64,000 nt of DNA from Candidatus Gastranaerophilales bacterium (GTDB lineage Bacteria; Cyanobacteriota; Vampirovibrionia; Gastranaerophilales; Gastranaerophilaceae), in the NCBI GenBank assembly GCA_944325665.1, contig CALVAY010000003.1, forward strand, positions 1 through 64,000, read 5' to 3'. Shown piece after piece: positions 1 through 64,000 of the stretch. Position 1 is the stretch's first letter. Each line of letters starts with the position of its first letter. The position numbers were made by a program, and so were the translations under genes. The notes under the pieces are model-generated. The model saw only the letters and a program-made list of their open reading frames with translations. It had not been told where the DNA came from and did no database searches.

Positions 1-609
1 TGTGGACAATAAAGTGACTTTCTGAGTAGTTTCAGTCAACCACTTGGAAGGGGGTTAAAGTCAAACACAAAGCCGAAAGACGGCAGAAAAATATTTTTTC
101 AAATGTCCCATTAAAACCCAAACGCCCTCGCAGAGCGGGCTGTCCAAAATAATCAAAGTATCCGTACAAATAAAACCGGTCGTTAAATTACATTTTGATT
201 TATTTAAAAATTTTATAGGATTCCGACTTTATTTGATAAAACTTCCAAATTATATAATTTAAATTTTATTAAATTTCATTAAATTTTGTTTAATTTTTAT
301 TTAAAAAGCTCTTCTTAAATTTCAACAAATTTTCAACACTGTCCTGTCCCAAAATTCCTGAACTGTGCCTAAATTCCCGCCATTTAAGGTTTTGAGACAC
401 TGTCCTGTTTTAGACATTGGCGGACAGTAATCGGACTTTTTTGCCAGTTCAGGAATTTTATTTTTAGCAAATTCCGACTAAAAAAATCAAGATATATCTA
501 AAAACAGCCTTATTGGTTCAAAAAAATCAAATTCCGACAATGTCTGTTCAATGGCAATGATACTAAAAAAGGTCTTGAAAAAAAATTCAGACCCCATATA
601 TAGAAAAAA
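1..609. other. Gene-free AT-rich region with repeats
   Basis: I see no convincing gene here. Visible structure: a small hairpin near 72-84 (GCCG/CGGC), another at 124-140 (GCCC/GGGC), a perfect 15-nt inverted repeat (351-365 with 445-459), the word ACTGTCC at 338-344 and 399-405 with its complement at 422-428, and three copies of TTCCGAC (about 221, 472, 532). It may be the 3' flank of an upstream gene or a structured non-coding element. No rRNA or known small RNA was recognised. Confidence 0.5.
351..459. repeat. 15-nt perfect inverted repeat with nested 7-nt repeat
   Basis: The arms are 351-365 (AAAATTCCTGAACTG) and 445-459, exact reverse complements. Nested between them is ACTGTCC (399-405) facing GGACAGT (422-428). 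The arms lie 79 nt apart, so it could fold as a long-range stem or be a degenerate mobile-element remnant. No transposase is visible. Confidence 0.6.
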
Positions 610-681
610 CTCCTCAGGTTGGACTCGAACCAACAGCCTACCGGTTAACAGCCGGTTGCTCCGCCATTGAGCTACTGAGGA
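610..681 (-). tRNA. tRNA-Asn (GTT)
   Basis: On the minus strand the 7-bp acceptor stem TCCTCAG/CTGAGGA (675-681 with 611-617) closes a full cloverleaf. The anticodon loop reads CTGTTAA, giving GTT for asparagine, and the T loop is GGTTCGAGTCC. The discriminator is G at 610. No CCA is encoded. Confidence 0.95.
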
Positions 682-860
682 ATACGGTTGTCAATCGCTA
701 TAAACCCACTCTGAGTAAGTTCTAAGGGATTGTGTCTTTCGACAATTTTTATTATAGCAATAAAATTTATTTTGGCAAGAATATTTTTTATACTTTTTTT
801 AAAAAGATTAATTTTTTTTGGAGTAAATCAATTCAGGGGGTTTAATAGTTCATAAAAAAA

Positions 861-869
861 TGTTATAAT
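861..869 (+). promoter_or_regulatory. Extended -10 promoter of the ytxH operon
   Basis: TGT followed by a perfect TATAAT (864-869), about 28 nt before the start codon at 898. The -35 region is not recognisable. An SD, TAGGAG (885-890), follows, so this transcript carries a short leader. Confidence 0.6.
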
Positions 870-897
870 TTATCTATTCTTAGATAGGAGTTTAAAA

Positions 898-1206
898 ATG
901 TCAAAAAAGGATAGTTCAATCGGCTTTGCAATAGGTATTTTGGCAGGTGTAGTAGGCGGAGTAGTTGCAGGATTACTTTTTGCACCGAAACCTGGTGAAG
1001 AATCCAGAAGAGAGCTAAAAGAAACGTACGAAGATTTAATGCAAAAGTATTCACCGGAAATCACCCAAGCGAAAAAGCAAGCGGTTGAGATGATTAAAGC
1101 TTCAAAAGAAAAAATTGAAGAGACTTACAACAAATTCAATGAAAATATAAAAGCGCAAAAGCTTGCAAGGGCTAAAAACTGCGAAATAGATGTATATGAA
1201 ATTTAG
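898..1206 (+). CDS. YtxH domain membrane-anchored protein
   Basis: A 102-residue protein. It has one N-terminal glycine-rich hydrophobic helix (about residues 9-27) ending in the YtxH hallmark LLFAPKPGEESR, then a charged, probably helical tail to the C terminus. YtxH-family proteins (PF12732) are small, often stress-induced, membrane-anchored proteins of unknown mechanism. It heads a three-gene operon with a DUF948-type protein and a second YtxH protein, an arrangement resembling the ytxGH stress operon of Bacillus. The start is supported by TAGGAG 7 nt upstream. The two YtxH copies here are clear paralogues. Confidence 0.85.
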   Translation: MSKKDSSIGFAIGILAGVVGGVVAGLLFAPKPGEESRRELKETYEDLMQKYSPEITQAKKQAVEMIKASKEKIEETYNKFNENIKAQKLARAKNCEIDVYEI

Positions 1207-1220
1207 GAGAGGATATATTA

Positions 1221-1577
1221 ATGGATCCCGTTAATGCAAGCTTAACAGCTTTACTTATAGTAACAACGTTAATTATCTTTACACTTGGTATTTTAATTGC
1301 AAAACTAATAATTAATCTCATTTTTCTTTCAAAAAATGTAGATTCAATTGCACAAAGTGTACAAAATGAAATTGAGCCTACACTTAAAGAGTTAAGAGAG
1401 GCAGCAAAATCAATAAATTCAATAGCAAATAATGCGGATACACAATTTTCAGGACTGCAAACAACCCTTAAGAACTTGGTCGGAGCAACAGGAGCTGTAA
1501 GCTCGAAAATGAAGGGTCTAATGAGCGGTCTTGTTAAGGGTATAAGCTTTGGCATTGGTTTATTCAGAAAAAAATAA
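1221..1577 (+). CDS. DUF948-like membrane protein
   Basis: A 118-residue protein with an N-terminal transmembrane helix (about residues 8-35), then a heptad-like amphipathic region (VDSIAQSVQNEIEPTLKEL...) typical of DUF948/YtxG proteins, and a short basic end. It lies 14 nt after the first ytxH-like gene and 15 nt before the second, so the three are very probably cotranscribed and may act together at the envelope. SD AGGAGAG precedes the ATG. The family assignment rests on topology and pattern rather than catalytic residues, as none are known. Confidence 0.7.
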   Translation: MDPVNASLTALLIVTTLIIFTLGILIAKLIINLIFLSKNVDSIAQSVQNEIEPTLKELREAAKSINSIANNADTQFSGLQTTLKNLVGATGAVSSKMKGLMSGLVKGISFGIGLFRKK

Positions 1578-1592
1578 AGAAAGGAATGTAAT

Positions 1593-1859
1593 ATGTCAAC
1601 AGGTAAATTTGTAGCAGGTTTTATAGTTGGTGGCGTAGTAGGCGCGGTTATAGGCGTGCTTTTAGCTCCACAATCAGGCGAAGAAACTCGTGAAATGATT
1701 AGCAATTCAACAAAAGATGCTTGTTCAAAAGTTTCTGACGCAGCAAAAGAAATTCAACAAAAAGCTGAGTCTGTTGTCGATGAAGTTCAAAAAAAGGGTG
1801 AAGAAATTATCGACAAAATTCAAGGCATGATTAACAAACAAAAAAATGAAAACAACTAA
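1593..1859 (+). CDS. YtxH domain membrane-anchored protein, second copy
   Basis: An 88-residue paralogue of the gene at 898. It has a glycine-zipper-like hydrophobic helix (about residues 6-24), the conserved LLAPQSGEETR motif, then a coiled-coil tail rich in Lys, Glu and Gln (about 30-85). SD AAAGGAATG precedes the start. It is the last gene of the operon. The following lpdA has its own promoter overlapping the short gap, so cotranscription with lpdA is not required. Confidence 0.85.
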   Translation: MSTGKFVAGFIVGGVVGAVIGVLLAPQSGEETREMISNSTKDACSKVSDAAKEIQQKAESVVDEVQKKGEEIIDKIQGMINKQKNENN

Positions 1860-1867
1860 TCTGTTTG

Positions 1868-1876
1868 TGCTACAAT
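1868..1876 (+). promoter_or_regulatory. TGC-TACAAT extended -10, leaderless promoter of lpdA
   Basis: TGC then TACAAT (1871-1876) followed by exactly 6 nt and the ATG at 1883. Transcription would begin at or next to the A of the start codon. No SD is present. Confidence 0.6.
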
Positions 1877-1882
1877 TTTCTT

Positions 1883-3190
1883 ATGGAATATGATGTAGCA
1901 GTAATAGGATTAGGGCCTGCCGGTCTTGAATTTGTAAAAAAATCAATTAAGAGCGGGCTTAAAATAATAGCTTTTGAAAAGACCTCAATCGGCGGAACTT
2001 GTTTAAATGTCGGATGTATCCCGACAAAGACAATTCTAAGTTGTAGCGAGGTCTTTTTAAAATTAAAAGAGCTGGATAAATTTGGAATTAACAAGCTTGA
2101 AGACTTTCCACAATACAGTTATGAAAAAATGTGCCTCAAAAAAGACTCGATTGTTGAAAAGTTCACAAAAGCCCTTAAAAAAGATTTTAAAAGCAAGGGA
2201 GTAACAATTATTGAGGGCGAGGCAGCCTTAAGTGTAGAAAACGGTTTTGCAAAAATTATTTCAAATGGCGAAGAATATTTTGCGCAAAAAATTATAATTT
2301 CAACAGGTTCAAAGCCGTATGAGCTAAAGAATTTACCTTTTAATCAAAAGGATATTTTAAACTCTGATGATGTTTTAAAATTAAAGGAAATACCCCAAAA
2401 TATTCTAATAATTGGCTCTGGCGCTATTGGGCTGGAATGGGCACAAATTTTTTCAAATCTGGATAAAAATGTTGTCATAGTTGAAAAAGCAGACAGGCTC
2501 TCTCCTCAGAGCGATTTTGAAGTTTCTCAAAGGATAGAGAGAATTTTAAAAACAAGAAAAATTAAATTTTTTAAAAATAGCGAAGTCAAAAGTTACGAAA
2601 ATAAAGTTGCAACCTTAATTGACGGTACACAAATCCCAAGCGATATAATTCTTGTTGCAGTAGGCAGAAGTGCGCTTTTGCCAAATATTGAGGGCGACTT
2701 TGAAATTCAAATTAACAAAGATTACACAACAAATATTAAAAATGTCTATGCAATAGGTGATACTCAAAGTAGTGCCAAGCTTGCGCATATTGCCTCATAT
2801 CAGGCAAAAAGCCTGTTTGACAGCCTATACAACTCAAAGAAAATTGCCGATAGCCCCTATCCTGCAATAATTTACGGCAATCCTGAAATCGCCTCTTGCG
2901 CGATGAGGGAAGATGATATAGTAAATCCAGAGGAGTATAAAATATTCAAACTCCCTCTTACATTCTTGCCAAAAGCTTGGTGCGACAATAAAATCGAAGG
3001 TTTTATAAAAATCATAACAAAAGAAGGAAAAATTAAAGGAGCGCATATTATTGCACCTGAAGCCTCTTCGTTGATTATGCAGATTATTATTGCGATGAAG
3101 GGCAATTTAAGCATAGAGGATATTAAAGACACGATTTTTGCCCACCCGACGTACTCAGAAGGAATATTAGAAGCGCTAAACAATGACTAG
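1883..3190 (+). CDS. lpdA: Dihydrolipoyl dehydrogenase
   Basis: E3 component of 2-oxoacid dehydrogenase or glycine cleavage complexes. This flavoprotein reoxidises dihydrolipoamide with NAD+. Features: N-terminal FAD Rossmann motif (GLGPAG, about residues 9-14), redox-active disulfide CLNVGC (Cys40, Cys45), NAD-binding Rossmann motif near residue 170 (IGSGAIGLE), and the C-terminal catalytic HPTYSE. Length 435 residues is normal. I start at ATG 1883 rather than the in-frame TTG at 1865, because the first FAD strand begins directly and a -10 box sits 6 nt upstream. It overlaps lipA by 8 nt, linking lipoyl cofactor synthesis and use. Confidence 0.93.
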   Translation: MEYDVAVIGLGPAGLEFVKKSIKSGLKIIAFEKTSIGGTCLNVGCIPTKTILSCSEVFLKLKELDKFGINKLEDFPQYSYEKMCLKKDSIVEKFTKALKKDFKSKGVTIIEGEAALSVENGFAKIISNGEEYFAQKIIISTGSKPYELKNLPFNQKDILNSDDVLKLKEIPQNILIIGSGAIGLEWAQIFSNLDKNVVIVEKADRLSPQSDFEVSQRIERILKTRKIKFFKNSEVKSYENKVATLIDGTQIPSDIILVAVGRSALLPNIEGDFEIQINKDYTTNIKNVYAIGDTQSSAKLAHIASYQAKSLFDSLYNSKKIADSPYPAIIYGNPEIASCAMREDDIVNPEEYKIFKLPLTFLPKAWCDNKIEGFIKIITKEGKIKGAHIIAPEASSLIMQIIIAMKGNLSIEDIKDTIFAHPTYSEGILEALNND

Positions 3191-4058
3191 ATTAAGATTG
3201 CCTGACTATCTAAAAAAACCGATAGCAAACTCTGATGAGCCAAAAAACAAGAAAGTAAGAGAAATTCTAAAAAACTTTCATTTAAATACAGTTTGCGACA
3301 ACGCAAGATGCCCTAACAAGTATGAATGCTACGCAAGATTGACGGCAACATTTTTAATTATGGGCAAAAATTGCACAAGAAACTGTAAATTCTGCAATAT
3401 TTCAAAGTGCGCACCTGAAGAAATTGATAAAAATGAGCCAAAAAATGTTGCTTTAGCAATAAAAGAGTTAGGCTTAAAGTACGCAGTTATTACATCGGTT
3501 ACAAGAGATGACCTAGAAGACTACGGCGCAGGGCACTTTTGCCAGACAATTGAAGAAATACGAAAAATTAATCCTGACACTAAAGTTGAAATTTTAACGC
3601 CTGATTTTAAAAATGATAAAAAATGCCTTGATATGATAATTAACGCAAAACCTGATGTTTTCAACCACAATATCGAAACAGTTAAAAAACTGTACCCAAA
3701 AGCAAGGCAAATGGCGAATTATGAGGAGTCATTAGAGGTTTTAAGGTATATCAAGGATAATTCGGATATTATAACAAAAACAGGTCTTATGGTAGGTCTG
3801 GGCGAAAGTTACGACGAACTTAAAGATACATTTAAAGATATAGCGTTGCAAAAAACGGATATATTAACTCTTGGGCAATATATTGCACCGTCAAGACAAC
3901 ACCTTGAAGTAGAAAAGTACTATACACAAGAAGAATTTGGCAAACTTGAGCAAGCGGCACAGTCAACAGGAATTAAATACACTGTTTTCTCTCCGCTTGC
4001 AAGAAGTTCTTATAAAGCTTATGAAACCTATCAAGAGGTATTAAAAACTAGACTTTAG
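3183..4058 (+). CDS. lipA: Lipoyl synthase (radical SAM)
   Basis: Inserts two sulfur atoms into protein-bound octanoyl groups to make lipoyl cofactor. The auxiliary cluster motif is Cys38-x4-Cys43-x5-Cys49, and the radical SAM cluster is CTRNCKFC (Cys64, Cys68, Cys71). The C-terminal RSSY serine ligand motif is present (ARSSYKA). Length 291 residues matches the family. The start overlaps the end of lpdA by 8 nt, so translation is probably coupled. The 3' end overlaps the convergent HspR-like gene by 11 nt. Confidence 0.95.
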   Translation: MTRLRLPDYLKKPIANSDEPKNKKVREILKNFHLNTVCDNARCPNKYECYARLTATFLIMGKNCTRNCKFCNISKCAPEEIDKNEPKNVALAIKELGLKYAVITSVTRDDLEDYGAGHFCQTIEEIRKINPDTKVEILTPDFKNDKKCLDMIINAKPDVFNHNIETVKKLYPKARQMANYEESLEVLRYIKDNSDIITKTGLMVGLGESYDELKDTFKDIALQKTDILTLGQYIAPSRQHLEVEKYYTQEEFGKLEQAAQSTGIKYTVFSPLARSSYKAYETYQEVLKTRL

Positions 4059-4449
4059 CAACTGTTTGCGAAGTCTTTTTACCTCTTTTTGACAATCTTT
4101 CAACGTTATATTGTTGAACTTTGCTGTCAATTTTAACAGATTTTGCAACATCTTTAATGTAATCAATATATTGATCGGGTTTAACCTTGCTTGTTTCCAG
4201 TAATCTAAGAATAATTCTTACGCCTGCAAGGTTAATGGCCAAATTTCTTGTAAGAAATTGAATTAATTTGCCTTTTTCAATGTCGTTTATTGAATAAAGC
4301 CTTCTGTTTTGTTTAGAACGTTTCGCAACCAAAAGATTTTGCTCATCATAAATTCTCAACGTTCTTTGGTGCAAATTTAGAGCTTGCGCAACTTTGCCGA
4401 TAGACAATACGGGGTCATCAGCGTTTAACTTGTTCTTTTTCACACTCAT
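4048..4449 (-). CDS. MerR-family regulator, HspR-like
   Basis: A 133-residue DNA-binding protein. The winged-helix MerR domain (about residues 14-80) has the HspR-type signatures TLRIYDEQNLL and NLAGVRIILRLLE, followed by a short basic tail. HspR proteins repress chaperone and protease genes in several phyla, but whether this one does cannot be seen from here. It has no cysteines for metal sensing. SD GGAG lies 9 nt before the ATG. It follows rimO by 18 nt on the same strand, so it is probably cotranscribed with it. Confidence 0.8.
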   Translation of the reverse strand: MSVKKNKLNADDPVLSIGKVAQALNLHQRTLRIYDEQNLLVAKRSKQNRRLYSINDIEKGKLIQFLTRNLAINLAGVRIILRLLETSKVKPDQYIDYIKDVAKSVKIDSKVQQYNVERLSKRGKKTSQTVAKV

Positions 4450-4467
4450 TTTTTAACTCCAGACATC

Positions 4468-5769
4468 TCATAACTTAGCAACTAAATCGTAATCATCTGC
4501 TCCCATAACTGTAACATCAACTATTTGCGCGGGAGATAAGTACTCTTCAGTTTGTATATAGACAAGTCCATCGACTTCAGGCGCATCCATATAACTTCTG
4601 GCTATTGCGTACCCGTCATCATGAACCTCTTCAATTATACATTGAATTTGCTTAGAAATAAAGTTTAAATTATTTTTCTTAGAAATCTCCTTCTGTAACT
4701 TTAAAATTTTATCCTTTCTTTTATGTTTAACTCTAGCTAAAATTTGCGGCTTAAGAGAATAAGAATAAGTATTTTTTTCTCTTGAATATTCAAATACACC
4801 AAGTCTTTCAAATTTCATATCAGAAACAAAATTGTAAAGATGCTCGAACTCCTCTTCGGTTTCCCCCGGGTAGCCTACAATAAGAGTTGTTCTTATTGCA
4901 ACATGCGGTATTTCATCTCTTAATTTCTTTATAAATTTGCGATAATCAATAACCGGTCTTCGCATTCTTTTTAAAACATCGGGATGAGAATGTTGAAGCG
5001 GAATATCAACATATTTAACAAGTTTATCTAAAGTTTTATATGCATTAATTAAATCGTCATTAAAGTTTGTTGGATAGGCATATAATACTCTAATCCAAGA
5101 CAATTTTTCGATTTTATTAAGCTCGGCCAATAGCTCGCTTAATGCAGGTTTACCGTACAAGTCTATTCCGTAGCTTGTAGTATCTTGAGCAATAAGAATA
5201 ATTTCAGCTACACCCTTGTCGGCAAGTTTTTTTGCCTCATCTACTATATTTTCAATAGTTCTTGAGTGATATTTTCCACGCAACTGCGGAATAACACAGT
5301 ATCCGCAAGAATAATTACACCCTTCTGCAATTTTAATGTAGGACGAGCTGCCCACAGTAATTTGACAACGCTCAACTCCCTCGGGATATATATAATTTGG
5401 AACGTCGGAAACACAATAGCTGTCTTTTTCTTCTAAGACCTTTAGAATGTCCTTAATATCACAAGTACCAAGAAAACCTTTGGCCTCGGGAATTAATTTT
5501 TGAAGTTCAAGCTTATGTTTTTGAGGTAAACATCCTGTTATAATTATCTTTTTACCTTTTGAAATCATACCAAATATACTCTGAATACTCTCTTTTTCAG
5601 CATCCATAATAAAAGAGCAAGTATTAACGATAACAGTATCAACTTCATTATCATCAACGTCAAGTGTAATTTGATAACCTGCATCAGACAATATACCAAG
5701 CATCAACTCGGCATCAACCAAATTTTTTGCACAACCGTGCTGAATTATACCAATTTTTTTATTTTTCAT
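4468..5769 (-). CDS. rimO: Ribosomal protein uS12 methylthiotransferase
   Basis: Radical SAM enzyme that methylthiolates the conserved aspartate of ribosomal protein S12. Order: N-terminal UPF0004 domain with three cluster cysteines (HGCAKN near residue 13, NTCSF near 50, GCLPQ near 79), radical SAM core with GCNYSCGYC near residue 152-160, and a C-terminal TRAM domain (about 370-433). The HGCAKNLVDAE opening distinguishes RimO from MiaB. 433 residues is the usual length. The start overlaps the upstream membrane protein gene by 11 nt. Confidence 0.93.
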   Translation of the reverse strand: MKNKKIGIIQHGCAKNLVDAELMLGILSDAGYQITLDVDDNEVDTVIVNTCSFIMDAEKESIQSIFGMISKGKKIIITGCLPQKHKLELQKLIPEAKGFLGTCDIKDILKVLEEKDSYCVSDVPNYIYPEGVERCQITVGSSSYIKIAEGCNYSCGYCVIPQLRGKYHSRTIENIVDEAKKLADKGVAEIILIAQDTTSYGIDLYGKPALSELLAELNKIEKLSWIRVLYAYPTNFNDDLINAYKTLDKLVKYVDIPLQHSHPDVLKRMRRPVIDYRKFIKKLRDEIPHVAIRTTLIVGYPGETEEEFEHLYNFVSDMKFERLGVFEYSREKNTYSYSLKPQILARVKHKRKDKILKLQKEISKKNNLNFISKQIQCIIEEVHDDGYAIARSYMDAPEVDGLVYIQTEEYLSPAQIVDVTVMGADDYDLVAKL

Positions 5770-7501
5770 AAGACTTTTTTGACTTTAACTTAAACACATA
5801 CATTCTGAATTTTTCACCAAAAGCTGCTTCCAGATTATAATTTTTCAAAATACTTTGACAGGTTTTTTGGCCATAATTATTACAAATAACGCCATATCCG
5901 TATTCTTTAGTATTTCTTGTGTTAATTACCAAATAATCCGGCTCGTTAATTTTAACTTCATTAATAATATTATCCTCACTAAAAGTATCAAAGTCCAGTG
6001 GAATAAAACTTGTTTGATAAAAATCCCATTTTTTGCCAAGCAGGAAATTCAGCATAATGCCTTCAGGCATAACAAATAGGGTATCTTCTTGTTGCATTTC
6101 ATTTTGTAAAAAATTAATTGTATCATCAAAAGGCTGACCGATATTTTTTACCACTTTTTGTACGCCAAATTTTGTCTTAACAGGATAACTTTCTGCAATA
6201 ACACCAAAGACAAAGGAATTTGCATACAAGAGAATTAACGCCAATAAAAATAAAGAAAGGATAAGTTCATACTGGGCTCTTGAATGAAACAAGAGATTTG
6301 TTTCAAAATAATTTTTCAAACATATAACAAGAGATAAAATTAAAAGAGGTGCGCTAAAAGAGCCATAAAAAGCCAAAAGGAGAATGTGGTAGTTTTTTAG
6401 AGCACAAAATATTGAAAAAAGTAATAAAGTTAAAAGAGAAACAAAATTTGGATTATTATATTCTCCTGATTTTAAGAACTTGTAGCAATAGATAACAAAT
6501 ACAATCGATATAAAATAAGGCAAAAGTGCAAAAATACCTTGAAGAGGTATATCGCCAAAAAGTAAAATTAAAAAATAGAATAAAAACGCAAAAGTTAAGG
6601 TAGAGTTTCTTTTAATTTTATCCTTAATTTTAATCGCAAAAAATGAAACGGAAAAATAAATAGCACTTACAAATACAAAGAAAAAAGTATTTAAGAAATA
6701 ATATTTAAAAATTGAAGTATTAAAAAATAAAATGCCGTAGTTAGAATAAAAAATTCTTAAGGAATCACCTGAGAGCATTTTAGAGAGGAAATATGAATTT
6801 TTTGCAAAATCCGAAAAGTTTACACCTTGAGTAAATAAAACAAGATATACAAGGAAAGGCACAAAAAGTGCGCATCCAAGAAGTTTTGGAAGTGTAGAAA
6901 TTTTATTTTTCGAGTATATGAAAAACAGGGTTAAAATCGGGACAATACAGGCAGTTAATTCAACTTTTGAGACGCAAATTGCTCCCCACAAAAGCATACT
7001 GTATAAAATCCAAGAAATTTCTTTTGTATGAATAAAACGAATTAGGAAATACAGTATCCAAATTGAAAAAACGACTGCAAAGAGCATAGAGTAGGAATAA
7101 GGGAAAATAAAGTTAAAAATAGAAGTCGAAAAAACTACGCTAAAGAGGATTAATGTGGTAAATAAAGTACTCAATAGCTTAGATAAAAATTCTCTTGAGA
7201 TAAAATAAATTGCCAAAGTAAAAAAAGCAGACAGCACTGCACCAATTACATAATAAACAGAAAGTTTTGCACCGAAAATTTTTATAAAAAAGGCATTAAA
7301 AAGATAGGCAAAGGGGCCATATATGCAAAAGATATCCTTATATAAAACGTTGCCTTTTGTTATAGATAAAGGAATATAGGCTTCCCTGCCGCAGTCAATC
7401 AGAATATCTCCAAAGTGTCCCCAGCCAAAAATTAAGCATAGAACAAAGATTGAAAATATTATAATTAGCGGGGTTTTTTCTTCTTTCAGTAACTTAATCA
7501 T
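5759..7501 (-). CDS. Polytopic membrane protein, glycosyltransferase-39-like
   Basis: About 580 residues with 10-12 predicted membrane helices and a C-terminal soluble part (last about 130 residues). The first extramembrane loop carries DCGREAYIP and a KDIFCIYGPF motif, like the acidic loop of dolichyl-phosphate-mannose/ArnT-type glycosyltransferases that use lipid-linked sugars. Family membership is inferred from topology and this loop only. I start at ATG 7501 (MIKLLKEEK), not an upstream alternative start at 7537, because TGT-TATAAA lies exactly 6 nt upstream. It overlaps rimO by 11 nt. Confidence 0.65.
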   Translation of the reverse strand: MIKLLKEEKTPLIIIFSIFVLCLIFGWGHFGDILIDCGREAYIPLSITKGNVLYKDIFCIYGPFAYLFNAFFIKIFGAKLSVYYVIGAVLSAFFTLAIYFISREFLSKLLSTLFTTLILFSVVFSTSIFNFIFPYSYSMLFAVVFSIWILYFLIRFIHTKEISWILYSMLLWGAICVSKVELTACIVPILTLFFIYSKNKISTLPKLLGCALFVPFLVYLVLFTQGVNFSDFAKNSYFLSKMLSGDSLRIFYSNYGILFFNTSIFKYYFLNTFFFVFVSAIYFSVSFFAIKIKDKIKRNSTLTFAFLFYFLILLFGDIPLQGIFALLPYFISIVFVIYCYKFLKSGEYNNPNFVSLLTLLLFSIFCALKNYHILLLAFYGSFSAPLLILSLVICLKNYFETNLLFHSRAQYELILSLFLLALILLYANSFVFGVIAESYPVKTKFGVQKVVKNIGQPFDDTINFLQNEMQQEDTLFVMPEGIMLNFLLGKKWDFYQTSFIPLDFDTFSEDNIINEVKINEPDYLVINTRNTKEYGYGVICNNYGQKTCQSILKNYNLEAAFGEKFRMYVFKLKSKKSYEK

Positions 7502-7507
7502 AAATAC

Positions 7508-7516
7508 TTTATAACA
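7508..7516 (-). promoter_or_regulatory. TGT-TATAAA extended -10, leaderless promoter
   Basis: On the minus strand TGT-TATAAA is followed by 6 nt and the ATG at 7501, with no SD between. This fixes the start of the membrane protein gene. Confidence 0.6.
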
Positions 7517-7559
7517 AAAAAAGTATAAAAAAGGCAATTTTTTAACATAATAAATTTTT

Positions 7560-7565
7560 TATAAT
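7560..7565 (+). promoter_or_regulatory. -10 box TATAAT
   Basis: Perfect TATAAT 18 nt before the start at 7584. A clear SD (AGGAG, about 7574-7578) lies between, so this gene is of the leadered type. Confidence 0.5.
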
Positions 7566-7583
7566 ATAAGAACAGGAGTTTAT

Positions 7584-8060
7584 ATGCAACCAGTAGTTTT
7601 ACCAACGGCACTAGATAGAACATCTGCACAAGTTTTAGGATTTGATGCAACAGCTTATATTACGGATACACCATCAACACTGCATCAAAGATTGAATATC
7701 CCAAATACATTGCCGCAAGGTGATTTTTTTGGCAATAATCTGGCATCGGTACCGAAGAAAAAAGACCATACGAATACAATTCTCGGAAGTCTAACAATTA
7801 TTGGCGGCGCCTTAACTCTTGGGATTTTAGCCAAAAAAGGAAAATTAAAAAACTTTAAACTGCAAAATTTAAAAAATATAAAAATGCCTACAAAAGCCGG
7901 CATAGCCCAAACATTTAGCAACTTAAAAGATGTTTGTATAAATAAATTTAAAGACATTAAAAAAGTAATTACACCGAAAGTTTCCGATTTAGGCAAGCAT
8001 ATCAGAGACTTTGGCAGCAATATATTAAAATTTGCAACTAAAATAATTAAAAAGAAATAA
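7584..8060 (+). CDS. Hypothetical protein with one membrane helix
   Basis: A 158-residue protein of no recognised family. An N-terminal polar segment (about 1-65) is followed by one hydrophobic helix (about 68-85, LGSLTIIGGALTLGILA), then a strongly basic C-terminal region rich in Lys, Phe and Ile with regularly spaced KLKNFKLQNLKNIKM-like stretches. A good SD supports the start. It ends 1 nt before the convergent TPR gene. Membrane anchoring with a basic cytoplasmic tail is inferred. Confidence 0.7.
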   Translation: MQPVVLPTALDRTSAQVLGFDATAYITDTPSTLHQRLNIPNTLPQGDFFGNNLASVPKKKDHTNTILGSLTIIGGALTLGILAKKGKLKNFKLQNLKNIKMPTKAGIAQTFSNLKDVCINKFKDIKKVITPKVSDLGKHIRDFGSNILKFATKIIKKK

Positions 8061-9698
8061 CTATAAATTATTTAACAACAGCAGCTCTAAGTTATGCTTC
8101 GCCTCTTGATGCTCGGAATCAACGGAAAGCACTCTTCTGTATGTGTCAATTGCCAAGTCCTTATTACCTGTTAATTCGTATGCTAAAGCAAGGTTATACA
8201 AGGTATCAGAATCATCAGGATTAAAGTTCAGGATTTCCTTGAACTGCTCAATTGCCGTTGAATATTCCAATTGTCTGGTAAGAGCTATTGCATAAGCTTT
8301 TTTCGATTTAACATCCAGCGGATTAATACTTATTGCATCAAAATAGGCCGTTTTAGCGTTTTTTATATCGCCTAATTCATCATAGACACAACCGAGAGCA
8401 AAGTAATATTTAGACTCCTGAGGAGAAATTGAAATTGCGCGCCTAAAATTGCCGATAGCATCTTGAAAGCTTTTAATTTGAGCATTACATTTTCCGAGCT
8501 TATAATAAATTTCGGAGTTATCTTGGTCATATTTAAGACCGTCAATAAACTTGTCAAAAGCCTTGTTGTATTCGCCCTGATTAAAAAGCTCCATAGCCCA
8601 GCTTGAAATGATGCCCGAAATGTATTTTCTTATAATTTCCGTTTGTTCGTAAGGCAGATTTTCAATTAGATTTTCATACAATTCGACAGCCTTTTCATAC
8701 TGACTGTCGGCAACATAAGCCTGTGCCAAGGTGTATGCAAGAGAATCCTCTGTTGGGAAATCTGCCCTTAAATTAGACAAGATTTCGATAGCTTCTTTTT
8801 GTTTATTTGAATTAATTAAAATTTCACAAAACTGATTTTGATAATGCAAGTAATGTCCGCTTTGCGAACCTTCAATATCAATTAGACGTCTGTATGAATT
8901 TAGGGCTTCATCCCAGTTTTTATTGTCAAAATACACTTGAGCTAATTTCTCAAGATAGTCAATATTTTCACTATTAAGCTCTAAAAGCTTTTTATAACAG
9001 TCAATACAGCGTTGCCAATCTTGTTTCTTTTCTGACAACTCCGCAATCTTTGAGAGAACCTCACAATTATCCGGTTCAAGCTGCACTATTTCAAGATAAA
9101 TTTCAAGAGCTTCATCATATTTTTCATCCTGCAAATAAAGCTTTGCGATAATATTTTTAAGTTTTAAAATCTCTCCCTCAACGTCTTCAGCCTCAAGAAG
9201 TTTTTTATACATTCTGATTGCTTTATTTGGTATGGAAATATCTTTATACAATGAAGCAAGGTGGCGAATAGCGACAATATCGTTAGGGTTATATCTGTAT
9301 ATATCCTCATAAACCAACAATGCTTTACGCTTATTACCGTCTTTTAAGTATATTTTAGCCAAAAGTTGTTTAGATTCAATGTCAGAAGGCATTATTTTTA
9401 AAATTGCCTCTAAATGCAAGGCAGCAAAGTTTGTATTACCGGTTTCCAAATAAGAAGAAATTAAAAGCTTTCTCAATTCAATACTTTGGTATTTTTTGGA
9501 GAGTTCCTTTTTCAAAAACTGCTGCAACTCGGCATGATTACCACTCTTAAAAAGCTCTTGCGCCTTTGAAATTGCTTCATCCAAAGTCAATTCGCGAGGT
9601 GTTTTATCCTCGGTATTAAACAAAAATAAGAAATATACTCCAAGTACGATAAATACAAATATCAATAATGCACTTATCAATAATATATCGTGGTTCAT
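8061..9698 (-). CDS. Membrane-anchored TPR repeat protein
   Basis: 545 residues. One N-terminal transmembrane helix (about residues 5-27) is followed by about a dozen tetratricopeptide repeats through to the C terminus. Successive units show the W-x2-[LI]-G-x2-Y/A-x8-A-x-F pattern, for example YYKLGKCNAQIKSFQDAIGN and TLYNLALAYELTGNKDLAID. TPR arrays scaffold protein complexes. The partner is unknown. There is no SD: a TATAAT (minus strand, 9707-9712) ends 8 nt before the ATG, suggesting a leaderless or near-leaderless transcript. Confidence 0.85.
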   Translation of the reverse strand: MNHDILLISALLIFVFIVLGVYFLFLFNTEDKTPRELTLDEAISKAQELFKSGNHAELQQFLKKELSKKYQSIELRKLLISSYLETGNTNFAALHLEAILKIMPSDIESKQLLAKIYLKDGNKRKALLVYEDIYRYNPNDIVAIRHLASLYKDISIPNKAIRMYKKLLEAEDVEGEILKLKNIIAKLYLQDEKYDEALEIYLEIVQLEPDNCEVLSKIAELSEKKQDWQRCIDCYKKLLELNSENIDYLEKLAQVYFDNKNWDEALNSYRRLIDIEGSQSGHYLHYQNQFCEILINSNKQKEAIEILSNLRADFPTEDSLAYTLAQAYVADSQYEKAVELYENLIENLPYEQTEIIRKYISGIISSWAMELFNQGEYNKAFDKFIDGLKYDQDNSEIYYKLGKCNAQIKSFQDAIGNFRRAISISPQESKYYFALGCVYDELGDIKNAKTAYFDAISINPLDVKSKKAYAIALTRQLEYSTAIEQFKEILNFNPDDSDTLYNLALAYELTGNKDLAIDTYRRVLSVDSEHQEAKHNLELLLLNNL

Positions 9699-9706
9699 AA
9701 TAAATA

Positions 9707-9712
9707 ATTATA
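9707..9712 (-). promoter_or_regulatory. -10 box TATAAT 8 nt before TPR gene
   Basis: Perfect TATAAT on the minus strand, 8 nt from the ATG at 9698. It is related to the 6-nt leaderless promoters elsewhere in the window but slightly longer in spacing. Confidence 0.45.
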
Positions 9713-9749
9713 CATTTATTTGTTTAATTTAAAATATTTGTAAACTTCC

Positions 9750-9777
9750 TTTACATATTTTTAAATTACATTATGAT
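9750..9777 (+). promoter_or_regulatory. TTTACA-N16-TATGAT leaderless promoter
   Basis: The -35 TTTACA (9750-9755) and -10 TATGAT (9772-9777) are 16 nt apart. The -10 ends exactly 6 nt before ATG 9784. No SD is present. Confidence 0.55.
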
Positions 9778-9783
9778 AGTAAT

Positions 9784-10383
9784 ATGAAGAAAATATTAAC
9801 AACACTTTTTGCTTTAATGCTATTCTCACAAATCGCATACGCAGACGACAGTATGCTTGATATGGATATGGATTTTATCGACAATCCCTTTAAAAACCAA
9901 AAACCCGTATCAGAAGAGCAATTTGACAAAACCGTGCAACAATTAAGCACGCCAAGAAAAGGACTAATACAAAAATTTAAAGAGTTTTTAGGCAGAAATG
10001 AGCCTGAAAATGACCCTGCGCTTAAAAATTACAAATCAGACGATTTAAATAACGAAATGGGGCTAAAAATGGATGATGTTTACAACAAAAGACCCAACAT
10101 CATTCTTGCAGGCCCGATTATGGACTCATTTGGCAGAATTATTCCCGACGGGCATTACCAAGTTGAATTTCAAAACAAAGATAACGTAAAAAGTTTGAAC
10201 TTTATTCAAGGTGCCACAACATACGGAACAATCAGAGTCCATGACACAACTGACAGCTGGGAAGGTAACTCAATAATATACGCAAGAGTAGTTTACCCTT
10301 CTGAAGAAGTGGCAAAAATAATTTTTTCAAACTTAGATGAATGTGTTGAAGGCTACGCCAAGATAGTTCAACCCGAGTCTTAG
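9784..10383 (+). CDS. Exported hypothetical protein
   Basis: 199 residues with a clear signal peptide (KKILTTLFALMLF, predicted cleavage after AYA near residue 21). The mature protein starts with an acidic, Met/Asp-rich stretch (DDSMLDMDMDFID), then a polar linker and a compact C-terminal region (about 105-195) ending in GYAKIVQP. No family was recognised. It is expressed from its own probable leaderless promoter and converges on pyrG. A periplasmic location is inferred from the signal peptide. Confidence 0.75.
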   Translation: MKKILTTLFALMLFSQIAYADDSMLDMDMDFIDNPFKNQKPVSEEQFDKTVQQLSTPRKGLIQKFKEFLGRNEPENDPALKNYKSDDLNNEMGLKMDDVYNKRPNIILAGPIMDSFGRIIPDGHYQVEFQNKDNVKSLNFIQGATTYGTIRVHDTTDSWEGNSIIYARVVYPSEEVAKIIFSNLDECVEGYAKIVQPES

Positions 10384-10386
10384 TCG

Positions 10387-11991
10387 TTACTTTTTATTTT
10401 TTAATGCAGTCTTAACAAGTCCTAAGAATAGAGGGTGAGCTGCATTAGGTCTTGATTTAAACTCAGGGTGGAACTGACAAGCTACAAACCAATCATTTTT
10501 TGGATACTCAACAATTTCCGCCAATAAACCGTCAGGTGATTTACCACTGAATATTAAGCCGTTTTCTTCGATTATGTGTTTAAATTCATTGTTAACTTCA
10601 TATCTGTGTCTGTGGCGTTCGGAAATAATTTTCTTTCCGTACGCCTTTTGAGCTTTGGAGCCGTCTTTTAGGTGGCACTCATAAGCACCAAGCCTCATTG
10701 TTCCGCCATAACCGCCGACATTTTTCTGCTCAGCCATAAGGTCAATAACGGGATATTGCGTTTTTTCATCAAACTCGGTTGAATTAGCTCCCTTTAGACC
10801 TACAACATTTCTTGCATACTCAATAACCGCACACTGCATACCAAGGCACAAACCAAGGAAGGGAAGGTTGTTTTCACGTGCATATCTTATTACGTTCAGT
10901 TTGCCTTCAATACCCCTAAAGCCAAAGCCGCCCGGTACAACAAGGGCATCAACATCGCTTAGCATTTCTTGTGCCTTTTTATAGCTTGTGCAGTCTTCAC
11001 TCGCAAGCCACTTGATTTTAACTTTGGTATCACAGGCGCATCCTGCATGTTTTAGAGATTCAACAACCGAAATATAAGCATCATTTAATTCGGTATATTT
11101 ACCCGCAAGAGCAACTTTTAGTTCATGTTTAGGGTGTTTAATTTTATCAACCAAGTCTTTCCAATTTTTAAGATTTGGCAATTTATTTTTAACATTTAAA
11201 AGTTTCAAAACACTTTGAGCTAAGTTTTGATTTTCTAATGCCAAAGGAACTTCATAAATTGTATCCATATCGATACACTCAATTACGCAATCCTTTGAAA
11301 CAGAGCAAAATAGTGCAATTTTATCCTTTTCGGACTGAGATACGGGAACTTGCGTTCTTAAAACCAAAATTTCAGGTTGAATACCAAAACTTCTTAAGGT
11401 ATTTACACTGTGTTGAGAAGGCTTTGTTTTAAGCTCGCCCGATGTAGGTAAGTATGGAAGAAGGGTAACGTGAATTGAAATAGAGTTACCAACACCTACT
11501 TCAGATCTAAATTGTCTTATTGATTCAATAAAAGGCAAGCCTTCAATGTCGCCTATCGTACCGCCGATTTCGGCAATAAGAAAATCAGGATTAAATTGCT
11601 TAACAACTTTTTGTATTCTTGATTTAATTTCGTTTGTGATGTGAGGAATGGTTTGAACGGTAGCACCAAGGTATTCACCTTGTCTTTCTTTGTTAATAAC
11701 GGTTTGGTAAACACTGCCCGATGTAACATTATTAAACTTACCCAAAGAGGTATCAATAAATCTTTCGTAATGACCTAAATCCAAGTCAGTTTCAGCACCG
11801 TCATCGGTAACAAAAACTTCACCGTGTTGAAAAGGACTCATTGTACCGGGGTCAACGTTAATATAAGGGTCAAATTTTTGAACCGTAACACTATAGCCTC
11901 TTGCGCGCAAAAGATTGCCTAAAGAGGCGGCTACAATCCCTTTTCCTAAAGAGCTAACTACACCGCCTGTAATAAAAATATATTTTGTCAT
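10387..11991 (-). CDS. pyrG: CTP synthase
   Basis: Makes CTP from UTP, ATP and glutamine. The N-terminal amidoligase domain opens with [17 protein letters not shown] and its P-loop. The C-terminal class I glutaminase (about residues 295-530) shows the nucleophile motif LGLCLGMQ and the HPEF catalytic pair. The length, about 534 residues, is typical. I start at ATG 11991 with SD GAGGTG, in preference to an in-frame GTG 6 nt upstream. It follows gatC by 13 nt and is probably in its operon. Confidence 0.95.
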
Positions 11992-12004
11992 CCTCACCTC
12001 AAGT

Positions 12005-12286
12005 TTAATTTATCTTCGGAACCTTAAAGAAGTCCTCTTCCTGCTCTGGAGCGTTCGCCATAAGCTCCTCTCGGGTATTTTCGTACTTGACGACGTCTTC
12101 ACGCATAACATTATAAAACTCCATAGCATGATTCATGGGTTCGACGCCTTCAGTATTAACTTCATTCATTTGTTCCACATATTTTAAAATGTCGCCAAGC
12201 TGTTTTGAAAATTTGACTTTTTCTTCTTCACTTAACTCAAGTCTTGCAAGTTTAGCAACATGTTCAACATCTTTAATTTCAATCAT
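12005..12286 (-). CDS. gatC: Asp/Glu-tRNA amidotransferase subunit C
   Basis: A 93-residue subunit of the GatCAB amidotransferase, which makes Gln-tRNA or Asn-tRNA by transamidation. The family opening [17 protein letters not shown] and a C-terminal [14 protein letters not shown] are intact. SD AGAGGA lies upstream. gatB is about 9 kb away on the same strand and gatA is not in the window, so the complex is encoded at scattered loci. Confidence 0.93.
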
Positions 12287-12339
12287 ATTTTTGTCCTCTT
12301 AAAATAATCTAGCAAAAAAAAATAAATAATGCAAAGATA

Positions 12340-12369
12340 TTGCAAAAGTCTAAAGAAATGTAATATAAT
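12340..12369 (+). promoter_or_regulatory. TTGCAA-N18-TATAAT leaderless promoter
   Basis: The perfect -10 TATAAT (12364-12369) ends 6 nt before ATG 12376, and TTGCAA (12340-12345) is a plausible -35. No SD precedes the gene. Confidence 0.55.
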
Positions 12370-12375
12370 CAAGTA

Positions 12376-13026
12376 ATGGGAAGAAAGTACAATATTCTTA
12401 TAGTAGAGGATCACGCGCTAACCCGATTTGCATTAAAGACATCTCTTGGGGATACGGATTTTATTGGAGATGTTTATAAAGCATCTTGCGCACAAGAAGC
12501 ATATAACATACTTGCAACAAAAGAAGTTGATTTAGTAATAATGGACTTAGGTTTGCCCGATACAAACGGAGTTGTTGCTACTCAAGAAATTAAGAAAATG
12601 TACAAAAAAATTAAAGTCATTATCTTAACTTCCCACAATGAAGAAAATGAAGTAATTAAATGCTTAGAAGCCGGAATTAGCGCATATTGCTCGAAAGATA
12701 TTAAGCCTGATAAACTTATTGAACTTATAAGGGATATTTTAAACGGAAATCTTTGGTTTGACTCAACCGTTTCTCAATATGTCCTTAAAACACAAAGAAC
12801 AAAAGCGCAAAGCAAACAAAAAGAGGATGTTTACAATCTGACACTTAAGGAAAAGAAAGTGCTTTCACTTCTGGCTGACGGAAACTCAAATCAGCAGATA
12901 GCAAAGAAGCTTAATATTTCGATTAACACAACAAAAGTTCATGTGTGTAATATATTGCAAAAGCTCTCGGTAGATGACAGAACGCAAGCTGCAATTAAAG
13001 CAATTAAAGAAAATATTTTGGGATAG
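12376..13026 (+). CDS. NarL/LuxR-type response regulator
   Basis: 216 residues. The receiver domain (about 5-122) has the acidic pair Glu11-Asp12, phospho-acceptor Asp57 (IMDLGLPD) and a switch lysine (SKDIKP). The C-terminal LuxR/GerE HTH domain (about 150-212) has LTLKEKKVLSLLADG and NISINTTKVHVCNIL. It is predicted to bind DNA when phosphorylated. No histidine kinase is adjacent. It is the first gene of a tandem regulator pair, with the second starting 9 nt downstream. Confidence 0.92.
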   Translation: MGRKYNILIVEDHALTRFALKTSLGDTDFIGDVYKASCAQEAYNILATKEVDLVIMDLGLPDTNGVVATQEIKKMYKKIKVIILTSHNEENEVIKCLEAGISAYCSKDIKPDKLIELIRDILNGNLWFDSTVSQYVLKTQRTKAQSKQKEDVYNLTLKEKKVLSLLADGNSNQQIAKKLNISINTTKVHVCNILQKLSVDDRTQAAIKAIKENILG

Positions 13027-13035
13027 AGGTAATAA

Positions 13036-13665
13036 ATGGCGACACTTGGGAAAATTTTAATAATTGACGATAATCCGAAACTTTTAGAAGATGCTCTTCC
13101 TATGTACGGATACGAAGTAAGTGCTGCAAATGACGGGCTTATGGGCTTAAAAGTTTTATGCGAGGAAGAAGAACCATTTGACTTAGTTCTTCTTGATGTT
13201 GTTATGCCAAACCTCGACGGATGGGAAACACTTAAAAGAATTAGGGAAAATGAAGCTACGAAGCACATCCCGATAATTATGCTAACGGCAGTAAATGAAG
13301 ACAATAAACAAATTTCAGGACTAAAATTCGGTGCGGATGACTACATTACAAAACCGTTTATTCTGCCCAATTTATTGGCAAGAATTGAAGCCCTTTTAAG
13401 ACGCTCTAAATGGGTAAATGAGAGAAAGCACGCAAGCGCACTGCCTTTTGTATCATCAGAGCCGATTGTTCCGCTAACTTCAAGAGAAAAAGAGATTTTA
13501 ACACTGGTTGCAAAAGGTAAAAGCAATGCTGATATTGCACAAAAACTTTTTGTAAGAGAAGTTACTGTTAAAACTCACCTCAACAGTATTTATAAGAAAT
13601 TAAATGTTGATAACCGTGTTCAGGCAGTACTTTTAGCTATACAAACAGGAATTATAGACGGTTAA
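13036..13665 (+). CDS. LuxR-type response regulator
   Basis: 209 residues. The receiver domain (about 5-122) has Asp11-Asp12, phospho-acceptor Asp54 (LLDVVMPNLDG) and the ITKPF lysine. The LuxR HTH is at about 145-205 (LTSREKEILTLVAKGKSNADIA). The receiver resembles OmpR-class receivers (PF motif after the lysine, a linker LLRR) whereas the output is LuxR-type, a mix seen in cyanobacterial regulators. SD AGAGG lies 7 nt upstream. It is cotranscribed with the preceding regulator, which suggests a cascade or heterodimer, though this is inference. Confidence 0.9.
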   Translation: MATLGKILIIDDNPKLLEDALPMYGYEVSAANDGLMGLKVLCEEEEPFDLVLLDVVMPNLDGWETLKRIRENEATKHIPIIMLTAVNEDNKQISGLKFGADDYITKPFILPNLLARIEALLRRSKWVNERKHASALPFVSSEPIVPLTSREKEILTLVAKGKSNADIAQKLFVREVTVKTHLNSIYKKLNVDNRVQAVLLAIQTGIIDG

Positions 13666-13733
13666 AGATAATTTTACTTGACTAATAAGAAAAATATCAG
13701 AAAATAAAAGAAAGAGTTATAAGGAAAGCAGAT

Positions 13734-14264
13734 ATGAAATCAAAAGACGAAATAATCAGTTTAATCTTAAATAACAAAGATGAATTTAAGGCTTATAGCG
13801 AATCAAACGGCAATATTATACTTGATGAATGCGACTTAAGCTGTGTGGATATTTCTGATATTGATTTTGTAAATATTGACTTTTCAGGCACATCATTTGC
13901 CGAAAGCTCACTTACAAACGTCAACTTCACAGGTTGCGATTTAACCGGCGCAAACTTTTCAAGAGCAAATGTTTGCGAGTGTGATTTTAGCGAAGCAACG
14001 CTTAACAGTGCAGACTTTAGCTACGCAAGCGCAACATACTGCAACTTTACAGACAGCGACCTTGCAGGCTGCAACTTCTGCGAAACAGACTTAAGCGAAA
14101 GTGATTTCAGCTCAAGCCAAAACCTTAGCGCATGCAGATTTGACGAAAGCACAATTTGGCCTGATAGCGAAAAACTGCCTGAAGACTTTGATTCTACTTA
14201 TAATTACGACCTATCTTCCCTTCAAGACGAGGAAGATACACAATCCCAAGATTTTGGATATTAA
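13734..14264 (+). CDS. Pentapeptide repeat protein
   Basis: 176 residues. From about residue 28 to 130 it consists of A(D/N)LXX-type pentapeptides (for example CDLTGANFSRANVCECDFSE), predicted to form a right-handed quadrilateral beta-helix. It is unusually cysteine-rich: nine Cys, mostly at equivalent repeat positions. A 30-residue acidic tail follows. Function is not predictable from the repeats. SD AAGGAAAG supports the start. It lies 68 nt after the tandem regulators on the same strand. Confidence 0.85.
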   Translation: MKSKDEIISLILNNKDEFKAYSESNGNIILDECDLSCVDISDIDFVNIDFSGTSFAESSLTNVNFTGCDLTGANFSRANVCECDFSEATLNSADFSYASATYCNFTDSDLAGCNFCETDLSESDFSSSQNLSACRFDESTIWPDSEKLPEDFDSTYNYDLSSLQDEEDTQSQDFGY

Positions 14265-14274
14265 TTAAAAAACA

Positions 14275-14283
14275 TGCTATAAA
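14275..14283 (+). promoter_or_regulatory. TGC-TATAAA extended -10, leaderless promoter
   Basis: TGC-TATAAA (-10 at 14278-14283) followed by 6 nt and ATG 14290. No SD is present. Confidence 0.6.
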
Positions 14284-14289
14284 GTTATT

Positions 14290-15177
14290 ATGCATATAAA
14301 AATCATCACATATATAATGCTTGCTTTAATGCTCGTTAATAACACGGCACTTGCAAGCGAAATAAGACTAGGGGATCAGGAAGAGCATAAAATTCAGTAC
14401 GATGAGCAGGTAAGAACACTTAAGGGTTCACTGTTTATCAATAACAACGAAGATGCTCAAATTATTGTGGATAAACAGCAAAAAAGCGATATGGAGGACT
14501 TGGAAAACCTCTGGAATGCCACTGTTGACACAAATCCTTTGATTAAATTTTGTCTTAAAAAGCTCGCAATACCCGAAGACCAAAGACGTGTCCATTCCTC
14601 ATTTATGGCAAAAAGCATGAGCGCTCTTTTAAGCGGAGCTTCAATGTTGCCTTCTTTTATGGGGATGCATTATTCAATTCAGTCCGCATCCTTTGCAGCA
14701 GCAAGACTTGCCAATAACTTAATTAACAAAGATAACTACAAAAAACTTCAAGACGTTCCTTTGACTGATACAGAGGCAATTGAGCTTGCTGCGCTAATTG
14801 AAGACCTTCAGGATGAAATTGTAGTTACATATTATAACTACAAAGGGGCTCTTATGCGTCTTAAAGATTGTAGAGCGCAACTTTTGTTGTATAACAAAAA
14901 TTACAGTCAGGCATTAGCTAAAAACGATACTCTTGAAATCTCGGTTGCATCCGCACAGTGGGAAGAGCAGCTAATCGAAGAATACCGAATAAAACAGGAT
15001 GTCAAAAAATATCATTTAATGCTTGAAAGACTTGCAGGCAAAGAAACAACCGATAATTTAAACATTGCCCAATATAGTCTTAAAACTCAAAACGTTGACT
15101 TAAACGACATAAACTTTAAAAAGAAACAAATTCCGGTAAATATTGAGGCACAAAATGCTGTCAAAAAGAATAATTAG
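14290..15177 (+). CDS. Exported helical protein, TolC-like helices
   Basis: 295 residues with a signal peptide (cleavage near ALA|S, residue 23). A mid-region hydrophobic segment (about 117-140, SALLSGASMLPSFMG) is followed by a long helical region (about 165-255) whose spacing and polarity resemble the coiled helices of outer-membrane efflux proteins. It is paralogous to the next gene: both share a leading [D]LxxLW segment, the central hydrophobic patch and the final LERLAG/LENLVG motif. It is probably an envelope protein. The family is unrecognised. Confidence 0.7.
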   Translation: MHIKIITYIMLALMLVNNTALASEIRLGDQEEHKIQYDEQVRTLKGSLFINNNEDAQIIVDKQQKSDMEDLENLWNATVDTNPLIKFCLKKLAIPEDQRRVHSSFMAKSMSALLSGASMLPSFMGMHYSIQSASFAAARLANNLINKDNYKKLQDVPLTDTEAIELAALIEDLQDEIVVTYYNYKGALMRLKDCRAQLLLYNKNYSQALAKNDTLEISVASAQWEEQLIEEYRIKQDVKKYHLMLERLAGKETTDNLNIAQYSLKTQNVDLNDINFKKKQIPVNIEAQNAVKKNN

Positions 15178-16027
15178 TGCACTCAATGCACTTTTATTGA
15201 TGATATTTATGTCAGCCCCGTCATTAGGGCTTACTTTTGATGACCTCAATTCGCCAAGACCGGCTGCAAACAGAATGGGTGTAGGGCAAAATCCCGAAAA
15301 ACCTTTTGAAGAAATTAAAACAAACAAAAACACTGTTTCAACAAAAACACAAATACAAAATGTCGGAAATGAATCTTATGCGGATTTAAGCCTAAAACGT
15401 CTGGCACAAGATGTTTCTTACGATTTAAGCATTGAACAAGATGAACTGCTTGCAGATTTACAAGTGCTTTGGGCGGCAGCAGCTCAAAGAAGTGAAACAA
15501 TTAAATATACAATCTATAAGCTTTCAAACCCTGATGAAAATAAGCCCGATGAAGGCATAATTAAAAAAATCATTAAACCGATAGCAAGCTTCTCGACAAT
15601 TGCAGGAACAGCCTTAAGTTCAAACCCTTATATGGCATCAGGAGCATTAATTGGTGGCGGACTATTGGGAGCATTAGTTAAAGACGATAAGGAAATAAAC
15701 TATAAATTTACAAAAGTAACTGATGCTGATATGGTTCTTTTGGTCAGAAAAATTGATGATTTGCAGAAAAAACTGCTAAATTTATACATTGATTACAGAA
15801 CAAAAAAAGAACTTATGACAATGACACTTGAAAATTTGGATAAAAGACGCGAGATATATAATAAATCGCAAAATTTAAGAAGAGAAGAGCTGATTATAGC
15901 CGATGTATATTACAGAAATGCACAAAATGCGGCAAAAAGAGCCGAGTCTGACTTTTGGGCCTCAAGGATGATTTTAGAAAACCTTGTAGGGGAAGAAGTA
16001 CTGGCGCAGATAGAAAATAAAAAATAA
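15155..16027 (+). CDS. Exported helical protein, paralogue
   Basis: About 290 residues with a signal peptide (ISALNALLLMIFMSAPSLG). It contains ADLQVLWAAAAQRSETIKY, a glycine-rich hydrophobic segment (about 155-180, ASGALIGGGLLGALV) and a C-terminal TolC-like helical hairpin ending in ILENLVGEEVLAQ. I start at ATG 15155, which has SD GAGG 7 nt upstream, rather than an in-frame start at 15143. It overlaps the preceding paralogue by 23 nt, so the two are translationally coupled and may form a hetero-complex. Confidence 0.72.
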   Translation: MLSKRIISALNALLLMIFMSAPSLGLTFDDLNSPRPAANRMGVGQNPEKPFEEIKTNKNTVSTKTQIQNVGNESYADLSLKRLAQDVSYDLSIEQDELLADLQVLWAAAAQRSETIKYTIYKLSNPDENKPDEGIIKKIIKPIASFSTIAGTALSSNPYMASGALIGGGLLGALVKDDKEINYKFTKVTDADMVLLVRKIDDLQKKLLNLYIDYRTKKELMTMTLENLDKRREIYNKSQNLRREELIIADVYYRNAQNAAKRAESDFWASRMILENLVGEEVLAQIENKK

Positions 16028-16381
16028 CTATTTTTTCCGTACTCTTATAATCCACTTAAGATTAGTATCGACAGTTTCATCAGTAAAGAGATTTAAATTG
16101 GGCAAGTAATCAATTCCACCCAAAGCCTCTTTTAGTTCTGCAAGAGAGGGGTCATCCAAACTTTGCCCGCTGCATTCAATCCAATTGAGCGGTATATTTG
16201 GGCCATACCACATAACAATAGAGCCAACAGGCACACTGTCTGAATCTTCATGGATAACCTTAACGGTTGCAGGCGGCTCTTTAGCTTTTTTTGTCATAAC
16301 GGGAGCCATAATAACAAGCATAATTGACACCATTAAGACAACAATTAACATTTCAGCTAACGTAAAACCATGTCTTTTCAT
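16028..16381 (-). CDS. Pilin-like protein with tail-collar-like C terminus
   Basis: About 117 residues. The N terminus is a classical type IV prepilin: short basic leader, cleavage between Gly5 and Phe6, Glu at mature position 5 (FTLAE) and a hydrophobic helix (about 6-28). The remainder does not look like a pilin globular domain but like a phage tail-collar module: PVGSIVMWYGPNIPLNWIEC near the middle, LPNLNLF, and a terminal KWIIRV strand. Such a fusion would put a collar fold on a pilus-type helix. SD AGGGGAAA supports ATG 16381. It is the last gene of the riboswitch-led operon. Confidence 0.75.
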   Translation of the reverse strand: MKRHGFTLAEMLIVVLMVSIMLVIMAPVMTKKAKEPPATVKVIHEDSDSVPVGSIVMWYGPNIPLNWIECSGQSLDDPSLAELKEALGGIDYLPNLNLFTDETVDTNLKWIIRVRKK

Positions 16382-16382
16382 A

Positions 16383-16865
16383 TTAATTTCCCCTATAAAC
16401 TTGTTGAGCATTTTTTGAACGTAAATATTCAAGAATAGCGCCGCCTATTTCTTCAGTCGGGTCAAAGTAAGGACAGTTTGGATAAAAGGTCTGCTTTAAA
16501 AACATTTTGTTCAATGGCCCAAACGCGTCAGGTATAAGCGTTTTTCTATAAATTCCCGAAAGCAGAACCTGAATATTTGGAGAATTTGTATCATTAAATC
16601 TTGAAAGAGTCGGATAAATATTTTCAACACCTTTTACTTTTTTATCTATCATTCTATCCAAAATATAAAGTCCCTCACAAACGGCCTTCTCGTCTTTTGC
16701 AATTCTAAGTGCGTTTTCAACATAGGGAAGAGCATTCTCACCCTCGCTTAGAATTTTATCTATCTTTTTGTAGTCAAATATACAATAATTTCTTGCAGAA
16801 TTCGGCAACTGAACATTTCTGCCTAAATTTTGAATATTAAAAGCTACAATCGGGTTTATGCTCAT
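16383..16865 (-). CDS. HEAT-like helical protein
   Basis: 160 residues without signal peptide or membrane helix. The region about 40-120 has HEAT/ARM-like helical pairs (ALPYVENALRIAKDEKAVCE, GLYILDRMIDKK). The N terminus is MSINPIVAFNIQNLGR. No function is known. SD GAGG lies 5 nt before the ATG. It lies 13 nt after the membrane protein gene and is followed 1 nt later by the pilin-like gene, so it is part of the operon begun at 19120. Confidence 0.65.
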   Translation of the reverse strand: MSINPIVAFNIQNLGRNVQLPNSARNYCIFDYKKIDKILSEGENALPYVENALRIAKDEKAVCEGLYILDRMIDKKVKGVENIYPTLSRFNDTNSPNIQVLLSGIYRKTLIPDAFGPLNKMFLKQTFYPNCPYFDPTEEIGGAILEYLRSKNAQQVYRGN

Positions 16866-16878
16866 TTTACCTCAATTA

Positions 16879-18420
16879 TTATGAATATACAAACGGAGGT
16901 CCGTTTTTTATTTCCATTAAGATGTTATCTGCCATAACCTTAAGCTCTTGGGGGGACTTGCCTGACTGCCTTTGCATTTCAAATTCTTCAATCAAAGGAG
17001 CAACAGCACTTTCTTTTTTAGCCTTAAAGTTTCTAATTTCAACATCGACCAATCTTTTTTGTAAATCAAGCTCAGTTTTAGCATTTTCTTTTAAAACCGC
17101 AACTTGTTTTAGCGCTTCTGCACTTTGCTGAGCAAGAAAACTTGTGCCGCTCACGGTTGCCATTGCATAAAATAAATGCTTTAAGAAAACATTATCATTG
17201 TGGATTATCCAATTATATAAATGCCCTCTGGCTTCGTTTAAATAACAGTAGAAAAAGGCTTTACCGCTTTCGGTGCTCATGCCTGTCGGAGCATTGCCCC
17301 AAATATTATCAACATTATAAGATACGCCATTTACGACATTTTCAATATCATCGGGACTCAAGCCTGCTTTTTTAGCACACTCACGGGCTTTTTCGGAATT
17401 AGCGCCCATTTTAGATAAAACATCAATTAGTTCATCTTTGCTTGCGCTTCCGCTTGAAATAAGGTTATCCAGAGTTTTTTGCTTTTGCTTTATAAAATCA
17501 TTGACAAAGTCATCTTGAATTTTTGCACTCTTTTTAAGGTTTTTAAGAGTAAAACCACCTAAAACAACAGCGCCTATAAGCATAGCGGATGACACAATTG
17601 TATATCCGTTAAGGTATTTTTTAAGGCCTTTTTTATCAGAGTCTTTGTCATTATTACTTTTATTGGCACCCATAAAGTTAAAATGTTTTAAATATACCGA
17701 AGTATTGAGATTTTGCTTTTGAGTTTGAACCCCAAGTGCATTTTTTAAGTATTCACCTTTTTTAGATAACATATCGCGCTGAAGAGCCAATTTTCCCGAG
17801 AAGGCTTCAGTTTCGACATCAATTAAACTTTCTTGCAAATCTTTTTGAATATCCGCGTCTTGTTTTTTAATCCAAATTTCTTTCACGCCCTCTACGAACT
17901 TTTTGGCGACAAGAGTTAAACCGCTAAAAGCAAAGACACATAGTGCAGCCATGATGTTTTTTCTATTTGGATCTCTAAGCGCCATATAAGTTGCAAAACC
18001 GGTTTCTTCAACAATATTTAAATTCATACCCATAGCCGGAAGTCTTTTTGATACGGCTTGAGTTATATTATTCTTTGCAGCACGATGAAAAATTAAACTC
18101 AATAGAGCACTTGAAGCAAATATGGTACCAGTTCCTAAGATAAGAGGCATAAGCGCTTTTTTAGTATCAAAACCGCCATCAGAATCCTTGTTAATATAAC
18201 TTTCTACATTAGTTTTGGTTTTATCTGATATAACAAGCGCATTAAATGTATCATCAAGGCTGGGTGTATCAGGATTATTGGCATCCTTAATAAAATTATT
18301 TACAACCACACCTTCAAGAGTAGCGTTTTTTTGTTTTAACTGGCGATTAGTAAGATACCTTGTACCTACACTATTATATTTGGGGCTCAGTGGATTTATT
18401 CGTGCGTCTGGCAATTTCAT
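16879..18420 (-). CDS. Four-pass membrane protein with coiled coils
   Basis: About 513 residues. Four hydrophobic segments are visible, roughly at residues 90-110 (LILGTGTIFASSALLSLIF), 150-172, 275-297 (SSAMLIGAVVLGGFTL) and 405-425. Lys/Glu/Gln-rich helical stretches lie between them and at the C terminus. No known family. The start (ATG 18420, with AAGGAAG immediately upstream) lies inside the preceding gene, overlapping it by 47 nt; a TTG at 18441 is an alternative. Second gene of the riboswitch-led operon. Confidence 0.68.
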   Translation of the reverse strand: MKLPDARINPLSPKYNSVGTRYLTNRQLKQKNATLEGVVVNNFIKDANNPDTPSLDDTFNALVISDKTKTNVESYINKDSDGGFDTKKALMPLILGTGTIFASSALLSLIFHRAAKNNITQAVSKRLPAMGMNLNIVEETGFATYMALRDPNRKNIMAALCVFAFSGLTLVAKKFVEGVKEIWIKKQDADIQKDLQESLIDVETEAFSGKLALQRDMLSKKGEYLKNALGVQTQKQNLNTSVYLKHFNFMGANKSNNDKDSDKKGLKKYLNGYTIVSSAMLIGAVVLGGFTLKNLKKSAKIQDDFVNDFIKQKQKTLDNLISSGSASKDELIDVLSKMGANSEKARECAKKAGLSPDDIENVVNGVSYNVDNIWGNAPTGMSTESGKAFFYCYLNEARGHLYNWIIHNDNVFLKHLFYAMATVSGTSFLAQQSAEALKQVAVLKENAKTELDLQKRLVDVEIRNFKAKKESAVAPLIEEFEMQRQSGKSPQELKVMADNILMEIKNGPPFVYS

Positions 18421-19120
18421 CTTCCTTGCGTTTGGGGTCAAACAATTTTCTTACTGCCTCTTTTAGTTCTTCTATTTCAAATTGCTTGAAAACTGACATT
18501 TCTTCATCAATTTTATTCTCGTCATCTTCAAAATCACTCTCAAGACCCAATACACTCAAAAGTTTTCTAAACTGTTTTTTAATAACTCTTGTAGCGTCAG
18601 ACAGCTTCTTCTGGACAAAATTTTCTGCTTCACCTATCAGCGCTGCAAGTTTTTGAGCAACTTGGGTAATTTCATTTCTTAATGCCTCAATTGCATTTGG
18701 TAAGGCTCTAACAAGTTGTGGCAGGTCTTTTATCATATTCAATAGAGGTTTTAAAACATTATTTGAAATTGTTGAAAAGACTTTTGCAACGGGCTTGGGA
18801 AGAGTATTTTGAATTTGATCCAAGACAGTAGAGATTTTAGTTGTAATGTTCAAAAGGGCCTCTTGCATTTTAGCTGCAAGTTGAGCATTTTTAAGCATCG
18901 CCTCTTGCATGGCTTCTTTTTGTGCGTCAGCCCTTTGCATTTGCTTCCATTGCGCATAACATTCCATATATGTCATCTCGCCCGGACGTCTAGGTTCATC
19001 CAATTTTTTTGTTGAACCGCCCCCGCCCATACCGTTACAGATAGGACATGCACCAAGTGGAAGCCCATGCGGACATGTATTTGCTCGAGTGTTAGTTACC
19101 TGCGGTAGAGTTGATACCAT
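18374..19120 (-). CDS. Zinc-knuckle coiled-coil protein, B12-riboswitch-controlled
   Basis: About 248 residues of unknown family. Near the N terminus is a likely metal site, CPHGLPLGACPICNGMGGGG (Cys16, His18, Cys25, Cys28). It is followed by a long amphipathic helical region (about 60-215) with two hydrophobic stretches (VAKVFSTISNNVLKPLLNMI and the next 25 residues), and a charged end. I start at ATG 19120: it has SD AAGGAA 6 nt upstream, and that SD lies inside the riboswitch-like hairpin. First gene of a four-gene operon. Confidence 0.7.
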   Translation of the reverse strand: MVSTLPQVTNTRANTCPHGLPLGACPICNGMGGGGSTKKLDEPRRPGEMTYMECYAQWKQMQRADAQKEAMQEAMLKNAQLAAKMQEALLNITTKISTVLDQIQNTLPKPVAKVFSTISNNVLKPLLNMIKDLPQLVRALPNAIEALRNEITQVAQKLAALIGEAENFVQKKLSDATRVIKKQFRKLLSVLGLESDFEDDENKIDEEMSVFKQFEIEELKEAVRKLFDPKRKEDEIARRTNKSTEPQI

Positions 19121-19123
19121 AAA

Positions 19124-19254
19124 AAATTCCTTGTGTTTTGACCGCAACAAGGAATTTATAAAATCTGCTCGGTACTCGCAAGACAGATTAATATAAGCTT
19201 TCCGACTCTACGGCTGCGGTCCAGTTAAGGATTTTCACCTTATTTCCTTTTTAT
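19124..19254 (-). ncRNA. Cobalamin-riboswitch-like leader with SD-sequestering hairpin
   Basis: On the minus strand the leader contains AGGAAAT (J1/3-like), GGTGAAAATCC (19239-19229), CTGGACCGCAGCCGTAG and AGTCGGAAAGC. These match, in order, the cobalamin riboswitch core words GGTGnAAnTCC, CnGnCCCGCnACTGTnA and AGTCnGAAnnC. Downstream, a perfect 10-bp stem (19157-19148 with 19133-19124) encloses the SD AAGGAA. Its loop carries TGCGGTC (19146-19140), complementary to GACCGCA (19221-19215) in the core, like the L5-L13 kissing loop. This predicts translational repression on ligand binding. Peripheral P7-P11 elements are absent, so it is a compact variant. Confidence 0.78.
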
Positions 19255-19260
19255 GGTTTT

Positions 19261-19289
19261 ATACTAGCATGTACCTATTTTCGTGTCAA
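19261..19289 (-). promoter_or_regulatory. Strong promoter TTGACA-N17-TAGTAT
   Basis: On the minus strand a consensus -35 TTGACA (19289-19284) lies 17 nt from TAGTAT (19266-19261), which is preceded by TGC. The predicted start is near 19254, giving a leader of about 134 nt that contains the riboswitch-like fold. Confidence 0.8.
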
Positions 19290-19341
19290 AACATGCATAA
19301 GTACAAAACCTGTAAAAATTTTTTTTGCACACAATATTAAG

Positions 19342-19701
19342 TTAAGAAATTTCTCCCTTATAAGCGCAAGGTATATTTTCTTCTTTTAGATAATTTAAAC
19401 CCCACTTGTTCAACTCAATTATAGCAGGAATTAGCTCCTGACCGCGCCTTGTAAGAGAATATTCTGTTTTAGGCGGGACAATAGGGTATAGCTTCCTGTT
19501 AATTATACCGTCTGACTCAAGCTCCTTAAGCTGTTGAATTAACATCTTTGGGGTAGCATGCGGAATTAAATTTCTAAGTTCGCTATACCTTAGTGTTTTG
19601 TCAATCAGGTGCCCGATTATAACACCCTTATACTTCCCGCCGATTATCTCCATGGTAACTTCAAGAGGACATTGATACTCATCTCTTTTACGTTTTTGCA
19701 T
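19342..19701 (-). CDS. HxlR-family transcriptional regulator
   Basis: 119 residues forming the HxlR winged helix. The N-terminal CPLEVTMEIIGGKYKGVII places the conserved redox-capable cysteine at residue 11, followed by LRYSELRNLIPHATPKMLIQQLKELESDGII (recognition helices) and the wing LYPIVPPKTEYSLT. Members often sense electrophiles or oxidants through this Cys. It is divergent from a metallo-hydrolase gene, with a palindrome over its own promoter start, so autoregulation and control of the neighbour are likely. SD AAGGTG is present. Confidence 0.9.
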   Translation of the reverse strand: MQKRKRDEYQCPLEVTMEIIGGKYKGVIIGHLIDKTLRYSELRNLIPHATPKMLIQQLKELESDGIINRKLYPIVPPKTEYSLTRRGQELIPAIIELNKWGLNYLKEENIPCAYKGEIS

Positions 19702-19711
19702 AAAATCACCT

Positions 19712-19731
19712 TACTTACTTTTTTGTAAGTA
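19712..19731. promoter_or_regulatory. Candidate HxlR operator palindrome
   Basis: A perfect 7-bp dyad TACTTAC-N6-GTAAGTA, directly downstream of the hxlR -10. Adjacent GTACTTG (19748-19754) may be a weaker half-site near the divergent promoter. Confidence 0.6.
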
Positions 19732-19758
19732 TTATACAAAATAGTGCGTACTTGTCAA
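19731..19758 (-). promoter_or_regulatory. hxlR promoter TTGACA-N16-TATAAT
   Basis: Minus-strand TTGACA (19758-19753) and TATAAT (19736-19731), spacer 16. On the other strand TTGTCA (19752-19757) with TAAAAT (19774-19779) is a plausible promoter for the hydrolase gene, so the two promoters overlap back to back. Confidence 0.7.
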
Positions 19759-19798
19759 AGACAAAAATAGGAATAAAATTATAAAAAAAGGGGGAAAT

Positions 19799-20578
19799 AT
19801 GAAGATAACTCAAGTTAGAAATGCAACAATCATAATAGAATTCAATAACTCGAAATTTTTAATTGACCCATGGCTTATGCCCAAAGACTATATGGAAGGA
19901 TTTGATACAGCCGTTAATTCGCAAATTCGTCAACCCAGAGTAGATTTACCGTTTGAAATAGAAAAAATTATAGATGTAGATGCTCTTATCGTTACACATA
20001 TTCACCCTGACCACTGGGATGACTTTGCAAAAGATGCCTTAGATAAAAATATAAAGGTATTTGTGCAATCTGAAGCAGATAAGAAATATATGTCATTAAA
20101 CGGATTTAAAGATGTTGAAATATTATCTGAAAAAGGAAATATATATAAAAATACAAAACTATATAAAACAAAAACACAACACGGCAAAAAGGAAGTTGTA
20201 AAACCTTTGTGTGATTCGATTGGTATGCCATACGAAGCTATGGGTGTTGTATTTAAAGCAGAAGAGGAAAAGAGCCTATATCTGGCAGGAGATACAATTT
20301 GGTGCAAAGAAGTAGAAGAAGCACTTCAAGAATATAAGCCCGATATAATTATATTAAATGCATGTGCAGCAACCGTTTTAAATGGCGAAAGACTGATTAT
20401 GAATATCGAGGATGTAAAAAACGTTATTAAAGAAGCTCCAAACTCAACAATAATTGCAAGCCATATGGATACAGTCAGCCACTTAACAATTACAAGGAAA
20501 GATTTAAAGGAATTTAGAGAAAAAGAATCGGTTAAGAATTTATTAATACCTGATGACGGCGAAGTATTAAATTTTTAG
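19799..20578 (+). CDS. Metallo-beta-lactamase-fold hydrolase
   Basis: 259 residues with the MBL metal-binding signature HIHPDHWDD (about residues 67-73), a second-sphere LAGDTIW aspartate (about 163) and a late histidine ASHMDTVSH. The overall pattern is that of UlaG-like or YfhI-like MBL-fold hydrolases without signal peptide. The substrate is unknown. SD GGGGGAAA is strong. Divergent transcription from the HxlR regulator suggests it is induced by the compound the regulator senses, perhaps in detoxification (inference). Confidence 0.8.
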   Translation: MKITQVRNATIIIEFNNSKFLIDPWLMPKDYMEGFDTAVNSQIRQPRVDLPFEIEKIIDVDALIVTHIHPDHWDDFAKDALDKNIKVFVQSEADKKYMSLNGFKDVEILSEKGNIYKNTKLYKTKTQHGKKEVVKPLCDSIGMPYEAMGVVFKAEEEKSLYLAGDTIWCKEVEEALQEYKPDIIILNACAATVLNGERLIMNIEDVKNVIKEAPNSTIIASHMDTVSHLTITRKDLKEFREKESVKNLLIPDDGEVLNF

Positions 20579-20622
20579 ACAAATGTCCATACTAAGGGCA
20601 AGCTCCAATTGCTTTTAAAATT

Positions 20623-20927
20623 CTATTTATGCTCCATCCAAGTGCAATCAGATATAACCATATCACTAAATATTGCCTTAAATGATGAATTTTCCGGACT
20701 GCAAGCATATATTCCAATATTTATTTCATCATTAGCTTTATCAAGATGACAAATGCGCATTTGGTTGAAATTGCCGCCATCTAAGCTGTTTTCAATGCAA
20801 AAATCATTTTCTCTTCTGCTTAGCCTGTAATGCATTACTTTAATATCAGATGAAATATCGACAGTTGCCCAATCGGAAAAACCATTATTGGTTACAACGC
20901 TTCCAAGTCTTGATATAAATTTTAATA
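20623..20927 (-). pseudogene. DUF1349 (concanavalin-like) gene remnant
   Basis: Read on the minus strand, an open frame continues upstream of the only available ATG (20835) and encodes LGSVVTNNGFSDWATVDI, then YRLSRRENDFCIENSLDG, QMRICHL and IGIYACSPENSSFKAIFSD. This is the C-terminal half of a DUF1349 protein. No start codon or N-terminal half is present: homology seems to begin near 20927. The 70-residue ORF from 20835 would be only a fragment. It is probably a decaying gene, perhaps linked to the rearrangements around the adjacent tRNA-Leu. Confidence 0.72.
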
Positions 20928-20966
20928 ATAGCCTACTTAACCGATATTATAAATAGACAAAATAAA

Positions 20967-20988
20967 AAATCTCCCAAATGGGAGATTT
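20967..20988 (-). terminator. Terminator of tRNA-Leu
   Basis: A 9-bp stem AAATCTCCC/GGGAGATTT with a 4-nt loop, followed on the minus strand by a T-rich run (20960-20969). It lies just downstream of tRNA-Leu. Confidence 0.8.
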
Positions 20989-21003
20989 AATTTTATTATT
21001 AAC

Positions 21004-21089
21004 TGCCGGTGGCCGGAGTCGAACCGGCACGTGGGGTGAACCACACCAGATTTTGAGTCTGGCACGTCTACCAATTTCATCACACCGGC
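21004..21089 (-). tRNA. tRNA-Leu (CAA)
   Basis: On the minus strand the acceptor stem is GCCGGTG/CACCGGC. The anticodon arm CCAGA-CTCAAAA-TCTGG gives anticodon CAA. A long variable arm (class II) and the T arm GCCGGTTCGACTCCGGC follow. The discriminator is A, and CCA is not encoded. 86 nt is normal for tRNA-Leu. Confidence 0.95.
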
Positions 21090-21324
21090 AGGTAATAAAG
21101 TTCAATATTTAATTTTCAAGTCTGTCAAATGTGATGAAATTGGTAATCATATTTTTAAAACATGCTTTGCCTGTTTTGTCATCACACCGGCAGGTAATAA
21201 AGTTCAATATTTAATTTTCAAGTCTGTCAAATGTGATGAAATTGGTAATCATATTTTTAAAACATGCTTTGCCTGTTTTGTCATCACACCGGCAGGTAAT
21301 AAAGTTCAATATTTAATTTTCAAA
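21077..21324. repeat. 102-bp tandem repeat covering the tRNA-Leu 5' end and promoter
   Basis: Units at 21077-21178, 21179-21280 and a partial third 21281-21324, essentially identical. Each starts with the first 13 nt of the tRNA-Leu gene (minus strand) and its upstream region. The two complete units each carry a minus-strand TTGACA -35 box (GTCTGTCAAATG region). Each also holds a 16-nt piece of the tRNA D-arm in opposite orientation (TGTGATGAAATTGGTA at 21130-21145 and 21232-21247). Confidence 0.92.
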
Positions 21325-21354
21325 TAATTCAAAGAAATAATAACAGAAAAATAA

Positions 21355-22803
21355 TTATTTTTCCAATTCTTTTTTCAAAATTTCATTCAAAAGTTGTGGA
21401 TTAGCACGCCCTTTTGTTTCTTTCATTACTTGTCCGACAAAGAAACCAAAGAGTTTATCTCTTCCGCCCCTATAAGCGGCAACTTGTTCAGGGTTAGCTT
21501 CTACAACTTTTCTTGCAATTTCAAGAAGCTCGTCAGGGTTAGATAATACACTCAATCCCTTTTTCTCAACAAGAGCTTGAGCGTCATCACCTGTTTTTAA
21601 AATATCAATTACAAGTCCTTTTGCAATATTATTTGAAATTGTACCTTTAGCAAGTAATTCTAATAATTTAGCAAAATTTTCAACACTTAATTTTGATTCG
21701 GCAATTGAAATTTTTTCTTCTTTTAAAAACGCTGCAACTTCGCCCATTAGGAAGTTAGACGCAACTTTTGCATTTACGCCTAATTTTAGGGCCTCATCGT
21801 AGAATAATGCAATATCCATTTGATTTACAATAACATTTGCGTCGTATTCGCTTAAACCAAGTGATACATATCTCTCAACTTTTTGCTGAGGAAGCTCGGG
21901 CATGGTTTTTCTGATTTCTTCAATCCAATCTCTGCTTATTTCAAGCGGCATTAAGTCCGGCTCCGGGAAATATCTGTAATCATGTGCATCTTCTTTACCG
22001 CGCATGGATGAAGTTGTGCCTGAATTATCGTCCCAAAGTCTTGTTTCTTGAACTACTTCACCACCGTCTTCAATAATTTCGGTTTGTCTTATAAATTCGT
22101 ATTCAATAGCTCTTTGTAAAGCTCTAAAGCTGTTTACGTTTTTGATTTCAGCCCTTGTACCAAATTCCTTTTGACCTCTTGGTCTAACTGAAATATTAGC
22201 ATCAGCTCTCATCGAGCCTTCTTCAAGGTTGCCGTCGCAAACGCCAATGTATCTTAGAATATTTCTTAATTGTTCTACATACTCTCTTGCTTCTTCCGAA
22301 GATCTCATATCAGGCTCCGAAACAATTTCAAGAAGGGGAGTTCCTGCTCTGTTTAGGTCAACTAAAGAATAAGAAGAGCCATATAAGCCGGCAGCACCTG
22401 CGTGAACAAGTTTGCCTGCGTCTTCTTCCAAGTGAGCTCTTGTAATACCGATTTTTTTATTAGATATTTGAACCCAACCGCCAAGGCATATAGGTTCGTC
22501 AAATTGTGAGATTTGATAACCTTTTGGAAGGTCGGGATAAAAATATTGTTTTCTGTCAAATTTACATCTTTTTGGAATTTCGGAATTCAAAGCAAGACCT
22601 GTTAAAATACCCATTCTAACAGCTTCTTTATTTAATACGGGTAAAACCCCAGGCATACCTAGCGTAATAGCCGAAGTTTGCGTATTTGGGTCTTTTCCGA
22701 AAGCAGCACCGTCAGGTGCAAAGATTTTTGTATTAGTCTTGAGTTGAGCATGGACTTCAAGACCTATAACCATTTCATATTTTTCTTTTAAATCGACAGT
22801 CAT
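21355..22803 (-). CDS. gatB: Asp/Glu-tRNA amidotransferase subunit B
   Basis: 482 residues. Kinase-like subunit of GatCAB that activates the misacylated tRNA with ATP. N-terminal YEMVIGLEVHAQL, LGMPGVLPVLN, the KQYFYPDLPKGYQISQ motif, the LVDLNRAGTPLLEIVSEPD motif and the GSMRADANISV motif are intact. The C-terminal YqeY-like tail domain ends with VMKETKGRANPQLLNEIL. Start at ATG 22803 with SD GAGGAG; an in-frame TTG further upstream is less likely. Confidence 0.95.
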   Translation of the reverse strand: MTVDLKEKYEMVIGLEVHAQLKTNTKIFAPDGAAFGKDPNTQTSAITLGMPGVLPVLNKEAVRMGILTGLALNSEIPKRCKFDRKQYFYPDLPKGYQISQFDEPICLGGWVQISNKKIGITRAHLEEDAGKLVHAGAAGLYGSSYSLVDLNRAGTPLLEIVSEPDMRSSEEAREYVEQLRNILRYIGVCDGNLEEGSMRADANISVRPRGQKEFGTRAEIKNVNSFRALQRAIEYEFIRQTEIIEDGGEVVQETRLWDDNSGTTSSMRGKEDAHDYRYFPEPDLMPLEISRDWIEEIRKTMPELPQQKVERYVSLGLSEYDANVIVNQMDIALFYDEALKLGVNAKVASNFLMGEVAAFLKEEKISIAESKLSVENFAKLLELLAKGTISNNIAKGLVIDILKTGDDAQALVEKKGLSVLSNPDELLEIARKVVEANPEQVAAYRGGRDKLFGFFVGQVMKETKGRANPQLLNEILKKELEK

Positions 22804-22944
22804 TTTGTCTCCTCGTGTCAAATCTATATGAACATATTATCACAAACATTTTTATAAAAAAGTTAATAATTTGTAACATTTTGGAAAAAATACGCACATT
22901 ATTTGGCTTTAGATATTTTATTAATATAAGGAAGTGGAATAAAT

Positions 22945-23712
22945 ATGAGTTATCCTATTAATCAACAGCAATATATACCTCAAGGACAGGTTCCTTATGC
23001 AACTTGCGGAGCGGTTTCAATAAATATTATGAACCCGACTGTCGGTATGACAAACCCCATGCAAACAAGCCAAGGCGGGATATATCAGTACCCTCAAGCA
23101 AGTTATTACGGACAACAAGCTGCTCCAATGCAGTATCCGATGAATTATAATAACAATATCAATACAAATACACTAAATGCAGCGGATAACAACATTCCTA
23201 CTCCGCCTGCACCAACAAATACAGACGAAACAAAAAAAACTGAAGAAAAAAAAGAAGAAGAAAAGCTTAAAGAAAAAATACCCTTAACTGATGATTATAT
23301 AAAATCATTAGAAAATTATTTAAATTCACAAGACTCAAAAGTTAGATTAATGGGTGCAAAAGACGTTTTAGAACGCTTTAAGGAAGATCCTGCAAGAAAA
23401 ACAGATGCAGCATTAACTGCACTTTTAAATAAGATTTTACAAGACCCGAATTCAGCAGTAAGATTTTTAGGCTTAACAACACTACAAGCAGGTTATGCAA
23501 ACGGTAACGAACAAACTGTTGAGCTTCTAAAGACAATACAAGCAGACGGACAAAAAGAATACGGCGAAGATTCACTGTTGGCATCACAAATATTATTAAG
23601 ACTTAGTGCGGGTGAAAAAGTTAAGTTCAAACCCGAAGGAGAAATTGCTCAAGAAACAACACCGGAACAAAACACAACTCAAGAGCAAAAAACCACTGAG
23701 GAGGCCAAGTAA
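22945..23712 (+). CDS. Q/P-rich protein with HEAT-like domain
   Basis: 255 residues. The N-terminal third (1-75) is low complexity, rich in Gln, Pro, Tyr and Asn, and contains CGAVSINIMNP. A Thr/Lys/Glu linker leads to a compact alpha-helical HEAT-like domain (about 110-235: VRLMGAKDVLERFKEDP, AVRFLGLTTLQAGYANGN). A Thr/Gln/Glu tail follows. No signal peptide. It is related to the gene at 24286, which repeats the AVSINI motif and the domain layout. It shares its stop with the start of the next gene (TAATG). Function unknown. Confidence 0.72.
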   Translation: MSYPINQQQYIPQGQVPYATCGAVSINIMNPTVGMTNPMQTSQGGIYQYPQASYYGQQAAPMQYPMNYNNNINTNTLNAADNNIPTPPAPTNTDETKKTEEKKEEEKLKEKIPLTDDYIKSLENYLNSQDSKVRLMGAKDVLERFKEDPARKTDAALTALLNKILQDPNSAVRFLGLTTLQAGYANGNEQTVELLKTIQADGQKEYGEDSLLASQILLRLSAGEKVKFKPEGEIAQETTPEQNTTQEQKTTEEAK

Positions 23713-24158
23713 TGGCATTACTAAACGTAGCAACAAAAGCAGCAGCAATAATGGCAACCGGCGTTTCCCTTTATGATATTAACTCGCTTGGCGTAAGAGA
23801 GGCTAATATTAAAAGAGAAAGCAACTACGCTGACGACTTTATTGCAGGTGAAATCGGTTCATCAAAATTAAATTACCCGAGCGGAAAACACGCTGCATTT
23901 AAAAACTGGTCAAAAAACTTTAAATTCCCATATCAATTAACAGAACTTTGGGATACGGTTTCAGGCTATGTAATAGGTGCAGCAAAAGGCGCTTGGTATA
24001 ATGCGGCAACTCTTGGCTTTAGCGCACTAACATTCTTTGCCAAAAAAGACGGCATGAAAAAATTCGGCGCTATTGGTTTAGGGTTGTCAGTAGCATGGGA
24101 TTTTATTAAAAACGGAACAAATTTAACCGAAAGAACAGATTACCTAAGAAAGAAATAG
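23712..24158 (+). CDS. Hypothetical protein with hydrophobic centre
   Basis: 148 residues, no recognised family. It has a hydrophobic N-terminal stretch (about 4-20, AATKAAAIMATGVSLYDI), an aromatic central part (FKNWSKNFKFPYQLTELW), and two weakly hydrophobic helices (about 75-95 and 112-128, FGAIGLGLSVAWDFI). It is coupled to the preceding HEAT-like gene by a TAATG overlap, implying a shared function, possibly at a membrane. Confidence 0.62.
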   Translation: MALLNVATKAAAIMATGVSLYDINSLGVREANIKRESNYADDFIAGEIGSSKLNYPSGKHAAFKNWSKNFKFPYQLTELWDTVSGYVIGAAKGAWYNAATLGFSALTFFAKKDGMKKFGAIGLGLSVAWDFIKNGTNLTERTDYLRKK

Positions 24159-24285
24159 TTGAAAAATAAGCATTTTCGGGCTATATTTACAAAAGTTAAT
24201 AATATTTAAAAAAAATAGCAATTTAATTCATTTACAAGATTTAATACTACTGTTAAAAAAGAAAAAAATTAATAAGGAGATACAG

Positions 24286-25401
24286 ATGATACAACCGCAG
24301 TATTTACAACAGCAATACCCTCAAGCACCGAGTGCTGTAAGTATAAACATATACGAACCAAAAAGCTACGGTTCAAATCCTCAGCCACAAGCTATGGCAC
24401 CATATGATTACACAAGTCAATTATATGCAATGCCGCAAGCATCAGCATGGGGTCAACAAACTCAAACAGCAGTACAATCTCCTTTTCAACAATACATACC
24501 AACAATGCCTCAGTACACACCACAGGCAGCACCTGTTGAACAACAAGCTATGCCACAGAGCACAATAGAACAAGCTCCTCAAGAAGCACAAGCTCCTCAA
24601 GAAGCTCCTGCTGCTACTCAAGCGCAAGCTCCAATGCCACAAGTTGAACAAGGTGAACAAGCTCCAAAAGTTGATACAAATGCATTGTTAGCAGACTTAA
24701 AAAGCCAAGACTATAATGCACAAGCAGAAGCTATAACATCAATTGCTAACTTCACACAAGCAACTCCCGATATAGCTCTACAAGTTGCAACAGACCCTGT
24801 TAAACAAGGCTTGATTGATATAATTAATACCGATACATCAGCTTTAGAAGAATCAACTCCCGAACAAAAAGCTTTAGCTGACAAACAAGCAAAAGGTGAA
24901 AAACTTACCCCTGAAGAACAAGCACAGCTTGATCAACTATCACCTAAAGTAGCAGCAAACAAAAACAAAGTATTTGCACTATTCACTCTAGCTATGGTTC
25001 AAAAACTATCAAGAGATAATGAAGCACAATATGCTCAATTCCAAACAGAACAAGGTAAAACACCTGCTGCTCCATTAGCTCTTAAAGACTTAATGGGTTA
25101 TAACGAAATCGTTAACACAATTCAAAACGAACCAAACAAAGAATTGAAAATTGCCGCAATTCAAGCTCTTCAATATGTAGCTAAACCTGAAGAAAAAGCT
25201 GAAGTTGAACAAGTACTTCAAACTTCTCTAAACAGTGAAGACCCTGCTGTAAAACAAACAGCTCAAGAAGCTTTGGCAAAATTAGGTGAAACAACAGCTG
25301 CACCTGCTGAACAAGCACCTGCTGAACAAGCACCTGCTGAACAAGCACCTGCTGAACAAGCTCCTGTTGAAGAAGCTCCTGTTGAAGAAGCAAAAAAATA
25401 G
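24286..25401 (+). CDS. Q/P-rich HEAT-like protein with APAEQ repeats
   Basis: 371 residues. The N-terminal region (1-125) is rich in Gln, Pro and Ala and contains AVSINIYEP, shared with the protein at 22945. An alpha-helical HEAT/ARM-like domain follows (about 130-335, SQDYNAQAEAITSIANF, IAAIQALQYVAKPEEKAEVE). The C terminus is a run of APAEQ pentapeptides encoded by a 15-bp tandem repeat. There is no signal peptide. SD AAGGAG is strong and a terminator follows, so it is a monocistronic gene, probably well expressed. Function unknown. Confidence 0.72.
   Translation: MIQPQYLQQQYPQAPSAVSINIYEPKSYGSNPQPQAMAPYDYTSQLYAMPQASAWGQQTQTAVQSPFQQYIPTMPQYTPQAAPVEQQAMPQSTIEQAPQEAQAPQEAPAATQAQAPMPQVEQGEQAPKVDTNALLADLKSQDYNAQAEAITSIANFTQATPDIALQVATDPVKQGLIDIINTDTSALEESTPEQKALADKQAKGEKLTPEEQAQLDQLSPKVAANKNKVFALFTLAMVQKLSRDNEAQYAQFQTEQGKTPAAPLALKDLMGYNEIVNTIQNEPNKELKIAAIQALQYVAKPEEKAEVEQVLQTSLNSEDPAVKQTAQEALAKLGETTAAPAEQAPAEQAPAEQAPAEQAPVEEAPVEEAKK
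25301..25390 (+). repeat. 15-bp coding tandem repeat (APAEQ)
   Basis: Four perfect 15-bp copies (25301-25360, CACCTGCTGAACAAG) and two diverged copies (25361-25390) encode a Pro/Ala/Glu/Gln tail. It is likely to vary in copy number between strains. Confidence 0.9.
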
Positions 25402-25438
25402 TTTATTTTAAATAAGCACAAAAAGATATTGCAATATT

Positions 25439-25467
25439 AAATCCGCACAAACCCTGTGCGGATTTTT
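25439..25467 (+). terminator. Rho-independent terminator
   Basis: A 10-bp GC-containing stem AAATCCGCAC/GTGCGGATTT with a 7-nt loop, then TTTTATTT. It follows the HEAT-like gene by about 40 nt. Confidence 0.88.
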
Positions 25468-25509
25468 ATTTCAAAATATTAACTTTTTGAAAATAGAGAA
25501 AAGATAATG

Positions 25510-25515
25510 TTTAAT
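25510..25515 (+). promoter_or_regulatory. -10 TTTAAT, leaderless promoter
   Basis: TTTAAT ends 6 nt before ATG 25522. No SD is present. This is weaker than the TGn-extended examples. Confidence 0.4.
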
Positions 25516-25521
25516 TAAAAT

Positions 25522-25854
25522 ATGGATAAAATAACGAAAATAACGCCTATTAGCCGTAAAAACAACGAGTCAAAAACCGATAGCGCCAAGCTAAAGGCAT
25601 ATTTAGGATTTGAATATATTAAACTTAAAAAGGACGTAAACGGGCTGGATTATAATATTGACCATTTAAGAGAATTCGGGAAAAATCAGCGCTATATTAT
25701 CACTCTTGCAAGAAAAATCAACAAAGATACTTTTATATATAACTTCTTTGTTGAAGGAGACAAACTGACAGACTTTTTTGAAAGTTGTTTTAATGGTAAA
25801 ATCGAAGGTGATATAATAGACATTGACAAACTCCAACCGGAAAATCTGGCATGA
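25522..25854 (+). CDS. Small hypothetical protein
   Basis: 110 residues, soluble, Lys/Asp-rich, mixed alpha/beta pattern (KLKAYLGFEYIKLKKDVNGL, RYIITLARKINKDTFIYNFF). No family recognised. It overlaps the radical SAM gene by ATGA, so the two are translationally coupled and the small protein may assist the enzyme. This is inferred from context only. Confidence 0.6.
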   Translation: MDKITKITPISRKNNESKTDSAKLKAYLGFEYIKLKKDVNGLDYNIDHLREFGKNQRYIITLARKINKDTFIYNFFVEGDKLTDFFESCFNGKIEGDIIDIDKLQPENLA

Positions 25855-27626
25855 AAGATAATTTTTTTGAAGAATACAACTCGATTTTAACCTCTTGTGA
25901 AAGACCGTCAAGATACATTGGGGGAGAGTTTTTGAGTGCAAATAAAGATTTTAAAAATTCAAAGGTAAAAATTGCACTAACCTTCCCTGATAAATATGAA
26001 ATCGGAATAAGTAATTTTGGGCATAAGATTTTATACCATATTGTAAATTCTGTTCCTGATTATATGGCAGATAGAGCCTATGCACCCGATAAAGATTTTC
26101 TGGATTTGCTTAAAGAAAACGCTAAGCTGCTTTACGGGTTGGAATCAAAAGAACCGCTCAAGAATTTCGATTTTCTTGGTTTTGCTCTTCAGTATGAAAT
26201 GTCATACACTACAATACTAAAAATGCTTGAAGCATCTGATATTAAAATATATTCAAAGGAAAGAAAAGAGGATGAACCAATACTGCTTGCGGGCGGGCCT
26301 TGCGCATATAATCCTATGCCAATATCAGATTTTATAGACCTTTTTATAATAGGTGATGGCGAAGAAGTAACTCTTGAGCTTATGAAAATACAAGAAGAAA
26401 ACTCTAATCTATCAAGAGAAGAAAGAATTAAAAAAATGTCAGAGCTTGAGGGTGTTTTTTGCCCGAGATACCCTAAACACACAAGAAAAAGAATTTTTCA
26501 ACTGGACAAAAAATCGCATCCAACAAAATCACCTATCTCGCACTTTACGAGCGTACATGACAGAGCAACGATAGAAATTAGAAGGGGTTGTGCGAGATTA
26601 TGCAGATTTTGCCAAAGCGCACACACGAATCTGCCCGTAAGAGAAAGAAACAAGGAAGATATAATAAATTTAGCCTGTGAATATGTAAAAAATACAGGTT
26701 ACGATGAGTATTCGCTCCTATCTCTTTCATCAAACGACCATACTAATATTGAAGAAATTATTGAAAGGCTTAACAAACATTTTTTAGGCAGCGGGATAAA
26801 TGTTTCACTGCCCAGCCAAAGAGCGGACAAGTTTTCTCTAAAATTAGCAAATTTAATGCAAGCAGAAAAAAAATCTACAATTACAATTGCTCCTGAAGCC
26901 GGAAGCCAAAGGATGAGGGATGTAATAAACAAAAACTTAAGCGAAGAGCAAATTGTAAATGCCGTTGTATCATGTGTTGAGAGCGGTTGGGATAAAATTA
27001 AATTTTATTTTATTATTGGTTTGCCCTTTGAAAAAGACGAAGACGTTTTGGCGATAGCAGAATTAATTAAAACCATTAACAAAAAGTGTCGCGAAATGAA
27101 TCTAAAAGTACCCAAAATTACCTGCTCAATAGCTGTTTTTGTTCCCAAGCCACACACGCCTTTTGCTTGGCACGGACAAAATACGCTTGAAGAAATTGAA
27201 AGAAAAATTTCGCTTCTGCTTTCAAAAAAGCCGGAAATAAAAAATGCAAAATTAAACTTCCACACTCCCAAGGTTTCTCAGCTTGAGGCGTTTTTAACGC
27301 GAGGCTCGGAAAAACTTTGTGATTTTATTTATGAATTGTACAAAAATGGCTCTTACCTTGATTCATGGGAAGAAAATATTGATTTTGAAATGTATCACAA
27401 AGCTGCTGAAAAATTTAATCTGGATATTGAAGAATTAGCCACAAAAACATATGATACAGACAAAACAGCTCATTGGGAAATAATAGACTGCGGAGTTAAC
27501 AAGAGCTGGCTTATTAACGAATACAAAAAGGCTCAACTTGCAGCAACGACAATTCCTTGCGAAACAAAGTGTTCAAATTGCGGCGTTTGCCCAAACTTCA
27601 AGGTTCATAAGGTTTTAGACAACTAA
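25851..27626 (+). CDS. B12-binding-type radical SAM protein (TIGR03960-like)
   Basis: 591 residues. The N-terminal region resembles a cobalamin-binding Rossmann domain (about 35-200; LTFPDKYEIGISNFGHKILY, LAGGPCAYNPMP, DLFIIGDGEE), though without a DxHxxG histidine motif. The radical SAM core carries CARLCRFC (about 246-253), SLPSQRAD and TIAPEAGSQRMRDVINK. The C terminus (CSNCGVC) is typical of TIGR03960. In many bacteria the partner DUF2344 domain is fused or adjacent; here neither the fusion nor a neighbour is present. Substrate unknown. Confidence 0.85.
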   Translation: MKDNFFEEYNSILTSCERPSRYIGGEFLSANKDFKNSKVKIALTFPDKYEIGISNFGHKILYHIVNSVPDYMADRAYAPDKDFLDLLKENAKLLYGLESKEPLKNFDFLGFALQYEMSYTTILKMLEASDIKIYSKERKEDEPILLAGGPCAYNPMPISDFIDLFIIGDGEEVTLELMKIQEENSNLSREERIKKMSELEGVFCPRYPKHTRKRIFQLDKKSHPTKSPISHFTSVHDRATIEIRRGCARLCRFCQSAHTNLPVRERNKEDIINLACEYVKNTGYDEYSLLSLSSNDHTNIEEIIERLNKHFLGSGINVSLPSQRADKFSLKLANLMQAEKKSTITIAPEAGSQRMRDVINKNLSEEQIVNAVVSCVESGWDKIKFYFIIGLPFEKDEDVLAIAELIKTINKKCREMNLKVPKITCSIAVFVPKPHTPFAWHGQNTLEEIERKISLLLSKKPEIKNAKLNFHTPKVSQLEAFLTRGSEKLCDFIYELYKNGSYLDSWEENIDFEMYHKAAEKFNLDIEELATKTYDTDKTAHWEIIDCGVNKSWLINEYKKAQLAATTIPCETKCSNCGVCPNFKVHKVLDN

Positions 27627-28774
27627 ATAGAATTTAAATAGTTTTGCAAATTAATGATTTTACTTGCATTTTTTGTTTTATTTCTTTTTTGCAGAAGTAA
27701 AATTGTTGTTTCAATATCTTGCCTTGCACCCTTGTAATCGTTCAGATAAATTTTGGCATAGGCTCTTGCTTCAAGGTAAGCAGGCTCATCAGGGTAAGCC
27801 TTAACCGCTTTATCAAAAGCATTTAAGGCGCTGACGTAGCTACCCGCTTTATAATAGACACGTCCGAGATAATAATATACAAATTTTAAGGAAGGGTCTT
27901 GGTCTAAAATCTGCTGATAAGCCATAATCGCATTTTTATAACTGTTAATATCCGTATAGACATACGCACTTGCAGCAAAAGAGCGAATATCGTCCGGATC
28001 AATAACTTTCGCCCTTTGAAAACTTTCAATAGCACCCATTTTTTGATCTGCCCAAAAAAGAGCACAGCCGAGTTTATAGTAATCATCGGCAGTAACGTCA
28101 ATTCCGCTCATAACTTTTGAGTGCAAATCGCCGCTAAGAGAAAGACAGCTTTGGTAATCAGTGCAATGCTTTTCAATTCCGTTGAAATATCGCATAACCA
28201 TTTTTGAATCGACAAAAGAAATCGACATAGAAATTCCGACGACTATAAGAAAAATCATAAGAATTTTTCTGAAATAAATCCCCATAAGGGGTCTTTTAAG
28301 CATTTTAGTGGCGAATTTCTTATCAAAAAAAGGTACCAGAGTATGCGGGTTGTTATGAACTCTTACATCATCAAGAACTTTTTTTGAAAAATAATCTAAA
28401 TCGGCATTATACGAGCAAAAAACAAAAATGAAAGGCAAAATACAAACAAGCCCAATATCGTAGTATAAGGCAACAATTGGTATTAAAAGCAGGAGTATGC
28501 CTTTGATAAACATTCCTTTAAACAGATAATAAAACGGACCAAACAAAAGTGCCAGAAAGTTTGAACGAGAGTCAAATTTCATTTTGTTGGCAAATGAAAG
28601 ATTGGATAATTGAGGACAAAAGTGCCAAATGAGACTATTTTTAGTTTGCCCTTGAGTAAAATTATTAAAATAAGATATGTATAGCAATCTGAACTTGTTT
28701 TTCCAAAAAGTGGAAACATCAAGCTCTGCTATAAGTTCATATGCATTTTTTATCTCAAGGCGTTGGTTTAACAC
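27623..28774 (-). CDS. Membrane protein with TPR domain
   Basis: 383 residues. The N-terminal half has a DUF2628-like hydrophobic segment (about 70-120, FLALLFGPFYYLFKGMFIKG) and a further helix near 170-190. The C-terminal half (about 225-370) is a TPR array (YYKLGCALFWADQKMGAIES, VYYYLGRVYYKAGSYVSALN). The start appears to be GTG 28774, 5 nt after the receiver gene stop, without an obvious SD. Last gene of a three-gene operon with a histidine kinase and receiver. It overlaps the convergent radical SAM gene by 4 nt. Confidence 0.72.
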   Translation of the reverse strand: MLNQRLEIKNAYELIAELDVSTFWKNKFRLLYISYFNNFTQGQTKNSLIWHFCPQLSNLSFANKMKFDSRSNFLALLFGPFYYLFKGMFIKGILLLLIPIVALYYDIGLVCILPFIFVFCSYNADLDYFSKKVLDDVRVHNNPHTLVPFFDKKFATKMLKRPLMGIYFRKILMIFLIVVGISMSISFVDSKMVMRYFNGIEKHCTDYQSCLSLSGDLHSKVMSGIDVTADDYYKLGCALFWADQKMGAIESFQRAKVIDPDDIRSFAASAYVYTDINSYKNAIMAYQQILDQDPSLKFVYYYLGRVYYKAGSYVSALNAFDKAVKAYPDEPAYLEARAYAKIYLNDYKGARQDIETTILLLQKRNKTKNASKIINLQNYLNSI

Positions 28775-28779
28775 TGTAT

Positions 28780-29145
28780 TTATTTTATTCCCAGAAGTTT
28801 ATTGGTTTGTGCAATGAAATTTGTAACATCAATAGGCTTAGTAATGTAGTTATCGCAACCGAGCATTTTAGCCTGTTGTTTGTCTTTGTCCATTGCAAAA
28901 GCAGAAACAATTAATGTTTTCGGAATATTTACACCTTCGCCTTTTAATTTTTTCAATAAGGTAAATCCATCCATCTTTGGCAGTGCAATATCTAAAATCA
29001 TTAAATCATATCCACCTTTTAATATTTTATCATAAGCATCTTCACCATCAAAAGATTTTTCAATATCGTGGCCTTGAAAAGACAATATATCATAAAAAAG
29101 CTTCATATTTATTTCATTGTCTTCTACAAGAAGTATTTTTTTCAT
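28780..29145 (-). CDS. Single-domain response regulator (CheY/DivK-like)
   Basis: 121 residues comprising only a receiver domain. Acidic Glu8-Asp9, phospho-acceptor Asp52 (LMILDIALPKMDG), a Ser/Ala switch (VSAFA) and lysine in NYITKPID are all present. With no output domain, it presumably acts by protein contact. It overlaps the histidine kinase gene by ATGA, making that kinase its probable phosphodonor. Confidence 0.92.
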   Translation of the reverse strand: MKKILLVEDNEINMKLFYDILSFQGHDIEKSFDGEDAYDKILKGGYDLMILDIALPKMDGFTLLKKLKGEGVNIPKTLIVSAFAMDKDKQQAKMLGCDNYITKPIDVTNFIAQTNKLLGIK

Positions 29146-30374
29146 ACCAGCGCCTTTTTAAAAACAATTTTAAATGTTGTACCTTTTCCCAAGGCACTTT
29201 CCAGCGTAATTTTTCCTTTTAAGAGCTTAACTAACTCCTTTGTAATAGTAAGCCCAAGCCCTGTCGAGCTTTGAGATTTCGAGTAAAGATTATTAAGATG
29301 AACAAACTTTGTAAAAATCTTGTTGTGATATTTTTTATCGATTCCAATGCCGTTATCTTGAACCTCTAAAACAAAGTCGTTATCAATACACTTGGTTCTA
29401 ATATGTATTTTCCCGTTCTCAGGTGTAAATTTTATTGCATTGCTTAAAAGGTTATACAAAATTTGTTGAAATTTCTGATAATCTGATTTTATGTTCGAAT
29501 CGCAACCGGAGGCAAATTCGACACTGATTGATTTTTGCTGAGCAAGCGGAGATAGTATATTTATCGCTTCTTGAATAACGCTCTGCGGGGAAATCTCACT
29601 AAATGAAGCCTTCATTGCCTTTGATTCTATTTTTGACAAATCCAAAATTTCATTAATCATACCTAAGAGATGAAGTCCCGAAATTTGAATGTCTTTTATA
29701 TATTCTTCCTGTTTTTCGTTTAATTCGCCAAAGATTTTACAGCCCAGGGCTTGAGAAAAACCGATGATAGCGTTAAGAGGCGTTCTTAATTCATGAGATA
29801 TATTTGCCAAAAAAGCATTTTTGGTCTCATCAAGTTCAAGTAATTTTTTATGTTGTTTTTCAATAACCTCGTAAGCATTATTTTTCTCAACAATAGCCTC
29901 TTGAAGAGCCTTTAGCTGCATTTTAACAACATCATTTAACTCATAGTCTTTAATTAAATAAGAAAAAATACTTACAAGTGAAGAAAATGCACAAACTTCA
30001 GCTTTTTCTAATTTATTTTTTGACAAGGCCATAACAAAGCCAAAGCAGGAATTTTTAATATACAACTTTGAAATAAGAACATTTTTAATGTCCGAAGAAA
30101 AGCAATTATAGTTGTTTTCAAGAAGCAGGGGTTCATTTGAATTGTGGGAAAATATAATACTTTTAACATCCTCACCAAGCTCAACTTTATTGCCGATAAA
30201 GGATTTAATCTCATAGTCCGATTCGGACGTAAAGTAAATGCCAATAAAATCAAAATCAAATACAGAATTTATCTCACCCAGACTGTACGCATAAAAGTCT
30301 GCATTAAGCGGGCTTTTGCCGTTAATTAAATCCGAGATTAAATCAAATACCTTTATAAACTTTTGTCCGTCCAT
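29142..30374 (-). CDS. Sensor histidine kinase, soluble GAF-like
   Basis: 410 residues, no transmembrane helix. The N-terminal sensor part (about 1-150) resembles a GAF fold (FDFDFIGIYFTSES), a coiled coil runs from about 150 to 183, the HisKA domain has phospho-accepting His194 (ISHELRTPLNAIIGFS), and the HATPase_c domain (about 290-405) has N box LYNLLSNAIKF, G1 DNGIGID and G2 STGLGLT. It is cotranscribed with a single-domain receiver. No SD is seen. TATAAT (minus 30387-30382) ends 7 nt before the ATG, suggesting a leaderless start. Confidence 0.92.
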   Translation of the reverse strand: MDGQKFIKVFDLISDLINGKSPLNADFYAYSLGEINSVFDFDFIGIYFTSESDYEIKSFIGNKVELGEDVKSIIFSHNSNEPLLLENNYNCFSSDIKNVLISKLYIKNSCFGFVMALSKNKLEKAEVCAFSSLVSIFSYLIKDYELNDVVKMQLKALQEAIVEKNNAYEVIEKQHKKLLELDETKNAFLANISHELRTPLNAIIGFSQALGCKIFGELNEKQEEYIKDIQISGLHLLGMINEILDLSKIESKAMKASFSEISPQSVIQEAINILSPLAQQKSISVEFASGCDSNIKSDYQKFQQILYNLLSNAIKFTPENGKIHIRTKCIDNDFVLEVQDNGIGIDKKYHNKIFTKFVHLNNLYSKSQSSTGLGLTITKELVKLLKGKITLESALGKGTTFKIVFKKALV

Positions 30375-30381
30375 TATATTA

Positions 30382-30387
30382 ATTATA
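30382..30387 (-). promoter_or_regulatory. -10 TATAAT 7 nt before histidine kinase
   Basis: Perfect minus-strand TATAAT ending 7 nt before the ATG at 30374, with no SD. Confidence 0.45.
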
Positions 30388-30424
30388 AATACATTTAAAT
30401 TTTAAGGCAAATGTTTAATAAAGA

Positions 30425-30925
30425 TTACACATTAAGCTTATAACCGCCTTTTGTGGCATTTTGAAGGACATCTTCGTTAATCTTTGCTCTTAGGTTTTTA
30501 ATATATTTATAAACATAATCCGTTGGAAGTTCAAGGATTGTAGCCAAATCTTTGGCATAAACAACTTGATTTTTGTTTTGCATAAAATGTTCTAAAACAG
30601 CTTGTTCGCGCTGAGTTAACGGCTTTTTAAAAGTTAATTTTAGAGAAGAAAAAACACTTTCTTTTTTATCTTCCTTCATTTTCTCTTCTTGAATTTCAAC
30701 AGATTTTTTTGCAACCTTTAAAATATTTTCTTTTGGACATTGTTCTCTTTCAACAGACATAGCAGAGGAACTTTTCTCGCTCTTTAAAACCAAATCAACA
30801 ATATCACGTGTTTGTTTTTCTTCCTTTAGTGTTTTACCCAATCTTTTAGCAAATTCTTCAAGAGTTATTTTTTCAAGAGAGCTTCTCCATTGTTTAATCT
30901 CTTCTTTACTCAAGTATTCACTCAT
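30425..30925 (-). CDS. Putative DNA-binding protein, winged-helix C terminus
   Basis: About 166 residues. The N-terminal part (1-95) is charged and helical without a recognised domain. The C-terminal region (about 100-165) resembles the OmpR/PhoB winged helix: LTQREQAVLEHFMQNKNQVV, then YVYKYIKNLRAKI and GGYKL at the end. No receiver domain is present. I prefer ATG 30925 with SD AGGGGA. An in-frame ATG at 30964 preceded by TGC-TATAAC (5-nt gap) would give a leaderless form 13 residues longer. Confidence 0.65.
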   Translation of the reverse strand: MSEYLSKEEIKQWRSSLEKITLEEFAKRLGKTLKEEKQTRDIVDLVLKSEKSSSAMSVEREQCPKENILKVAKKSVEIQEEKMKEDKKESVFSSLKLTFKKPLTQREQAVLEHFMQNKNQVVYAKDLATILELPTDYVYKYIKNLRAKINEDVLQNATKGGYKLNV

Positions 30926-31060
30926 TAAATTGTTCCCCTTTATGTGTGTATATTCCGTTTTCATTATTTGTTATAGCACAGAATATAATTAAAAATCAGC
31001 AAATATTTCATAAAGTAAATTTTTTTTTAATAATTTAAAATTTATAAAAAAAGCCTTGAC

Positions 31061-31095
31061 AATAAAAAATGAGCCTCGAAAACTCAAGGCTCATT
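31061..31095 (-). terminator. Terminator of fba
   Basis: A 9-bp stem AATGAGCCT/AGGCTCATT (68-76 with 87-95 of this stretch) with a 10-nt loop, followed on the minus strand by TTTTTTATT. It lies 20 nt after the aldolase stop. Confidence 0.88.
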
Positions 31096-31114
31096 ATACT
31101 TTATAAAGGATGTA

Positions 31115-32074
31115 CTAGTCGTCAGCGTGTCCTGCTGTACCTAATACGTCTCTCATTTTGTGAATAACTATTTCTTTAACGGCTGTTCTACCCGGACCCA
31201 TATATTCTCTCGGGTCAAATTTTTCAGGATGTTCAACAAAGAACTCTCTGATTGTAGAAGTCATAGCTAATCTTAAATCTGTATCGATGTTAATTTTAGC
31301 AACACCGTGTTTAGAAGCATAGTTAAGCATATCTTCAGGGACACCTTGTGCATCAGGCAAGTTGCCACCGAATTTATTACATTTAGCAACAAATTCTTTT
31401 GGAACGGATGATGAACCGTGAAGAACAATCGGATAATCATAGCCAACAACATCAAAGATTGCTTTTTTACATTCAGCCAATCTTTCGAAGTCTAATTTAG
31501 CTTCACCTTTGAATTTGTATGCACCGTGTGAAGTACCGATAGCGATAGCCAAAGAATCACAACCTGTTTCTTTAACAAATCTTGCAGCTTCTTCAGGATC
31601 AGTGTAAGTAGCGTGTTTAGCATCAACTTTAACGTCATCTTCTACACCGGCAAGTTTACCAAGTTCAGCTTCAACTGAAACTCCTCTTTCGTGAGCGTAT
31701 TCAACAACTTTTTTAGTTAAAGCAATATTTTCTTCAAGCGGGAATCTGCTACCGTCAATCATAACTGAAGAGAAACCGCCGTCGATACAAGCTTTACAAA
31801 TTTCAAAGTCTGCACCGTGGTCTAAGTGAAGAGCAATTGGAACAGTTGTTGTTGCAAGAGCAGCTTCAACCAATTTAATTAAGTATGTTTGATTAGCATA
31901 TTTTCTAGCACCTGCTGAAACTTGCAAAATAATAGGAGAACGAGTCTCTTCAGCAGCTTCTGCTATACCTTGCAAAATTTCCATGTTGTTAACATTGTAA
32001 GCACCAATAGCATATTTGCCTGCAAGTGCTTTTTTGAACATTTCACCTGTTCCGACAAGTTTTCTTTCTGTCAT
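31115..32074 (-). CDS. fba: Fructose-bisphosphate aldolase class II
   Basis: About 319 residues. Zn-dependent aldolase of glycolysis and gluconeogenesis that cleaves fructose 1,6-bisphosphate. AYNVNNMEILQGIAEAA, the zinc/catalytic motif HLDHGADFEIC, MIDGSRFPLEEN, ATSHGAYKFKG-type region, LHGSSSVP and NIDTDLRLA are all intact. The start at ATG 32074 (MTERKLVG) has SD TGAGGA; upstream in-frame sequence is hydrophobic and non-conserved. Monocistronic, with its own terminator. Confidence 0.95.
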   Translation of the reverse strand: MTERKLVGTGEMFKKALAGKYAIGAYNVNNMEILQGIAEAAEETRSPIILQVSAGARKYANQTYLIKLVEAALATTTVPIALHLDHGADFEICKACIDGGFSSVMIDGSRFPLEENIALTKKVVEYAHERGVSVEAELGKLAGVEDDVKVDAKHATYTDPEEAARFVKETGCDSLAIAIGTSHGAYKFKGEAKLDFERLAECKKAIFDVVGYDYPIVLHGSSSVPKEFVAKCNKFGGNLPDAQGVPEDMLNYASKHGVAKINIDTDLRLAMTSTIREFFVEHPEKFDPREYMGPGRTAVKEIVIHKMRDVLGTAGHADD

Positions 32075-32254
32075 ATCATTAATCCTCATTAATGTACCGT
32101 ATACGGCATTTATAATATAACAAAAATTAAATAAAAACAAGCAAATAAAAAGTCTCAAAAAATGTAAAGCTTTGTAAATAAAAGATTGAAAATTATAAAG
32201 AAAGGCGCTTAAAAACCCGTAAATAAATTTGGAAGGCAAGCAAGGAGTGTAAAA

Positions 32255-34297
32255 ATGAGCGACCCCATTAATTCATTAAAAATCGACGCCTGGGGAACAG
32301 GCAAGCGTAACGATTGCTGGTGGAATATAGCAAAAAACCAAGCAGGTGAAGGTGCAAGTGCGGCAGAAATTCAACAGCTCATGGAAGAAATTGTTGAATA
32401 TAATGAAAAGAAATCAGGCAAGCAAATTGAGTTGGATGACACAATATATGCGGGTCAGCAAATTTTTATACCTATCGAACAATCAATCGATGAAATACAA
32501 GACAAGACAGCTGCATTAACATCAGAATACGCAGAGCTAAATACACAGTATGAGTCAAAAACAACAGCACTAGACAGTGCTAATACTGCCGTAAGCAGCG
32601 CTCTTGATAACCTCAATGCAAAACAAAATGCTCTCGGAGGAATTAATCAGGAAGAAAACCCTGAACAATATCAAAATATGCTAAATGAGGTAAACAACGC
32701 TAAAAGAGAATATCAAAGTGCCATTGAAAAACAAAAAGAAGCACAAAAAGAACTCGACAACACCAAGCAGCAAATGAACAGCAAGAAAGAGGAAATTGAA
32801 GCCGCAAAAGAAGAATTTGGCGAATTACAAAAAGAATTAAAAGACGCACAAGAAGAAAATCAAGAAACTATTGATAAAATAAATCAAGAAATTAACAACC
32901 TGCAAGATTCTATTGAACAAACAACTGCTCAAAAAGAACAGGCGGAACAACAGGCTGCAATTGAAGCTGAAACCGCCCGCCAACAAGAGCAGGCAAAAGA
33001 ACTTGGTGCAATAAATGAAAAAGGCGAAACAGAAGAAAATTGGGAGCCAAATGAAGAACAAGTTGCTGTAGCCGTAAAAGAAAATAAAGAAGCAACCGGC
33101 CAAGAACCCGAAGGAAGCGAGCCCGAAGAACAGGGTGATGAAGATAGCGAACCAATGTATGCGCAAGATGCTGAAGCATACGGTGCTGAGGTAGAAAGTC
33201 AACTTATTGACGGCGGAAGAACAAGACGTATTGAATATGAAGACGGAACGGTTGTCGAATACCACAGAAACCCGGAAACAGGCGAGTATGATGACAAAGG
33301 CGCTACATACAATACTGACGGCACAATAACATACTCTGACGGCAGAATTTATAACCCTGAAACAGGCGAAATTACAGAGCCCGAAGAACAGGGTGATGAA
33401 GCTGAAGAGCCAAAAAATCCTGGATACAGAAATGACGAATATTGGAAAAATGTAAACAAAGAAGAAAACAGCTCAAATTATCTAGATGGTCTTATAGATG
33501 AATACAATACCCTAATGGCACCATCGTCCGTTAATAAGGATACCGAACAAGCTGAAGAAATTTTGGGTCAGATAGATACATATATGACAAATCTTCAAGA
33601 AATAGAAGAGCTTGAAAATTCTGACGAAAATCCCGAACTAAAAGAACTTCTTCAGTCATATCAACTTGGTGAAGATTACAAAAATATGCTTTCGTATAAA
33701 GGTCTTAATCAAGAAGAGGCAAAACACGTTCTTGATGCAAAACTTGAAATACTAAAAACACAAGCAGAATTTAGCGCTCATGCGCAAGAGGCATATGATG
33801 CGGTTGACAACCTAAGCCCGACACAACAACTTGTAACAGATATAGATGTATCTTCGTACAAAGATCAGGTAAACTCAATGATTAATGACGCATGGGATAC
33901 AAGTGGAATGGGTGAATTAGAAAACTATGTAAGCGCGAGAACAGATAAATCAGTTATTGATCAACATGTTGAAACAGTAAAGGCTGCCTATGAAAGCCAA
34001 ATTCAGCATATAGACAGTGTGTATAATAAGCTTGATATAAATAAAGGCGTTGAACAACAAGATAAATATGATGCAGAAAATCTTAACAAAGTAATTGAAC
34101 TATATGATGAATTTATGAAAACAACTTGGGAAAAATCCTCGGACCTCTGGGGCAACAGACCCGGTGGTATTAATAATGCAAAAGAAGAAGCAGAAGGCTT
34201 GTTAAAATATGCTCTGGCAGGTGGCGAGTACCCAGGAAGTGTTGACTTTGAACAGTTAATACAAGCTATGGAAGAATTAAACCAGCAGTATAAATAA
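32255..34297 (+). CDS. Large coiled-coil protein with LysM-like N terminus
   Basis: 680 residues. The N-terminal about 75 residues resemble a LysM module (NDCWWNIAKNQAGEG, then DDTIYAGQQIFIP). Long coiled coils follow (about 80-240), an acidic linker with a repeated EPEEQGDE motif (near 287 and 374), a short beta-rich segment with GTVVEYHRNPETGEYDD and YSDGRIYNPETGE, and a helical C-terminal half. No signal peptide is present, so if it is cell-wall-associated the export route is unclear. SD AAGGAG. A 25-bp direct repeat (about 33120 and 33378) encodes the repeated linker. Confidence 0.68.
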   Translation: MSDPINSLKIDAWGTGKRNDCWWNIAKNQAGEGASAAEIQQLMEEIVEYNEKKSGKQIELDDTIYAGQQIFIPIEQSIDEIQDKTAALTSEYAELNTQYESKTTALDSANTAVSSALDNLNAKQNALGGINQEENPEQYQNMLNEVNNAKREYQSAIEKQKEAQKELDNTKQQMNSKKEEIEAAKEEFGELQKELKDAQEENQETIDKINQEINNLQDSIEQTTAQKEQAEQQAAIEAETARQQEQAKELGAINEKGETEENWEPNEEQVAVAVKENKEATGQEPEGSEPEEQGDEDSEPMYAQDAEAYGAEVESQLIDGGRTRRIEYEDGTVVEYHRNPETGEYDDKGATYNTDGTITYSDGRIYNPETGEITEPEEQGDEAEEPKNPGYRNDEYWKNVNKEENSSNYLDGLIDEYNTLMAPSSVNKDTEQAEEILGQIDTYMTNLQEIEELENSDENPELKELLQSYQLGEDYKNMLSYKGLNQEEAKHVLDAKLEILKTQAEFSAHAQEAYDAVDNLSPTQQLVTDIDVSSYKDQVNSMINDAWDTSGMGELENYVSARTDKSVIDQHVETVKAAYESQIQHIDSVYNKLDINKGVEQQDKYDAENLNKVIELYDEFMKTTWEKSSDLWGNRPGGINNAKEEAEGLLKYALAGGEYPGSVDFEQLIQAMEELNQQYK

Positions 34298-34317
34298 CAA
34301 ACAGTAATTATATTTAC

Positions 34318-34367
34318 ACACTCCCAAAAAAACTGTATAATTTTAATTAACAGTTTAATGGGAGTGT
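34318..34367. repeat. 50-bp inverted repeat centred on the rpiB promoter
   Basis: ACACTCCC (34318-34325) pairs with GGGAGTGT (34360-34367), and AAACTG (34330-34335) with CAGTTT (34351-34356). A perfect TATAAT (34336-34341) sits in the central loop. It may be an operator, a cruciform, or a weak terminator of the upstream gene. Confidence 0.65.
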
Positions 34368-34371
34368 TAAT

Positions 34372-34806
34372 ATGGAAAATTTAAAAATTGCAATCGGCTG
34401 TGATCACGGTGGTTTTCACTTAAAAGAGAAAATCCTTGAGTATCTTGAAGTACACAAAATCGAATTTAAAGATTTTGGAATACACACGCTTGAGCAAAGC
34501 GATTATCCCATTGTTGCAAAAGAAGTTGCAAAAGAAGTTGCAGCAGGCAATTTTGACAGAGGTATCTTGGTTTGCGGTACAGGTATTGGCATGTCAATTA
34601 CTGCAAACAAAACAAAAGGTGTAAGAGCTGTATGCCTTGAAAATACTTACTCTGCAAGAGTTTCAAGAGCTCACAATAATGCAAACATTCTTTGCCTTGG
34701 CGAGCGCGTAATCGGACAAAACTTGGCTCTTGATATTGTTGATGTTTGGCTAAAAACAGGTTTTGAAGGCGGCAGACACAAACGCAGAGTTGATATGATT
34801 GAGTAA
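34372..34806 (+). CDS. rpiB: Ribose 5-phosphate isomerase B
   Basis: 144 residues. Interconverts ribulose 5-phosphate and ribose 5-phosphate in the pentose phosphate pathway. The substrate-binding CDHGG near residue 10, SDYP near 44, catalytic Cys in VCGTGIGMSITANK (about 65-78) and HNNANILCLGERVIG (about 100-114) are intact. SD GGGAGT. It lies upstream of clpC with 78 nt between, and each has its own SD. Confidence 0.95.
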   Translation: MENLKIAIGCDHGGFHLKEKILEYLEVHKIEFKDFGIHTLEQSDYPIVAKEVAKEVAAGNFDRGILVCGTGIGMSITANKTKGVRAVCLENTYSARVSRAHNNANILCLGERVIGQNLALDIVDVWLKTGFEGGRHKRRVDMIE

Positions 34807-34884
34807 TTTTTACCAATTGAAACTCAAAATTTTTGTTGTAAGATTAAACTAAGAATTAGTAAAATCTATTAGGAAGTTTATAAC

Positions 34885-37332
34885 ATGTTTGAAAGATTTA
34901 CAGAAAAAGCAATAAGAGTAATTATGCTGGCCCAAGAAGAAGCAAGACGCTTGGGACATAATTTCGTCGGTACGGAACAAGTTCTGCTTGGTCTAATCGG
35001 CGAAGGAACGGGTATTGCAGCAAAAACACTTAAATCAATGGGCGTAACAATTAAAGATGCCAGAGCACAAGTTGAAAAAATCATCGGCAGAGGCTCGGGT
35101 TTTGTAGCTGTTGAAATACCATTCACTCCAAGAGCTAAAAAGGTTCTTGAATTATCTTGGGATGAAGCAAGACAGTTGGGGCATAATTACATTGGCACAG
35201 AACACCTGCTTCTTGGTTTAATCAGAGAAGGCGAAGGTGTTGCAGCAAAAGTACTTGAAAATCTTGGTGTTGACCTAAATAAATGCAGAAGTAATGTAAT
35301 TAAGCTATTAGGTGAAACAAAAACAAGTTCTTCAGGGGCTCAAACAGCAACACCGGGGGCTTCTCAGTCTAAAGCAAAAACTCCAAGCTTGGATGAATTT
35401 GGTACAGACTTAACTCTTGCAGCACAGGAACAACGTTTAGACCCGGTTGTTGGCAGAGAAAAAGAAATCGAAAGAGTTATTCAAATTCTTGCAAGAAGGA
35501 CAAAAAACAACCCTATTTTAATCGGTGAACCCGGTGTAGGTAAAACAGCTATCGCACAAGGGCTAGCGCAAAAAATTGTTGATTGCGAAGTTCCCGACAT
35601 TCTTGAAAACAAAAAAATTATACAACTCGATATGGGTCTTTTGGTTGCGGGTACAAAATACCGTGGCGAATTTGAAGAAAGACTTAAAAAGATTATGGAC
35701 GAAATTCGTCAAGCAGGTAATATCATCCTTGTAATTGATGAAATGCACACACTTATCGGTGCCGGTGCCGCCGAAGGCGCAATAGATGCTGCAAATATCT
35801 TAAAACCCGCACTATCAAGAGGTGAAATTCAAGTTATCGGTGCGACAACTCTTGATGAGTACAGAAAACACATTGAAAAAGATTCCGCACTTGAAAGACG
35901 TTTTCAGTCCGTTATCGTTGATCAGCCTTCAATTGAAGAAACAATTGAAATTATTCGCGGGCTAAAACCAAAATACGAAGAGCACCACAAGTTGCACATT
36001 TCAGACGAAGCAATTGTTGCGGCAACAGAACTTTCAAGTAAATTTATAACAGAAAGATTTTTGCCCGATAAGGCAATTGATATAATTGATGAAGCAAGCT
36101 CAAAAGTTCGCTTGAATGTTTCAGCGCTTCCGCCTGAAGGCAGAGAGCTTGAAAAACAACTTAAAGCCATTATTAAAGAAAAAGAAGATGCTATCAGAAA
36201 TCAAGAGTTTGAAAAAGCTTCAGACTTAAGAGATGACGAGGCAAACTTAAAAGATAAAATCAGAGAAATTCAAGACCAATGGAGAAATGAACAAGACGAA
36301 AACAAACCAACAGTTGGTGTTGAAGAGGTAGCACAAGTAATTTCAACAATTACAGGTGTTCCCGTTACTAAGATTACCGAAGGTGAATCTCAAAGATTAC
36401 TTAAACTTGAAGAAACTCTTCACGCCAGAGTAATCGGTCAACACGAAGCTGTTGTATCAATTTCAAAAGCCATAAGGCGCGCAAGGGTCGGACTTAAAAG
36501 CCCAAATAGACCGATTGGTAGCTTTATTTTCTCAGGTCCCACCGGTGTAGGTAAAACCGAATTGGCAAAAGCTCTTGCAGAAGCTGTTTTTGGCTCTGAA
36601 GATAATATGATAAGAATCGATATGTCCGAGTTTATGGAAAAACATACGACAGCAAAACTTATCGGTTCTCCTCCGGGATACGTAGGCTACGATGACGGTG
36701 GTCATATGACAGAGCTTGTCAGAAAGAAGCCTTATTCGGTTATTCTTTTTGATGAAATCGAAAAAGCGCACCCTGATGTATTTAACATAATGCTTCAAAT
36801 ACTTGATGACGGTCGTCTGACTGATTCAAAGGGTCGCCACGTAAGCTTTAAAAACACAATTATCATTATGACATCAAACGTTGGTGCTCATATGATTCAA
36901 AATACATCAAAATTAGGCTTCTCTGTTACAAATGACGAGAAAAAAGACAAATACGAAAAACTTAAAGAAACTGTTATGGAAGAATTGAAAAAGGCATTCA
37001 GACCTGAATTCTTAAACAGAATCGACGACATCATCGTATTTGCACACTTAAATGAATCTGAAATCAGAGAGATTGTAGATTTAATGCTTAATGACCTGTT
37101 TAAACGATTAGGCGAAAGAGAACTTACAATCGAAGTAACGGATGCAGCAAAAGACTATCTTGCAAAAGAAGGATACTCGGAAACCTACGGTGCAAGACCT
37201 CTAAGACGCGTAATTCAAAAGAAAGTCGAAGATGTGTTGGCAGAAGAAATCCTAACAGGCAATTACCAGCCAAACGACAAACTTCTAATGGATGTCAAAG
37301 ACGAAAAGATAGTCATAGAAAAGAAACAATAA
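34885..37332 (+). CDS. clpC: ATP-dependent Clp protease ATPase subunit ClpC
   Basis: 815 residues. Hsp100 unfoldase that feeds ClpP. Two N-terminal Clp repeats (1-145), AAA+ module 1 with GEPGVGKTA (about 212-220), a middle UVR-type coiled region (about 415-455, [13 protein letters not shown]), AAA+ module 2 with [12 protein letters not shown] (about 552-563), and a C-terminal D2-small domain ([18 protein letters not shown]). This is the ClpC pattern of Gram-positives and cyanobacteria. SD AGGAAG 8 nt upstream. No CtsR or McsAB genes are adjacent. Confidence 0.96.
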
Positions 37333-37338
37333 TAAACT

Positions 37339-37425
37339 GGAGAGGTGTCCGAGTGGTTTAAGGTGCAAACCTGGAACGTTTGTGTGGGGGCAACTCCACC
37401 GGGGGTTCGAATCCCCCCTTCTCCG
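37339..37425 (+). tRNA. tRNA-Ser (GGA)
   Basis: Acceptor stem GGAGAGG with CTTCTCC (one G-U). The anticodon arm CAAAC-CTGGAAC-GTTTG gives GGA. A long variable arm and T arm GGGGGTTCGAATCCCCC follow. The discriminator is G at 37425; CCA not encoded. It begins 7 nt after the clpC stop. Confidence 0.95.
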
Positions 37426-37440
37426 TTTTAAATAACTTTA

Positions 37441-37471
37441 TTAAACATCGCTTTTGCGGTGTTTAATTTTT
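37441..37471 (+). terminator. Terminator after tRNA-Ser, inside the 3' end of the opposing gene
   Basis: An 11-bp stem TTAAACATCGC/GCGGTGTTTAA (one G-U) with a TTTT loop, then TTTTTA. The sequence also encodes the last residues of the minus-strand gene ending at 37441. Confidence 0.85.
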
Positions 37472-38037
37472 ATCCAAGCAAAAACAGCTAAAGACAGCAA
37501 AGCCAAAAATACGCCTGCTAAAATTCCCAAAATTAATTTCTTATTTATCCCTTTTGCAGGAGTTAAAGAATTATCGTCAACCTTTACAGGAGCGCTTATT
37601 TGCTTATCTTTATTTTGAACACTCTGGGGAGACTTGTCTTCAACAACCTCTTTTTTAACATCTTGAGAGATATTACCTATATGTTTATAGTTAAAAACAT
37701 AGACTATGTCTATATCATCAATTCCTTTAATTTCGGCAGGAAAAGGCTTAAAGGGTGAAGTTGATTTAATAGAAGTAAGAGCAATATTATTAATATCCTT
37801 TGGGCAATTTGTCTCAGCAATTTTTTCCTGATAAGCTTTGCCGTCTTTATGAATTGAGAAAAACACTTTTACGCTGCACGGGTCAGTGTATTCATTTAGC
37901 TTTGAATTATCATACCATTTGGCTTTAACATTTGTCTCAATTTCAGACAAATAAGGTGTCCAATAAGCACTGTAATCTTGCGCCCAGACGCTTGCAGTAA
38001 AAATAAAAATAAAAAATATACTATATATTAACTTCAT
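37441..38037 (-). CDS. Exported TonB-C-like protein with C-terminal anchor
   Basis: 198 residues. A signal peptide (cleavage near VWA|Q, residue 19) is followed by a domain (about 20-115) resembling the TonB/TolA C-terminal fold: a WxxYLxxIExxVKAKW start, CSVKVFFSIHKDGK and a final VYVFNY strand. A Ser/Lys linker and a C-terminal transmembrane helix (about 167-190) with a basic tail follow. It is probably an inner-membrane protein with a periplasmic domain. The start is preceded by TGC-TATATT with a 6-nt gap. Confidence 0.75.
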   Translation of the reverse strand: MKLIYSIFFIFIFTASVWAQDYSAYWTPYLSEIETNVKAKWYDNSKLNEYTDPCSVKVFFSIHKDGKAYQEKIAETNCPKDINNIALTSIKSTSPFKPFPAEIKGIDDIDIVYVFNYKHIGNISQDVKKEVVEDKSPQSVQNKDKQISAPVKVDDNSLTPAKGINKKLILGILAGVFLALLSLAVFAWIKIKHRKSDV

Positions 38038-38043
38038 AAAATT

Positions 38044-38072
38044 AATATAGCAGTTTTTTATAAAATGGACAA
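38044..38072 (-). promoter_or_regulatory. TTGTCC-N17-TGC-TATATT leaderless promoter
   Basis: Minus strand: TTGTCC (38072-38067), then TGC-TATATT (-10 at 38049-38044) ending 6 nt before ATG 38037. No SD. Confidence 0.6.
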
Positions 38073-38076
38073 ATTG

Positions 38077-41000
38077 TTAATCTTTACCAATTAAAAAGAC
38101 CGGTAAGTCATATTGTTTGGCAAAGTCTTTTAAATACTGTGGAACATCTTCAAGTGAATTTTCTTTTGCTACAACCCCTTTCATGCGAGGAAAATATGCA
38201 ACAAATTCACAATGCTTGTCTTCATTATTCTCATCTTTTATCATAAAACTGTCCATAACATTTGCCAAAGCACTCTTAAGCTCAGAAGATGAGAATTCGT
38301 GCCCGCCAAGATTATAGGTTATTTTATCACCAAATTGGCTTATCATATTTTTATTAATCAAAAATTTTCTGTAAAACTCAGAATATTCTTCGTCAGAAAC
38401 TTGAGCCTCGCTCAGTCCTAATTGATTTAGAAGAGCGTGCTTAAAATTCAATCTTTCACTATCTCGCTGTATTGTTTTAACAGCATAATCAAAATCTTTT
38501 TTTGTACCCGACCCAATATTTGAATCAGACATTTGAATGACGTTATACGGGCTGTTAGATAATACAAGACCATATTTTCGACAACAATAAGTTCTTTTAT
38601 GTTTTAAGCTGATTAAAGATTCGCTTAACACTCCGGCATTGTTAATATCACTCAGATAAGTAAACCTTGAAAGGTCATATTCGCCGCCTATCATATGAAC
38701 TAAAAGTTTAACATCATCTTTTTTTAATCCCTTAACAAAACCAAATTGGGACAAATCAGCATCATCAGGTATTTGTGTAAAGTTAATAACTTTATATTCA
38801 CTGCCATCCGAATCAATCTCACGAGGAATTTTATCTTCTAAGACAACATTAGAAGAATAAACAGCATTACCCGTTGAGTAAATTTTGTTAATTTTTTCTT
38901 TAATAGGCGCAAGATGTTCTTCGTTTAAGTCATCACAATAATCTGTAAACATTGAAGCGCCAACGCCCAATAAATCTGCTCTTGCAAATATTTGGGCAAT
39001 ATCAAAATCATAGGGACGCCTGAACATAAAGGCAGGATACTCAGGAGCACTTGTTCCGGTATTATATTCTTCAAACCAGTGATGATTTTTTACAAGCTCA
39101 TAAATCCTATCAGACATATCTTCGCCAATATTTAACTTGCCAAGAATAGATTTAACATAATAGGCACTTGTATTTTGATGACCCTTGTCAACTACGCTAT
39201 CTGCTTTACCCAAATCGTGAAATAATGCTAACAACTTAATAGCTGTTTTAGAAGTCTGATTTAACTCTTGATACTTAGGATTAGAAATACAATTATTAAG
39301 CACCGCAAGAGTATGAATATCATTTGAATATCTGTGTGTCGGGTTTTGAAGCTTGCCTACGGAATTTAAAAATTCAGGAAAAGCTTTTATTATCGTGTTT
39401 AATTCCTTGTCTAATTCCTCATTGCCTGTGTTAACAGTATTGGAATAAAGAAATTTATATGCAATGTCATATACGGATTTATCGACAGAGTCTGTTAAAT
39501 CCAAATTTTTGATTGCCAAAAGACCGTTATATCCATCCAGCTTATCATCAGTAAACTTAGGTACAATTGATAACTTATGAAAAATATCGTTTCTTTTCTC
39601 TTTAGGTAAAGCCTTTGTTAAATCATCCAAATCGGATAAAAAAGCGTCTCTAGGGTATGTTAGAGGCAAACCGCTTCTTCCGAATGACTTAATAAAATCA
39701 TCATTTATGGTCAAGATATTATCCGAATAAGAAAGATTTGGGTTAAAATCTGCTCTTTGCGTTTCGCCTACTTTAATATTTGACAGAAAAGTTTTGAAAA
39801 GCTGTACTATATTTATTTTAGGAACATCAAGAGAAACATCCGCAATAGACAGAGAGCCTTGAAGTTTAGCAGAAATATTTTTAAATTCTGTATCAACAAT
39901 CCCAAACTTATCAAATGATGCATTTATGGCTTCAGCCTCTGAGGCAAGATCAATTCGCTTTGCTAAAGGCAATGATAATAAGTCAGGATTTGTATATATT
40001 TCAACATAAGTCTTAATTTGTTGATCTTCCAAATATTTAAAGTTTGAAAATATAAAATCAGACTTTTTCTCATCTAAATTAACAAGGTCGTAAATAACAT
40101 GGGGTTGAGGATAATTTGCATATCCGAAACTAGAGTTTTGATTATTAACCTTTGTAGAAAGATATTTTATTGCACGCTCTTGTTGATTTGGTGTTAATTT
40201 TACAAAATCAAGAATTTCATAACCGGCAAGATATGCATAGTCCATTCTTGGGCAATTTATAAGCTTTTGAGCACTCTTGAATTCCTCTTTAGACATATTC
40301 GATAGCCTATCAATGTCCTCTAAGCAAAAATTAACATAGCCGGAAGGAATTGAATTCTTTAAAGCCATAAAATACTTTGCAAGCTTCCACTTATCATCGC
40401 TTGCAAGAGAAAGATTAGAAAAAGTATTTGAGGTGATATAAAGCGGTGAATCCATGCGCGCATCAAGGCTTTTAGTATATTCAGCAAGCTCGGTTAATCT
40501 TCCCAAAATAATCTCTTTATCCAGCGAAGAACGCATTATATTCTGAAAATCAGCACCCTTAAGTCGAACATTAAGTCTTTGTCTGTAAAGATCAACAAAG
40601 GAAGAGTATTCGTTGAGCTTTTGAAAAAACTCCTCATCACCGTTTGCAATATCAAAAAGCAAACGAGCATATAAATCATCGTCAACATAAGGGTCAACTT
40701 TTTTAAGTTGTTGCTGGTTTAAAAACGGCAAAAGAACAAAAGATTCGTAATCCGCATCTTCGTTAACCATATCTTTTGAAAAATTATCTACATTTTTTTG
40801 AAATTCTCGAACCTCTTCTTTGCTTAAGGATAACAAATCAACACCATAGTCCTTCATATCCTCACATATTTTTTGAGGGGAATCGATACATGAAACTTCA
40901 AAAAGAATTTTAGCAAGAGTTTCCTCATCGTCCATAGACTTTGCAAGCACACTACTTAATAAGTGCAAATGTTCCTTTGAAGAACCCGGTAAAGAGATAA

Positions 41001-41169
41001 ACTCCTGTGCCCAACGTTCTAACTCATCATTACGCTTACCATTAAGAGGTAATAATGGGGCGTCTAAACGAGTAAAGTCGTCCTTTTTTGAAGTAAAATT
41101 TATTACATTTTGTGTATTTTTTGAGTTAATGGCCAAAATATTCGGCAGGCCGTTTGCTTGGATAATCAT
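38077..41169 (-). CDS. Giant HD-domain protein
   Basis: 1030 residues, no signal peptide or membrane helix. The N-terminal about 600 residues are helical and unrecognised. An HD phosphohydrolase domain follows at about 615-720: an early His (NDIHTLAV), ALFHDLGKAD (His-Asp near 650), KGHQNTSA and KNHHWFEEY, consistent with metal-dependent hydrolysis of a phosphoester or nucleotide. The C-terminal about 280 residues are unrecognised. The N terminus contains VINFTSKKD, reminiscent of the TSFKG motif of the protease at 61905. No SD. Substrate unknown. Confidence 0.72.
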   Translation of the reverse strand: MIIQANGLPNILAINSKNTQNVINFTSKKDDFTRLDAPLLPLNGKRNDELERWAQEFISLPGSSKEHLHLLSSVLAKSMDDEETLAKILFEVSCIDSPQKICEDMKDYGVDLLSLSKEEVREFQKNVDNFSKDMVNEDADYESFVLLPFLNQQQLKKVDPYVDDDLYARLLFDIANGDEEFFQKLNEYSSFVDLYRQRLNVRLKGADFQNIMRSSLDKEIILGRLTELAEYTKSLDARMDSPLYITSNTFSNLSLASDDKWKLAKYFMALKNSIPSGYVNFCLEDIDRLSNMSKEEFKSAQKLINCPRMDYAYLAGYEILDFVKLTPNQQERAIKYLSTKVNNQNSSFGYANYPQPHVIYDLVNLDEKKSDFIFSNFKYLEDQQIKTYVEIYTNPDLLSLPLAKRIDLASEAEAINASFDKFGIVDTEFKNISAKLQGSLSIADVSLDVPKINIVQLFKTFLSNIKVGETQRADFNPNLSYSDNILTINDDFIKSFGRSGLPLTYPRDAFLSDLDDLTKALPKEKRNDIFHKLSIVPKFTDDKLDGYNGLLAIKNLDLTDSVDKSVYDIAYKFLYSNTVNTGNEELDKELNTIIKAFPEFLNSVGKLQNPTHRYSNDIHTLAVLNNCISNPKYQELNQTSKTAIKLLALFHDLGKADSVVDKGHQNTSAYYVKSILGKLNIGEDMSDRIYELVKNHHWFEEYNTGTSAPEYPAFMFRRPYDFDIAQIFARADLLGVGASMFTDYCDDLNEEHLAPIKEKINKIYSTGNAVYSSNVVLEDKIPREIDSDGSEYKVINFTQIPDDADLSQFGFVKGLKKDDVKLLVHMIGGEYDLSRFTYLSDINNAGVLSESLISLKHKRTYCCRKYGLVLSNSPYNVIQMSDSNIGSGTKKDFDYAVKTIQRDSERLNFKHALLNQLGLSEAQVSDEEYSEFYRKFLINKNMISQFGDKITYNLGGHEFSSSELKSALANVMDSFMIKDENNEDKHCEFVAYFPRMKGVVAKENSLEDVPQYLKDFAKQYDLPVFLIGKD

Positions 41170-41208
41170 AATTAATTAAAAACAAAATGTTTTACAGAAT
41201 TTACTTCA

Positions 41209-41217
41209 TGGTATAAT
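41209..41217 (+). promoter_or_regulatory. TGG-TATAAT extended -10, leaderless promoter of speB
   Basis: Consensus TGn-TATAAT (-10 at 41212-41217) followed by six adenines and ATG 41224. No SD. Confidence 0.65.
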
Positions 41218-41223
41218 AAAAAA

Positions 41224-42060
41224 ATGCTAAGCGGACCATTTTTAGATAAAAATTTTATAGGCGCAACAGAAGACATTGAACAAGCAAAAATAGTTATGCT
41301 TGGTATGCCGTTTGACGGAACCTGTACAAACAGACCCGGGGCAAGATTTGCACCGCAACAAATAAGGGTTGAAAGCGTCGGTATAGAAGAATATTCCGTA
41401 TATTTTGACAGAAACCTTTCAGAATGCGATTTTTACGATGCGGGCGAATTAGAGCTTCCTTTTGGCGCACCAAAAGAGGCCTTAGAAATTATCGAAAAAA
41501 ATGTAGATGAAATTTATAAATATAACAAAAAACTCTTGGGTATAGGCGGCGAGCACCTTGTTACACTTGGCAGCATTAAAGCCCTTTACAAGCATTTTAA
41601 AGACATCGCCGTAATTCAGTTTGACGCGCATACCGACCTTAGAGAAAGTTATCTTGATATTGAACTTACTCACTCCGGAGTAATGTTGCAGATAGCAAAA
41701 ATTATCGGCTTTGAAAATATAATGCAAGTAGGGATAAGGTCAGGCGAAAAGGGTGAATTTGAACTAATGAAAAAACACTCTACACTTGCTTTTGACCCAA
41801 AAGAGCTTGAAAAATTTAAAGACAAGAAAATCTTTGTAACAATAGACTTAGACGTCCTTGACCCGTCTATTATGAGCGGAACAGGTACACCTGAAGCGGG
41901 CGGCTTAACGTACAAAGAGCTTATGAAGTGGATTGTAGAGCTTAAAAAATATAATATTATTGGTGCGGATGTGGTAGAACTTGCACCGGATTTAGACATT
42001 ACAAAAGTTTCAACAGCAACAGCTTGCAAATTAATTAGAGAAGTTCTAATGATTTTATAA
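41224..42060 (+). CDS. speB: Agmatinase (ureohydrolase)
   Basis: 278 residues. Mn-dependent ureohydrolase that converts agmatine to putrescine and urea. The metal-binding motifs are GGEH (about 115), FDAHTD (about 138-143) and IDLDVLDP (about 216-223). MPFDGTCTNRPGARFAP is the agmatinase opening. A related guanidino substrate cannot be excluded. It overlaps the convergent coaE gene by 26 nt and is expressed from a leaderless-type promoter. Confidence 0.9.
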   Translation: MLSGPFLDKNFIGATEDIEQAKIVMLGMPFDGTCTNRPGARFAPQQIRVESVGIEEYSVYFDRNLSECDFYDAGELELPFGAPKEALEIIEKNVDEIYKYNKKLLGIGGEHLVTLGSIKALYKHFKDIAVIQFDAHTDLRESYLDIELTHSGVMLQIAKIIGFENIMQVGIRSGEKGEFELMKKHSTLAFDPKELEKFKDKKIFVTIDLDVLDPSIMSGTGTPEAGGLTYKELMKWIVELKKYNIIGADVVELAPDLDITKVSTATACKLIREVLMIL

Positions 42061-42589
42061 CTTCTAAAACTCTTTTCTTTAGTGTATCTTCATCTCTATC
42101 ATTAATGATAAGATAGTCGCTTTTTAAAATCTTATCATCAGGCTTAATTTGAGAATCAATTCTTAACTTAGCATATTCTGAAGTATAGTTATTTCGCTTA
42201 ATCAGACGCTCAAGCCGAAGGTCATATGGTGCGTCAATAAAGATTATTTTGTCAAAATACTTATCAAAACCCGCTTCAAAAAGCAAGGGGATTTCAGCAA
42301 AAACAAGATTAGAAGAGGAATTTTTACCAAAAAAATCAAAAAGCATATCTTTAACTTTTGGGTGAATAATTTCTTCCAACTGCTTAAGTTTTATTTTATC
42401 GGAGAAAACGGTTTTCGCGACTTCCTTTTGATTATTTGTTCCAAAAAGTTCATATATTTCTTTTGAGTTTTTAAAAATAACGCTGCTTGCAATATCGGCT
42501 TCAAATACAGGAAAATCAAGTCCTTTAAGTATAGATACAACACTGGACTTTCCCGATGCGATATTACCCGTAAGTGCAACTTTTAGCAT
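42035..42589 (-). CDS. coaE: Dephospho-CoA kinase
   Basis: 184 residues. Last step of CoA synthesis. P-loop GNIASGKSS (about 8-16), the ADI near residue 33, IPLLFEAGFDKYFD (about 100-115) and DAPYDLRLERLIKRN lid motif are intact. The start has no SD. TAAAAT (minus 42601-42596) ends 6 nt before the ATG. Convergent overlap with speB is 26 nt. Confidence 0.92.
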   Translation of the reverse strand: MLKVALTGNIASGKSSVVSILKGLDFPVFEADIASSVIFKNSKEIYELFGTNNQKEVAKTVFSDKIKLKQLEEIIHPKVKDMLFDFFGKNSSSNLVFAEIPLLFEAGFDKYFDKIIFIDAPYDLRLERLIKRNNYTSEYAKLRIDSQIKPDDKILKSDYLIINDRDEDTLKKRVLEVIKSLELL

Positions 42590-42595
42590 GTCTTT

Positions 42596-42601
42596 ATTTT
42601 A
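42596..42601 (-). promoter_or_regulatory. -10 TAAAAT, leaderless promoter of coaE
   Basis: Minus-strand TAAAAT ending 6 nt before ATG 42589. It lies back to back with a TATAAT at 42616-42621 for the divergent gene. Confidence 0.5.
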
Positions 42602-42615
42602 CTTTAAAAACGTAG

Positions 42616-42644
42616 TATAATCCATTAAGATATTAATGGAGGAG
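42616..42644 (+). promoter_or_regulatory. Promoter and SD-adjacent hairpin of Bax inhibitor-1 gene
   Basis: The -10 TATAAT (42616-42621) is followed by a 7-bp hairpin CCATTAA-GATA-TTAATGG (42622-42639). Its 3' arm enters the SD TGGAGGAG (42637-42644). The hairpin could tune translation. Confidence 0.5.
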
Positions 42645-42649
42645 TAAAA

Positions 42650-43381
42650 ATGACATCAAATCCAATGACTCAAGGTGAAGTGTATAACGGTGCCGTGCTT
42701 GACGGCGAACCTATGACAGTTTCAGGTGCAGTCAACAAAACAATACTTTTGCTTGCCATAACCGCAGTTGTAGGCGCTTACACTTGGGTGCAAGCATTCA
42801 GCGGATATATGGACAAAGTTTCCATGCTTGTTTGGGGTGGCATCATAGCGGGCCTTGTGCTTGCCATAGTCATGCGTTTTAAACCTCAAAACGCTAAAGT
42901 TTTATCAATCGCTTACGCTGCTTGCGAAGGTCTTGCAATAGGCGGTATTTCAGCAATGTATGAGGCACAATTAAGCGGAATTGTAGCAAATGCTGCACTG
43001 GTAACCTTTATTACTCTTTTTGCAATGCTATTTTTATACAAAGCAAACATAATAAGAGCAACCGACAGATTTAGAAGCGTTATTGTAACAGCAACGGTAG
43101 GTATTATGATTTTTTATCTTATAAGTCTTGTCATAAGCTTTTTTAATCCGAACTTTATAGCAATTTGGAACACAGGTATGCTTGGAATAGGCATAAGCCT
43201 TGCGATTTGTGTAGTAGCAGCCCTTAACTTCATTTTAGACTTTGATTTTATCGAGCAGGGTGCGCAAAAAATGGCTCCAAAATACTTTGAATGGTTCGGT
43301 GCTTTTGCGCTTCTTGTAACGATAATCTGGTTATACCTTGAAGTATTAAGACTTCTTGCACAGCTAAGCAGAAACAGATAA
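42650..43381 (+). CDS. Bax inhibitor-1/YccA family membrane protein
   Basis: 243 residues with seven transmembrane helices from about residue 28 to 238. VSGAVNKTILLLAITAVVGAYTW, the FEGAxxG-like CEGLAIGGISAMYE, and the last helix ending WLYLEVLRLL with paired acidic residues are typical of the bacterial Bax1-I group. The family includes pH-sensitive calcium leak channels and protease modulators, but the role in this group is unproven. Strong SD GGAGG. It shares one base with the recJ start (TAATG) and is cotranscribed with it. Confidence 0.85.
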   Translation: MTSNPMTQGEVYNGAVLDGEPMTVSGAVNKTILLLAITAVVGAYTWVQAFSGYMDKVSMLVWGGIIAGLVLAIVMRFKPQNAKVLSIAYAACEGLAIGGISAMYEAQLSGIVANAALVTFITLFAMLFLYKANIIRATDRFRSVIVTATVGIMIFYLISLVISFFNPNFIAIWNTGMLGIGISLAICVVAALNFILDFDFIEQGAQKMAPKYFEWFGAFALLVTIIWLYLEVLRLLAQLSRNR

Positions 43382-45735
43382 TGAACTTTAGACAAATAAA
43401 AGAAAAAGAAATATTTGAACAAAGCGAGGAGATGAAGAAATATCTTTCAAACTCCTTGCTTTGTGATTTGCTTAGCCAAAGAGGGATTTTAAATGTCAAC
43501 GATGCCGAAAAATTCCTAAATAGTGAAAAACAGCCTATAAGCACGCTTGACATATTTACGCAAGGTAAAAAAGCGTCAGAGAGGATAAAAGATGCAATCG
43601 AAAAGCAGGAGAAAATTCTCGTTTGGGGCGATTTTGACGCAGACGGCGTAACCTCTTGCGCACTAATGCACAAAACCTTAAAGGCACTTGGTGCAAATTT
43701 TGAAGTATTCATTCCAAGCAGAGAAAAACACGGGCACGGGCTTAACTCTAAAGAGCTTTTGACGCTAATTGCAAAGCACAAAGTAAAAGTGTTAATCACG
43801 GTTGACTGTGGTATATCTAATATTGCGGAAGTTAAAGTGGCAAAATCCTTTGGGGTAGATGTAATTATAACCGATCACCATAAGGTAGAGGGCGAAATAC
43901 CAAACGCTTTTGCAATTTTAAATCCGCAAGCCCAAGGGTCATTAAAAGAAGAATTAAAACTGGATGAAATACAAGACTATTGCAGACTTGCAGGGGTTGG
44001 AGTAGCATACAAGCTTGCAGTTGATTTATTAGGTCAAAACCACAAGATTTGCGATGAACTAACCGTGCTTGCAACGGTTGGAACAATATCAGATGTTGTT
44101 CCGCTTTTAGGTGAGAACAGAACGCTTGTAACAAAGGGCTTAAAGCTTATAAATAACGGTGTACACACAGGCATTAGAATGCTTTTTGAAGCAAACGGCA
44201 GAAAAAATATTACAAGCACAGACATAGCTTTTATTTTAACACCAAGAATTAACGCCATAGGAAGACTTACAACGCCTGACTTGTCTTTTGACTTTTTAAC
44301 CGAGCAAAACGAAAGCTCGTTGAGCTTTATGCTTGAAAAATTGGACAATTTTAACAAAATAAGACAAGGGCTCTGTGATGAAATTTTTCTTGAAGCCTAT
44401 GATATGGTAAAAAACGACAAAAGCTTTAACAAGCAAAAGGCTATTGTGCTCTACAAAAAGGGTTGGCACATAGGAATAATAGGTATTGTAGCCTCAAAAA
44501 TAATGGAAACGTTTTTAAAGCCTGTTTTTATAATAACCTCGGAAGATGAAAAACTTGCTCGCTGTTCAATTAGAGCACAAGAAGGCTTTAATGTATATGA
44601 AATTTTAAAGAGAAATTCTGAATTATTTGAAGGTTTTGGCGGACACTCTCTTGCGGGCGGTTTTTCGTTTGACCTAGAAAAACACTCGCTTGAAGAAGTT
44701 AAAAACATCATATTAGAAGCCATTGATGAGCTTGGGTATGAATCAAAACAGAGTGAATATCTTTTTGTAGATAAAATTTTAAAGCCGAGCGAAATAAACT
44801 TAAACTTGCTTGAGACAATTTCTCTTCTTGAACCATTTGGGCAAGATAATCCCGCAACAGTTTTCGCACTTAAAGACTTAAATGTTTGTGAGTCCAAATT
44901 TATAGGCAAAAATTCGGATCACTTAAAGTTAATATGCAAAAAAGATAATGAAATTTTTGAGTGTGTAAAATGGAGAGAAAGCGAACTTAGCCTTGAGCAA
45001 GAAAGCGTAATTGATATGGCTTTTGTGCCAAGACTAAATACTTTTGGCGACAGGGAAACCATTCAGCTTGAAATTTGCGATATTTACAGCGAAAAGCTTT
45101 CAAAAAAGACTGAGGCAAAGGTAAAAATATACGACCACAGGCAAAAAACAGGTATTTTAAAGCAAATATCGGACTATCTGAAAGGAAAAGACCAAGATAT
45201 AGCCGTTTGGGCAAAGAACTTAAAAACTACAAATATTTTAAAAAATTATCCGGAAATAGAGAAAAAATATTATGTTGACGGTGAAAAGCCTGACAGTATA
45301 ATGTTTTTTGACTATCCTGCAAGCTACAAAAATTTTGAAGAAATAATCAGCAAAATTAAACCCGCAAAAATACATTTAATGAAAGATGAAAGCGCAAGCA
45401 CCTTAGAGGACACAATTAACACAATCAAAGGTATGGTAAAATTTGCGCACAATCATAAGCAAGGGCAAATTGAAATATCAAAAATGGCTCAAATATGCTC
45501 AGTTAGTGAAGATTTTGTCCAAAAGACCTTGGAAATACTTGAAAATACGGGCATGATAGAGATTTTAGACATTGATGAAATAAAATATTTAAATCCTGTA
45601 AGTATAGACAAGGTTAAATCAGACCCTGATTTTTGTCTGCTTGAAGAAGAGTTTAAAGACATTTCTGAATTTAAAAAACATCTTGCCGAAGATAGCCTCG
45701 ACAAGATGTATGAACTTGTAAATTCCTGCTTATAA
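43381..45735 (+). CDS. recJ: Single-stranded-DNA exonuclease RecJ
   Basis: 784 residues. 5'-3' ssDNA exonuclease of recombination and mismatch repair. DHH-family motifs are WGDFDADGVTSCALM (about 80), TVDCGI and ITDHHKV (about 160-166), and the DHHA1 domain with FGGHSLAGGFSF (about 417-428). The C-terminal OB and extension region (about 560-784) makes it longer than the about 577-residue E. coli enzyme but comparable to Firmicute and cyanobacterial RecJ. It follows the Bax inhibitor gene with a TAATG overlap. Confidence 0.93.
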   Translation: MNFRQIKEKEIFEQSEEMKKYLSNSLLCDLLSQRGILNVNDAEKFLNSEKQPISTLDIFTQGKKASERIKDAIEKQEKILVWGDFDADGVTSCALMHKTLKALGANFEVFIPSREKHGHGLNSKELLTLIAKHKVKVLITVDCGISNIAEVKVAKSFGVDVIITDHHKVEGEIPNAFAILNPQAQGSLKEELKLDEIQDYCRLAGVGVAYKLAVDLLGQNHKICDELTVLATVGTISDVVPLLGENRTLVTKGLKLINNGVHTGIRMLFEANGRKNITSTDIAFILTPRINAIGRLTTPDLSFDFLTEQNESSLSFMLEKLDNFNKIRQGLCDEIFLEAYDMVKNDKSFNKQKAIVLYKKGWHIGIIGIVASKIMETFLKPVFIITSEDEKLARCSIRAQEGFNVYEILKRNSELFEGFGGHSLAGGFSFDLEKHSLEEVKNIILEAIDELGYESKQSEYLFVDKILKPSEINLNLLETISLLEPFGQDNPATVFALKDLNVCESKFIGKNSDHLKLICKKDNEIFECVKWRESELSLEQESVIDMAFVPRLNTFGDRETIQLEICDIYSEKLSKKTEAKVKIYDHRQKTGILKQISDYLKGKDQDIAVWAKNLKTTNILKNYPEIEKKYYVDGEKPDSIMFFDYPASYKNFEEIISKIKPAKIHLMKDESASTLEDTINTIKGMVKFAHNHKQGQIEISKMAQICSVSEDFVQKTLEILENTGMIEILDIDEIKYLNPVSIDKVKSDPDFCLLEEEFKDISEFKKHLAEDSLDKMYELVNSCL

Positions 45736-45737
45736 GC

Positions 45738-46151
45738 TTATTTGCTTTCAGTTTGGAAATTAGAGTTAATGTATTTTTTTGATTTTTCAATGTTTTTTAA
45801 TTTTTTCTTAGTAACATTAACACATTTTTGAAGCTCTTTTACTTCTGCTTTTGCTTGCTCGCTTCTAACTTTTGCAGCGCTAAGTTGAGAATTATAGTTA
45901 ATCAACTGTTCTCTGATTTCAGCGGATGCGTCATCAAGATTTGTTATAGCCTTTTTAAAGCTTTCTTCTTGAATAGAAGATGTGGTCGTTTTCTCAACAC
46001 TTCCACTTTGAGAAGATGTTTGCGAAACAGGCTCTAAATCAACTTTTTGAATTTCTTCAACAGTATCTAATGAAGCAAAAACAGCTTCTTGAGCAAAGCT
46101 TGCACTTGTTAATAAAAAGGCAACGGATAATGCCATAATCATTTTTTTCAT
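45738..46151 (-). CDS. Exported coiled-coil protein
   Basis: About 137 residues. The start is ATG 46151 (SD AGGAG), giving a signal peptide KKMIMALSVAFLLTSASFA cleaved before QEAV. A Ser/Thr-rich linker (about 45-65) leads to a coiled coil (about 70-125, LINYNSQLSAAKVRSEQAKA). One Cys lies in the coil. It is probably periplasmic. No family recognised. It converges on recJ with a 2-nt gap. Confidence 0.7.
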   Translation of the reverse strand: MKKMIMALSVAFLLTSASFAQEAVFASLDTVEEIQKVDLEPVSQTSSQSGSVEKTTTSSIQEESFKKAITNLDDASAEIREQLINYNSQLSAAKVRSEQAKAEVKELQKCVNVTKKKLKNIEKSKKYINSNFQTESK

Positions 46152-46236
46152 ACAAAATCTCCTACTATTATTCTCCATTTTATCCGTATAAAAGAGACAC
46201 CGCAATAAAAATAAGAAAAAATCAACCAAATAAACT

Positions 46237-46260
46237 AAAGCACCTATTTCTAGGTGCTTT
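46237..46260 (-). terminator. Terminator downstream of ferredoxin
   Basis: A 10-bp stem AAAGCACCTA/TAGGTGCTTT with a 4-nt loop. It ends 8 nt after the ferredoxin stop. On the minus strand it is followed by AGTTTATTTGG, a modest T tract. Confidence 0.7.
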
Positions 46261-46268
46261 TTATAAAA

Positions 46269-46451
46269 TTAAATATCTTCAACCCATATCGCATTAACGG
46301 GACAAATTAATGCTGCATCAATACAGTCTTGCTCATTGCCCGGTATCTTTGAAGAATCAACATGAGCAGTTGAATCAATGTGAAAAACATCAGGGTTAAT
46401 AGCTTCGCAAGCTCCACAGCCTGTGCAACCATCCATTATGGTAACAATCAT
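46269..46451 (-). CDS. Single-cluster [4Fe-4S] ferredoxin
   Basis: 60 residues. Low-potential electron carrier with CTGCGAC (Cys9, Cys12, Cys15) and Cys50-Pro as cluster ligands. Cys43 may form a disulfide-type fifth Cys seen in some monocluster ferredoxins. It could serve the radical SAM enzymes nearby, though no specific link is visible. SD AAGGAG 5 nt upstream. Confidence 0.9.
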   Translation of the reverse strand: MIVTIMDGCTGCGACEAINPDVFHIDSTAHVDSSKIPGNEQDCIDAALICPVNAIWVEDI

Positions 46452-46510
46452 TTTAATCTCCTTGTAAACTAATTCACAAATATATTAAAATGATATTTAC
46501 ATATATTGTA

Positions 46511-46840
46511 TTACCCAATCGGGCATAAATCAAGGCGATTTAAATACCTATGACACTGTTTTTCTCGCGAATAGCCGAGCATAATACCCAAAATAAAGTC
46601 TTCTTGAGGCGTAAGATTACATAAGTCCTTATCTTTAAATGTAGAGATAATATCAATACAACATTTTTCACCAAAGAAAAGGTTGACCTTACCTTCGATT
46701 TTTTGAGTACAGTGCGAAAAACCCGCTTTTTTTATTTTTTCTATTGCACAATCAACATCTTGCTCAAGCAAAGTAACAAGAGCTAAGAGCTTTGAGCCTT
46801 TTTTAATTTCATATATATAAGTGCTTACTAAATTATCCAT
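46511..46840 (-). CDS. DUF2023 family protein
   Basis: 109 residues, soluble. YIYEIKKGSKLLALVTL at the N terminus, KVNLFFGEKCCIDII in the middle and LTPQEDFILGIMLGYSREKQC at the end match my memory of the DUF2023 pattern, a small family often encoded beside flavodoxin or ferredoxin genes. Six cysteines include an adjacent pair. SD AAGGAG. It precedes the ferredoxin by 59 nt on the same strand, so the two may be functionally linked. Confidence 0.68.
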   Translation of the reverse strand: MDNLVSTYIYEIKKGSKLLALVTLLEQDVDCAIEKIKKAGFSHCTQKIEGKVNLFFGEKCCIDIISTFKDKDLCNLTPQEDFILGIMLGYSREKQCHRYLNRLDLCPIG

Positions 46841-46883
46841 ACAACTCTCCTTAAAAAATCGACGAAATAATTTTTTAAAAGTT

Positions 46884-48281
46884 TCACTTTCTTTTAAAAA
46901 TTTTTAAAGCAACTCTTGAATAATTTACAAACTGCTTTAGCGAGCGGATTTTAAAGAGCATTTTAATGACATAAGAAAATCGCAAGTAGTAACTTCTGAC
47001 CATTTTTTTGTGATACTCAAAAACCTCATCACAGGTGAGATTGTGGGTATTAACACAAGGATAATAATAAGGCTTGGAATAATTTAATACACCTAAATAA
47101 TTATTTTCTATGTAACTGTAAAAATCAGTTCCCAAAAGCGGTGTAGCGGTATAGAAGCTAACAAAATCTGTATTTAATTTCTTTGCAAAAAGGAGAGTTT
47201 CTTCAAGCGTGCTCTTTGTTTCCCACGGCAGCCCGATTACGTAGTAGGCATAAATTGCGATGCCCAGTTTTTTAAAGAGCTTAACGGATTTTTCCACTTG
47301 TGAAAGGGTGATTTTCTTACCCATTTTATCGAGCATTTCCTGAGAACCGCTTTCTATACCCATTGAAACAAGGGTGCATCCGGCTTTTTTCATTAGTTTT
47401 ACCGTGTCAAAATCAACAGTATCAGCTCTTGTGTTGGTTGAAAAGGTGATTTTTAAGCCGCTTGAAATAATTTCATTGCAAAGTTCTTTGACCCAATCAT
47501 TATCAAGGTTAAAAATATCTGACCAAAAAACAAAGTTTTTTATTCCGTATTTTTCAACACAAAGCTTAATTTCACCGACAATATTTTTCGGACTTCGATG
47601 CCTTACTATCCTTCCGTTAATTGGTGTTGCAAGGCAAAAGAAACAATGATAAGGGCACCCTCTTGAAACTTTGATAATAGTTTGTTTTTCGCCAGTATCG
47701 GGACGAAAATACAAAGAGTTATCAATAATATCTCTATCAGGATATGGAAGCTCGTCTAAATTTTCGTTAAAAGGACGACGCTGAGTCTGAATAATTTCAA
47801 AACCGCGTCTGAATGCAATTCCTTGAATATCTTCCAACTTTTTATTTTTTAATATTTCATCAAAAGTAATTTCCGCTTCAGAACATATTGCAATATCAAT
47901 AAAATCGTGAGTTTCAAGAACCTCTTGCGGCATAAAGTGAAAATGTGCGCCTTTTGCAATGGTTAAAATATTAGGATTAACAACCTTTACTATACGAAGT
48001 GTTTCTATATCGCTCTCAAGAGTTGGCGTTGTAACATTAACAAGTACAATATCAGGTTTAAATTCCTTTAAGTCATCCTCAAAGTCCTTATAAGTTTGAG
48101 CTTTTAAGCTGTAATCTTTGAGCATAACCTCGCAGGAATTATTTTTTGCAATTGAAGATAAATACATTAAATCCATAGGAGGAAGAGGGGGGATAAGAAA
48201 AAGGTCATCAAGCGGTTGCTGACAACGCTCTTCCCTGTTCATAATTTTTGAGGGCGGATACACCAAAAAAACTTTTTTCAT
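46884..48281 (-). CDS. B12-binding radical SAM protein
   Basis: 465 residues. The N-terminal Rossmann-like cobalamin-binding domain (about 1-145; VFLVYPPSK, KPDIVLVNVTTPTLESDI) is followed by the radical SAM core with CPYHCFFC (about 207-214), IESGSQEMLDKMGK and YVIGLPWETKSTLEET. This is the layout of the class B methylase/HpnJ/BchE superfamily. The substrate is unknown, possibly a lipid or cofactor. SD AAGGGGG. It follows the SDR gene by 1 nt, so the two form an operon. Confidence 0.88.
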   Translation of the reverse strand: MKKVFLVYPPSKIMNREERCQQPLDDLFLIPPLPPMDLMYLSSIAKNNSCEVMLKDYSLKAQTYKDFEDDLKEFKPDIVLVNVTTPTLESDIETLRIVKVVNPNILTIAKGAHFHFMPQEVLETHDFIDIAICSEAEITFDEILKNKKLEDIQGIAFRRGFEIIQTQRRPFNENLDELPYPDRDIIDNSLYFRPDTGEKQTIIKVSRGCPYHCFFCLATPINGRIVRHRSPKNIVGEIKLCVEKYGIKNFVFWSDIFNLDNDWVKELCNEIISSGLKITFSTNTRADTVDFDTVKLMKKAGCTLVSMGIESGSQEMLDKMGKKITLSQVEKSVKLFKKLGIAIYAYYVIGLPWETKSTLEETLLFAKKLNTDFVSFYTATPLLGTDFYSYIENNYLGVLNYSKPYYYPCVNTHNLTCDEVFEYHKKMVRSYYLRFSYVIKMLFKIRSLKQFVNYSRVALKIFKRK

Positions 48282-48282
48282 T

Positions 48283-49095
48283 TTACCCCCTTGTCCTAAA
48301 CTTCAATAGCAAACGAATTAAACTGTCGAATAAGCCTTGAGGCAAGAGTTTAGTTAATATCGAAACAAAAATGCTGTCAAAACCAACATTTATAACAGGT
48401 TTTGGGTTTTTACTCTTAACTGCCTTATAAATTGCTTTTGCAACAACCTTTGGCGAAGTACCGTTATGTGCATTTTTTTTAGCATTTTTTAGTAAAAATT
48501 CACCTGATTTTTGATACTTATTATTTTCAAAATTTTTAAAATTCTTCTCGTTACCTTTAATGCTTTCATCCCAAAATTTTGTTTTAATAACCCCCGGACG
48601 AATACTAACGTATTTTATACCCGTTTCAAGAGAAAATGCCCTAAGCAAAACATCTGACGCAGCTTTAGACAGGCAATAGGGTGAGATAAAGGGAAAAATA
48701 CCGTATGAGGCAACAGAGCTGACATTAATTAACTTTCCGCCTTTTTTAATGAGTTTAGAAAAAGTCTTTATAACCCTAAGCAAACCAAATAAATTTACAT
48801 CAAGCTGTTTTTTAAGTTCATCATCGGATAAAAACTCAACAGGAGAGCAGACAACAATACCTGCAAAGTTTATAATTGCATCGAACTCAATATCTTTAAT
48901 TTCATTATAAAGTCTATCAAAAGAGGCGCAATCAACTACATCAAGATATTTAATACAAAGTCCGTCCTTTTGCTCTAAGTTATCTTTTCTTGAGGTAAGA
49001 TAGACAAAATACCCATTTTTTAAAAGCAGTTCAATACTTTCTTGAGCAATTTGAGAAGAACCCGCAATAACAAGTACGTTTTTATTATTATCCAT
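48283..49095 (-). CDS. Short-chain dehydrogenase/reductase
   Basis: 270 residues. Rossmann fold with NAD(P) motif AGSSQIAQ (a relaxed form of TGxxxGIG), NFAG (about residues 75-78), catalytic Ser in NVSSVASYG and YCLSK (Tyr-x3-Lys, about 140). A C-terminal hydrophobic segment (about 245-265) might contact membrane. It is probably a lipid or polyketide-type keto-reductase, with the substrate unknown. Promoter TGT-TATAAA with a 6-nt gap. Operon with the radical SAM gene. Confidence 0.85.
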   Translation of the reverse strand: MDNNKNVLVIAGSSQIAQESIELLLKNGYFVYLTSRKDNLEQKDGLCIKYLDVVDCASFDRLYNEIKDIEFDAIINFAGIVVCSPVEFLSDDELKKQLDVNLFGLLRVIKTFSKLIKKGGKLINVSSVASYGIFPFISPYCLSKAASDVLLRAFSLETGIKYVSIRPGVIKTKFWDESIKGNEKNFKNFENNKYQKSGEFLLKNAKKNAHNGTSPKVVAKAIYKAVKSKNPKPVINVGFDSIFVSILTKLLPQGLFDSLIRLLLKFRTRG

Positions 49096-49101
49096 AAGTT
49101 A

Positions 49102-49110
49102 TTTATAACA
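49102..49110 (-). promoter_or_regulatory. TGT-TATAAA extended -10, leaderless promoter of SDR gene
   Basis: Minus strand TGT-TATAAA (-10 at 49107-49102), 6 nt, then ATG 49095. No SD. It has the same nine bases as the promoter at 7508-7516. Confidence 0.6.
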
Positions 49111-49162
49111 TATTTAAGAAGAAAAAAGCAAAGCTTAACATTTTGACCAAAGGCAATTTATA

Positions 49163-49171
49163 TGCTAAAAA
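49163..49171 (+). promoter_or_regulatory. TGC-TAAAAA -10, leaderless promoter
   Basis: TGC-TAAAAA (-10 at 49166-49171), 6 nt, then ATG 49178. No SD. Weaker -10 than the others. Confidence 0.45.
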
Positions 49172-49177
49172 TAAGAT

Positions 49178-50116
49178 ATGTACGAAAATTTAGACATAGT
49201 TACAATCGGTGAAGGTTTAGTTGAATTAAGTACAAACACGTCATTAAAATTTGCCCAAATTTTTGACAAATATTATGGCGGAGATTCCTTGTGCTGCGCT
49301 ATTGCTGCATTGAGGTCCGGCTCGACAGCAGGTTATATAACAAAACTTGCTAACGATAATTTTTGCGAGTATCTTTTAGACGCTTGGGATTCAGAAGGCT
49401 TGGATACTTCACAAATTAAACTTACAAACGGACAAAACGGTCTATATTTTGTCGCAAAAAAAGAGGACAAAAGTGAGTTTGTATTTTACAGAAGAAAAAC
49501 TGCGGCAATGAGCCTTGGCATTAATGATATAAATTTTGAATACATAAAAAATGCAAAATGTGTTTATGCAACAGGCTTTGTACAATCACTTTCTCTTAGT
49601 GTAAGAGAGGTTGTAAGAGAAATTTTTAAATTTGCCAAACAAAACGACATTTTGGTTGCTTACGACCCCAACTATTCGGATAAAATATCTACCCCCGAGG
49701 AAGCTAGAGAGTATTTTGATGAAATAAGCGAGTATATAGATATTATTTTTATGAATACAAAGTCAGATTCGCAAGCATTATTTGAAACACAAAGCATAGA
49801 TAAAATTCAAGCAATGTTGGTGGATAACGGCATATCTACATCTGTTATAAGAGAACATAAAAACGGAATACATGTTCTTAGTTTAGGTAATAAAAACTTT
49901 ATACCATACATTAAAACAAGTATTATTGATTCAACAGGCTGGGAAGCAGCCTATAACGGCGGATTTTTGAATTATTTCCTAAAGGGCTACGATTCACTAA
50001 AGTCAGCCAAGCTTGCAAACTCACTCTCAATTTTACAAATAAGAGGAGTGGGCGCAATAAAATCAATACCCAAAAAATGTGAGATAGAAAAATTATACAG
50101 CGAGATTTATGAGTAA
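49178..50116 (+). CDS. PfkB-family sugar kinase homologue with altered catalytic site
   Basis: 312 residues with the ribokinase/PfkB layout: VTIGEGLVEL opening, substrate-region GGDSLCCAIAALRSG and a C-terminal signature region. At the family signature DTxGAGD, the sequence here is DSTGWEAAYNGGF: GAGD is replaced by GWEA, removing the catalytic aspartate. It is either a pseudokinase or an enzyme with a different mechanism. No substrate can be assigned. It overlaps csaB by 8 nt and so is coupled to it. Confidence 0.75.
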   Translation: MYENLDIVTIGEGLVELSTNTSLKFAQIFDKYYGGDSLCCAIAALRSGSTAGYITKLANDNFCEYLLDAWDSEGLDTSQIKLTNGQNGLYFVAKKEDKSEFVFYRRKTAAMSLGINDINFEYIKNAKCVYATGFVQSLSLSVREVVREIFKFAKQNDILVAYDPNYSDKISTPEEAREYFDEISEYIDIIFMNTKSDSQALFETQSIDKIQAMLVDNGISTSVIREHKNGIHVLSLGNKNFIPYIKTSIIDSTGWEAAYNGGFLNYFLKGYDSLKSAKLANSLSILQIRGVGAIKSIPKKCEIEKLYSEIYE

Positions 50117-51131
50117 AAAAGCACTAGTATCAGGATATATCGGTTTTTCAAATTTTGGCGATGATGTAATTTTTGCAATTTTAACAAGACACCTTAGAGC
50201 AAAAGGAGTTGAAGTTAAAGCATTGTCCGCCAATCCAAAAGCAACAAAAGAAGAATTTAAAGTGGATGCTTATAACTATAAAAATCCCATACAAATCATA
50301 AAAGCAATTCTTGAGTGTGATTATCTTATAAGCGGTGGGGGCAGTCTTCTTCAGAATACAACCAGCAACAAAAGTTTAATTTACTACATTGCAATAATCA
50401 TTTTGGCAAAACTGTTCTCAAAAAAGGTAATAATTTTTGCACAGGGGATAGGTCCGATATACGGTAATTTTTGGCAATCATTGGTAAAATTTACTCTTTC
50501 AATTTGCGATTTGGTAACGCTTAGAGATAAATATTCTTATAAGTTATTGGGAAAATGGAAAATAAAATCAAACTTGGTGTATGACCCTGCTTGGGATATA
50601 CCGCTTAACGTAAAAGAAAACAGAGGTTACGTTGGCGTTCAGTTGCGCTCATACAGCCATATGCATGAGGATTTTATTAAAACTCTTGCAAAATATATAG
50701 GAATATACTTTTCGGACAGAACAGTTTTAATACTACCTTTCCAAAAAACGCAAGACGGCGAAATTTGTTACAGGTTTGAAAGAGAGCTCAAAACACAATA
50801 CCCCAAAATGAGAACGGAGCTTATGGGGAATACTAAAATTAAATCAATTATTGAAAATTTCGCCAATATAGATTACCTTTTTGCAATGCGTTTTCACGCT
50901 TGCCTTTTAGGGCTTAAATACGGCGCAAGAGTTATGGCATTATCTTATGATATAAAAATTGAAAACCTGGCTAAAGATTTTGAACTGCAATGCATAAACG
51001 TTGCTGAAATACCGAGCGACTACAACGAAACATTCAGGCGCTATATAGAATTTAAAGAACATAAAGAAATCACGCAAAAAAGAAGTACGACATTTGACTG
51101 GAGCGTAATAGATAAATTTATTTTAAGTTAA
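50109..51131 (+). CDS. csaB: Polysaccharide pyruvyl transferase
   Basis: 340 residues. Transfers pyruvate ketals from PEP to cell-surface polysaccharide, used in S-layer anchoring in other bacteria. GYIGFSNFGDDVI opening, SGGGSLLQNTTS (about 75-87), FAQGIGPI and the late MRFHACLLGLKYGARV motif match CsaB. No signal peptide; it would act in the cytoplasm. It is translationally coupled to the degenerate PfkB gene. Confidence 0.85.
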   Translation: MSKKALVSGYIGFSNFGDDVIFAILTRHLRAKGVEVKALSANPKATKEEFKVDAYNYKNPIQIIKAILECDYLISGGGSLLQNTTSNKSLIYYIAIIILAKLFSKKVIIFAQGIGPIYGNFWQSLVKFTLSICDLVTLRDKYSYKLLGKWKIKSNLVYDPAWDIPLNVKENRGYVGVQLRSYSHMHEDFIKTLAKYIGIYFSDRTVLILPFQKTQDGEICYRFERELKTQYPKMRTELMGNTKIKSIIENFANIDYLFAMRFHACLLGLKYGARVMALSYDIKIENLAKDFELQCINVAEIPSDYNETFRRYIEFKEHKEITQKRSTTFDWSVIDKFILS

Positions 51132-51176
51132 AATTTTTGTCGTATAATGTAATAACTAAACTAGATTGAGGCAGAT

Positions 51177-52406
51177 ATGTTAATTCCAAGTATAGATTTA
51201 ATGGACTCAAAAGCAGTTCAACTTAAGCAAGGCAAAGAGAAAGTTCTTGAAAGAGAAGATGTTTTAGAGCTGGCAAAGTACTACGCAAGATTTGGCGAAA
51301 TTGCCGTTATAGACCTTGACGCAGCAATGAACACAGGCAAGGATAACGAAGAGCTTATAGCTAAAATATGCAAAATCGCTCCTTGCAGAGTTGGCGGCGG
51401 TATAAGAGACAAAGAAAAAGCAAAAAGAATGCTTGCTTACGGTGCTAAAAAAATCATAATAGGCACTGCCGCAAACGAAGAATTTCTTTCAAAGTTACCC
51501 AAAGACAAAGTTCTTGTTGCAATAGATTCGAAACAAGGTAATATTACACTTGAAGGCTGGCAGAAAGATACACAAATAAAAACTCAAGAATACGTAAAAA
51601 GGTTTGAAAACTACTGCGCAGGCTTTTTATACACAATTGTTGAAAAAGAAGGAATGCTTGGCGGGACAAACCTTGAAGCATTTAGGGAAATAAGAAAAAT
51701 AACAAAGCTCCCGATTGTTGCAGCAGGCGGAATAGTTGACATTAATGAAATTGTAGAGTTGGAAAAAATGAACATATCTTCTCAACTCGGTATGTCGATT
51801 TATACAGGAAAAATTAAACTGGAAGATGCATTTGAGACACTTATTGATTTTGAAAAATGCAACAATCTTGTACCAACAGTTGTTCAAGACGTCAAAACAA
51901 AGCAAGTTCTAATGCTTGCATACTCAAATAAAGAATCTCTAAGAAAATCTTTATCAACAGGCAAAGCAACGTATTTTAGCCGCTCAAGAAACGAACTTTG
52001 GACAAAAGGGGAAACAAGCGGAAATATTCAAGAATTAGTTAATGCAAAATTTGACTGCGACGGAGATACGATTTTATTTAAGGTCAACCAAAAGGGAAAT
52101 GCCTGCCACTTAGACCGTTTCAGCTGTTTTGAAGACAAAGATTTTTGCATTAATGAATTATATGACCTAATTTTGGACAGAAAAGAAAAACTGCCAGAAA
52201 ACTCTTACACAACAAAGCTTTTTAAGAATGAGTTTTATTTAAAAAGAAAAATTATGGAAGAAGCTTTTGAAAGTGTTAACTTCGAGCTTGGAGACGGCCT
52301 AAGCTGGGAATCGGCAGATTTGATGTATCACCTGCTTGTCTTTATGGCTATGCACAATACAACATTTGACGACTTAGTTAACAATTTATCTTCAAGGACA
52401 AAATAA
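51177..52406 (+). CDS. HisA-HisI-HisE trifunctional fusion
   Basis: 409 residues. Residues 1-225 are a HisA TIM barrel (ProFAR isomerase): IPSIDLMDSKAVQLKQG with Asp7, RVGGGIRD, AIDSKQG and AAGGIVD phosphate loops. Residues 228-318 are HisI (PRA-CH): LMLAYSNKE, SRSRNELWTKGETSG, metal site FDCDGD and GNACHLDRFSC. Residues 325-409 are HisE (PRA-PH) with IMEEAFES and ESADLMYHLLV. HisIE fusions are common, whereas addition of HisA is not. The HisA YTDIxxDG element reads YTIVEKEG, so isomerase activity needs testing. SD GAGG. One-base overlap with hisD. Confidence 0.9.
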   Translation: MLIPSIDLMDSKAVQLKQGKEKVLEREDVLELAKYYARFGEIAVIDLDAAMNTGKDNEELIAKICKIAPCRVGGGIRDKEKAKRMLAYGAKKIIIGTAANEEFLSKLPKDKVLVAIDSKQGNITLEGWQKDTQIKTQEYVKRFENYCAGFLYTIVEKEGMLGGTNLEAFREIRKITKLPIVAAGGIVDINEIVELEKMNISSQLGMSIYTGKIKLEDAFETLIDFEKCNNLVPTVVQDVKTKQVLMLAYSNKESLRKSLSTGKATYFSRSRNELWTKGETSGNIQELVNAKFDCDGDTILFKVNQKGNACHLDRFSCFEDKDFCINELYDLILDRKEKLPENSYTTKLFKNEFYLKRKIMEEAFESVNFELGDGLSWESADLMYHLLVFMAMHNTTFDDLVNNLSSRTK

Positions 52407-53671
52407 TGAAAATTATACAAAGTGAAGAGTTAATTAATAACACAAACCATGATTTCTTTAGAACGACAACACTTGAAAATATTCAAGGTGCTGAAGAAAT
52501 TATTTTAGACGTTAAAGAAAACGGCGACGATGCTGTTATAAAATATTCAAAACAGTTTAAAGACGGTGATTTTGGCTCGGCTGAAGATTTTTTGGTAACT
52601 GAAGAAGAAATTGAAGAAGCATACAGACAAACAGATAGCAAAACCGTTGAAGCGCTCAAAAAGAGTATAAAAAATGTGGAAAACTTTGCAAAAGAGCAAT
52701 TTGGCTGCATTAAAGACTTAAAACTTCAGCAAAACGGCTCAATTATGGGACATAAAATTATTCCCCTAAAAAGAGTTTTATGCTATGTGCCCGGAGGAAA
52801 CTATCCCCTGCCTTCATCCGCCATTATGACCTCAATTCCTGCAAAAGTAGCCGGAGTCGATGAAATAGTTCTAACTTCACCCAGAATAAAACCTCAAACA
52901 ATTGTTGCTGCAAGCCTTTGTGGAGTTGATAAGATATATAAGCTTGGCGGTTTGCAAGCTATAAGTGCTTTTGCATACGGTACACAAACAATTAAACCCG
53001 TTGATAAAATTGTAGGCCCGGGGAACAAGTATGTAACTTATGCCAAAAAATACGTGTGGGGACAGTGCGCAATAGACTTTCTTGCAGGACCGTCTGAAGT
53101 ATTAATTGTTGCTGATGACAATCAGGATGCAAACATTGTAAGTGCAGACCTTCTGGCGCAATGTGAACATGATAAGGATGCAAGAGGCTATCTTCTTTGC
53201 TTTAGCGAGGACTTTGCCAAAAGGGTTGAGGCTTGCGCAAAAGAACAGTTAAAAACTCTTGAAACATCAAACATTGCAAGTATTTCATTTGAAAAATCAA
53301 CCGCAATAATTGTAAAAGACATAAACGAGGCAGCTAAAATTAGCAACTTAAGAGCACCTGAGCACCTTGAGCTTATGTATGAAAACGCTTATAATACAAT
53401 GGATAAATTTACAAACTACGGTTCATTATTTATCGGCGCAAACTGTGCAGAGGTATTTGGGGACTACTGTTCGGGCACAAACCATGTGCTTCCGACAAAC
53501 AATGCCGCTAAATACACGGGCGGATTAAGCGTTTTTGATTTTATAAAAATACAAACATATCAGATGTTATCAAAGCAAAAGGCTTGCGAATTATCCGAAG
53601 TAGCATCAAAAATTGCATATACCGAAGGGCTTATGGCACATAAACTTGCAAGCGATTTAAGGAGAAATTAA
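52406..53671 (+). CDS. hisD: Histidinol dehydrogenase
   Basis: 421 residues. Last two steps of histidine synthesis, oxidising histidinol with two NAD+. VPGGNYPLPSSAIMT, GPGNKYVTYAKKYVWG, AIDFLAGPSEVLIVAD, the zinc-ligand segment LLAQCEHDKDARG, RAPEHLEL and the catalytic FGDYCSGTNHVLPT are present. Start ATG shares a base with the stop of hisAIE. Downstream, the acyltransferase gene begins on the same overlap pattern. Confidence 0.95.
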   Translation: MKIIQSEELINNTNHDFFRTTTLENIQGAEEIILDVKENGDDAVIKYSKQFKDGDFGSAEDFLVTEEEIEEAYRQTDSKTVEALKKSIKNVENFAKEQFGCIKDLKLQQNGSIMGHKIIPLKRVLCYVPGGNYPLPSSAIMTSIPAKVAGVDEIVLTSPRIKPQTIVAASLCGVDKIYKLGGLQAISAFAYGTQTIKPVDKIVGPGNKYVTYAKKYVWGQCAIDFLAGPSEVLIVADDNQDANIVSADLLAQCEHDKDARGYLLCFSEDFAKRVEACAKEQLKTLETSNIASISFEKSTAIIVKDINEAAKISNLRAPEHLELMYENAYNTMDKFTNYGSLFIGANCAEVFGDYCSGTNHVLPTNNAAKYTGGLSVFDFIKIQTYQMLSKQKACELSEVASKIAYTEGLMAHKLASDLRRN

Positions 53672-54333
53672 TGAGATTTGAATATAATGAAAAAGAAAAA
53701 ATGCAAATAAGAGTTCTTGGCGCTCTTGTAACCTTTCTTTTTTGGCTAAAACATTTCACATACTGGTATAAAAATATAAACTATCCAAAACAACAGTGCC
53801 TTTTTGCAATATGGCATGCGCACCAATGCTCGCTCTATTCGCTTGTTGACAGGGAAAGAACAAACGTAATGATAAGCCGCTCAAAAGACGGCGAAATTAT
53901 TGCAAGAGCAACAGAGGCAATGGGTCTAAAGACTGTACGAGGCTCGATTACAAGAGGCGGAGCGAGTGCAACAAAAGAGCTTATAGACAAAATTAAAAAA
54001 GGCGAATATGGCGCAATAACGGTTGACGGCCCTAAAGGCCCAAAAAGAGTCGTAAAAAAAGGAATTGTTGAAATTGCAAAAATAACAGGTATTCCAATCG
54101 TCCCAATGAGCTGGTACTGCCCGTCAGTCGGCTTTTTAAAGTTTAAAACTTGGGATGAATTTCGCTTCCCGCTTTTTGGTAAAAAACTAATATCTTACTA
54201 TGGCGACCCGATTTATGTTAGCCCTGATGCCGATAGCGATGAAATAGAAAGAATTAGAAAAGAAATCGAAGACAAGCTAAATGAACAGTATGAAATTCTC
54301 AAAAGAGATTTCAAAAAACTTGAAAAGGCTTAA
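53671..54333 (+). CDS. DUF374 lysophospholipid/lipid A-type acyltransferase
   Basis: 220 residues. A hydrophobic N-terminal anchor (about 12-30) is followed by the acyltransferase pattern: FAIWHAHQ (active-site His), ISRSKDGEIIARATEAMG, TVRGSITRGG and GAITVDGPKGPKR. DUF374 proteins are thought to acylate lipid A or related lipids, consistent with a Gram-negative envelope. Coupled to hisD by a one-base overlap, an unrelated partner. Overlaps the convergent acsC by 4 nt. Confidence 0.85.
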   Translation: MRFEYNEKEKMQIRVLGALVTFLFWLKHFTYWYKNINYPKQQCLFAIWHAHQCSLYSLVDRERTNVMISRSKDGEIIARATEAMGLKTVRGSITRGGASATKELIDKIKKGEYGAITVDGPKGPKRVVKKGIVEIAKITGIPIVPMSWYCPSVGFLKFKTWDEFRFPLFGKKLISYYGDPIYVSPDADSDEIERIRKEIEDKLNEQYEILKRDFKKLEKA

Positions 54334-55460
54334 TAGTCAAGATTTTTAACAAATTCAGGAATTTTATAAGCTTCGGTCGTGCCGACAATTATCTTCCACT
54401 CGGGAAGCGCCTCTTGAAGTTCTTCTCTAAGGTCAGACAATAGCCCGGGGATAATAAGGTTTTTATTTTTAACCTTGCCTAAAATATCATTTGCATTTAC
54501 AACTTTAGAGGCGATTTCTGCGGTAATTTTTTGAGCAGACCAAGCAGTTAAGACGCTCATGCCCTCACTTGGAGTAATTACAAGGTAAGAGCCACGAGGA
54601 ATTGAAGATAGTTCATTTGCAACGGCAAAATAGCTTAGAGCAAAGTTTGTCGTTAAAAACACCAAAGCATTTTCATCGGGATTATTAAACTCATACACCT
54701 TAGATTCAACCTGTAAAGGCTTTTGAGGGTCAGTAAAAATGTTCATACGAAGGGTAATTAAAGAAGTAAATAACGCCTCATTAAAATGGTCAAATATCAG
54801 CATATTTGCATATTTACACAAAAGAGTTGAAGAAATTACAGATAAAGCCGCATAATCAGAAGTTTTCAGATGAACGAAAGTCGGCGCGCAAAACTTCTCA
54901 TCTCTGTCAATTATTGCTTTTTTTCTTATTTTTACTAAATTTTCAACGGTATCTTTTAAATTAGTATATTCAACCTCATGCAAGTTTTTAAGAAACGAAT
55001 CATCAAAGAAATTGACGCCAAGTTTAACTAATCTGTCTTTAATATTTTGTGTTAAATTGCGCAAATAAAGCGCGTCAACTCGATATTTTTCACCTATGCA
55101 CTCGCACTCAAAACTCAAAACGCGGTTTAATTTATCTTCAAAATCATCATCATTGCAATCAAGCTTTACAACAAGGGCAGTAGGATTAATAAATGTTTTT
55201 TCGTGCCTATAAAGTACTGTTTCACCGCCAATTTTTAAATTATTCAACTCAAGTGTCAGCTGTTGAACTTTTTTATTGTGGTCAAGTTTATCTTTTAGTT
55301 CATCCGTAATATGGGGACACTTTTCAGCTTCAATTTGTCCTTTAGATGCCTTAATTGCAAACATCATACAAGTTGCACATCCGCACTTTTTACAGTTGGC
55401 ATCAGCAGTTTTTTTACCCGCAGGTAAGAATTTAAAAATATCCATTGCGCCTAGGGACAT
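54330..55460 (-). CDS. acsC: Corrinoid iron-sulfur protein large subunit
   Basis: 376 residues. Large (gamma) subunit of the methyl-carrying corrinoid Fe-S protein of the Wood-Ljungdahl pathway. The N-terminal cluster motif is exactly C-x2-C-x4-C-x16-C (Cys23, Cys26, Cys31, Cys48). A TIM-barrel middle and a C-terminal corrinoid-binding region (GMSVLTAWSAQK, LIIPGLLSDLREELQEALP) follow. It is shorter than the about 446-residue acetogen protein. Start ATG 55460 has SD GAGG, with ATG 55445 as alternative. It is coupled to acsD by a 10-nt overlap. No acsA, acsB or acsE is in the window. Confidence 0.85.
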   Translation of the reverse strand: MSLGAMDIFKFLPAGKKTADANCKKCGCATCMMFAIKASKGQIEAEKCPHITDELKDKLDHNKKVQQLTLELNNLKIGGETVLYRHEKTFINPTALVVKLDCNDDDFEDKLNRVLSFECECIGEKYRVDALYLRNLTQNIKDRLVKLGVNFFDDSFLKNLHEVEYTNLKDTVENLVKIRKKAIIDRDEKFCAPTFVHLKTSDYAALSVISSTLLCKYANMLIFDHFNEALFTSLITLRMNIFTDPQKPLQVESKVYEFNNPDENALVFLTTNFALSYFAVANELSSIPRGSYLVITPSEGMSVLTAWSAQKITAEIASKVVNANDILGKVKNKNLIIPGLLSDLREELQEALPEWKIIVGTTEAYKIPEFVKNLDY

Positions 55461-56317
55461 ACAACCTCGCAAAATTCTTTAGCTAAAACTTCAAGGGAAT
55501 TAGAGCTCCATAAAACACATATATTAGCACCCGCAGACAAAAGTGCGCTTGCCGTCATTGTTTCCCACATTAAAGCACGCTCATTAAGCTCGCCCCAAGA
55601 AGGTGCAAAGTCATTACTTTTTGCCTCTTTTGCCTTATAAGCCTCTTCGCCCGCGTAAACAATAATAGGCATATTAAGCATTTTATCGCCTTCTTGCCTT
55701 GCAAGACAAATGCGTTCAATAATACTGTAACCGTAGTCTATTCCGTACCCAATACAGCCCATATCAGGGTCAATTAGGATATTTGACGCATTAACACCAT
55801 TATCAACCGATAAAATATTAAGTTCTTTTGTTAAATTAATATCAATTGGTGTTCTCATAACAAACTTATGATTAAACTTTGATTTAAGCGCCAAGTCTGT
55901 TATTTCTTTATAGTTTGCGGCCTGAATCGGAGAAATTACGACTTCTCTATCTAAAATCGGAATTAATGCTTTTGCAAGCTTTATATCCCAAGCGGCATTT
56001 GCACTTAATTTTATCATTAAAGGTACTTTTGCAACTTGCAGGATATTTTTTAAGACTTCTGCACAACTGCTCAAAACATCATCAACCTTGCTGTCTTGAG
56101 GTTCAGGAATGTTGAAATAAACAGATATGAACGAGCAAGGCATGTTTTTTGCCCTTGTTTGAATTTCTAAAAAATAATCGACAGGATTATTAATACAGCT
56201 TCCCCAGTGTTCTTTTAAAACGGGTGAATAATTTTCACTGATAAACACTGGCATTTCAAGACCGAAATACTTTTTTGAAGGATTATCTAAAATAGTGCTA
56301 AAATCATCTGCAAACAA
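55451..56317 (-). CDS. acsD: Corrinoid iron-sulfur protein small subunit
   Basis: 288 residues, a TIM-barrel protein matching the delta subunit of the corrinoid Fe-S protein: VPLMIKLSANAAWDIKLA, NILIDPDMGCIGYGIDYGYS, MPIIVYAGEEAYKAKEA and SALLSAGANICVLWSS. The start is a TTG directly after the ftsH stop (TAATTG), with SD GAGG in the ftsH end; no in-frame ATG exists before conserved sequence. It forms an operon with ftsH and acsC, an unusual context for this pair. Confidence 0.83.
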   Translation of the reverse strand: MFADDFSTILDNPSKKYFGLEMPVFISENYSPVLKEHWGSCINNPVDYFLEIQTRAKNMPCSFISVYFNIPEPQDSKVDDVLSSCAEVLKNILQVAKVPLMIKLSANAAWDIKLAKALIPILDREVVISPIQAANYKEITDLALKSKFNHKFVMRTPIDINLTKELNILSVDNGVNASNILIDPDMGCIGYGIDYGYSIIERICLARQEGDKMLNMPIIVYAGEEAYKAKEAKSNDFAPSWGELNERALMWETMTASALLSAGANICVLWSSNSLEVLAKEFCEVVCP

Positions 56318-58207
56318 TTACTGTTGACCTCTTTGTTCAATTATTTTGTTCATAATTTCGTTAAATTCAGCTTCATCAAGAGTTTCGCGCTCAAGTAATT
56401 CTTTTGCTATTTTTCTTAGCATATCTTCATTTTCGGATAAAAGTTGCTTTGCAATGTTATATCTCTCATCAACAATTCTTTTAACTTCCTTGTCAATTTC
56501 GGCAGCGATTTCTTCACTAAAATCTCTTTGGTGTCCGAAATCTCGACCCATAAAGACATGTTCTTGACTTTTGCCGTATGCCAAATTACCCATTTTTTCG
56601 GACATACCGTAAACAGTAACCATTTTTCTGGCCAATGCCGAAACTTTTTCTAAATCATTTTGAGCGCCCGTTGTAATTGAATCCAATCCGTATATAAGCT
56701 CTTCAGCTACTCTGCCGCCTAAAATCATTGTGATTCTATCTAATAGTTGAGATTTTTTAAGCGTTAAATGGTCTTTTTCAGGCAATACGGTTGTAATACC
56801 AAGAGCCATACCGCGAGGAATAATAGACACTTTATGCAACGGATCACAGTCTTTAAGAAGTCTTGCTAAAAGCGCATGACCTACTTCATGGTAAGCTGTG
56901 TTTTCTTTTTCCTCATCAGAAATAATTCTTGATTTCTTCTCAGGCCCTGCCATAACCTTATCAATTGCTTCTTCTATATTTTCCATAGAAATTTCTTTTT
57001 GGTCATGTCTTGCACTCAATAACGCTGCCTCGTTTAAAAGGTTTTGTAAATCAGCACCCGTAAAGCCCGGGGTTCTTTTTGCTAAAACCTTGAGGTCAAC
57101 ATCTTTTGCAAGAGGTTTATTTTTAGCATGAACTGATAAAATTTGTTCACGACCCAATATATCGGGACGATTGATTATAATTTGTCTGTCAAACCTACCG
57201 GGTCTTAAAAGCGCATTATCCAAAATGTCTGGTCTGTTTGTAGCAGCAAGGACAATTATATTAACGTTCTCGTCAAAACCGTCCATCTCAACCAAAAGCT
57301 GGTTTAAAGTTTGCTCACGCTCGTCGTGTCCGCCGCCCATACCTGCACCTCTTTGACGGCCGACAGCATCAATTTCATCGATAAATATTATACAAGGTTG
57401 ATTTTTCTTGGCTTGTTCAAAAAGGTCTCTAACACGAGATGCACCAACACCGACGAACATTTCAACAAAATCAGAACCGGAGATAGAGAAGAAAGGAACT
57501 CCTGCTTCACCTGCTACTGCTTTTGCCATAAGCGTTTTACCCGTACCGGGGACACCGACTAATAAAACACCTTTTGGAATTTTTGCGCCAAGTTTTGTAT
57601 ATTTATCACCATTTTTAAGAAAATCAACAATTTCTTCGAGCTCTTGTTTTTCTTCATCAATTCCTGCAACGTCTTTAAAGGTAACTTTAACTTTATTATC
57701 CTGCATTAATTTTGCACGTGATTTGCCAAAATTCATTGCAGCGGAACCGCCTTGCTGAATACCTCTTATTAAAAGAATAATCAAGCCTATAAAGAAAATT
57801 GGAACAAGAAGAGAGCCGATTGTACCTAAAACCGAACCTTCTTGAGGCTTTTTAACTACAATTTCTACTTTATTTTCTTCTAATGTTTTTAACAAATTCG
57901 GGTCATTTTCGGGAATTTGAACCTTATATTGAAAGCTTGAAGGCTGATTAATATTTGAAAAACCGATAACATCAGCTTTAGGCAGCTTTTGCTCAGCACT
58001 TTGGGCTTTATCATCTTTAATTTCGGCTGAAAGCATGTTCTTTGACATAACGACACTTTTAATTTCACCCGCTTTCACCTTTTGAATAAACTGAGTGTAT
58101 GATATTTCACTGCTTGTTGTAGTGGGGCCCGCAAGTGCAACAACGGCAAGCAAAAGCGCGATTATACCAACAATAATATAAACTCCTAAAGATTGATTTT
58201 TACCCAT
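56318..58207 (-). CDS. ftsH: ATP-dependent zinc metalloprotease FtsH
   Basis: About 629 residues. Membrane quality-control protease. Two transmembrane helices (about 8-28 and 112-132) flank a small periplasmic domain. The AAA+ module has Walker A GVPGTGKT (about 206-213), Walker [12 protein letters not shown] and SRH region. The M41 protease domain has HEVGH (about 423-427). The C-terminal helices end in IEQRGQQ. Start ATG 58207 with SD GAGGGA, not the earlier alternative. It heads a probable operon with acsD and acsC. Confidence 0.96.
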
Positions 58208-58281
58208 TTTTCCCTCTAAATATATTAATTCTGTTGCCATTATATCAAAAGAATAATAAAATGTTAATCAGGAAAAGTTAT

Positions 58282-58797
58282 ATGTCAAAAGCTTATTTAT
58301 CTTTGGGAACAAATATGGGGGACAGACTGTCGAATATACAACAGGCAGTCAGGCTTTTAACAAGCGACAATAATATCAAATTGTTAAGAGCGTCATCATT
58401 TTACGAAACACAGCCTTGGGGTTTAAGTGAGCAAAATTGGTTTATAAACGCTGCAATTGCCGTAGAAACAGAACTTTCACCGATTGAACTTTTAAGAGTA
58501 TGCCAAAATATTGAAGAAAAACTTGGCAGAATAAGAGAAGGCAAGCCCAAATGGAGTGAAAGAATAATTGACATAGATATTTTATTTTATGATGATTTAA
58601 TATTTAAAAACGAAATACTTGAAATTCCCCACAAATACGTTCACAAGCGTGCTTTTGCCCTTGTTCCGATGATTGAAGTTAATGCAGATTTAAAACATCC
58701 GATTTTAAACAAAACAATTATGGAAATGCACGAAGAGCTTGAAAACCCTGAAGATGTATTTTTATACGGCACTGTTCTTCCGGAAGTTAATCGATGA
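58282..58797 (+). CDS. folK: HPPK, folate biosynthesis pyrophosphokinase
   Basis: 171 residues from ATG 58282. Transfers pyrophosphate from ATP to 6-hydroxymethyl-dihydropterin. SLGTNMGDRLSNI, FYETQPWG, FINAA, KWSERIIDIDILFYD (the RxxDxDIL motif) and IPHKYVHKRAFALVPM are all present. Start chosen for SD AGGAAA 5-10 nt upstream; in-frame TTG 58234 and ATG 58261 would add non-conserved residues. It overlaps the next gene by ATGA. Confidence 0.93.
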   Translation: MSKAYLSLGTNMGDRLSNIQQAVRLLTSDNNIKLLRASSFYETQPWGLSEQNWFINAAIAVETELSPIELLRVCQNIEEKLGRIREGKPKWSERIIDIDILFYDDLIFKNEILEIPHKYVHKRAFALVPMIEVNADLKHPILNKTIMEMHEELENPEDVFLYGTVLPEVNR

Positions 58798-59867
58798 AAA
58801 AAGTTGTAATAGTAGGCTCGGGGCCATCAGGCGTATATTGCGCGATAAATCTTGAGCAAGCAAAAAATTTACAAATAGATATTTTTGAAAAATCAATGCC
58901 GCTTAAAACAATTCTTCCGACAGGAGGAACAAGGTGCAATATCACACATTGGGCAAATGATATTAAAGAATTTGCAAAAAATTACCCGAGAGGAGAAAAA
59001 TTTTTATATTCAATTTTTCACAAGCACTTTGTACAAGAAAGCCTTGATGTGTTTTCAAAAATCGGCATTAAGACCTATATGCAAGAGGATGAAAGATATT
59101 TCCCCAAAAGCAACTCTTCAAAAGATGTAAGAGAAAAAATGCTAAAGGCGCTTAGGAGAACAAGGATAATAAAAAGAAAAATTAACTCAATTAAAGAGCT
59201 TAATGATTATGATTTTATAGTGCTTGCCTGCGGAACAAAGGGAGTAGAAGAGCTTCTTTTAAGTACAGAGCATAAAATAATTCCCTTAAAATCGGCTCTT
59301 TGCGGCTTAAAATTAGATTTGAACAGTCCTAAATATCCTCAAGGAGTAGTTTTAAACGCAAAAGAAGGAGAAATTTTATTTACAAAAGAAGGCATAAGCG
59401 GACCTTTAATTTATAAAATATCTTCAATTAACGCCTATAAAAGTTTTCCTTATGATATTACGGTTGATTTATTGGACACAAAAAAACTTGAAAATGAGCT
59501 TAAAAACAACCCTAAAAAAAGCTTTGGTAACATAGTATCTCTTTTTATTCCAAAGTCTTTAGCACAAGTGATTTTAAACCAAAATTTTGATAAAAAGTGC
59601 GCAAATGTAAGCAAAAGCGAGATTGAAAACCTAAAAACAATAACTTTTAGAGTGATTTCAACTGACAACAAAGGTGAAATAGTTCATGCGGGTGGGATTT
59701 GTCTTGATGAAGTAACTAATTTCTGCCAATCAAAATTAAATCCAAAACTATTCTTCTGCGGCGAAGTGCTTGATATAGACGGTTTTTGCGGTGGTTATAA
59801 TCTGCAAAACTGCTGGAGCAGCGCATATTGCGTTGCGCTTAAAATTAAAGAAATAGCAGAAAACTAA
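58794..59867 (+). CDS. BaiN/HI0933-like FAD-dependent oxidoreductase
   Basis: 357 residues. Dinucleotide-binding GSGPSG (about 8-13), the HI0933 hallmark PTGGTRCNITHW (about 42-53), a middle domain with ACGTKGVE and SALCGLKLDL, TKEGISGPLI, and the C-terminal CGEVLDIDGFCGGYNLQ with FAD contacts. The family covers flavoproteins of uncertain reaction, including bile-acid enzyme BaiN, which is 400 or more residues. This one is a little short. It overlaps folK by 4 nt and the convergent corA gene by 4 nt. Confidence 0.88.
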   Translation: MKKVVIVGSGPSGVYCAINLEQAKNLQIDIFEKSMPLKTILPTGGTRCNITHWANDIKEFAKNYPRGEKFLYSIFHKHFVQESLDVFSKIGIKTYMQEDERYFPKSNSSKDVREKMLKALRRTRIIKRKINSIKELNDYDFIVLACGTKGVEELLLSTEHKIIPLKSALCGLKLDLNSPKYPQGVVLNAKEGEILFTKEGISGPLIYKISSINAYKSFPYDITVDLLDTKKLENELKNNPKKSFGNIVSLFIPKSLAQVILNQNFDKKCANVSKSEIENLKTITFRVISTDNKGEIVHAGGICLDEVTNFCQSKLNPKLFFCGEVLDIDGFCGGYNLQNCWSSAYCVALKIKEIAEN

Positions 59868-60814
59868 AACATACCTTTTTTTGCAAACAGTGCTGCCGCA
59901 AACATTGCAGCCAAAGCTGAAATTAGAATTACAAAAACGAAACCAAACTGATGAGCCGCAAAAGGCACATGAACATTCATTCCCCAAAAGCTTGCAAACA
60001 TTGTTGGAATAGCAAGGATAATTGTAATTGAGGTTAAAAATTTCATAACCATATTCAAATTATTTGAAATTATTGAAGCAAAAGCATCCATCATATTTTC
60101 CAAGATGTTTCTGTGCATTTCAACCATCTCAAGCGCCTGCTTATTTTCAATGATAACATCTTCAAGCAAATCAATATCGTCTTCATTAAACTTAAGGGGC
60201 ATATTTGCGGTTGATTTTGTCATTCTTAAAATCTTTTGCAGAACAATGTAGTTATCTTTAAGCGCGGTCGTAAAATATACCAATGACTTCTGAGCTTCAA
60301 ACAGTTGAAAAAGCGCTTTGTTTTTCATAGTTTTCCTTAAGTCATCTTCAATTTTCTCTGTTTGCTTATTGATAAAATTTAAATATCTTAAGTAATACTT
60401 TGTTGAACGGAACAAAATATTAAGCAAAAACCTTGTTTTATTCTTTGTATCAAAGAAATTTGACGTTTCCTTGTTAAATGAGCTTATAATCCTGTTTTCT
60501 TTGGAGCAAACCGTAATAAAGCTTGTAGGAGTGAATATTAAACCCAAAGGCAAGGTATCAAAAGCACCTTCATCCTCCATAATAGGAATGTTTGTGATTA
60601 TAAGCAAATGCCCGTCTTCGTATTCAATACGAGAACGTTCGTCCGCGTCCAAAGAATTCCTCAAAAAGCTTTCGTCCAAATTTAAAACAAGAGAAACTTT
60701 TTGAATTTCTTCATAAGTCGGATCAATTAAGTTAAACCAAGAACCGCATTGAGCTTCAGAAATGCTTAATTCGACAAGCTCGTTATTCTCTTGTGTCTTT
60801 AAAATCTCTATCAT
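59864..60814 (-). CDS. corA: CorA-family divalent cation transporter
   Basis: 316 residues. A large cytoplasmic N-terminal domain is followed by two C-terminal transmembrane helices (about 255-275 and 290-310) flanking the pore motif GMNVHVPF. YEDGHLLIITN and the helical ENMMDAFASIISNNLNMVMK willow-helix region fit the Mg2+/Co2+ channel family. SD AAGGCGG lies 6 nt before the ATG, with TATAAT further upstream. Ion specificity cannot be read from sequence. Confidence 0.88.
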   Translation of the reverse strand: MIEILKTQENNELVELSISEAQCGSWFNLIDPTYEEIQKVSLVLNLDESFLRNSLDADERSRIEYEDGHLLIITNIPIMEDEGAFDTLPLGLIFTPTSFITVCSKENRIISSFNKETSNFFDTKNKTRFLLNILFRSTKYYLRYLNFINKQTEKIEDDLRKTMKNKALFQLFEAQKSLVYFTTALKDNYIVLQKILRMTKSTANMPLKFNEDDIDLLEDVIIENKQALEMVEMHRNILENMMDAFASIISNNLNMVMKFLTSITIILAIPTMFASFWGMNVHVPFAAHQFGFVFVILISALAAMFAAALFAKKGMF

Positions 60815-60883
60815 TGAAGCCCGCCTTGCTACAATTAATCCGCAATTATATTAAACTACACACAAAGATGCTTGTAAACCCTC

Positions 60884-61483
60884 TTAAAAGGACTTTAACA
60901 TATCATTTAAAAGCTTAGGATTAATTCCCATAACGTTATAATAATCACCTTTAATTTGAGATATAAAAGAGCTTTCGGGAATTTTAACATAATCGGCTTG
61001 AATAAAATCCTGTATGCCGTAGCTTCCTGCTTTATCAAGCGGATTTTTTGTCTTGATATAATTAATTATTTCATCCTCGCTTAATTCTCTAAAAGTTACA
61101 TAAGTTTTATCAAATTCAACAAGATTTTTCCCGCTTTTAGTATCAAAAAGACTAATTGCCGTAATAACAAAATGCGTTTTTGCACTAAGATTTTTAAGCA
61201 TAAAAATAGCCTCAGAAATATCTTGAGGCTTATTTAAACACACACTATCGAGGATTACCATGGTATCAGCACCGATTACTATTGCATCAAAATCAATTCT
61301 TTGAGCTGCATCAAGTGCTTTACCCAATGAATTCTTTTTTATATTTTCAATTGAAAATTGTTCACTTTTATCTTCCCTATAAACCGATTTTACAATTTCA
61401 AATTCAAAACCAAACTTTTTTAAGATTTCACGTCGTCTTGGTGAATTTGAGGCTAGAATAAGTTTTTTTGCAAAAGTTTTCAT
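60884..61483 (-). CDS. maf: Maf-like nucleoside triphosphate pyrophosphatase
   Basis: 199 residues. House-cleaning NTP pyrophosphatase that removes dTTP/UTP or modified nucleotides. LASNSPRRREILKKFG (about 12-27), VIGADTMVILD (about 70-80, catalytic Asp) and DKAGSYGIQDF (about 150-160) are conserved. The extra-long Maf signature is normal. Promoter TGC-TATAAT ends exactly 6 nt before the ATG with no SD, the clearest leaderless example on the minus strand. Confidence 0.93.
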   Translation of the reverse strand: MKTFAKKLILASNSPRRREILKKFGFEFEIVKSVYREDKSEQFSIENIKKNSLGKALDAAQRIDFDAIVIGADTMVILDSVCLNKPQDISEAIFMLKNLSAKTHFVITAISLFDTKSGKNLVEFDKTYVTFRELSEDEIINYIKTKNPLDKAGSYGIQDFIQADYVKIPESSFISQIKGDYYNVMGINPKLLNDMLKSF

Positions 61484-61489
61484 TTTGCA

Positions 61490-61498
61490 ATTATAGCA
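61490..61498 (-). promoter_or_regulatory. TGC-TATAAT extended -10, leaderless promoter of maf
   Basis: Minus strand consensus TGC-TATAAT (-10 at 61495-61490), 6 nt, then ATG 61483. No SD. Confidence 0.65.
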
Positions 61499-61501
61499 TA
61501 A

Positions 61502-61747
61502 TTATTTCGCTGCTACATTTCTTGATTTACGATATTGAATGTTAAGAGCAATGGCTTTGATGCAAGTTGATTTAAGTTGTTTTTGAAGATTAAGCGTATT
61601 CATTTGAACCATAGCGAAATCATTCATAGCATCAAGCATTTTTGAAGGGTCAACCATTGAAGTTTGAATTACCGGATTGTCAACCTTTAGACCTTGGTAT
61701 TTTTTAACCAAAAGTACGTCGATTTTATCCTTAGCTCCAATTGCCAT
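61502..61747 (-). CDS. Small helical hypothetical protein
   Basis: 81 residues with no signal peptide. An N-terminal strand-like region (KIDVLLVKKYQGLKVDNP) leads into a long amphipathic helix (about 33-75, MLDAMNDFAMVQMNTLNLQK) and a basic end. No family recognised. SD AGGGAG supports the start. It lies just upstream of maf on the same strand but maf has its own promoter. Confidence 0.6.
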   Translation of the reverse strand: MAIGAKDKIDVLLVKKYQGLKVDNPVIQTSMVDPSKMLDAMNDFAMVQMNTLNLQKQLKSTCIKAIALNIQYRKSRNVAAK

Positions 61748-61904
61748 AACATTCTCCCTTTAAAATTTTTAAATCCCGTTTCCTATGTCTTAATAAAGTT
61801 TTTTTGTTTTAAAAAATTGCCAAATTAAAATTTTTATCTTAACATTTATTAATACAAGCAAACAATGCGCAAAATAGGACATTTACGTACTTTATACAAA
61901 TACA

Positions 61905-63326
61905 ATGTACATATCCGCAATGAAACCTTATAATTTTAATTTCCCCCTAAATACAAGCTTTAAGGGGAAAATTAGAGTGCCGAATAAAAAAGATGAAAAC
62001 GGCTGGTTTACAAGCAAAGAAGGGGCAATGGCGATAAAAACCAACGCCTATGTTGCAAGATATACAAGGGCGCGCAAAAAACCCGAGTTTATACAGGCAA
62101 CACCTGAAGATTATAAGATACTAACAGATAAAAGCATTAATGCTCCCCTTAAAAGAGTTCGTTGGTTCAATCCTAAAAACGGAAAAATATACTACATAAT
62201 AAATGACGGAGAAGATAAAGACGGAAATTATAACGTTAGAATTTTAAACGAAGAAGGCGGATTTGTTAAAAAAGCACAGATTAAACCCAAAAGAATAGTA
62301 ATAGCAGATAACTTTTCAACCCCGATAATTAAAAGATTTCCCGAAGCAGAACTTACCCCTTGGCAATTACCTTATATCCCCCACGGACAAATGGTGGCAA
62401 GATTTGCACTGGTTAATAATCCATTTGCAAAATACGAATATATAAATGTTGCAAAAGGACTGGGAGACAGCAACAGAAGCCTGGATAAAACAATTGAAGA
62501 GCTAAGGGAGAAAGACTTATCTGATACGGATATTGTAAGTTATTCTTGGGCAAATTTAATGCCGAACGAATTTTTTGAAGACTTTGCAAATGCACCCACA
62601 AAGGATTATCCCAAAATCGCAAAAAGAATAATTCAAGAATTTGACAATGATGAAGAAGTGGAAGCAATGTTTTGCGATATAGATGAAATGGCAGTATTAA
62701 TAGACACAATTGAAGCGCTTGAAAAAAAAGGAGTAAAAGTCTTTATATCCTCAGGAAATAATGGTGCCGAGGAATTTAACTTCTTACTGTTAGCCAAAAA
62801 CGCTAACGGTGTCGGCTCAATATCAAGAGAGGGAGTTGTATCTGATTTCAACTCATCAAGATCAAAATTTCTGACAAAACACTATGAGCTTGGCGAATAT
62901 AAAGTTAAAGAAACGCCTGACGGAATAAATTACACAGGAGGCAACTGGACGGATTACGCTTGCAATATGGATGAAATATTTACCCTGAGAGGTAAAACAG
63001 TAGAAGAATGTTTAATCGACAGAGAAGAATTTTCAAAGGCATTGTCTAAAAAAAGAAGAGGCTCAAAAGACTTTTGTGAAATATATGAAGCTTGGGGCAA
63101 GGAAGGCAAAATACTTGATACAAAAATGGTAGCAAGATTCTTTAATGTTCCAGTGTCGAATCGCTACAAGGATATATATTTTTCAGCCGCAAATTGGGCA
63201 TCATACAAAGTTGACGACAACGGAAAATTACAGCCGTATTTTGAACCGATAAGAGGAACATCTTTTTCGACCCCAATAAGAGCAGCAAGGGTTGCGCTGA
63301 ACGAATCCATGGAAGGAATAATCTAG
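61905..63326 (+). CDS. Subtilisin-like S8 serine protease without signal peptide
   Basis: 473 residues from ATG 61905. The N terminus (to about 20) holds NTSFKGK, then a pro-domain-like region. The catalytic triad can be placed at Asp135 (IVIADNF), His160 (PHGQMVARF) and Ser453 (GTSFSTP), with oxyanion SSGNNG near 287. The Asp loop deviates from the usual DTG/DSG. No signal peptide or membrane segment, so export would be non-classical or the protease is intracellular. ATG 61920 is an alternative start. TATACA (61893-61898) lies 6 nt before 61905. Confidence 0.82.
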   Translation: MYISAMKPYNFNFPLNTSFKGKIRVPNKKDENGWFTSKEGAMAIKTNAYVARYTRARKKPEFIQATPEDYKILTDKSINAPLKRVRWFNPKNGKIYYIINDGEDKDGNYNVRILNEEGGFVKKAQIKPKRIVIADNFSTPIIKRFPEAELTPWQLPYIPHGQMVARFALVNNPFAKYEYINVAKGLGDSNRSLDKTIEELREKDLSDTDIVSYSWANLMPNEFFEDFANAPTKDYPKIAKRIIQEFDNDEEVEAMFCDIDEMAVLIDTIEALEKKGVKVFISSGNNGAEEFNFLLLAKNANGVGSISREGVVSDFNSSRSKFLTKHYELGEYKVKETPDGINYTGGNWTDYACNMDEIFTLRGKTVEECLIDREEFSKALSKKRRGSKDFCEIYEAWGKEGKILDTKMVARFFNVPVSNRYKDIYFSAANWASYKVDDNGKLQPYFEPIRGTSFSTPIRAARVALNESMEGII

Positions 63327-64000
63327 CTATCTTCCGTTAGTATTAAATATTGCTTTTAATTCCTTTGTAACGCCAAAAATACCTGTCAAAAAGGCAATTA
63401 AACTCATCAGAATAAGTATTTTATCTACCCCAAAGTATTGACCGATAAAGCCCATCGGAGCAAGGAATAATGCCCCAAGACCCCAGCTAAAACCTTGCAT
63501 AACGCCTGAAATAACACCTTTGTGATGAGACATTATTTTCTGCGCACTCACAAGAGTAACCGAAACAGATAAGAATATGAAAAATCCAGATAAAATAAAC
63601 AAAAATACGGCTAAATAAGGTATTTTGTCAATAAAATATAAGAATAACAAGACCAGTGGCAAAATGGTTAAAAATGACACTCTAATGATATTTGCACCGC
63701 CGATTTTTTCTTCAATTTTTGAGCTGTATATTGTTGCAAGTCCGCTTACGGTAAAAAACAATGTAACAATAAGCCCGATAAGATTAAGTTCAAAGCCGTT
63801 CTTCTCTAAAATAAAGGGAATATATGTGCCAAAGCTTATACTAACACCTGATTTTACGACGGCAATTAAAATTAAACCCAAAATTACCCTTGAGGATAAA
63901 ATTTCCTTCATCACGCTAAAAAAGTTTGCCTTATTCTCATTTACAGAGCAAACAGGGATTTTTGGCACCATAAAATAAATTAAAAAAGCAACAATAATAC
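63327..64000 (-). CDS. MFS transporter, partial (N-terminal half beyond window)
   Basis: The open frame runs past the window end: residues before the Met at 63971 (VAFLIYF) are in frame without a stop. About 220 C-terminal residues contain the central loop (IPVCSVNENK) and about six transmembrane helices with SAQKIMSHHKGVISGVMQGF and WGLGALFLAPMGFIGQYFG. This resembles the C-terminal half of fosmidomycin-resistance (Fsr)-type MFS efflux proteins. Substrate is unknown. It stops immediately after the convergent protease gene. Confidence 0.82.
   Translation of the reverse strand, partial: IIVAFLIYFMVPKIPVCSVNENKANFFSVMKEILSSRVILGLILIAVVKSGVSISFGTYIPFILEKNGFELNLIGLIVTLFFTVSGLATIYSSKIEEKIGGANIIRVSFLTILPLVLLFLYFIDKIPYLAVFLFILSGFFIFLSVSVTLVSAQKIMSHHKGVISGVMQGFSWGLGALFLAPMGFIGQYFGVDKILILMSLIAFLTGIFGVTKELKAIFNTNGR

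Follow-up and report, generated by a model that had tools for sequence, protein, structure and literature searches.

The window, a 64,000-nt stretch of a genome assigned to the Candidatus Gastranaerophilales, which are non-photosynthetic gut relatives of cyanobacteria, carries a row of three genes (A, B and C) and their leader on the minus strand. Protein A (18374–19120) is a Cys-rich, coiled-coil protein of 248 residues that combines a CPHG-x5-CPIC motif with long helices, and C16, H18, C25, C28 and C54 are invariant in the aligned set. Protein B (16879–18423) consists of 514 residues with three or four membrane segments and an internal two-fold repeat (hhalign probability 96.9%, E 3e-10). 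In most genera the conserved row continues with protein C (16383–16865; 160 residues) as its third member. The order A-B, usually A-B-C, is conserved, and protein A occurs in 175 of 192 Candidatus Gastranaerophilales genomes, nearly always in one copy. Proteins A, B and C match no Pfam or NCBIfam family over cut-off, in keeping with an earlier sequence-only reading of the locus that had proposed a target gene of unknown function. For proteins A and B, neither sequence nor fold searches of the PDB gave a significant match; their models are all-helical and of medium confidence (mean pLDDT 70; pTM 0.40 and 0.55), with best PDB E-values of 1.1 and 0.28. Matches of protein A to tape-measure and CT392 proteins were rejected as weak coiled-coil similarity. 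One or two in-frame stops occur in the protein A matches of six genomes and are possibly profile-match boundary effects, or decay. Directly after protein C, positions 16028–16432 of the same strand encode an unusual combination, a prepilin-type N-terminus fused to a phage tail-collar-like domain.

Every element of the leader is likewise encoded on the minus strand. The promoter consists of a −35 box TTGACA (19284–19289) and a −10 box TAGTAT (19261–19266) with a 17-nt spacer; it lies at 19289–19261 and agrees with the earlier description, in which no strand was given. The Rfam covariance model AdoCbl-II (RF01689) matches 19265–19190 with 43.1 bits against a curated cut-off of 36.5 (E 5e-7 at the scale of the 64-kb window; model positions 1–81 aligned), which bears out the cobalamin-type riboswitch that had been proposed. 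This is the single cobalamin-type Rfam match reported for the window; the larger related class Cobalamin (RF00174) matches the same leader weakly, with 25.7 bits, below its own cut-off of 31.5. Helix P4 and its loop (AAGG-TGAAAAT-CCTT) occupy 19241–19227, within which lies the core word GGTGAAAATCC. P5 (CTG/CAG) with L5 (GACCG, 19221–19217) forms the core word CTGGACCGCAG at 19224–19214, and P6 (CCG/CGG) the core word CCGTAGAGTCGG at 19213–19202. These words had been listed in cobalamin-riboswitch order and were located exactly, but the word CCCGCnACTGT that was called diagnostic is not present as such and is represented here by CCGCAGCCGT.

Transcription is predicted to start near 19254 from the position of the −10 box. 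Both this start and the −10 box overlap the Rfam match at its 5′ end, so the transcript probably lacks the model's P1. The P1–P3 part of the RF01689 alignment contains several missing or non-standard pairs, and the promoter overlaps the 5′ strand of P1; P1 is peripheral, and the score is reached without need of it. The leader had been suspected of being a short variant that lacks peripheral helices. It is compact, but this is simply the normal form of the class: the leader RNA belongs to the known riboswitch class AdoCbl-II (class II cobalamin) and is ordinary in kind.

The leader is conserved with its gene across the order. Distinct sequences upstream of the genes for protein A relatives number 119, and the aptamer core is present in 117 of them. 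Across 28 representative leaders, 97.5% of the cells of P4, P5 and P6 are paired and 41 cells are compensatory, with compensatory changes at three of the four P4 pairs and a UA to CG change in P5; P6 shows no variation in this alignment and is hence uninformative on covariation. The helix covariation of these representatives is 0.403 compared with 0.150 after shuffling (0/500) and at most 0.164 when the helices are slid; in this and the following shuffle tests of covariation and loop matches the relatedness of the sequences was left in. RF01689 matches occur in 177 of the 192 genomes, in many of them as a single copy just upstream of the protein A gene. Riboswitch and protein A are both present in 169 genomes and both missing in 9, while 8 have only the riboswitch and 6 only protein A (Fisher p 1e-7, with genomes counted without correction for relatedness). 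Eight of the nine genomes that lack both also lack BtuR (p 8e-5), and since the nine derive from about five lineages this joint absence is suggestive only. With the core in nearly all leaders and covariation in P4 and P5, the riboswitch class and the target gene are secure.

Downstream of the aptamer lie two hairpins. Hairpin II (19124–19157) sequesters the Shine–Dalgarno (SD) sequence AAGGA (19128–19132), which stands 7 nt ahead of the ATG start codon at 19120–19118. Its arms, AAATTCCTTG (19157–19148) and CAAGGAATTT (19133–19124), form the perfect 10-bp stem with a 14-nt loop that had been noted before, extended to 11 bp if T19147 pairs with A19134. An anti-SD of at least 6 bp is found in 71 of 117 leaders, and the translational expression platform of the sequence-only reading is supported. 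The loop sequence TGCGGTC (19146–19140) is complementary to GACCGCA (19221–19215) in the aptamer core, again as previously observed, and the complementarity extends to 9 bp with one G-U between GTTGCGGTC (19148–19140) and GACCGCAGC (19221–19213). Of the 18 perfect 9-bp hairpins with 8–20-nt loops in the window, hairpin II alone has in its loop a G+C-rich 7-mer with a complement within 120 nt upstream. Hairpin I (19156–19196), missing from the earlier description, is a P13-like hairpin with the apical loop CGAGTAC (19178–19172) that sits between the aptamer and hairpin II.

A hairpin I is found in this position in most leaders of the order. Its loop typically begins with CG, continues with one or two bulged bases and ends with bases complementary to the 5′ part of L5, as in the L5/loop pairs TGCCG/CGAGCA, CTGCCG/CGTGCAG, GATCG/CGAAATC, GGTCG/CGTCACC and TGTCG/CGACACA. 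Over 70 distinct combinations of genus, L5 and loop, the L5–hairpin I match score is 2.59 compared with 2.11 (s.d. 0.06) when the L5s are shuffled (0/5000). In the window's own genus this complement is weak and scores 1–2 of 3, that is CG plus one or two pairs. According to a review, a bulge of one or two bases in the interloop helix makes docking cobalamin-dependent (PMC10907184). Given this covariation between its loop and L5, hairpin I is the L5 kissing hairpin of the family as a whole, and the SD hairpin is a second, separate element. The sequence-only reading had assigned the L5–L13 kiss to the SD hairpin: the complement it pointed to exists and covaries with the core, but the order-wide partner of L5 is the separate hairpin upstream. 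Similarly, the covariation of a loop–loop pairing that it had sought in related leaders is found for L5 and hairpin I, but the SD-loop complement is restricted in its distribution.

TGCGG near the start codon occurs in the leaders of four genera only (28 entries, five of which are one genome repeated under two locus ids), and most genera retain hairpin I without it. The flank of the SD hairpin covaries with P5/L5 (3.43 compared with 2.67, s.d. 0.22; 3/5000 shuffles), and the longest pairing of the TGCGG region with the core reaches 11 contiguous bp in one leader. All 14 distinct leaders from the genus of the window retain YTGCGG. Its complement, CCGCAG, comprises half of L5 together with the 3′ strand of P5 and would therefore be unavailable while P5 is folded. 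The bases following TGCGG, which would matter for a pure kiss with L5, mismatch L5 in 3 of the 14 leaders (AA, CA and CT). The retention of YTGCGG while these bases vary points to a pairing that is exclusive with the folded aptamer, and we infer that an alternative pairing competing with the aptamer fits the sequences better than docking on an intact P5. In genera without TGCGG such a capture would need P3, whose 5′ strand (GAGGA) repeats the SD sequence in many genera and can therefore pair with the anti-SD. P3 capture was not retained as a general rule, the covariation of this extension being marginal (195/5000).

Taken together, the leader is likely, with a probability of about 0.8, to be an AdoCbl-II riboswitch through which high corrinoid represses A-B-C translation and which relies on a capture pairing without ligand; of this, we infer the ligand, the capture step and the sign of the control. 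When a corrinoid is bound the P3–P6 aptamer would fold, L5 of the folded aptamer would dock on the hairpin I loop, and closure of hairpin II over AAGGA would switch translation off. Without ligand, the 5′ arm and loop of hairpin II (GTTGCGGTC, plus TTCC) would instead capture GACCGCAGC, the strand of P5 and L5, together with the GGAA that ends P6. This capture would block formation of the SD hairpin and leave translation on.

Hairpin II might instead itself be P13, with TGCGGTC kissing GACCG of L5 on ligand binding to close the SD hairpin directly, largely in the manner of env8HyCbl, and hairpin I acting only as a spacer. In the window CGGTC/GACCG gives a perfect 5 bp over exactly L5, TGCGG is conserved throughout the genus, and the match of L5 to hairpin I is weak there. 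However, the part of the loop that all 14 leaders keep is the partner of the P5 3′ strand, while three of them lose the L5 match beyond it; the 7–9-bp helix would be free of the bulge tied to ligand dependence (PMC10907184), and the genera that lack this complement, which are the majority, still keep hairpin I. This arrangement is considered doubtful. Slightly less probable again is a hand-over in which ligand binding moves L5 from the loop of the SD hairpin to hairpin I and P5 is not invaded. The window's genus and genus g42 do possess both complements, but a hand-over offers no obvious route to opening the 10-bp SD hairpin, and the conserved complement reaches into P5. The apparent lack of P1, and a start codon that neither predicted fold of the window leader leaves unpaired, would also suit a decayed cobalamin riboswitch that has lost switching. 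This is very improbable given a score over the cut-off, invariant core words, compensatory changes in relatives and the retention of both promoter and SD.

The energetic case for the proposed capture, judged from predicted folds, is mixed. In the lowest-energy fold of the window leader the capture helix is present, with GGAA at the end of P6 placed on TTCC of the anti-SD. The mean unpaired probability of the SD is 0.62 in this leader and drops to 0.01 with the aptamer helices imposed. In the predicted ligand-free folds of four other members of the genus the SD pairs with the 3′ strand of P4 (unpaired 0.03–0.25), so that capture is not clearly favoured there. The lowest-energy folds of all leaders, in which pseudoknots and ligand are ignored, display no uniform on/off pattern. 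Folding predictions for the window leader also pair ACCATAAAAAG (about 19257–19247), at the 5′ end of its predicted RNA, over about 11 bp with the start-codon region (about 19127–19117) on the minus strand; this pairing was not seen in the leaders of relatives and is perhaps due to chance.

The leader resembles known AdoCbl-II RNAs such as env8HyCbl in its match to the full model, its P3–P6 core, its compactness and its lack of peripheral helices, and differs from them in the operon of unknown function downstream. The contact of L5 with a platform hairpin, a further mark of membership, is likewise seen as covariation across the order and is weak in the window's genus. In env8 the ribosome-binding site lies in the docking loop itself (PMC10907184), whereas in the window leader the SD hairpin and the L5-docking hairpin are separate. 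The same two-hairpin logic is known from E. coli btuB, where kissing stabilizes P13 and thereby promotes a separate RBS hairpin (PMC10653944), although aptamer class and gene are different. The RBS hairpin of the window leader has in addition a loop complementary to P5, which is not among the features described for E. coli btuB in the literature consulted.

Targets related to B12 are also typical of the class in this order. The window's own genome contains a second AdoCbl-II (C3:88913-88990) ahead of nrdD-nrdG (L034:9022-11600, outside the window), and in relatives AdoCbl-II precedes nrdD, metE, TonB receptor and OprB porin genes. Putative PFL targets of the riboswitch proved to be NrdD. Genes for nrdD, metE and TonB receptors are classical B12-repressed targets, and repression by B12 is the usual sign of control; by analogy, A-B-C is probably shut off at high B12.

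The genome encodes BtuR and NrdJ, the latter as two fragments at contig ends, and thus probably uses AdoCbl. Given NrdJ and the riboswitch at nrdD-nrdG, B12 probably controls which of two ribonucleotide reductases is used. MetH was rejected as the main B12 user, being over cut-off in only 7 of 192 genomes. No B12 synthesis cluster was recognized by eye around one BtuR copy of this genome, and the genome paper on gut Melainabacteria lists pathways for B2, B3, B5, B7, B9 and K, not B12 (PMC3787301). Within the window, a 472-aa frame has a B12-binding domain at 47853–48185 on the minus strand (PF02310, 55 bits) and is a possible corrinoid-binding or radical-SAM protein. Genera including g10, g42 and g44 keep riboswitch and protein A without convincing matches to NrdJ or BtuR, so that AdoCbl need not be the ligand everywhere; MeCbl or HyCbl may take its place there, or another adenosyltransferase may be used.

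Neither a TonB plug domain nor a FecCD permease was found in the window's own genome; among 58 relatives, 11 are positive for the plug and 12 for FecCD. Other families of the order have a cluster of TonB receptor, FecCD and ATPase genes after an AdoCbl-II (G040 and L231), and in G040 the riboswitch-led receptor is followed by FecCD, ATPase and binding-protein-like genes, the last two recognized by eye. Such clusters recall the corrinoid uptake genes BtuB-BtuC-BtuD-BtuF, to which A, B and C bear no detectable sequence or fold similarity. The presence of NrdJ and BtuR without a TonB receptor or FecCD makes A-B-C a candidate for corrinoid acquisition or handling, and corrinoid supply or handling is its most likely role. 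It would be a speculative extension of this to see in A-B-C a new system, independent of TonB and BtuCD, for corrinoid uptake or handling in gut Gastranaerophilales, whose genomes mostly retain B12-dependent NrdJ and BtuR and lack TonB receptors and FecCD permeases: no likeness to a TonB barrel, FecCD permease, ATPase or binding protein is detectable in proteins A, B and C, which do not look like a transporter.

The riboswitch is therefore of a known kind, and what appears to be new and uncommon is its target, an order-wide orphan operon under predicted corrinoid control. The leaders provide a natural series for the coupling of one aptamer to an SD hairpin set apart from it, and a further complement to the core is present in a few genera only. 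For the window's own genome, the genes examined (NrdJ and BtuR, with no TonB receptor or FecCD permease) do not explain the route of B12. In a widespread uncultured gut order, a near-universal operon without functional annotation would thus gain a regulatory input, corrinoid, and hence a testable role.
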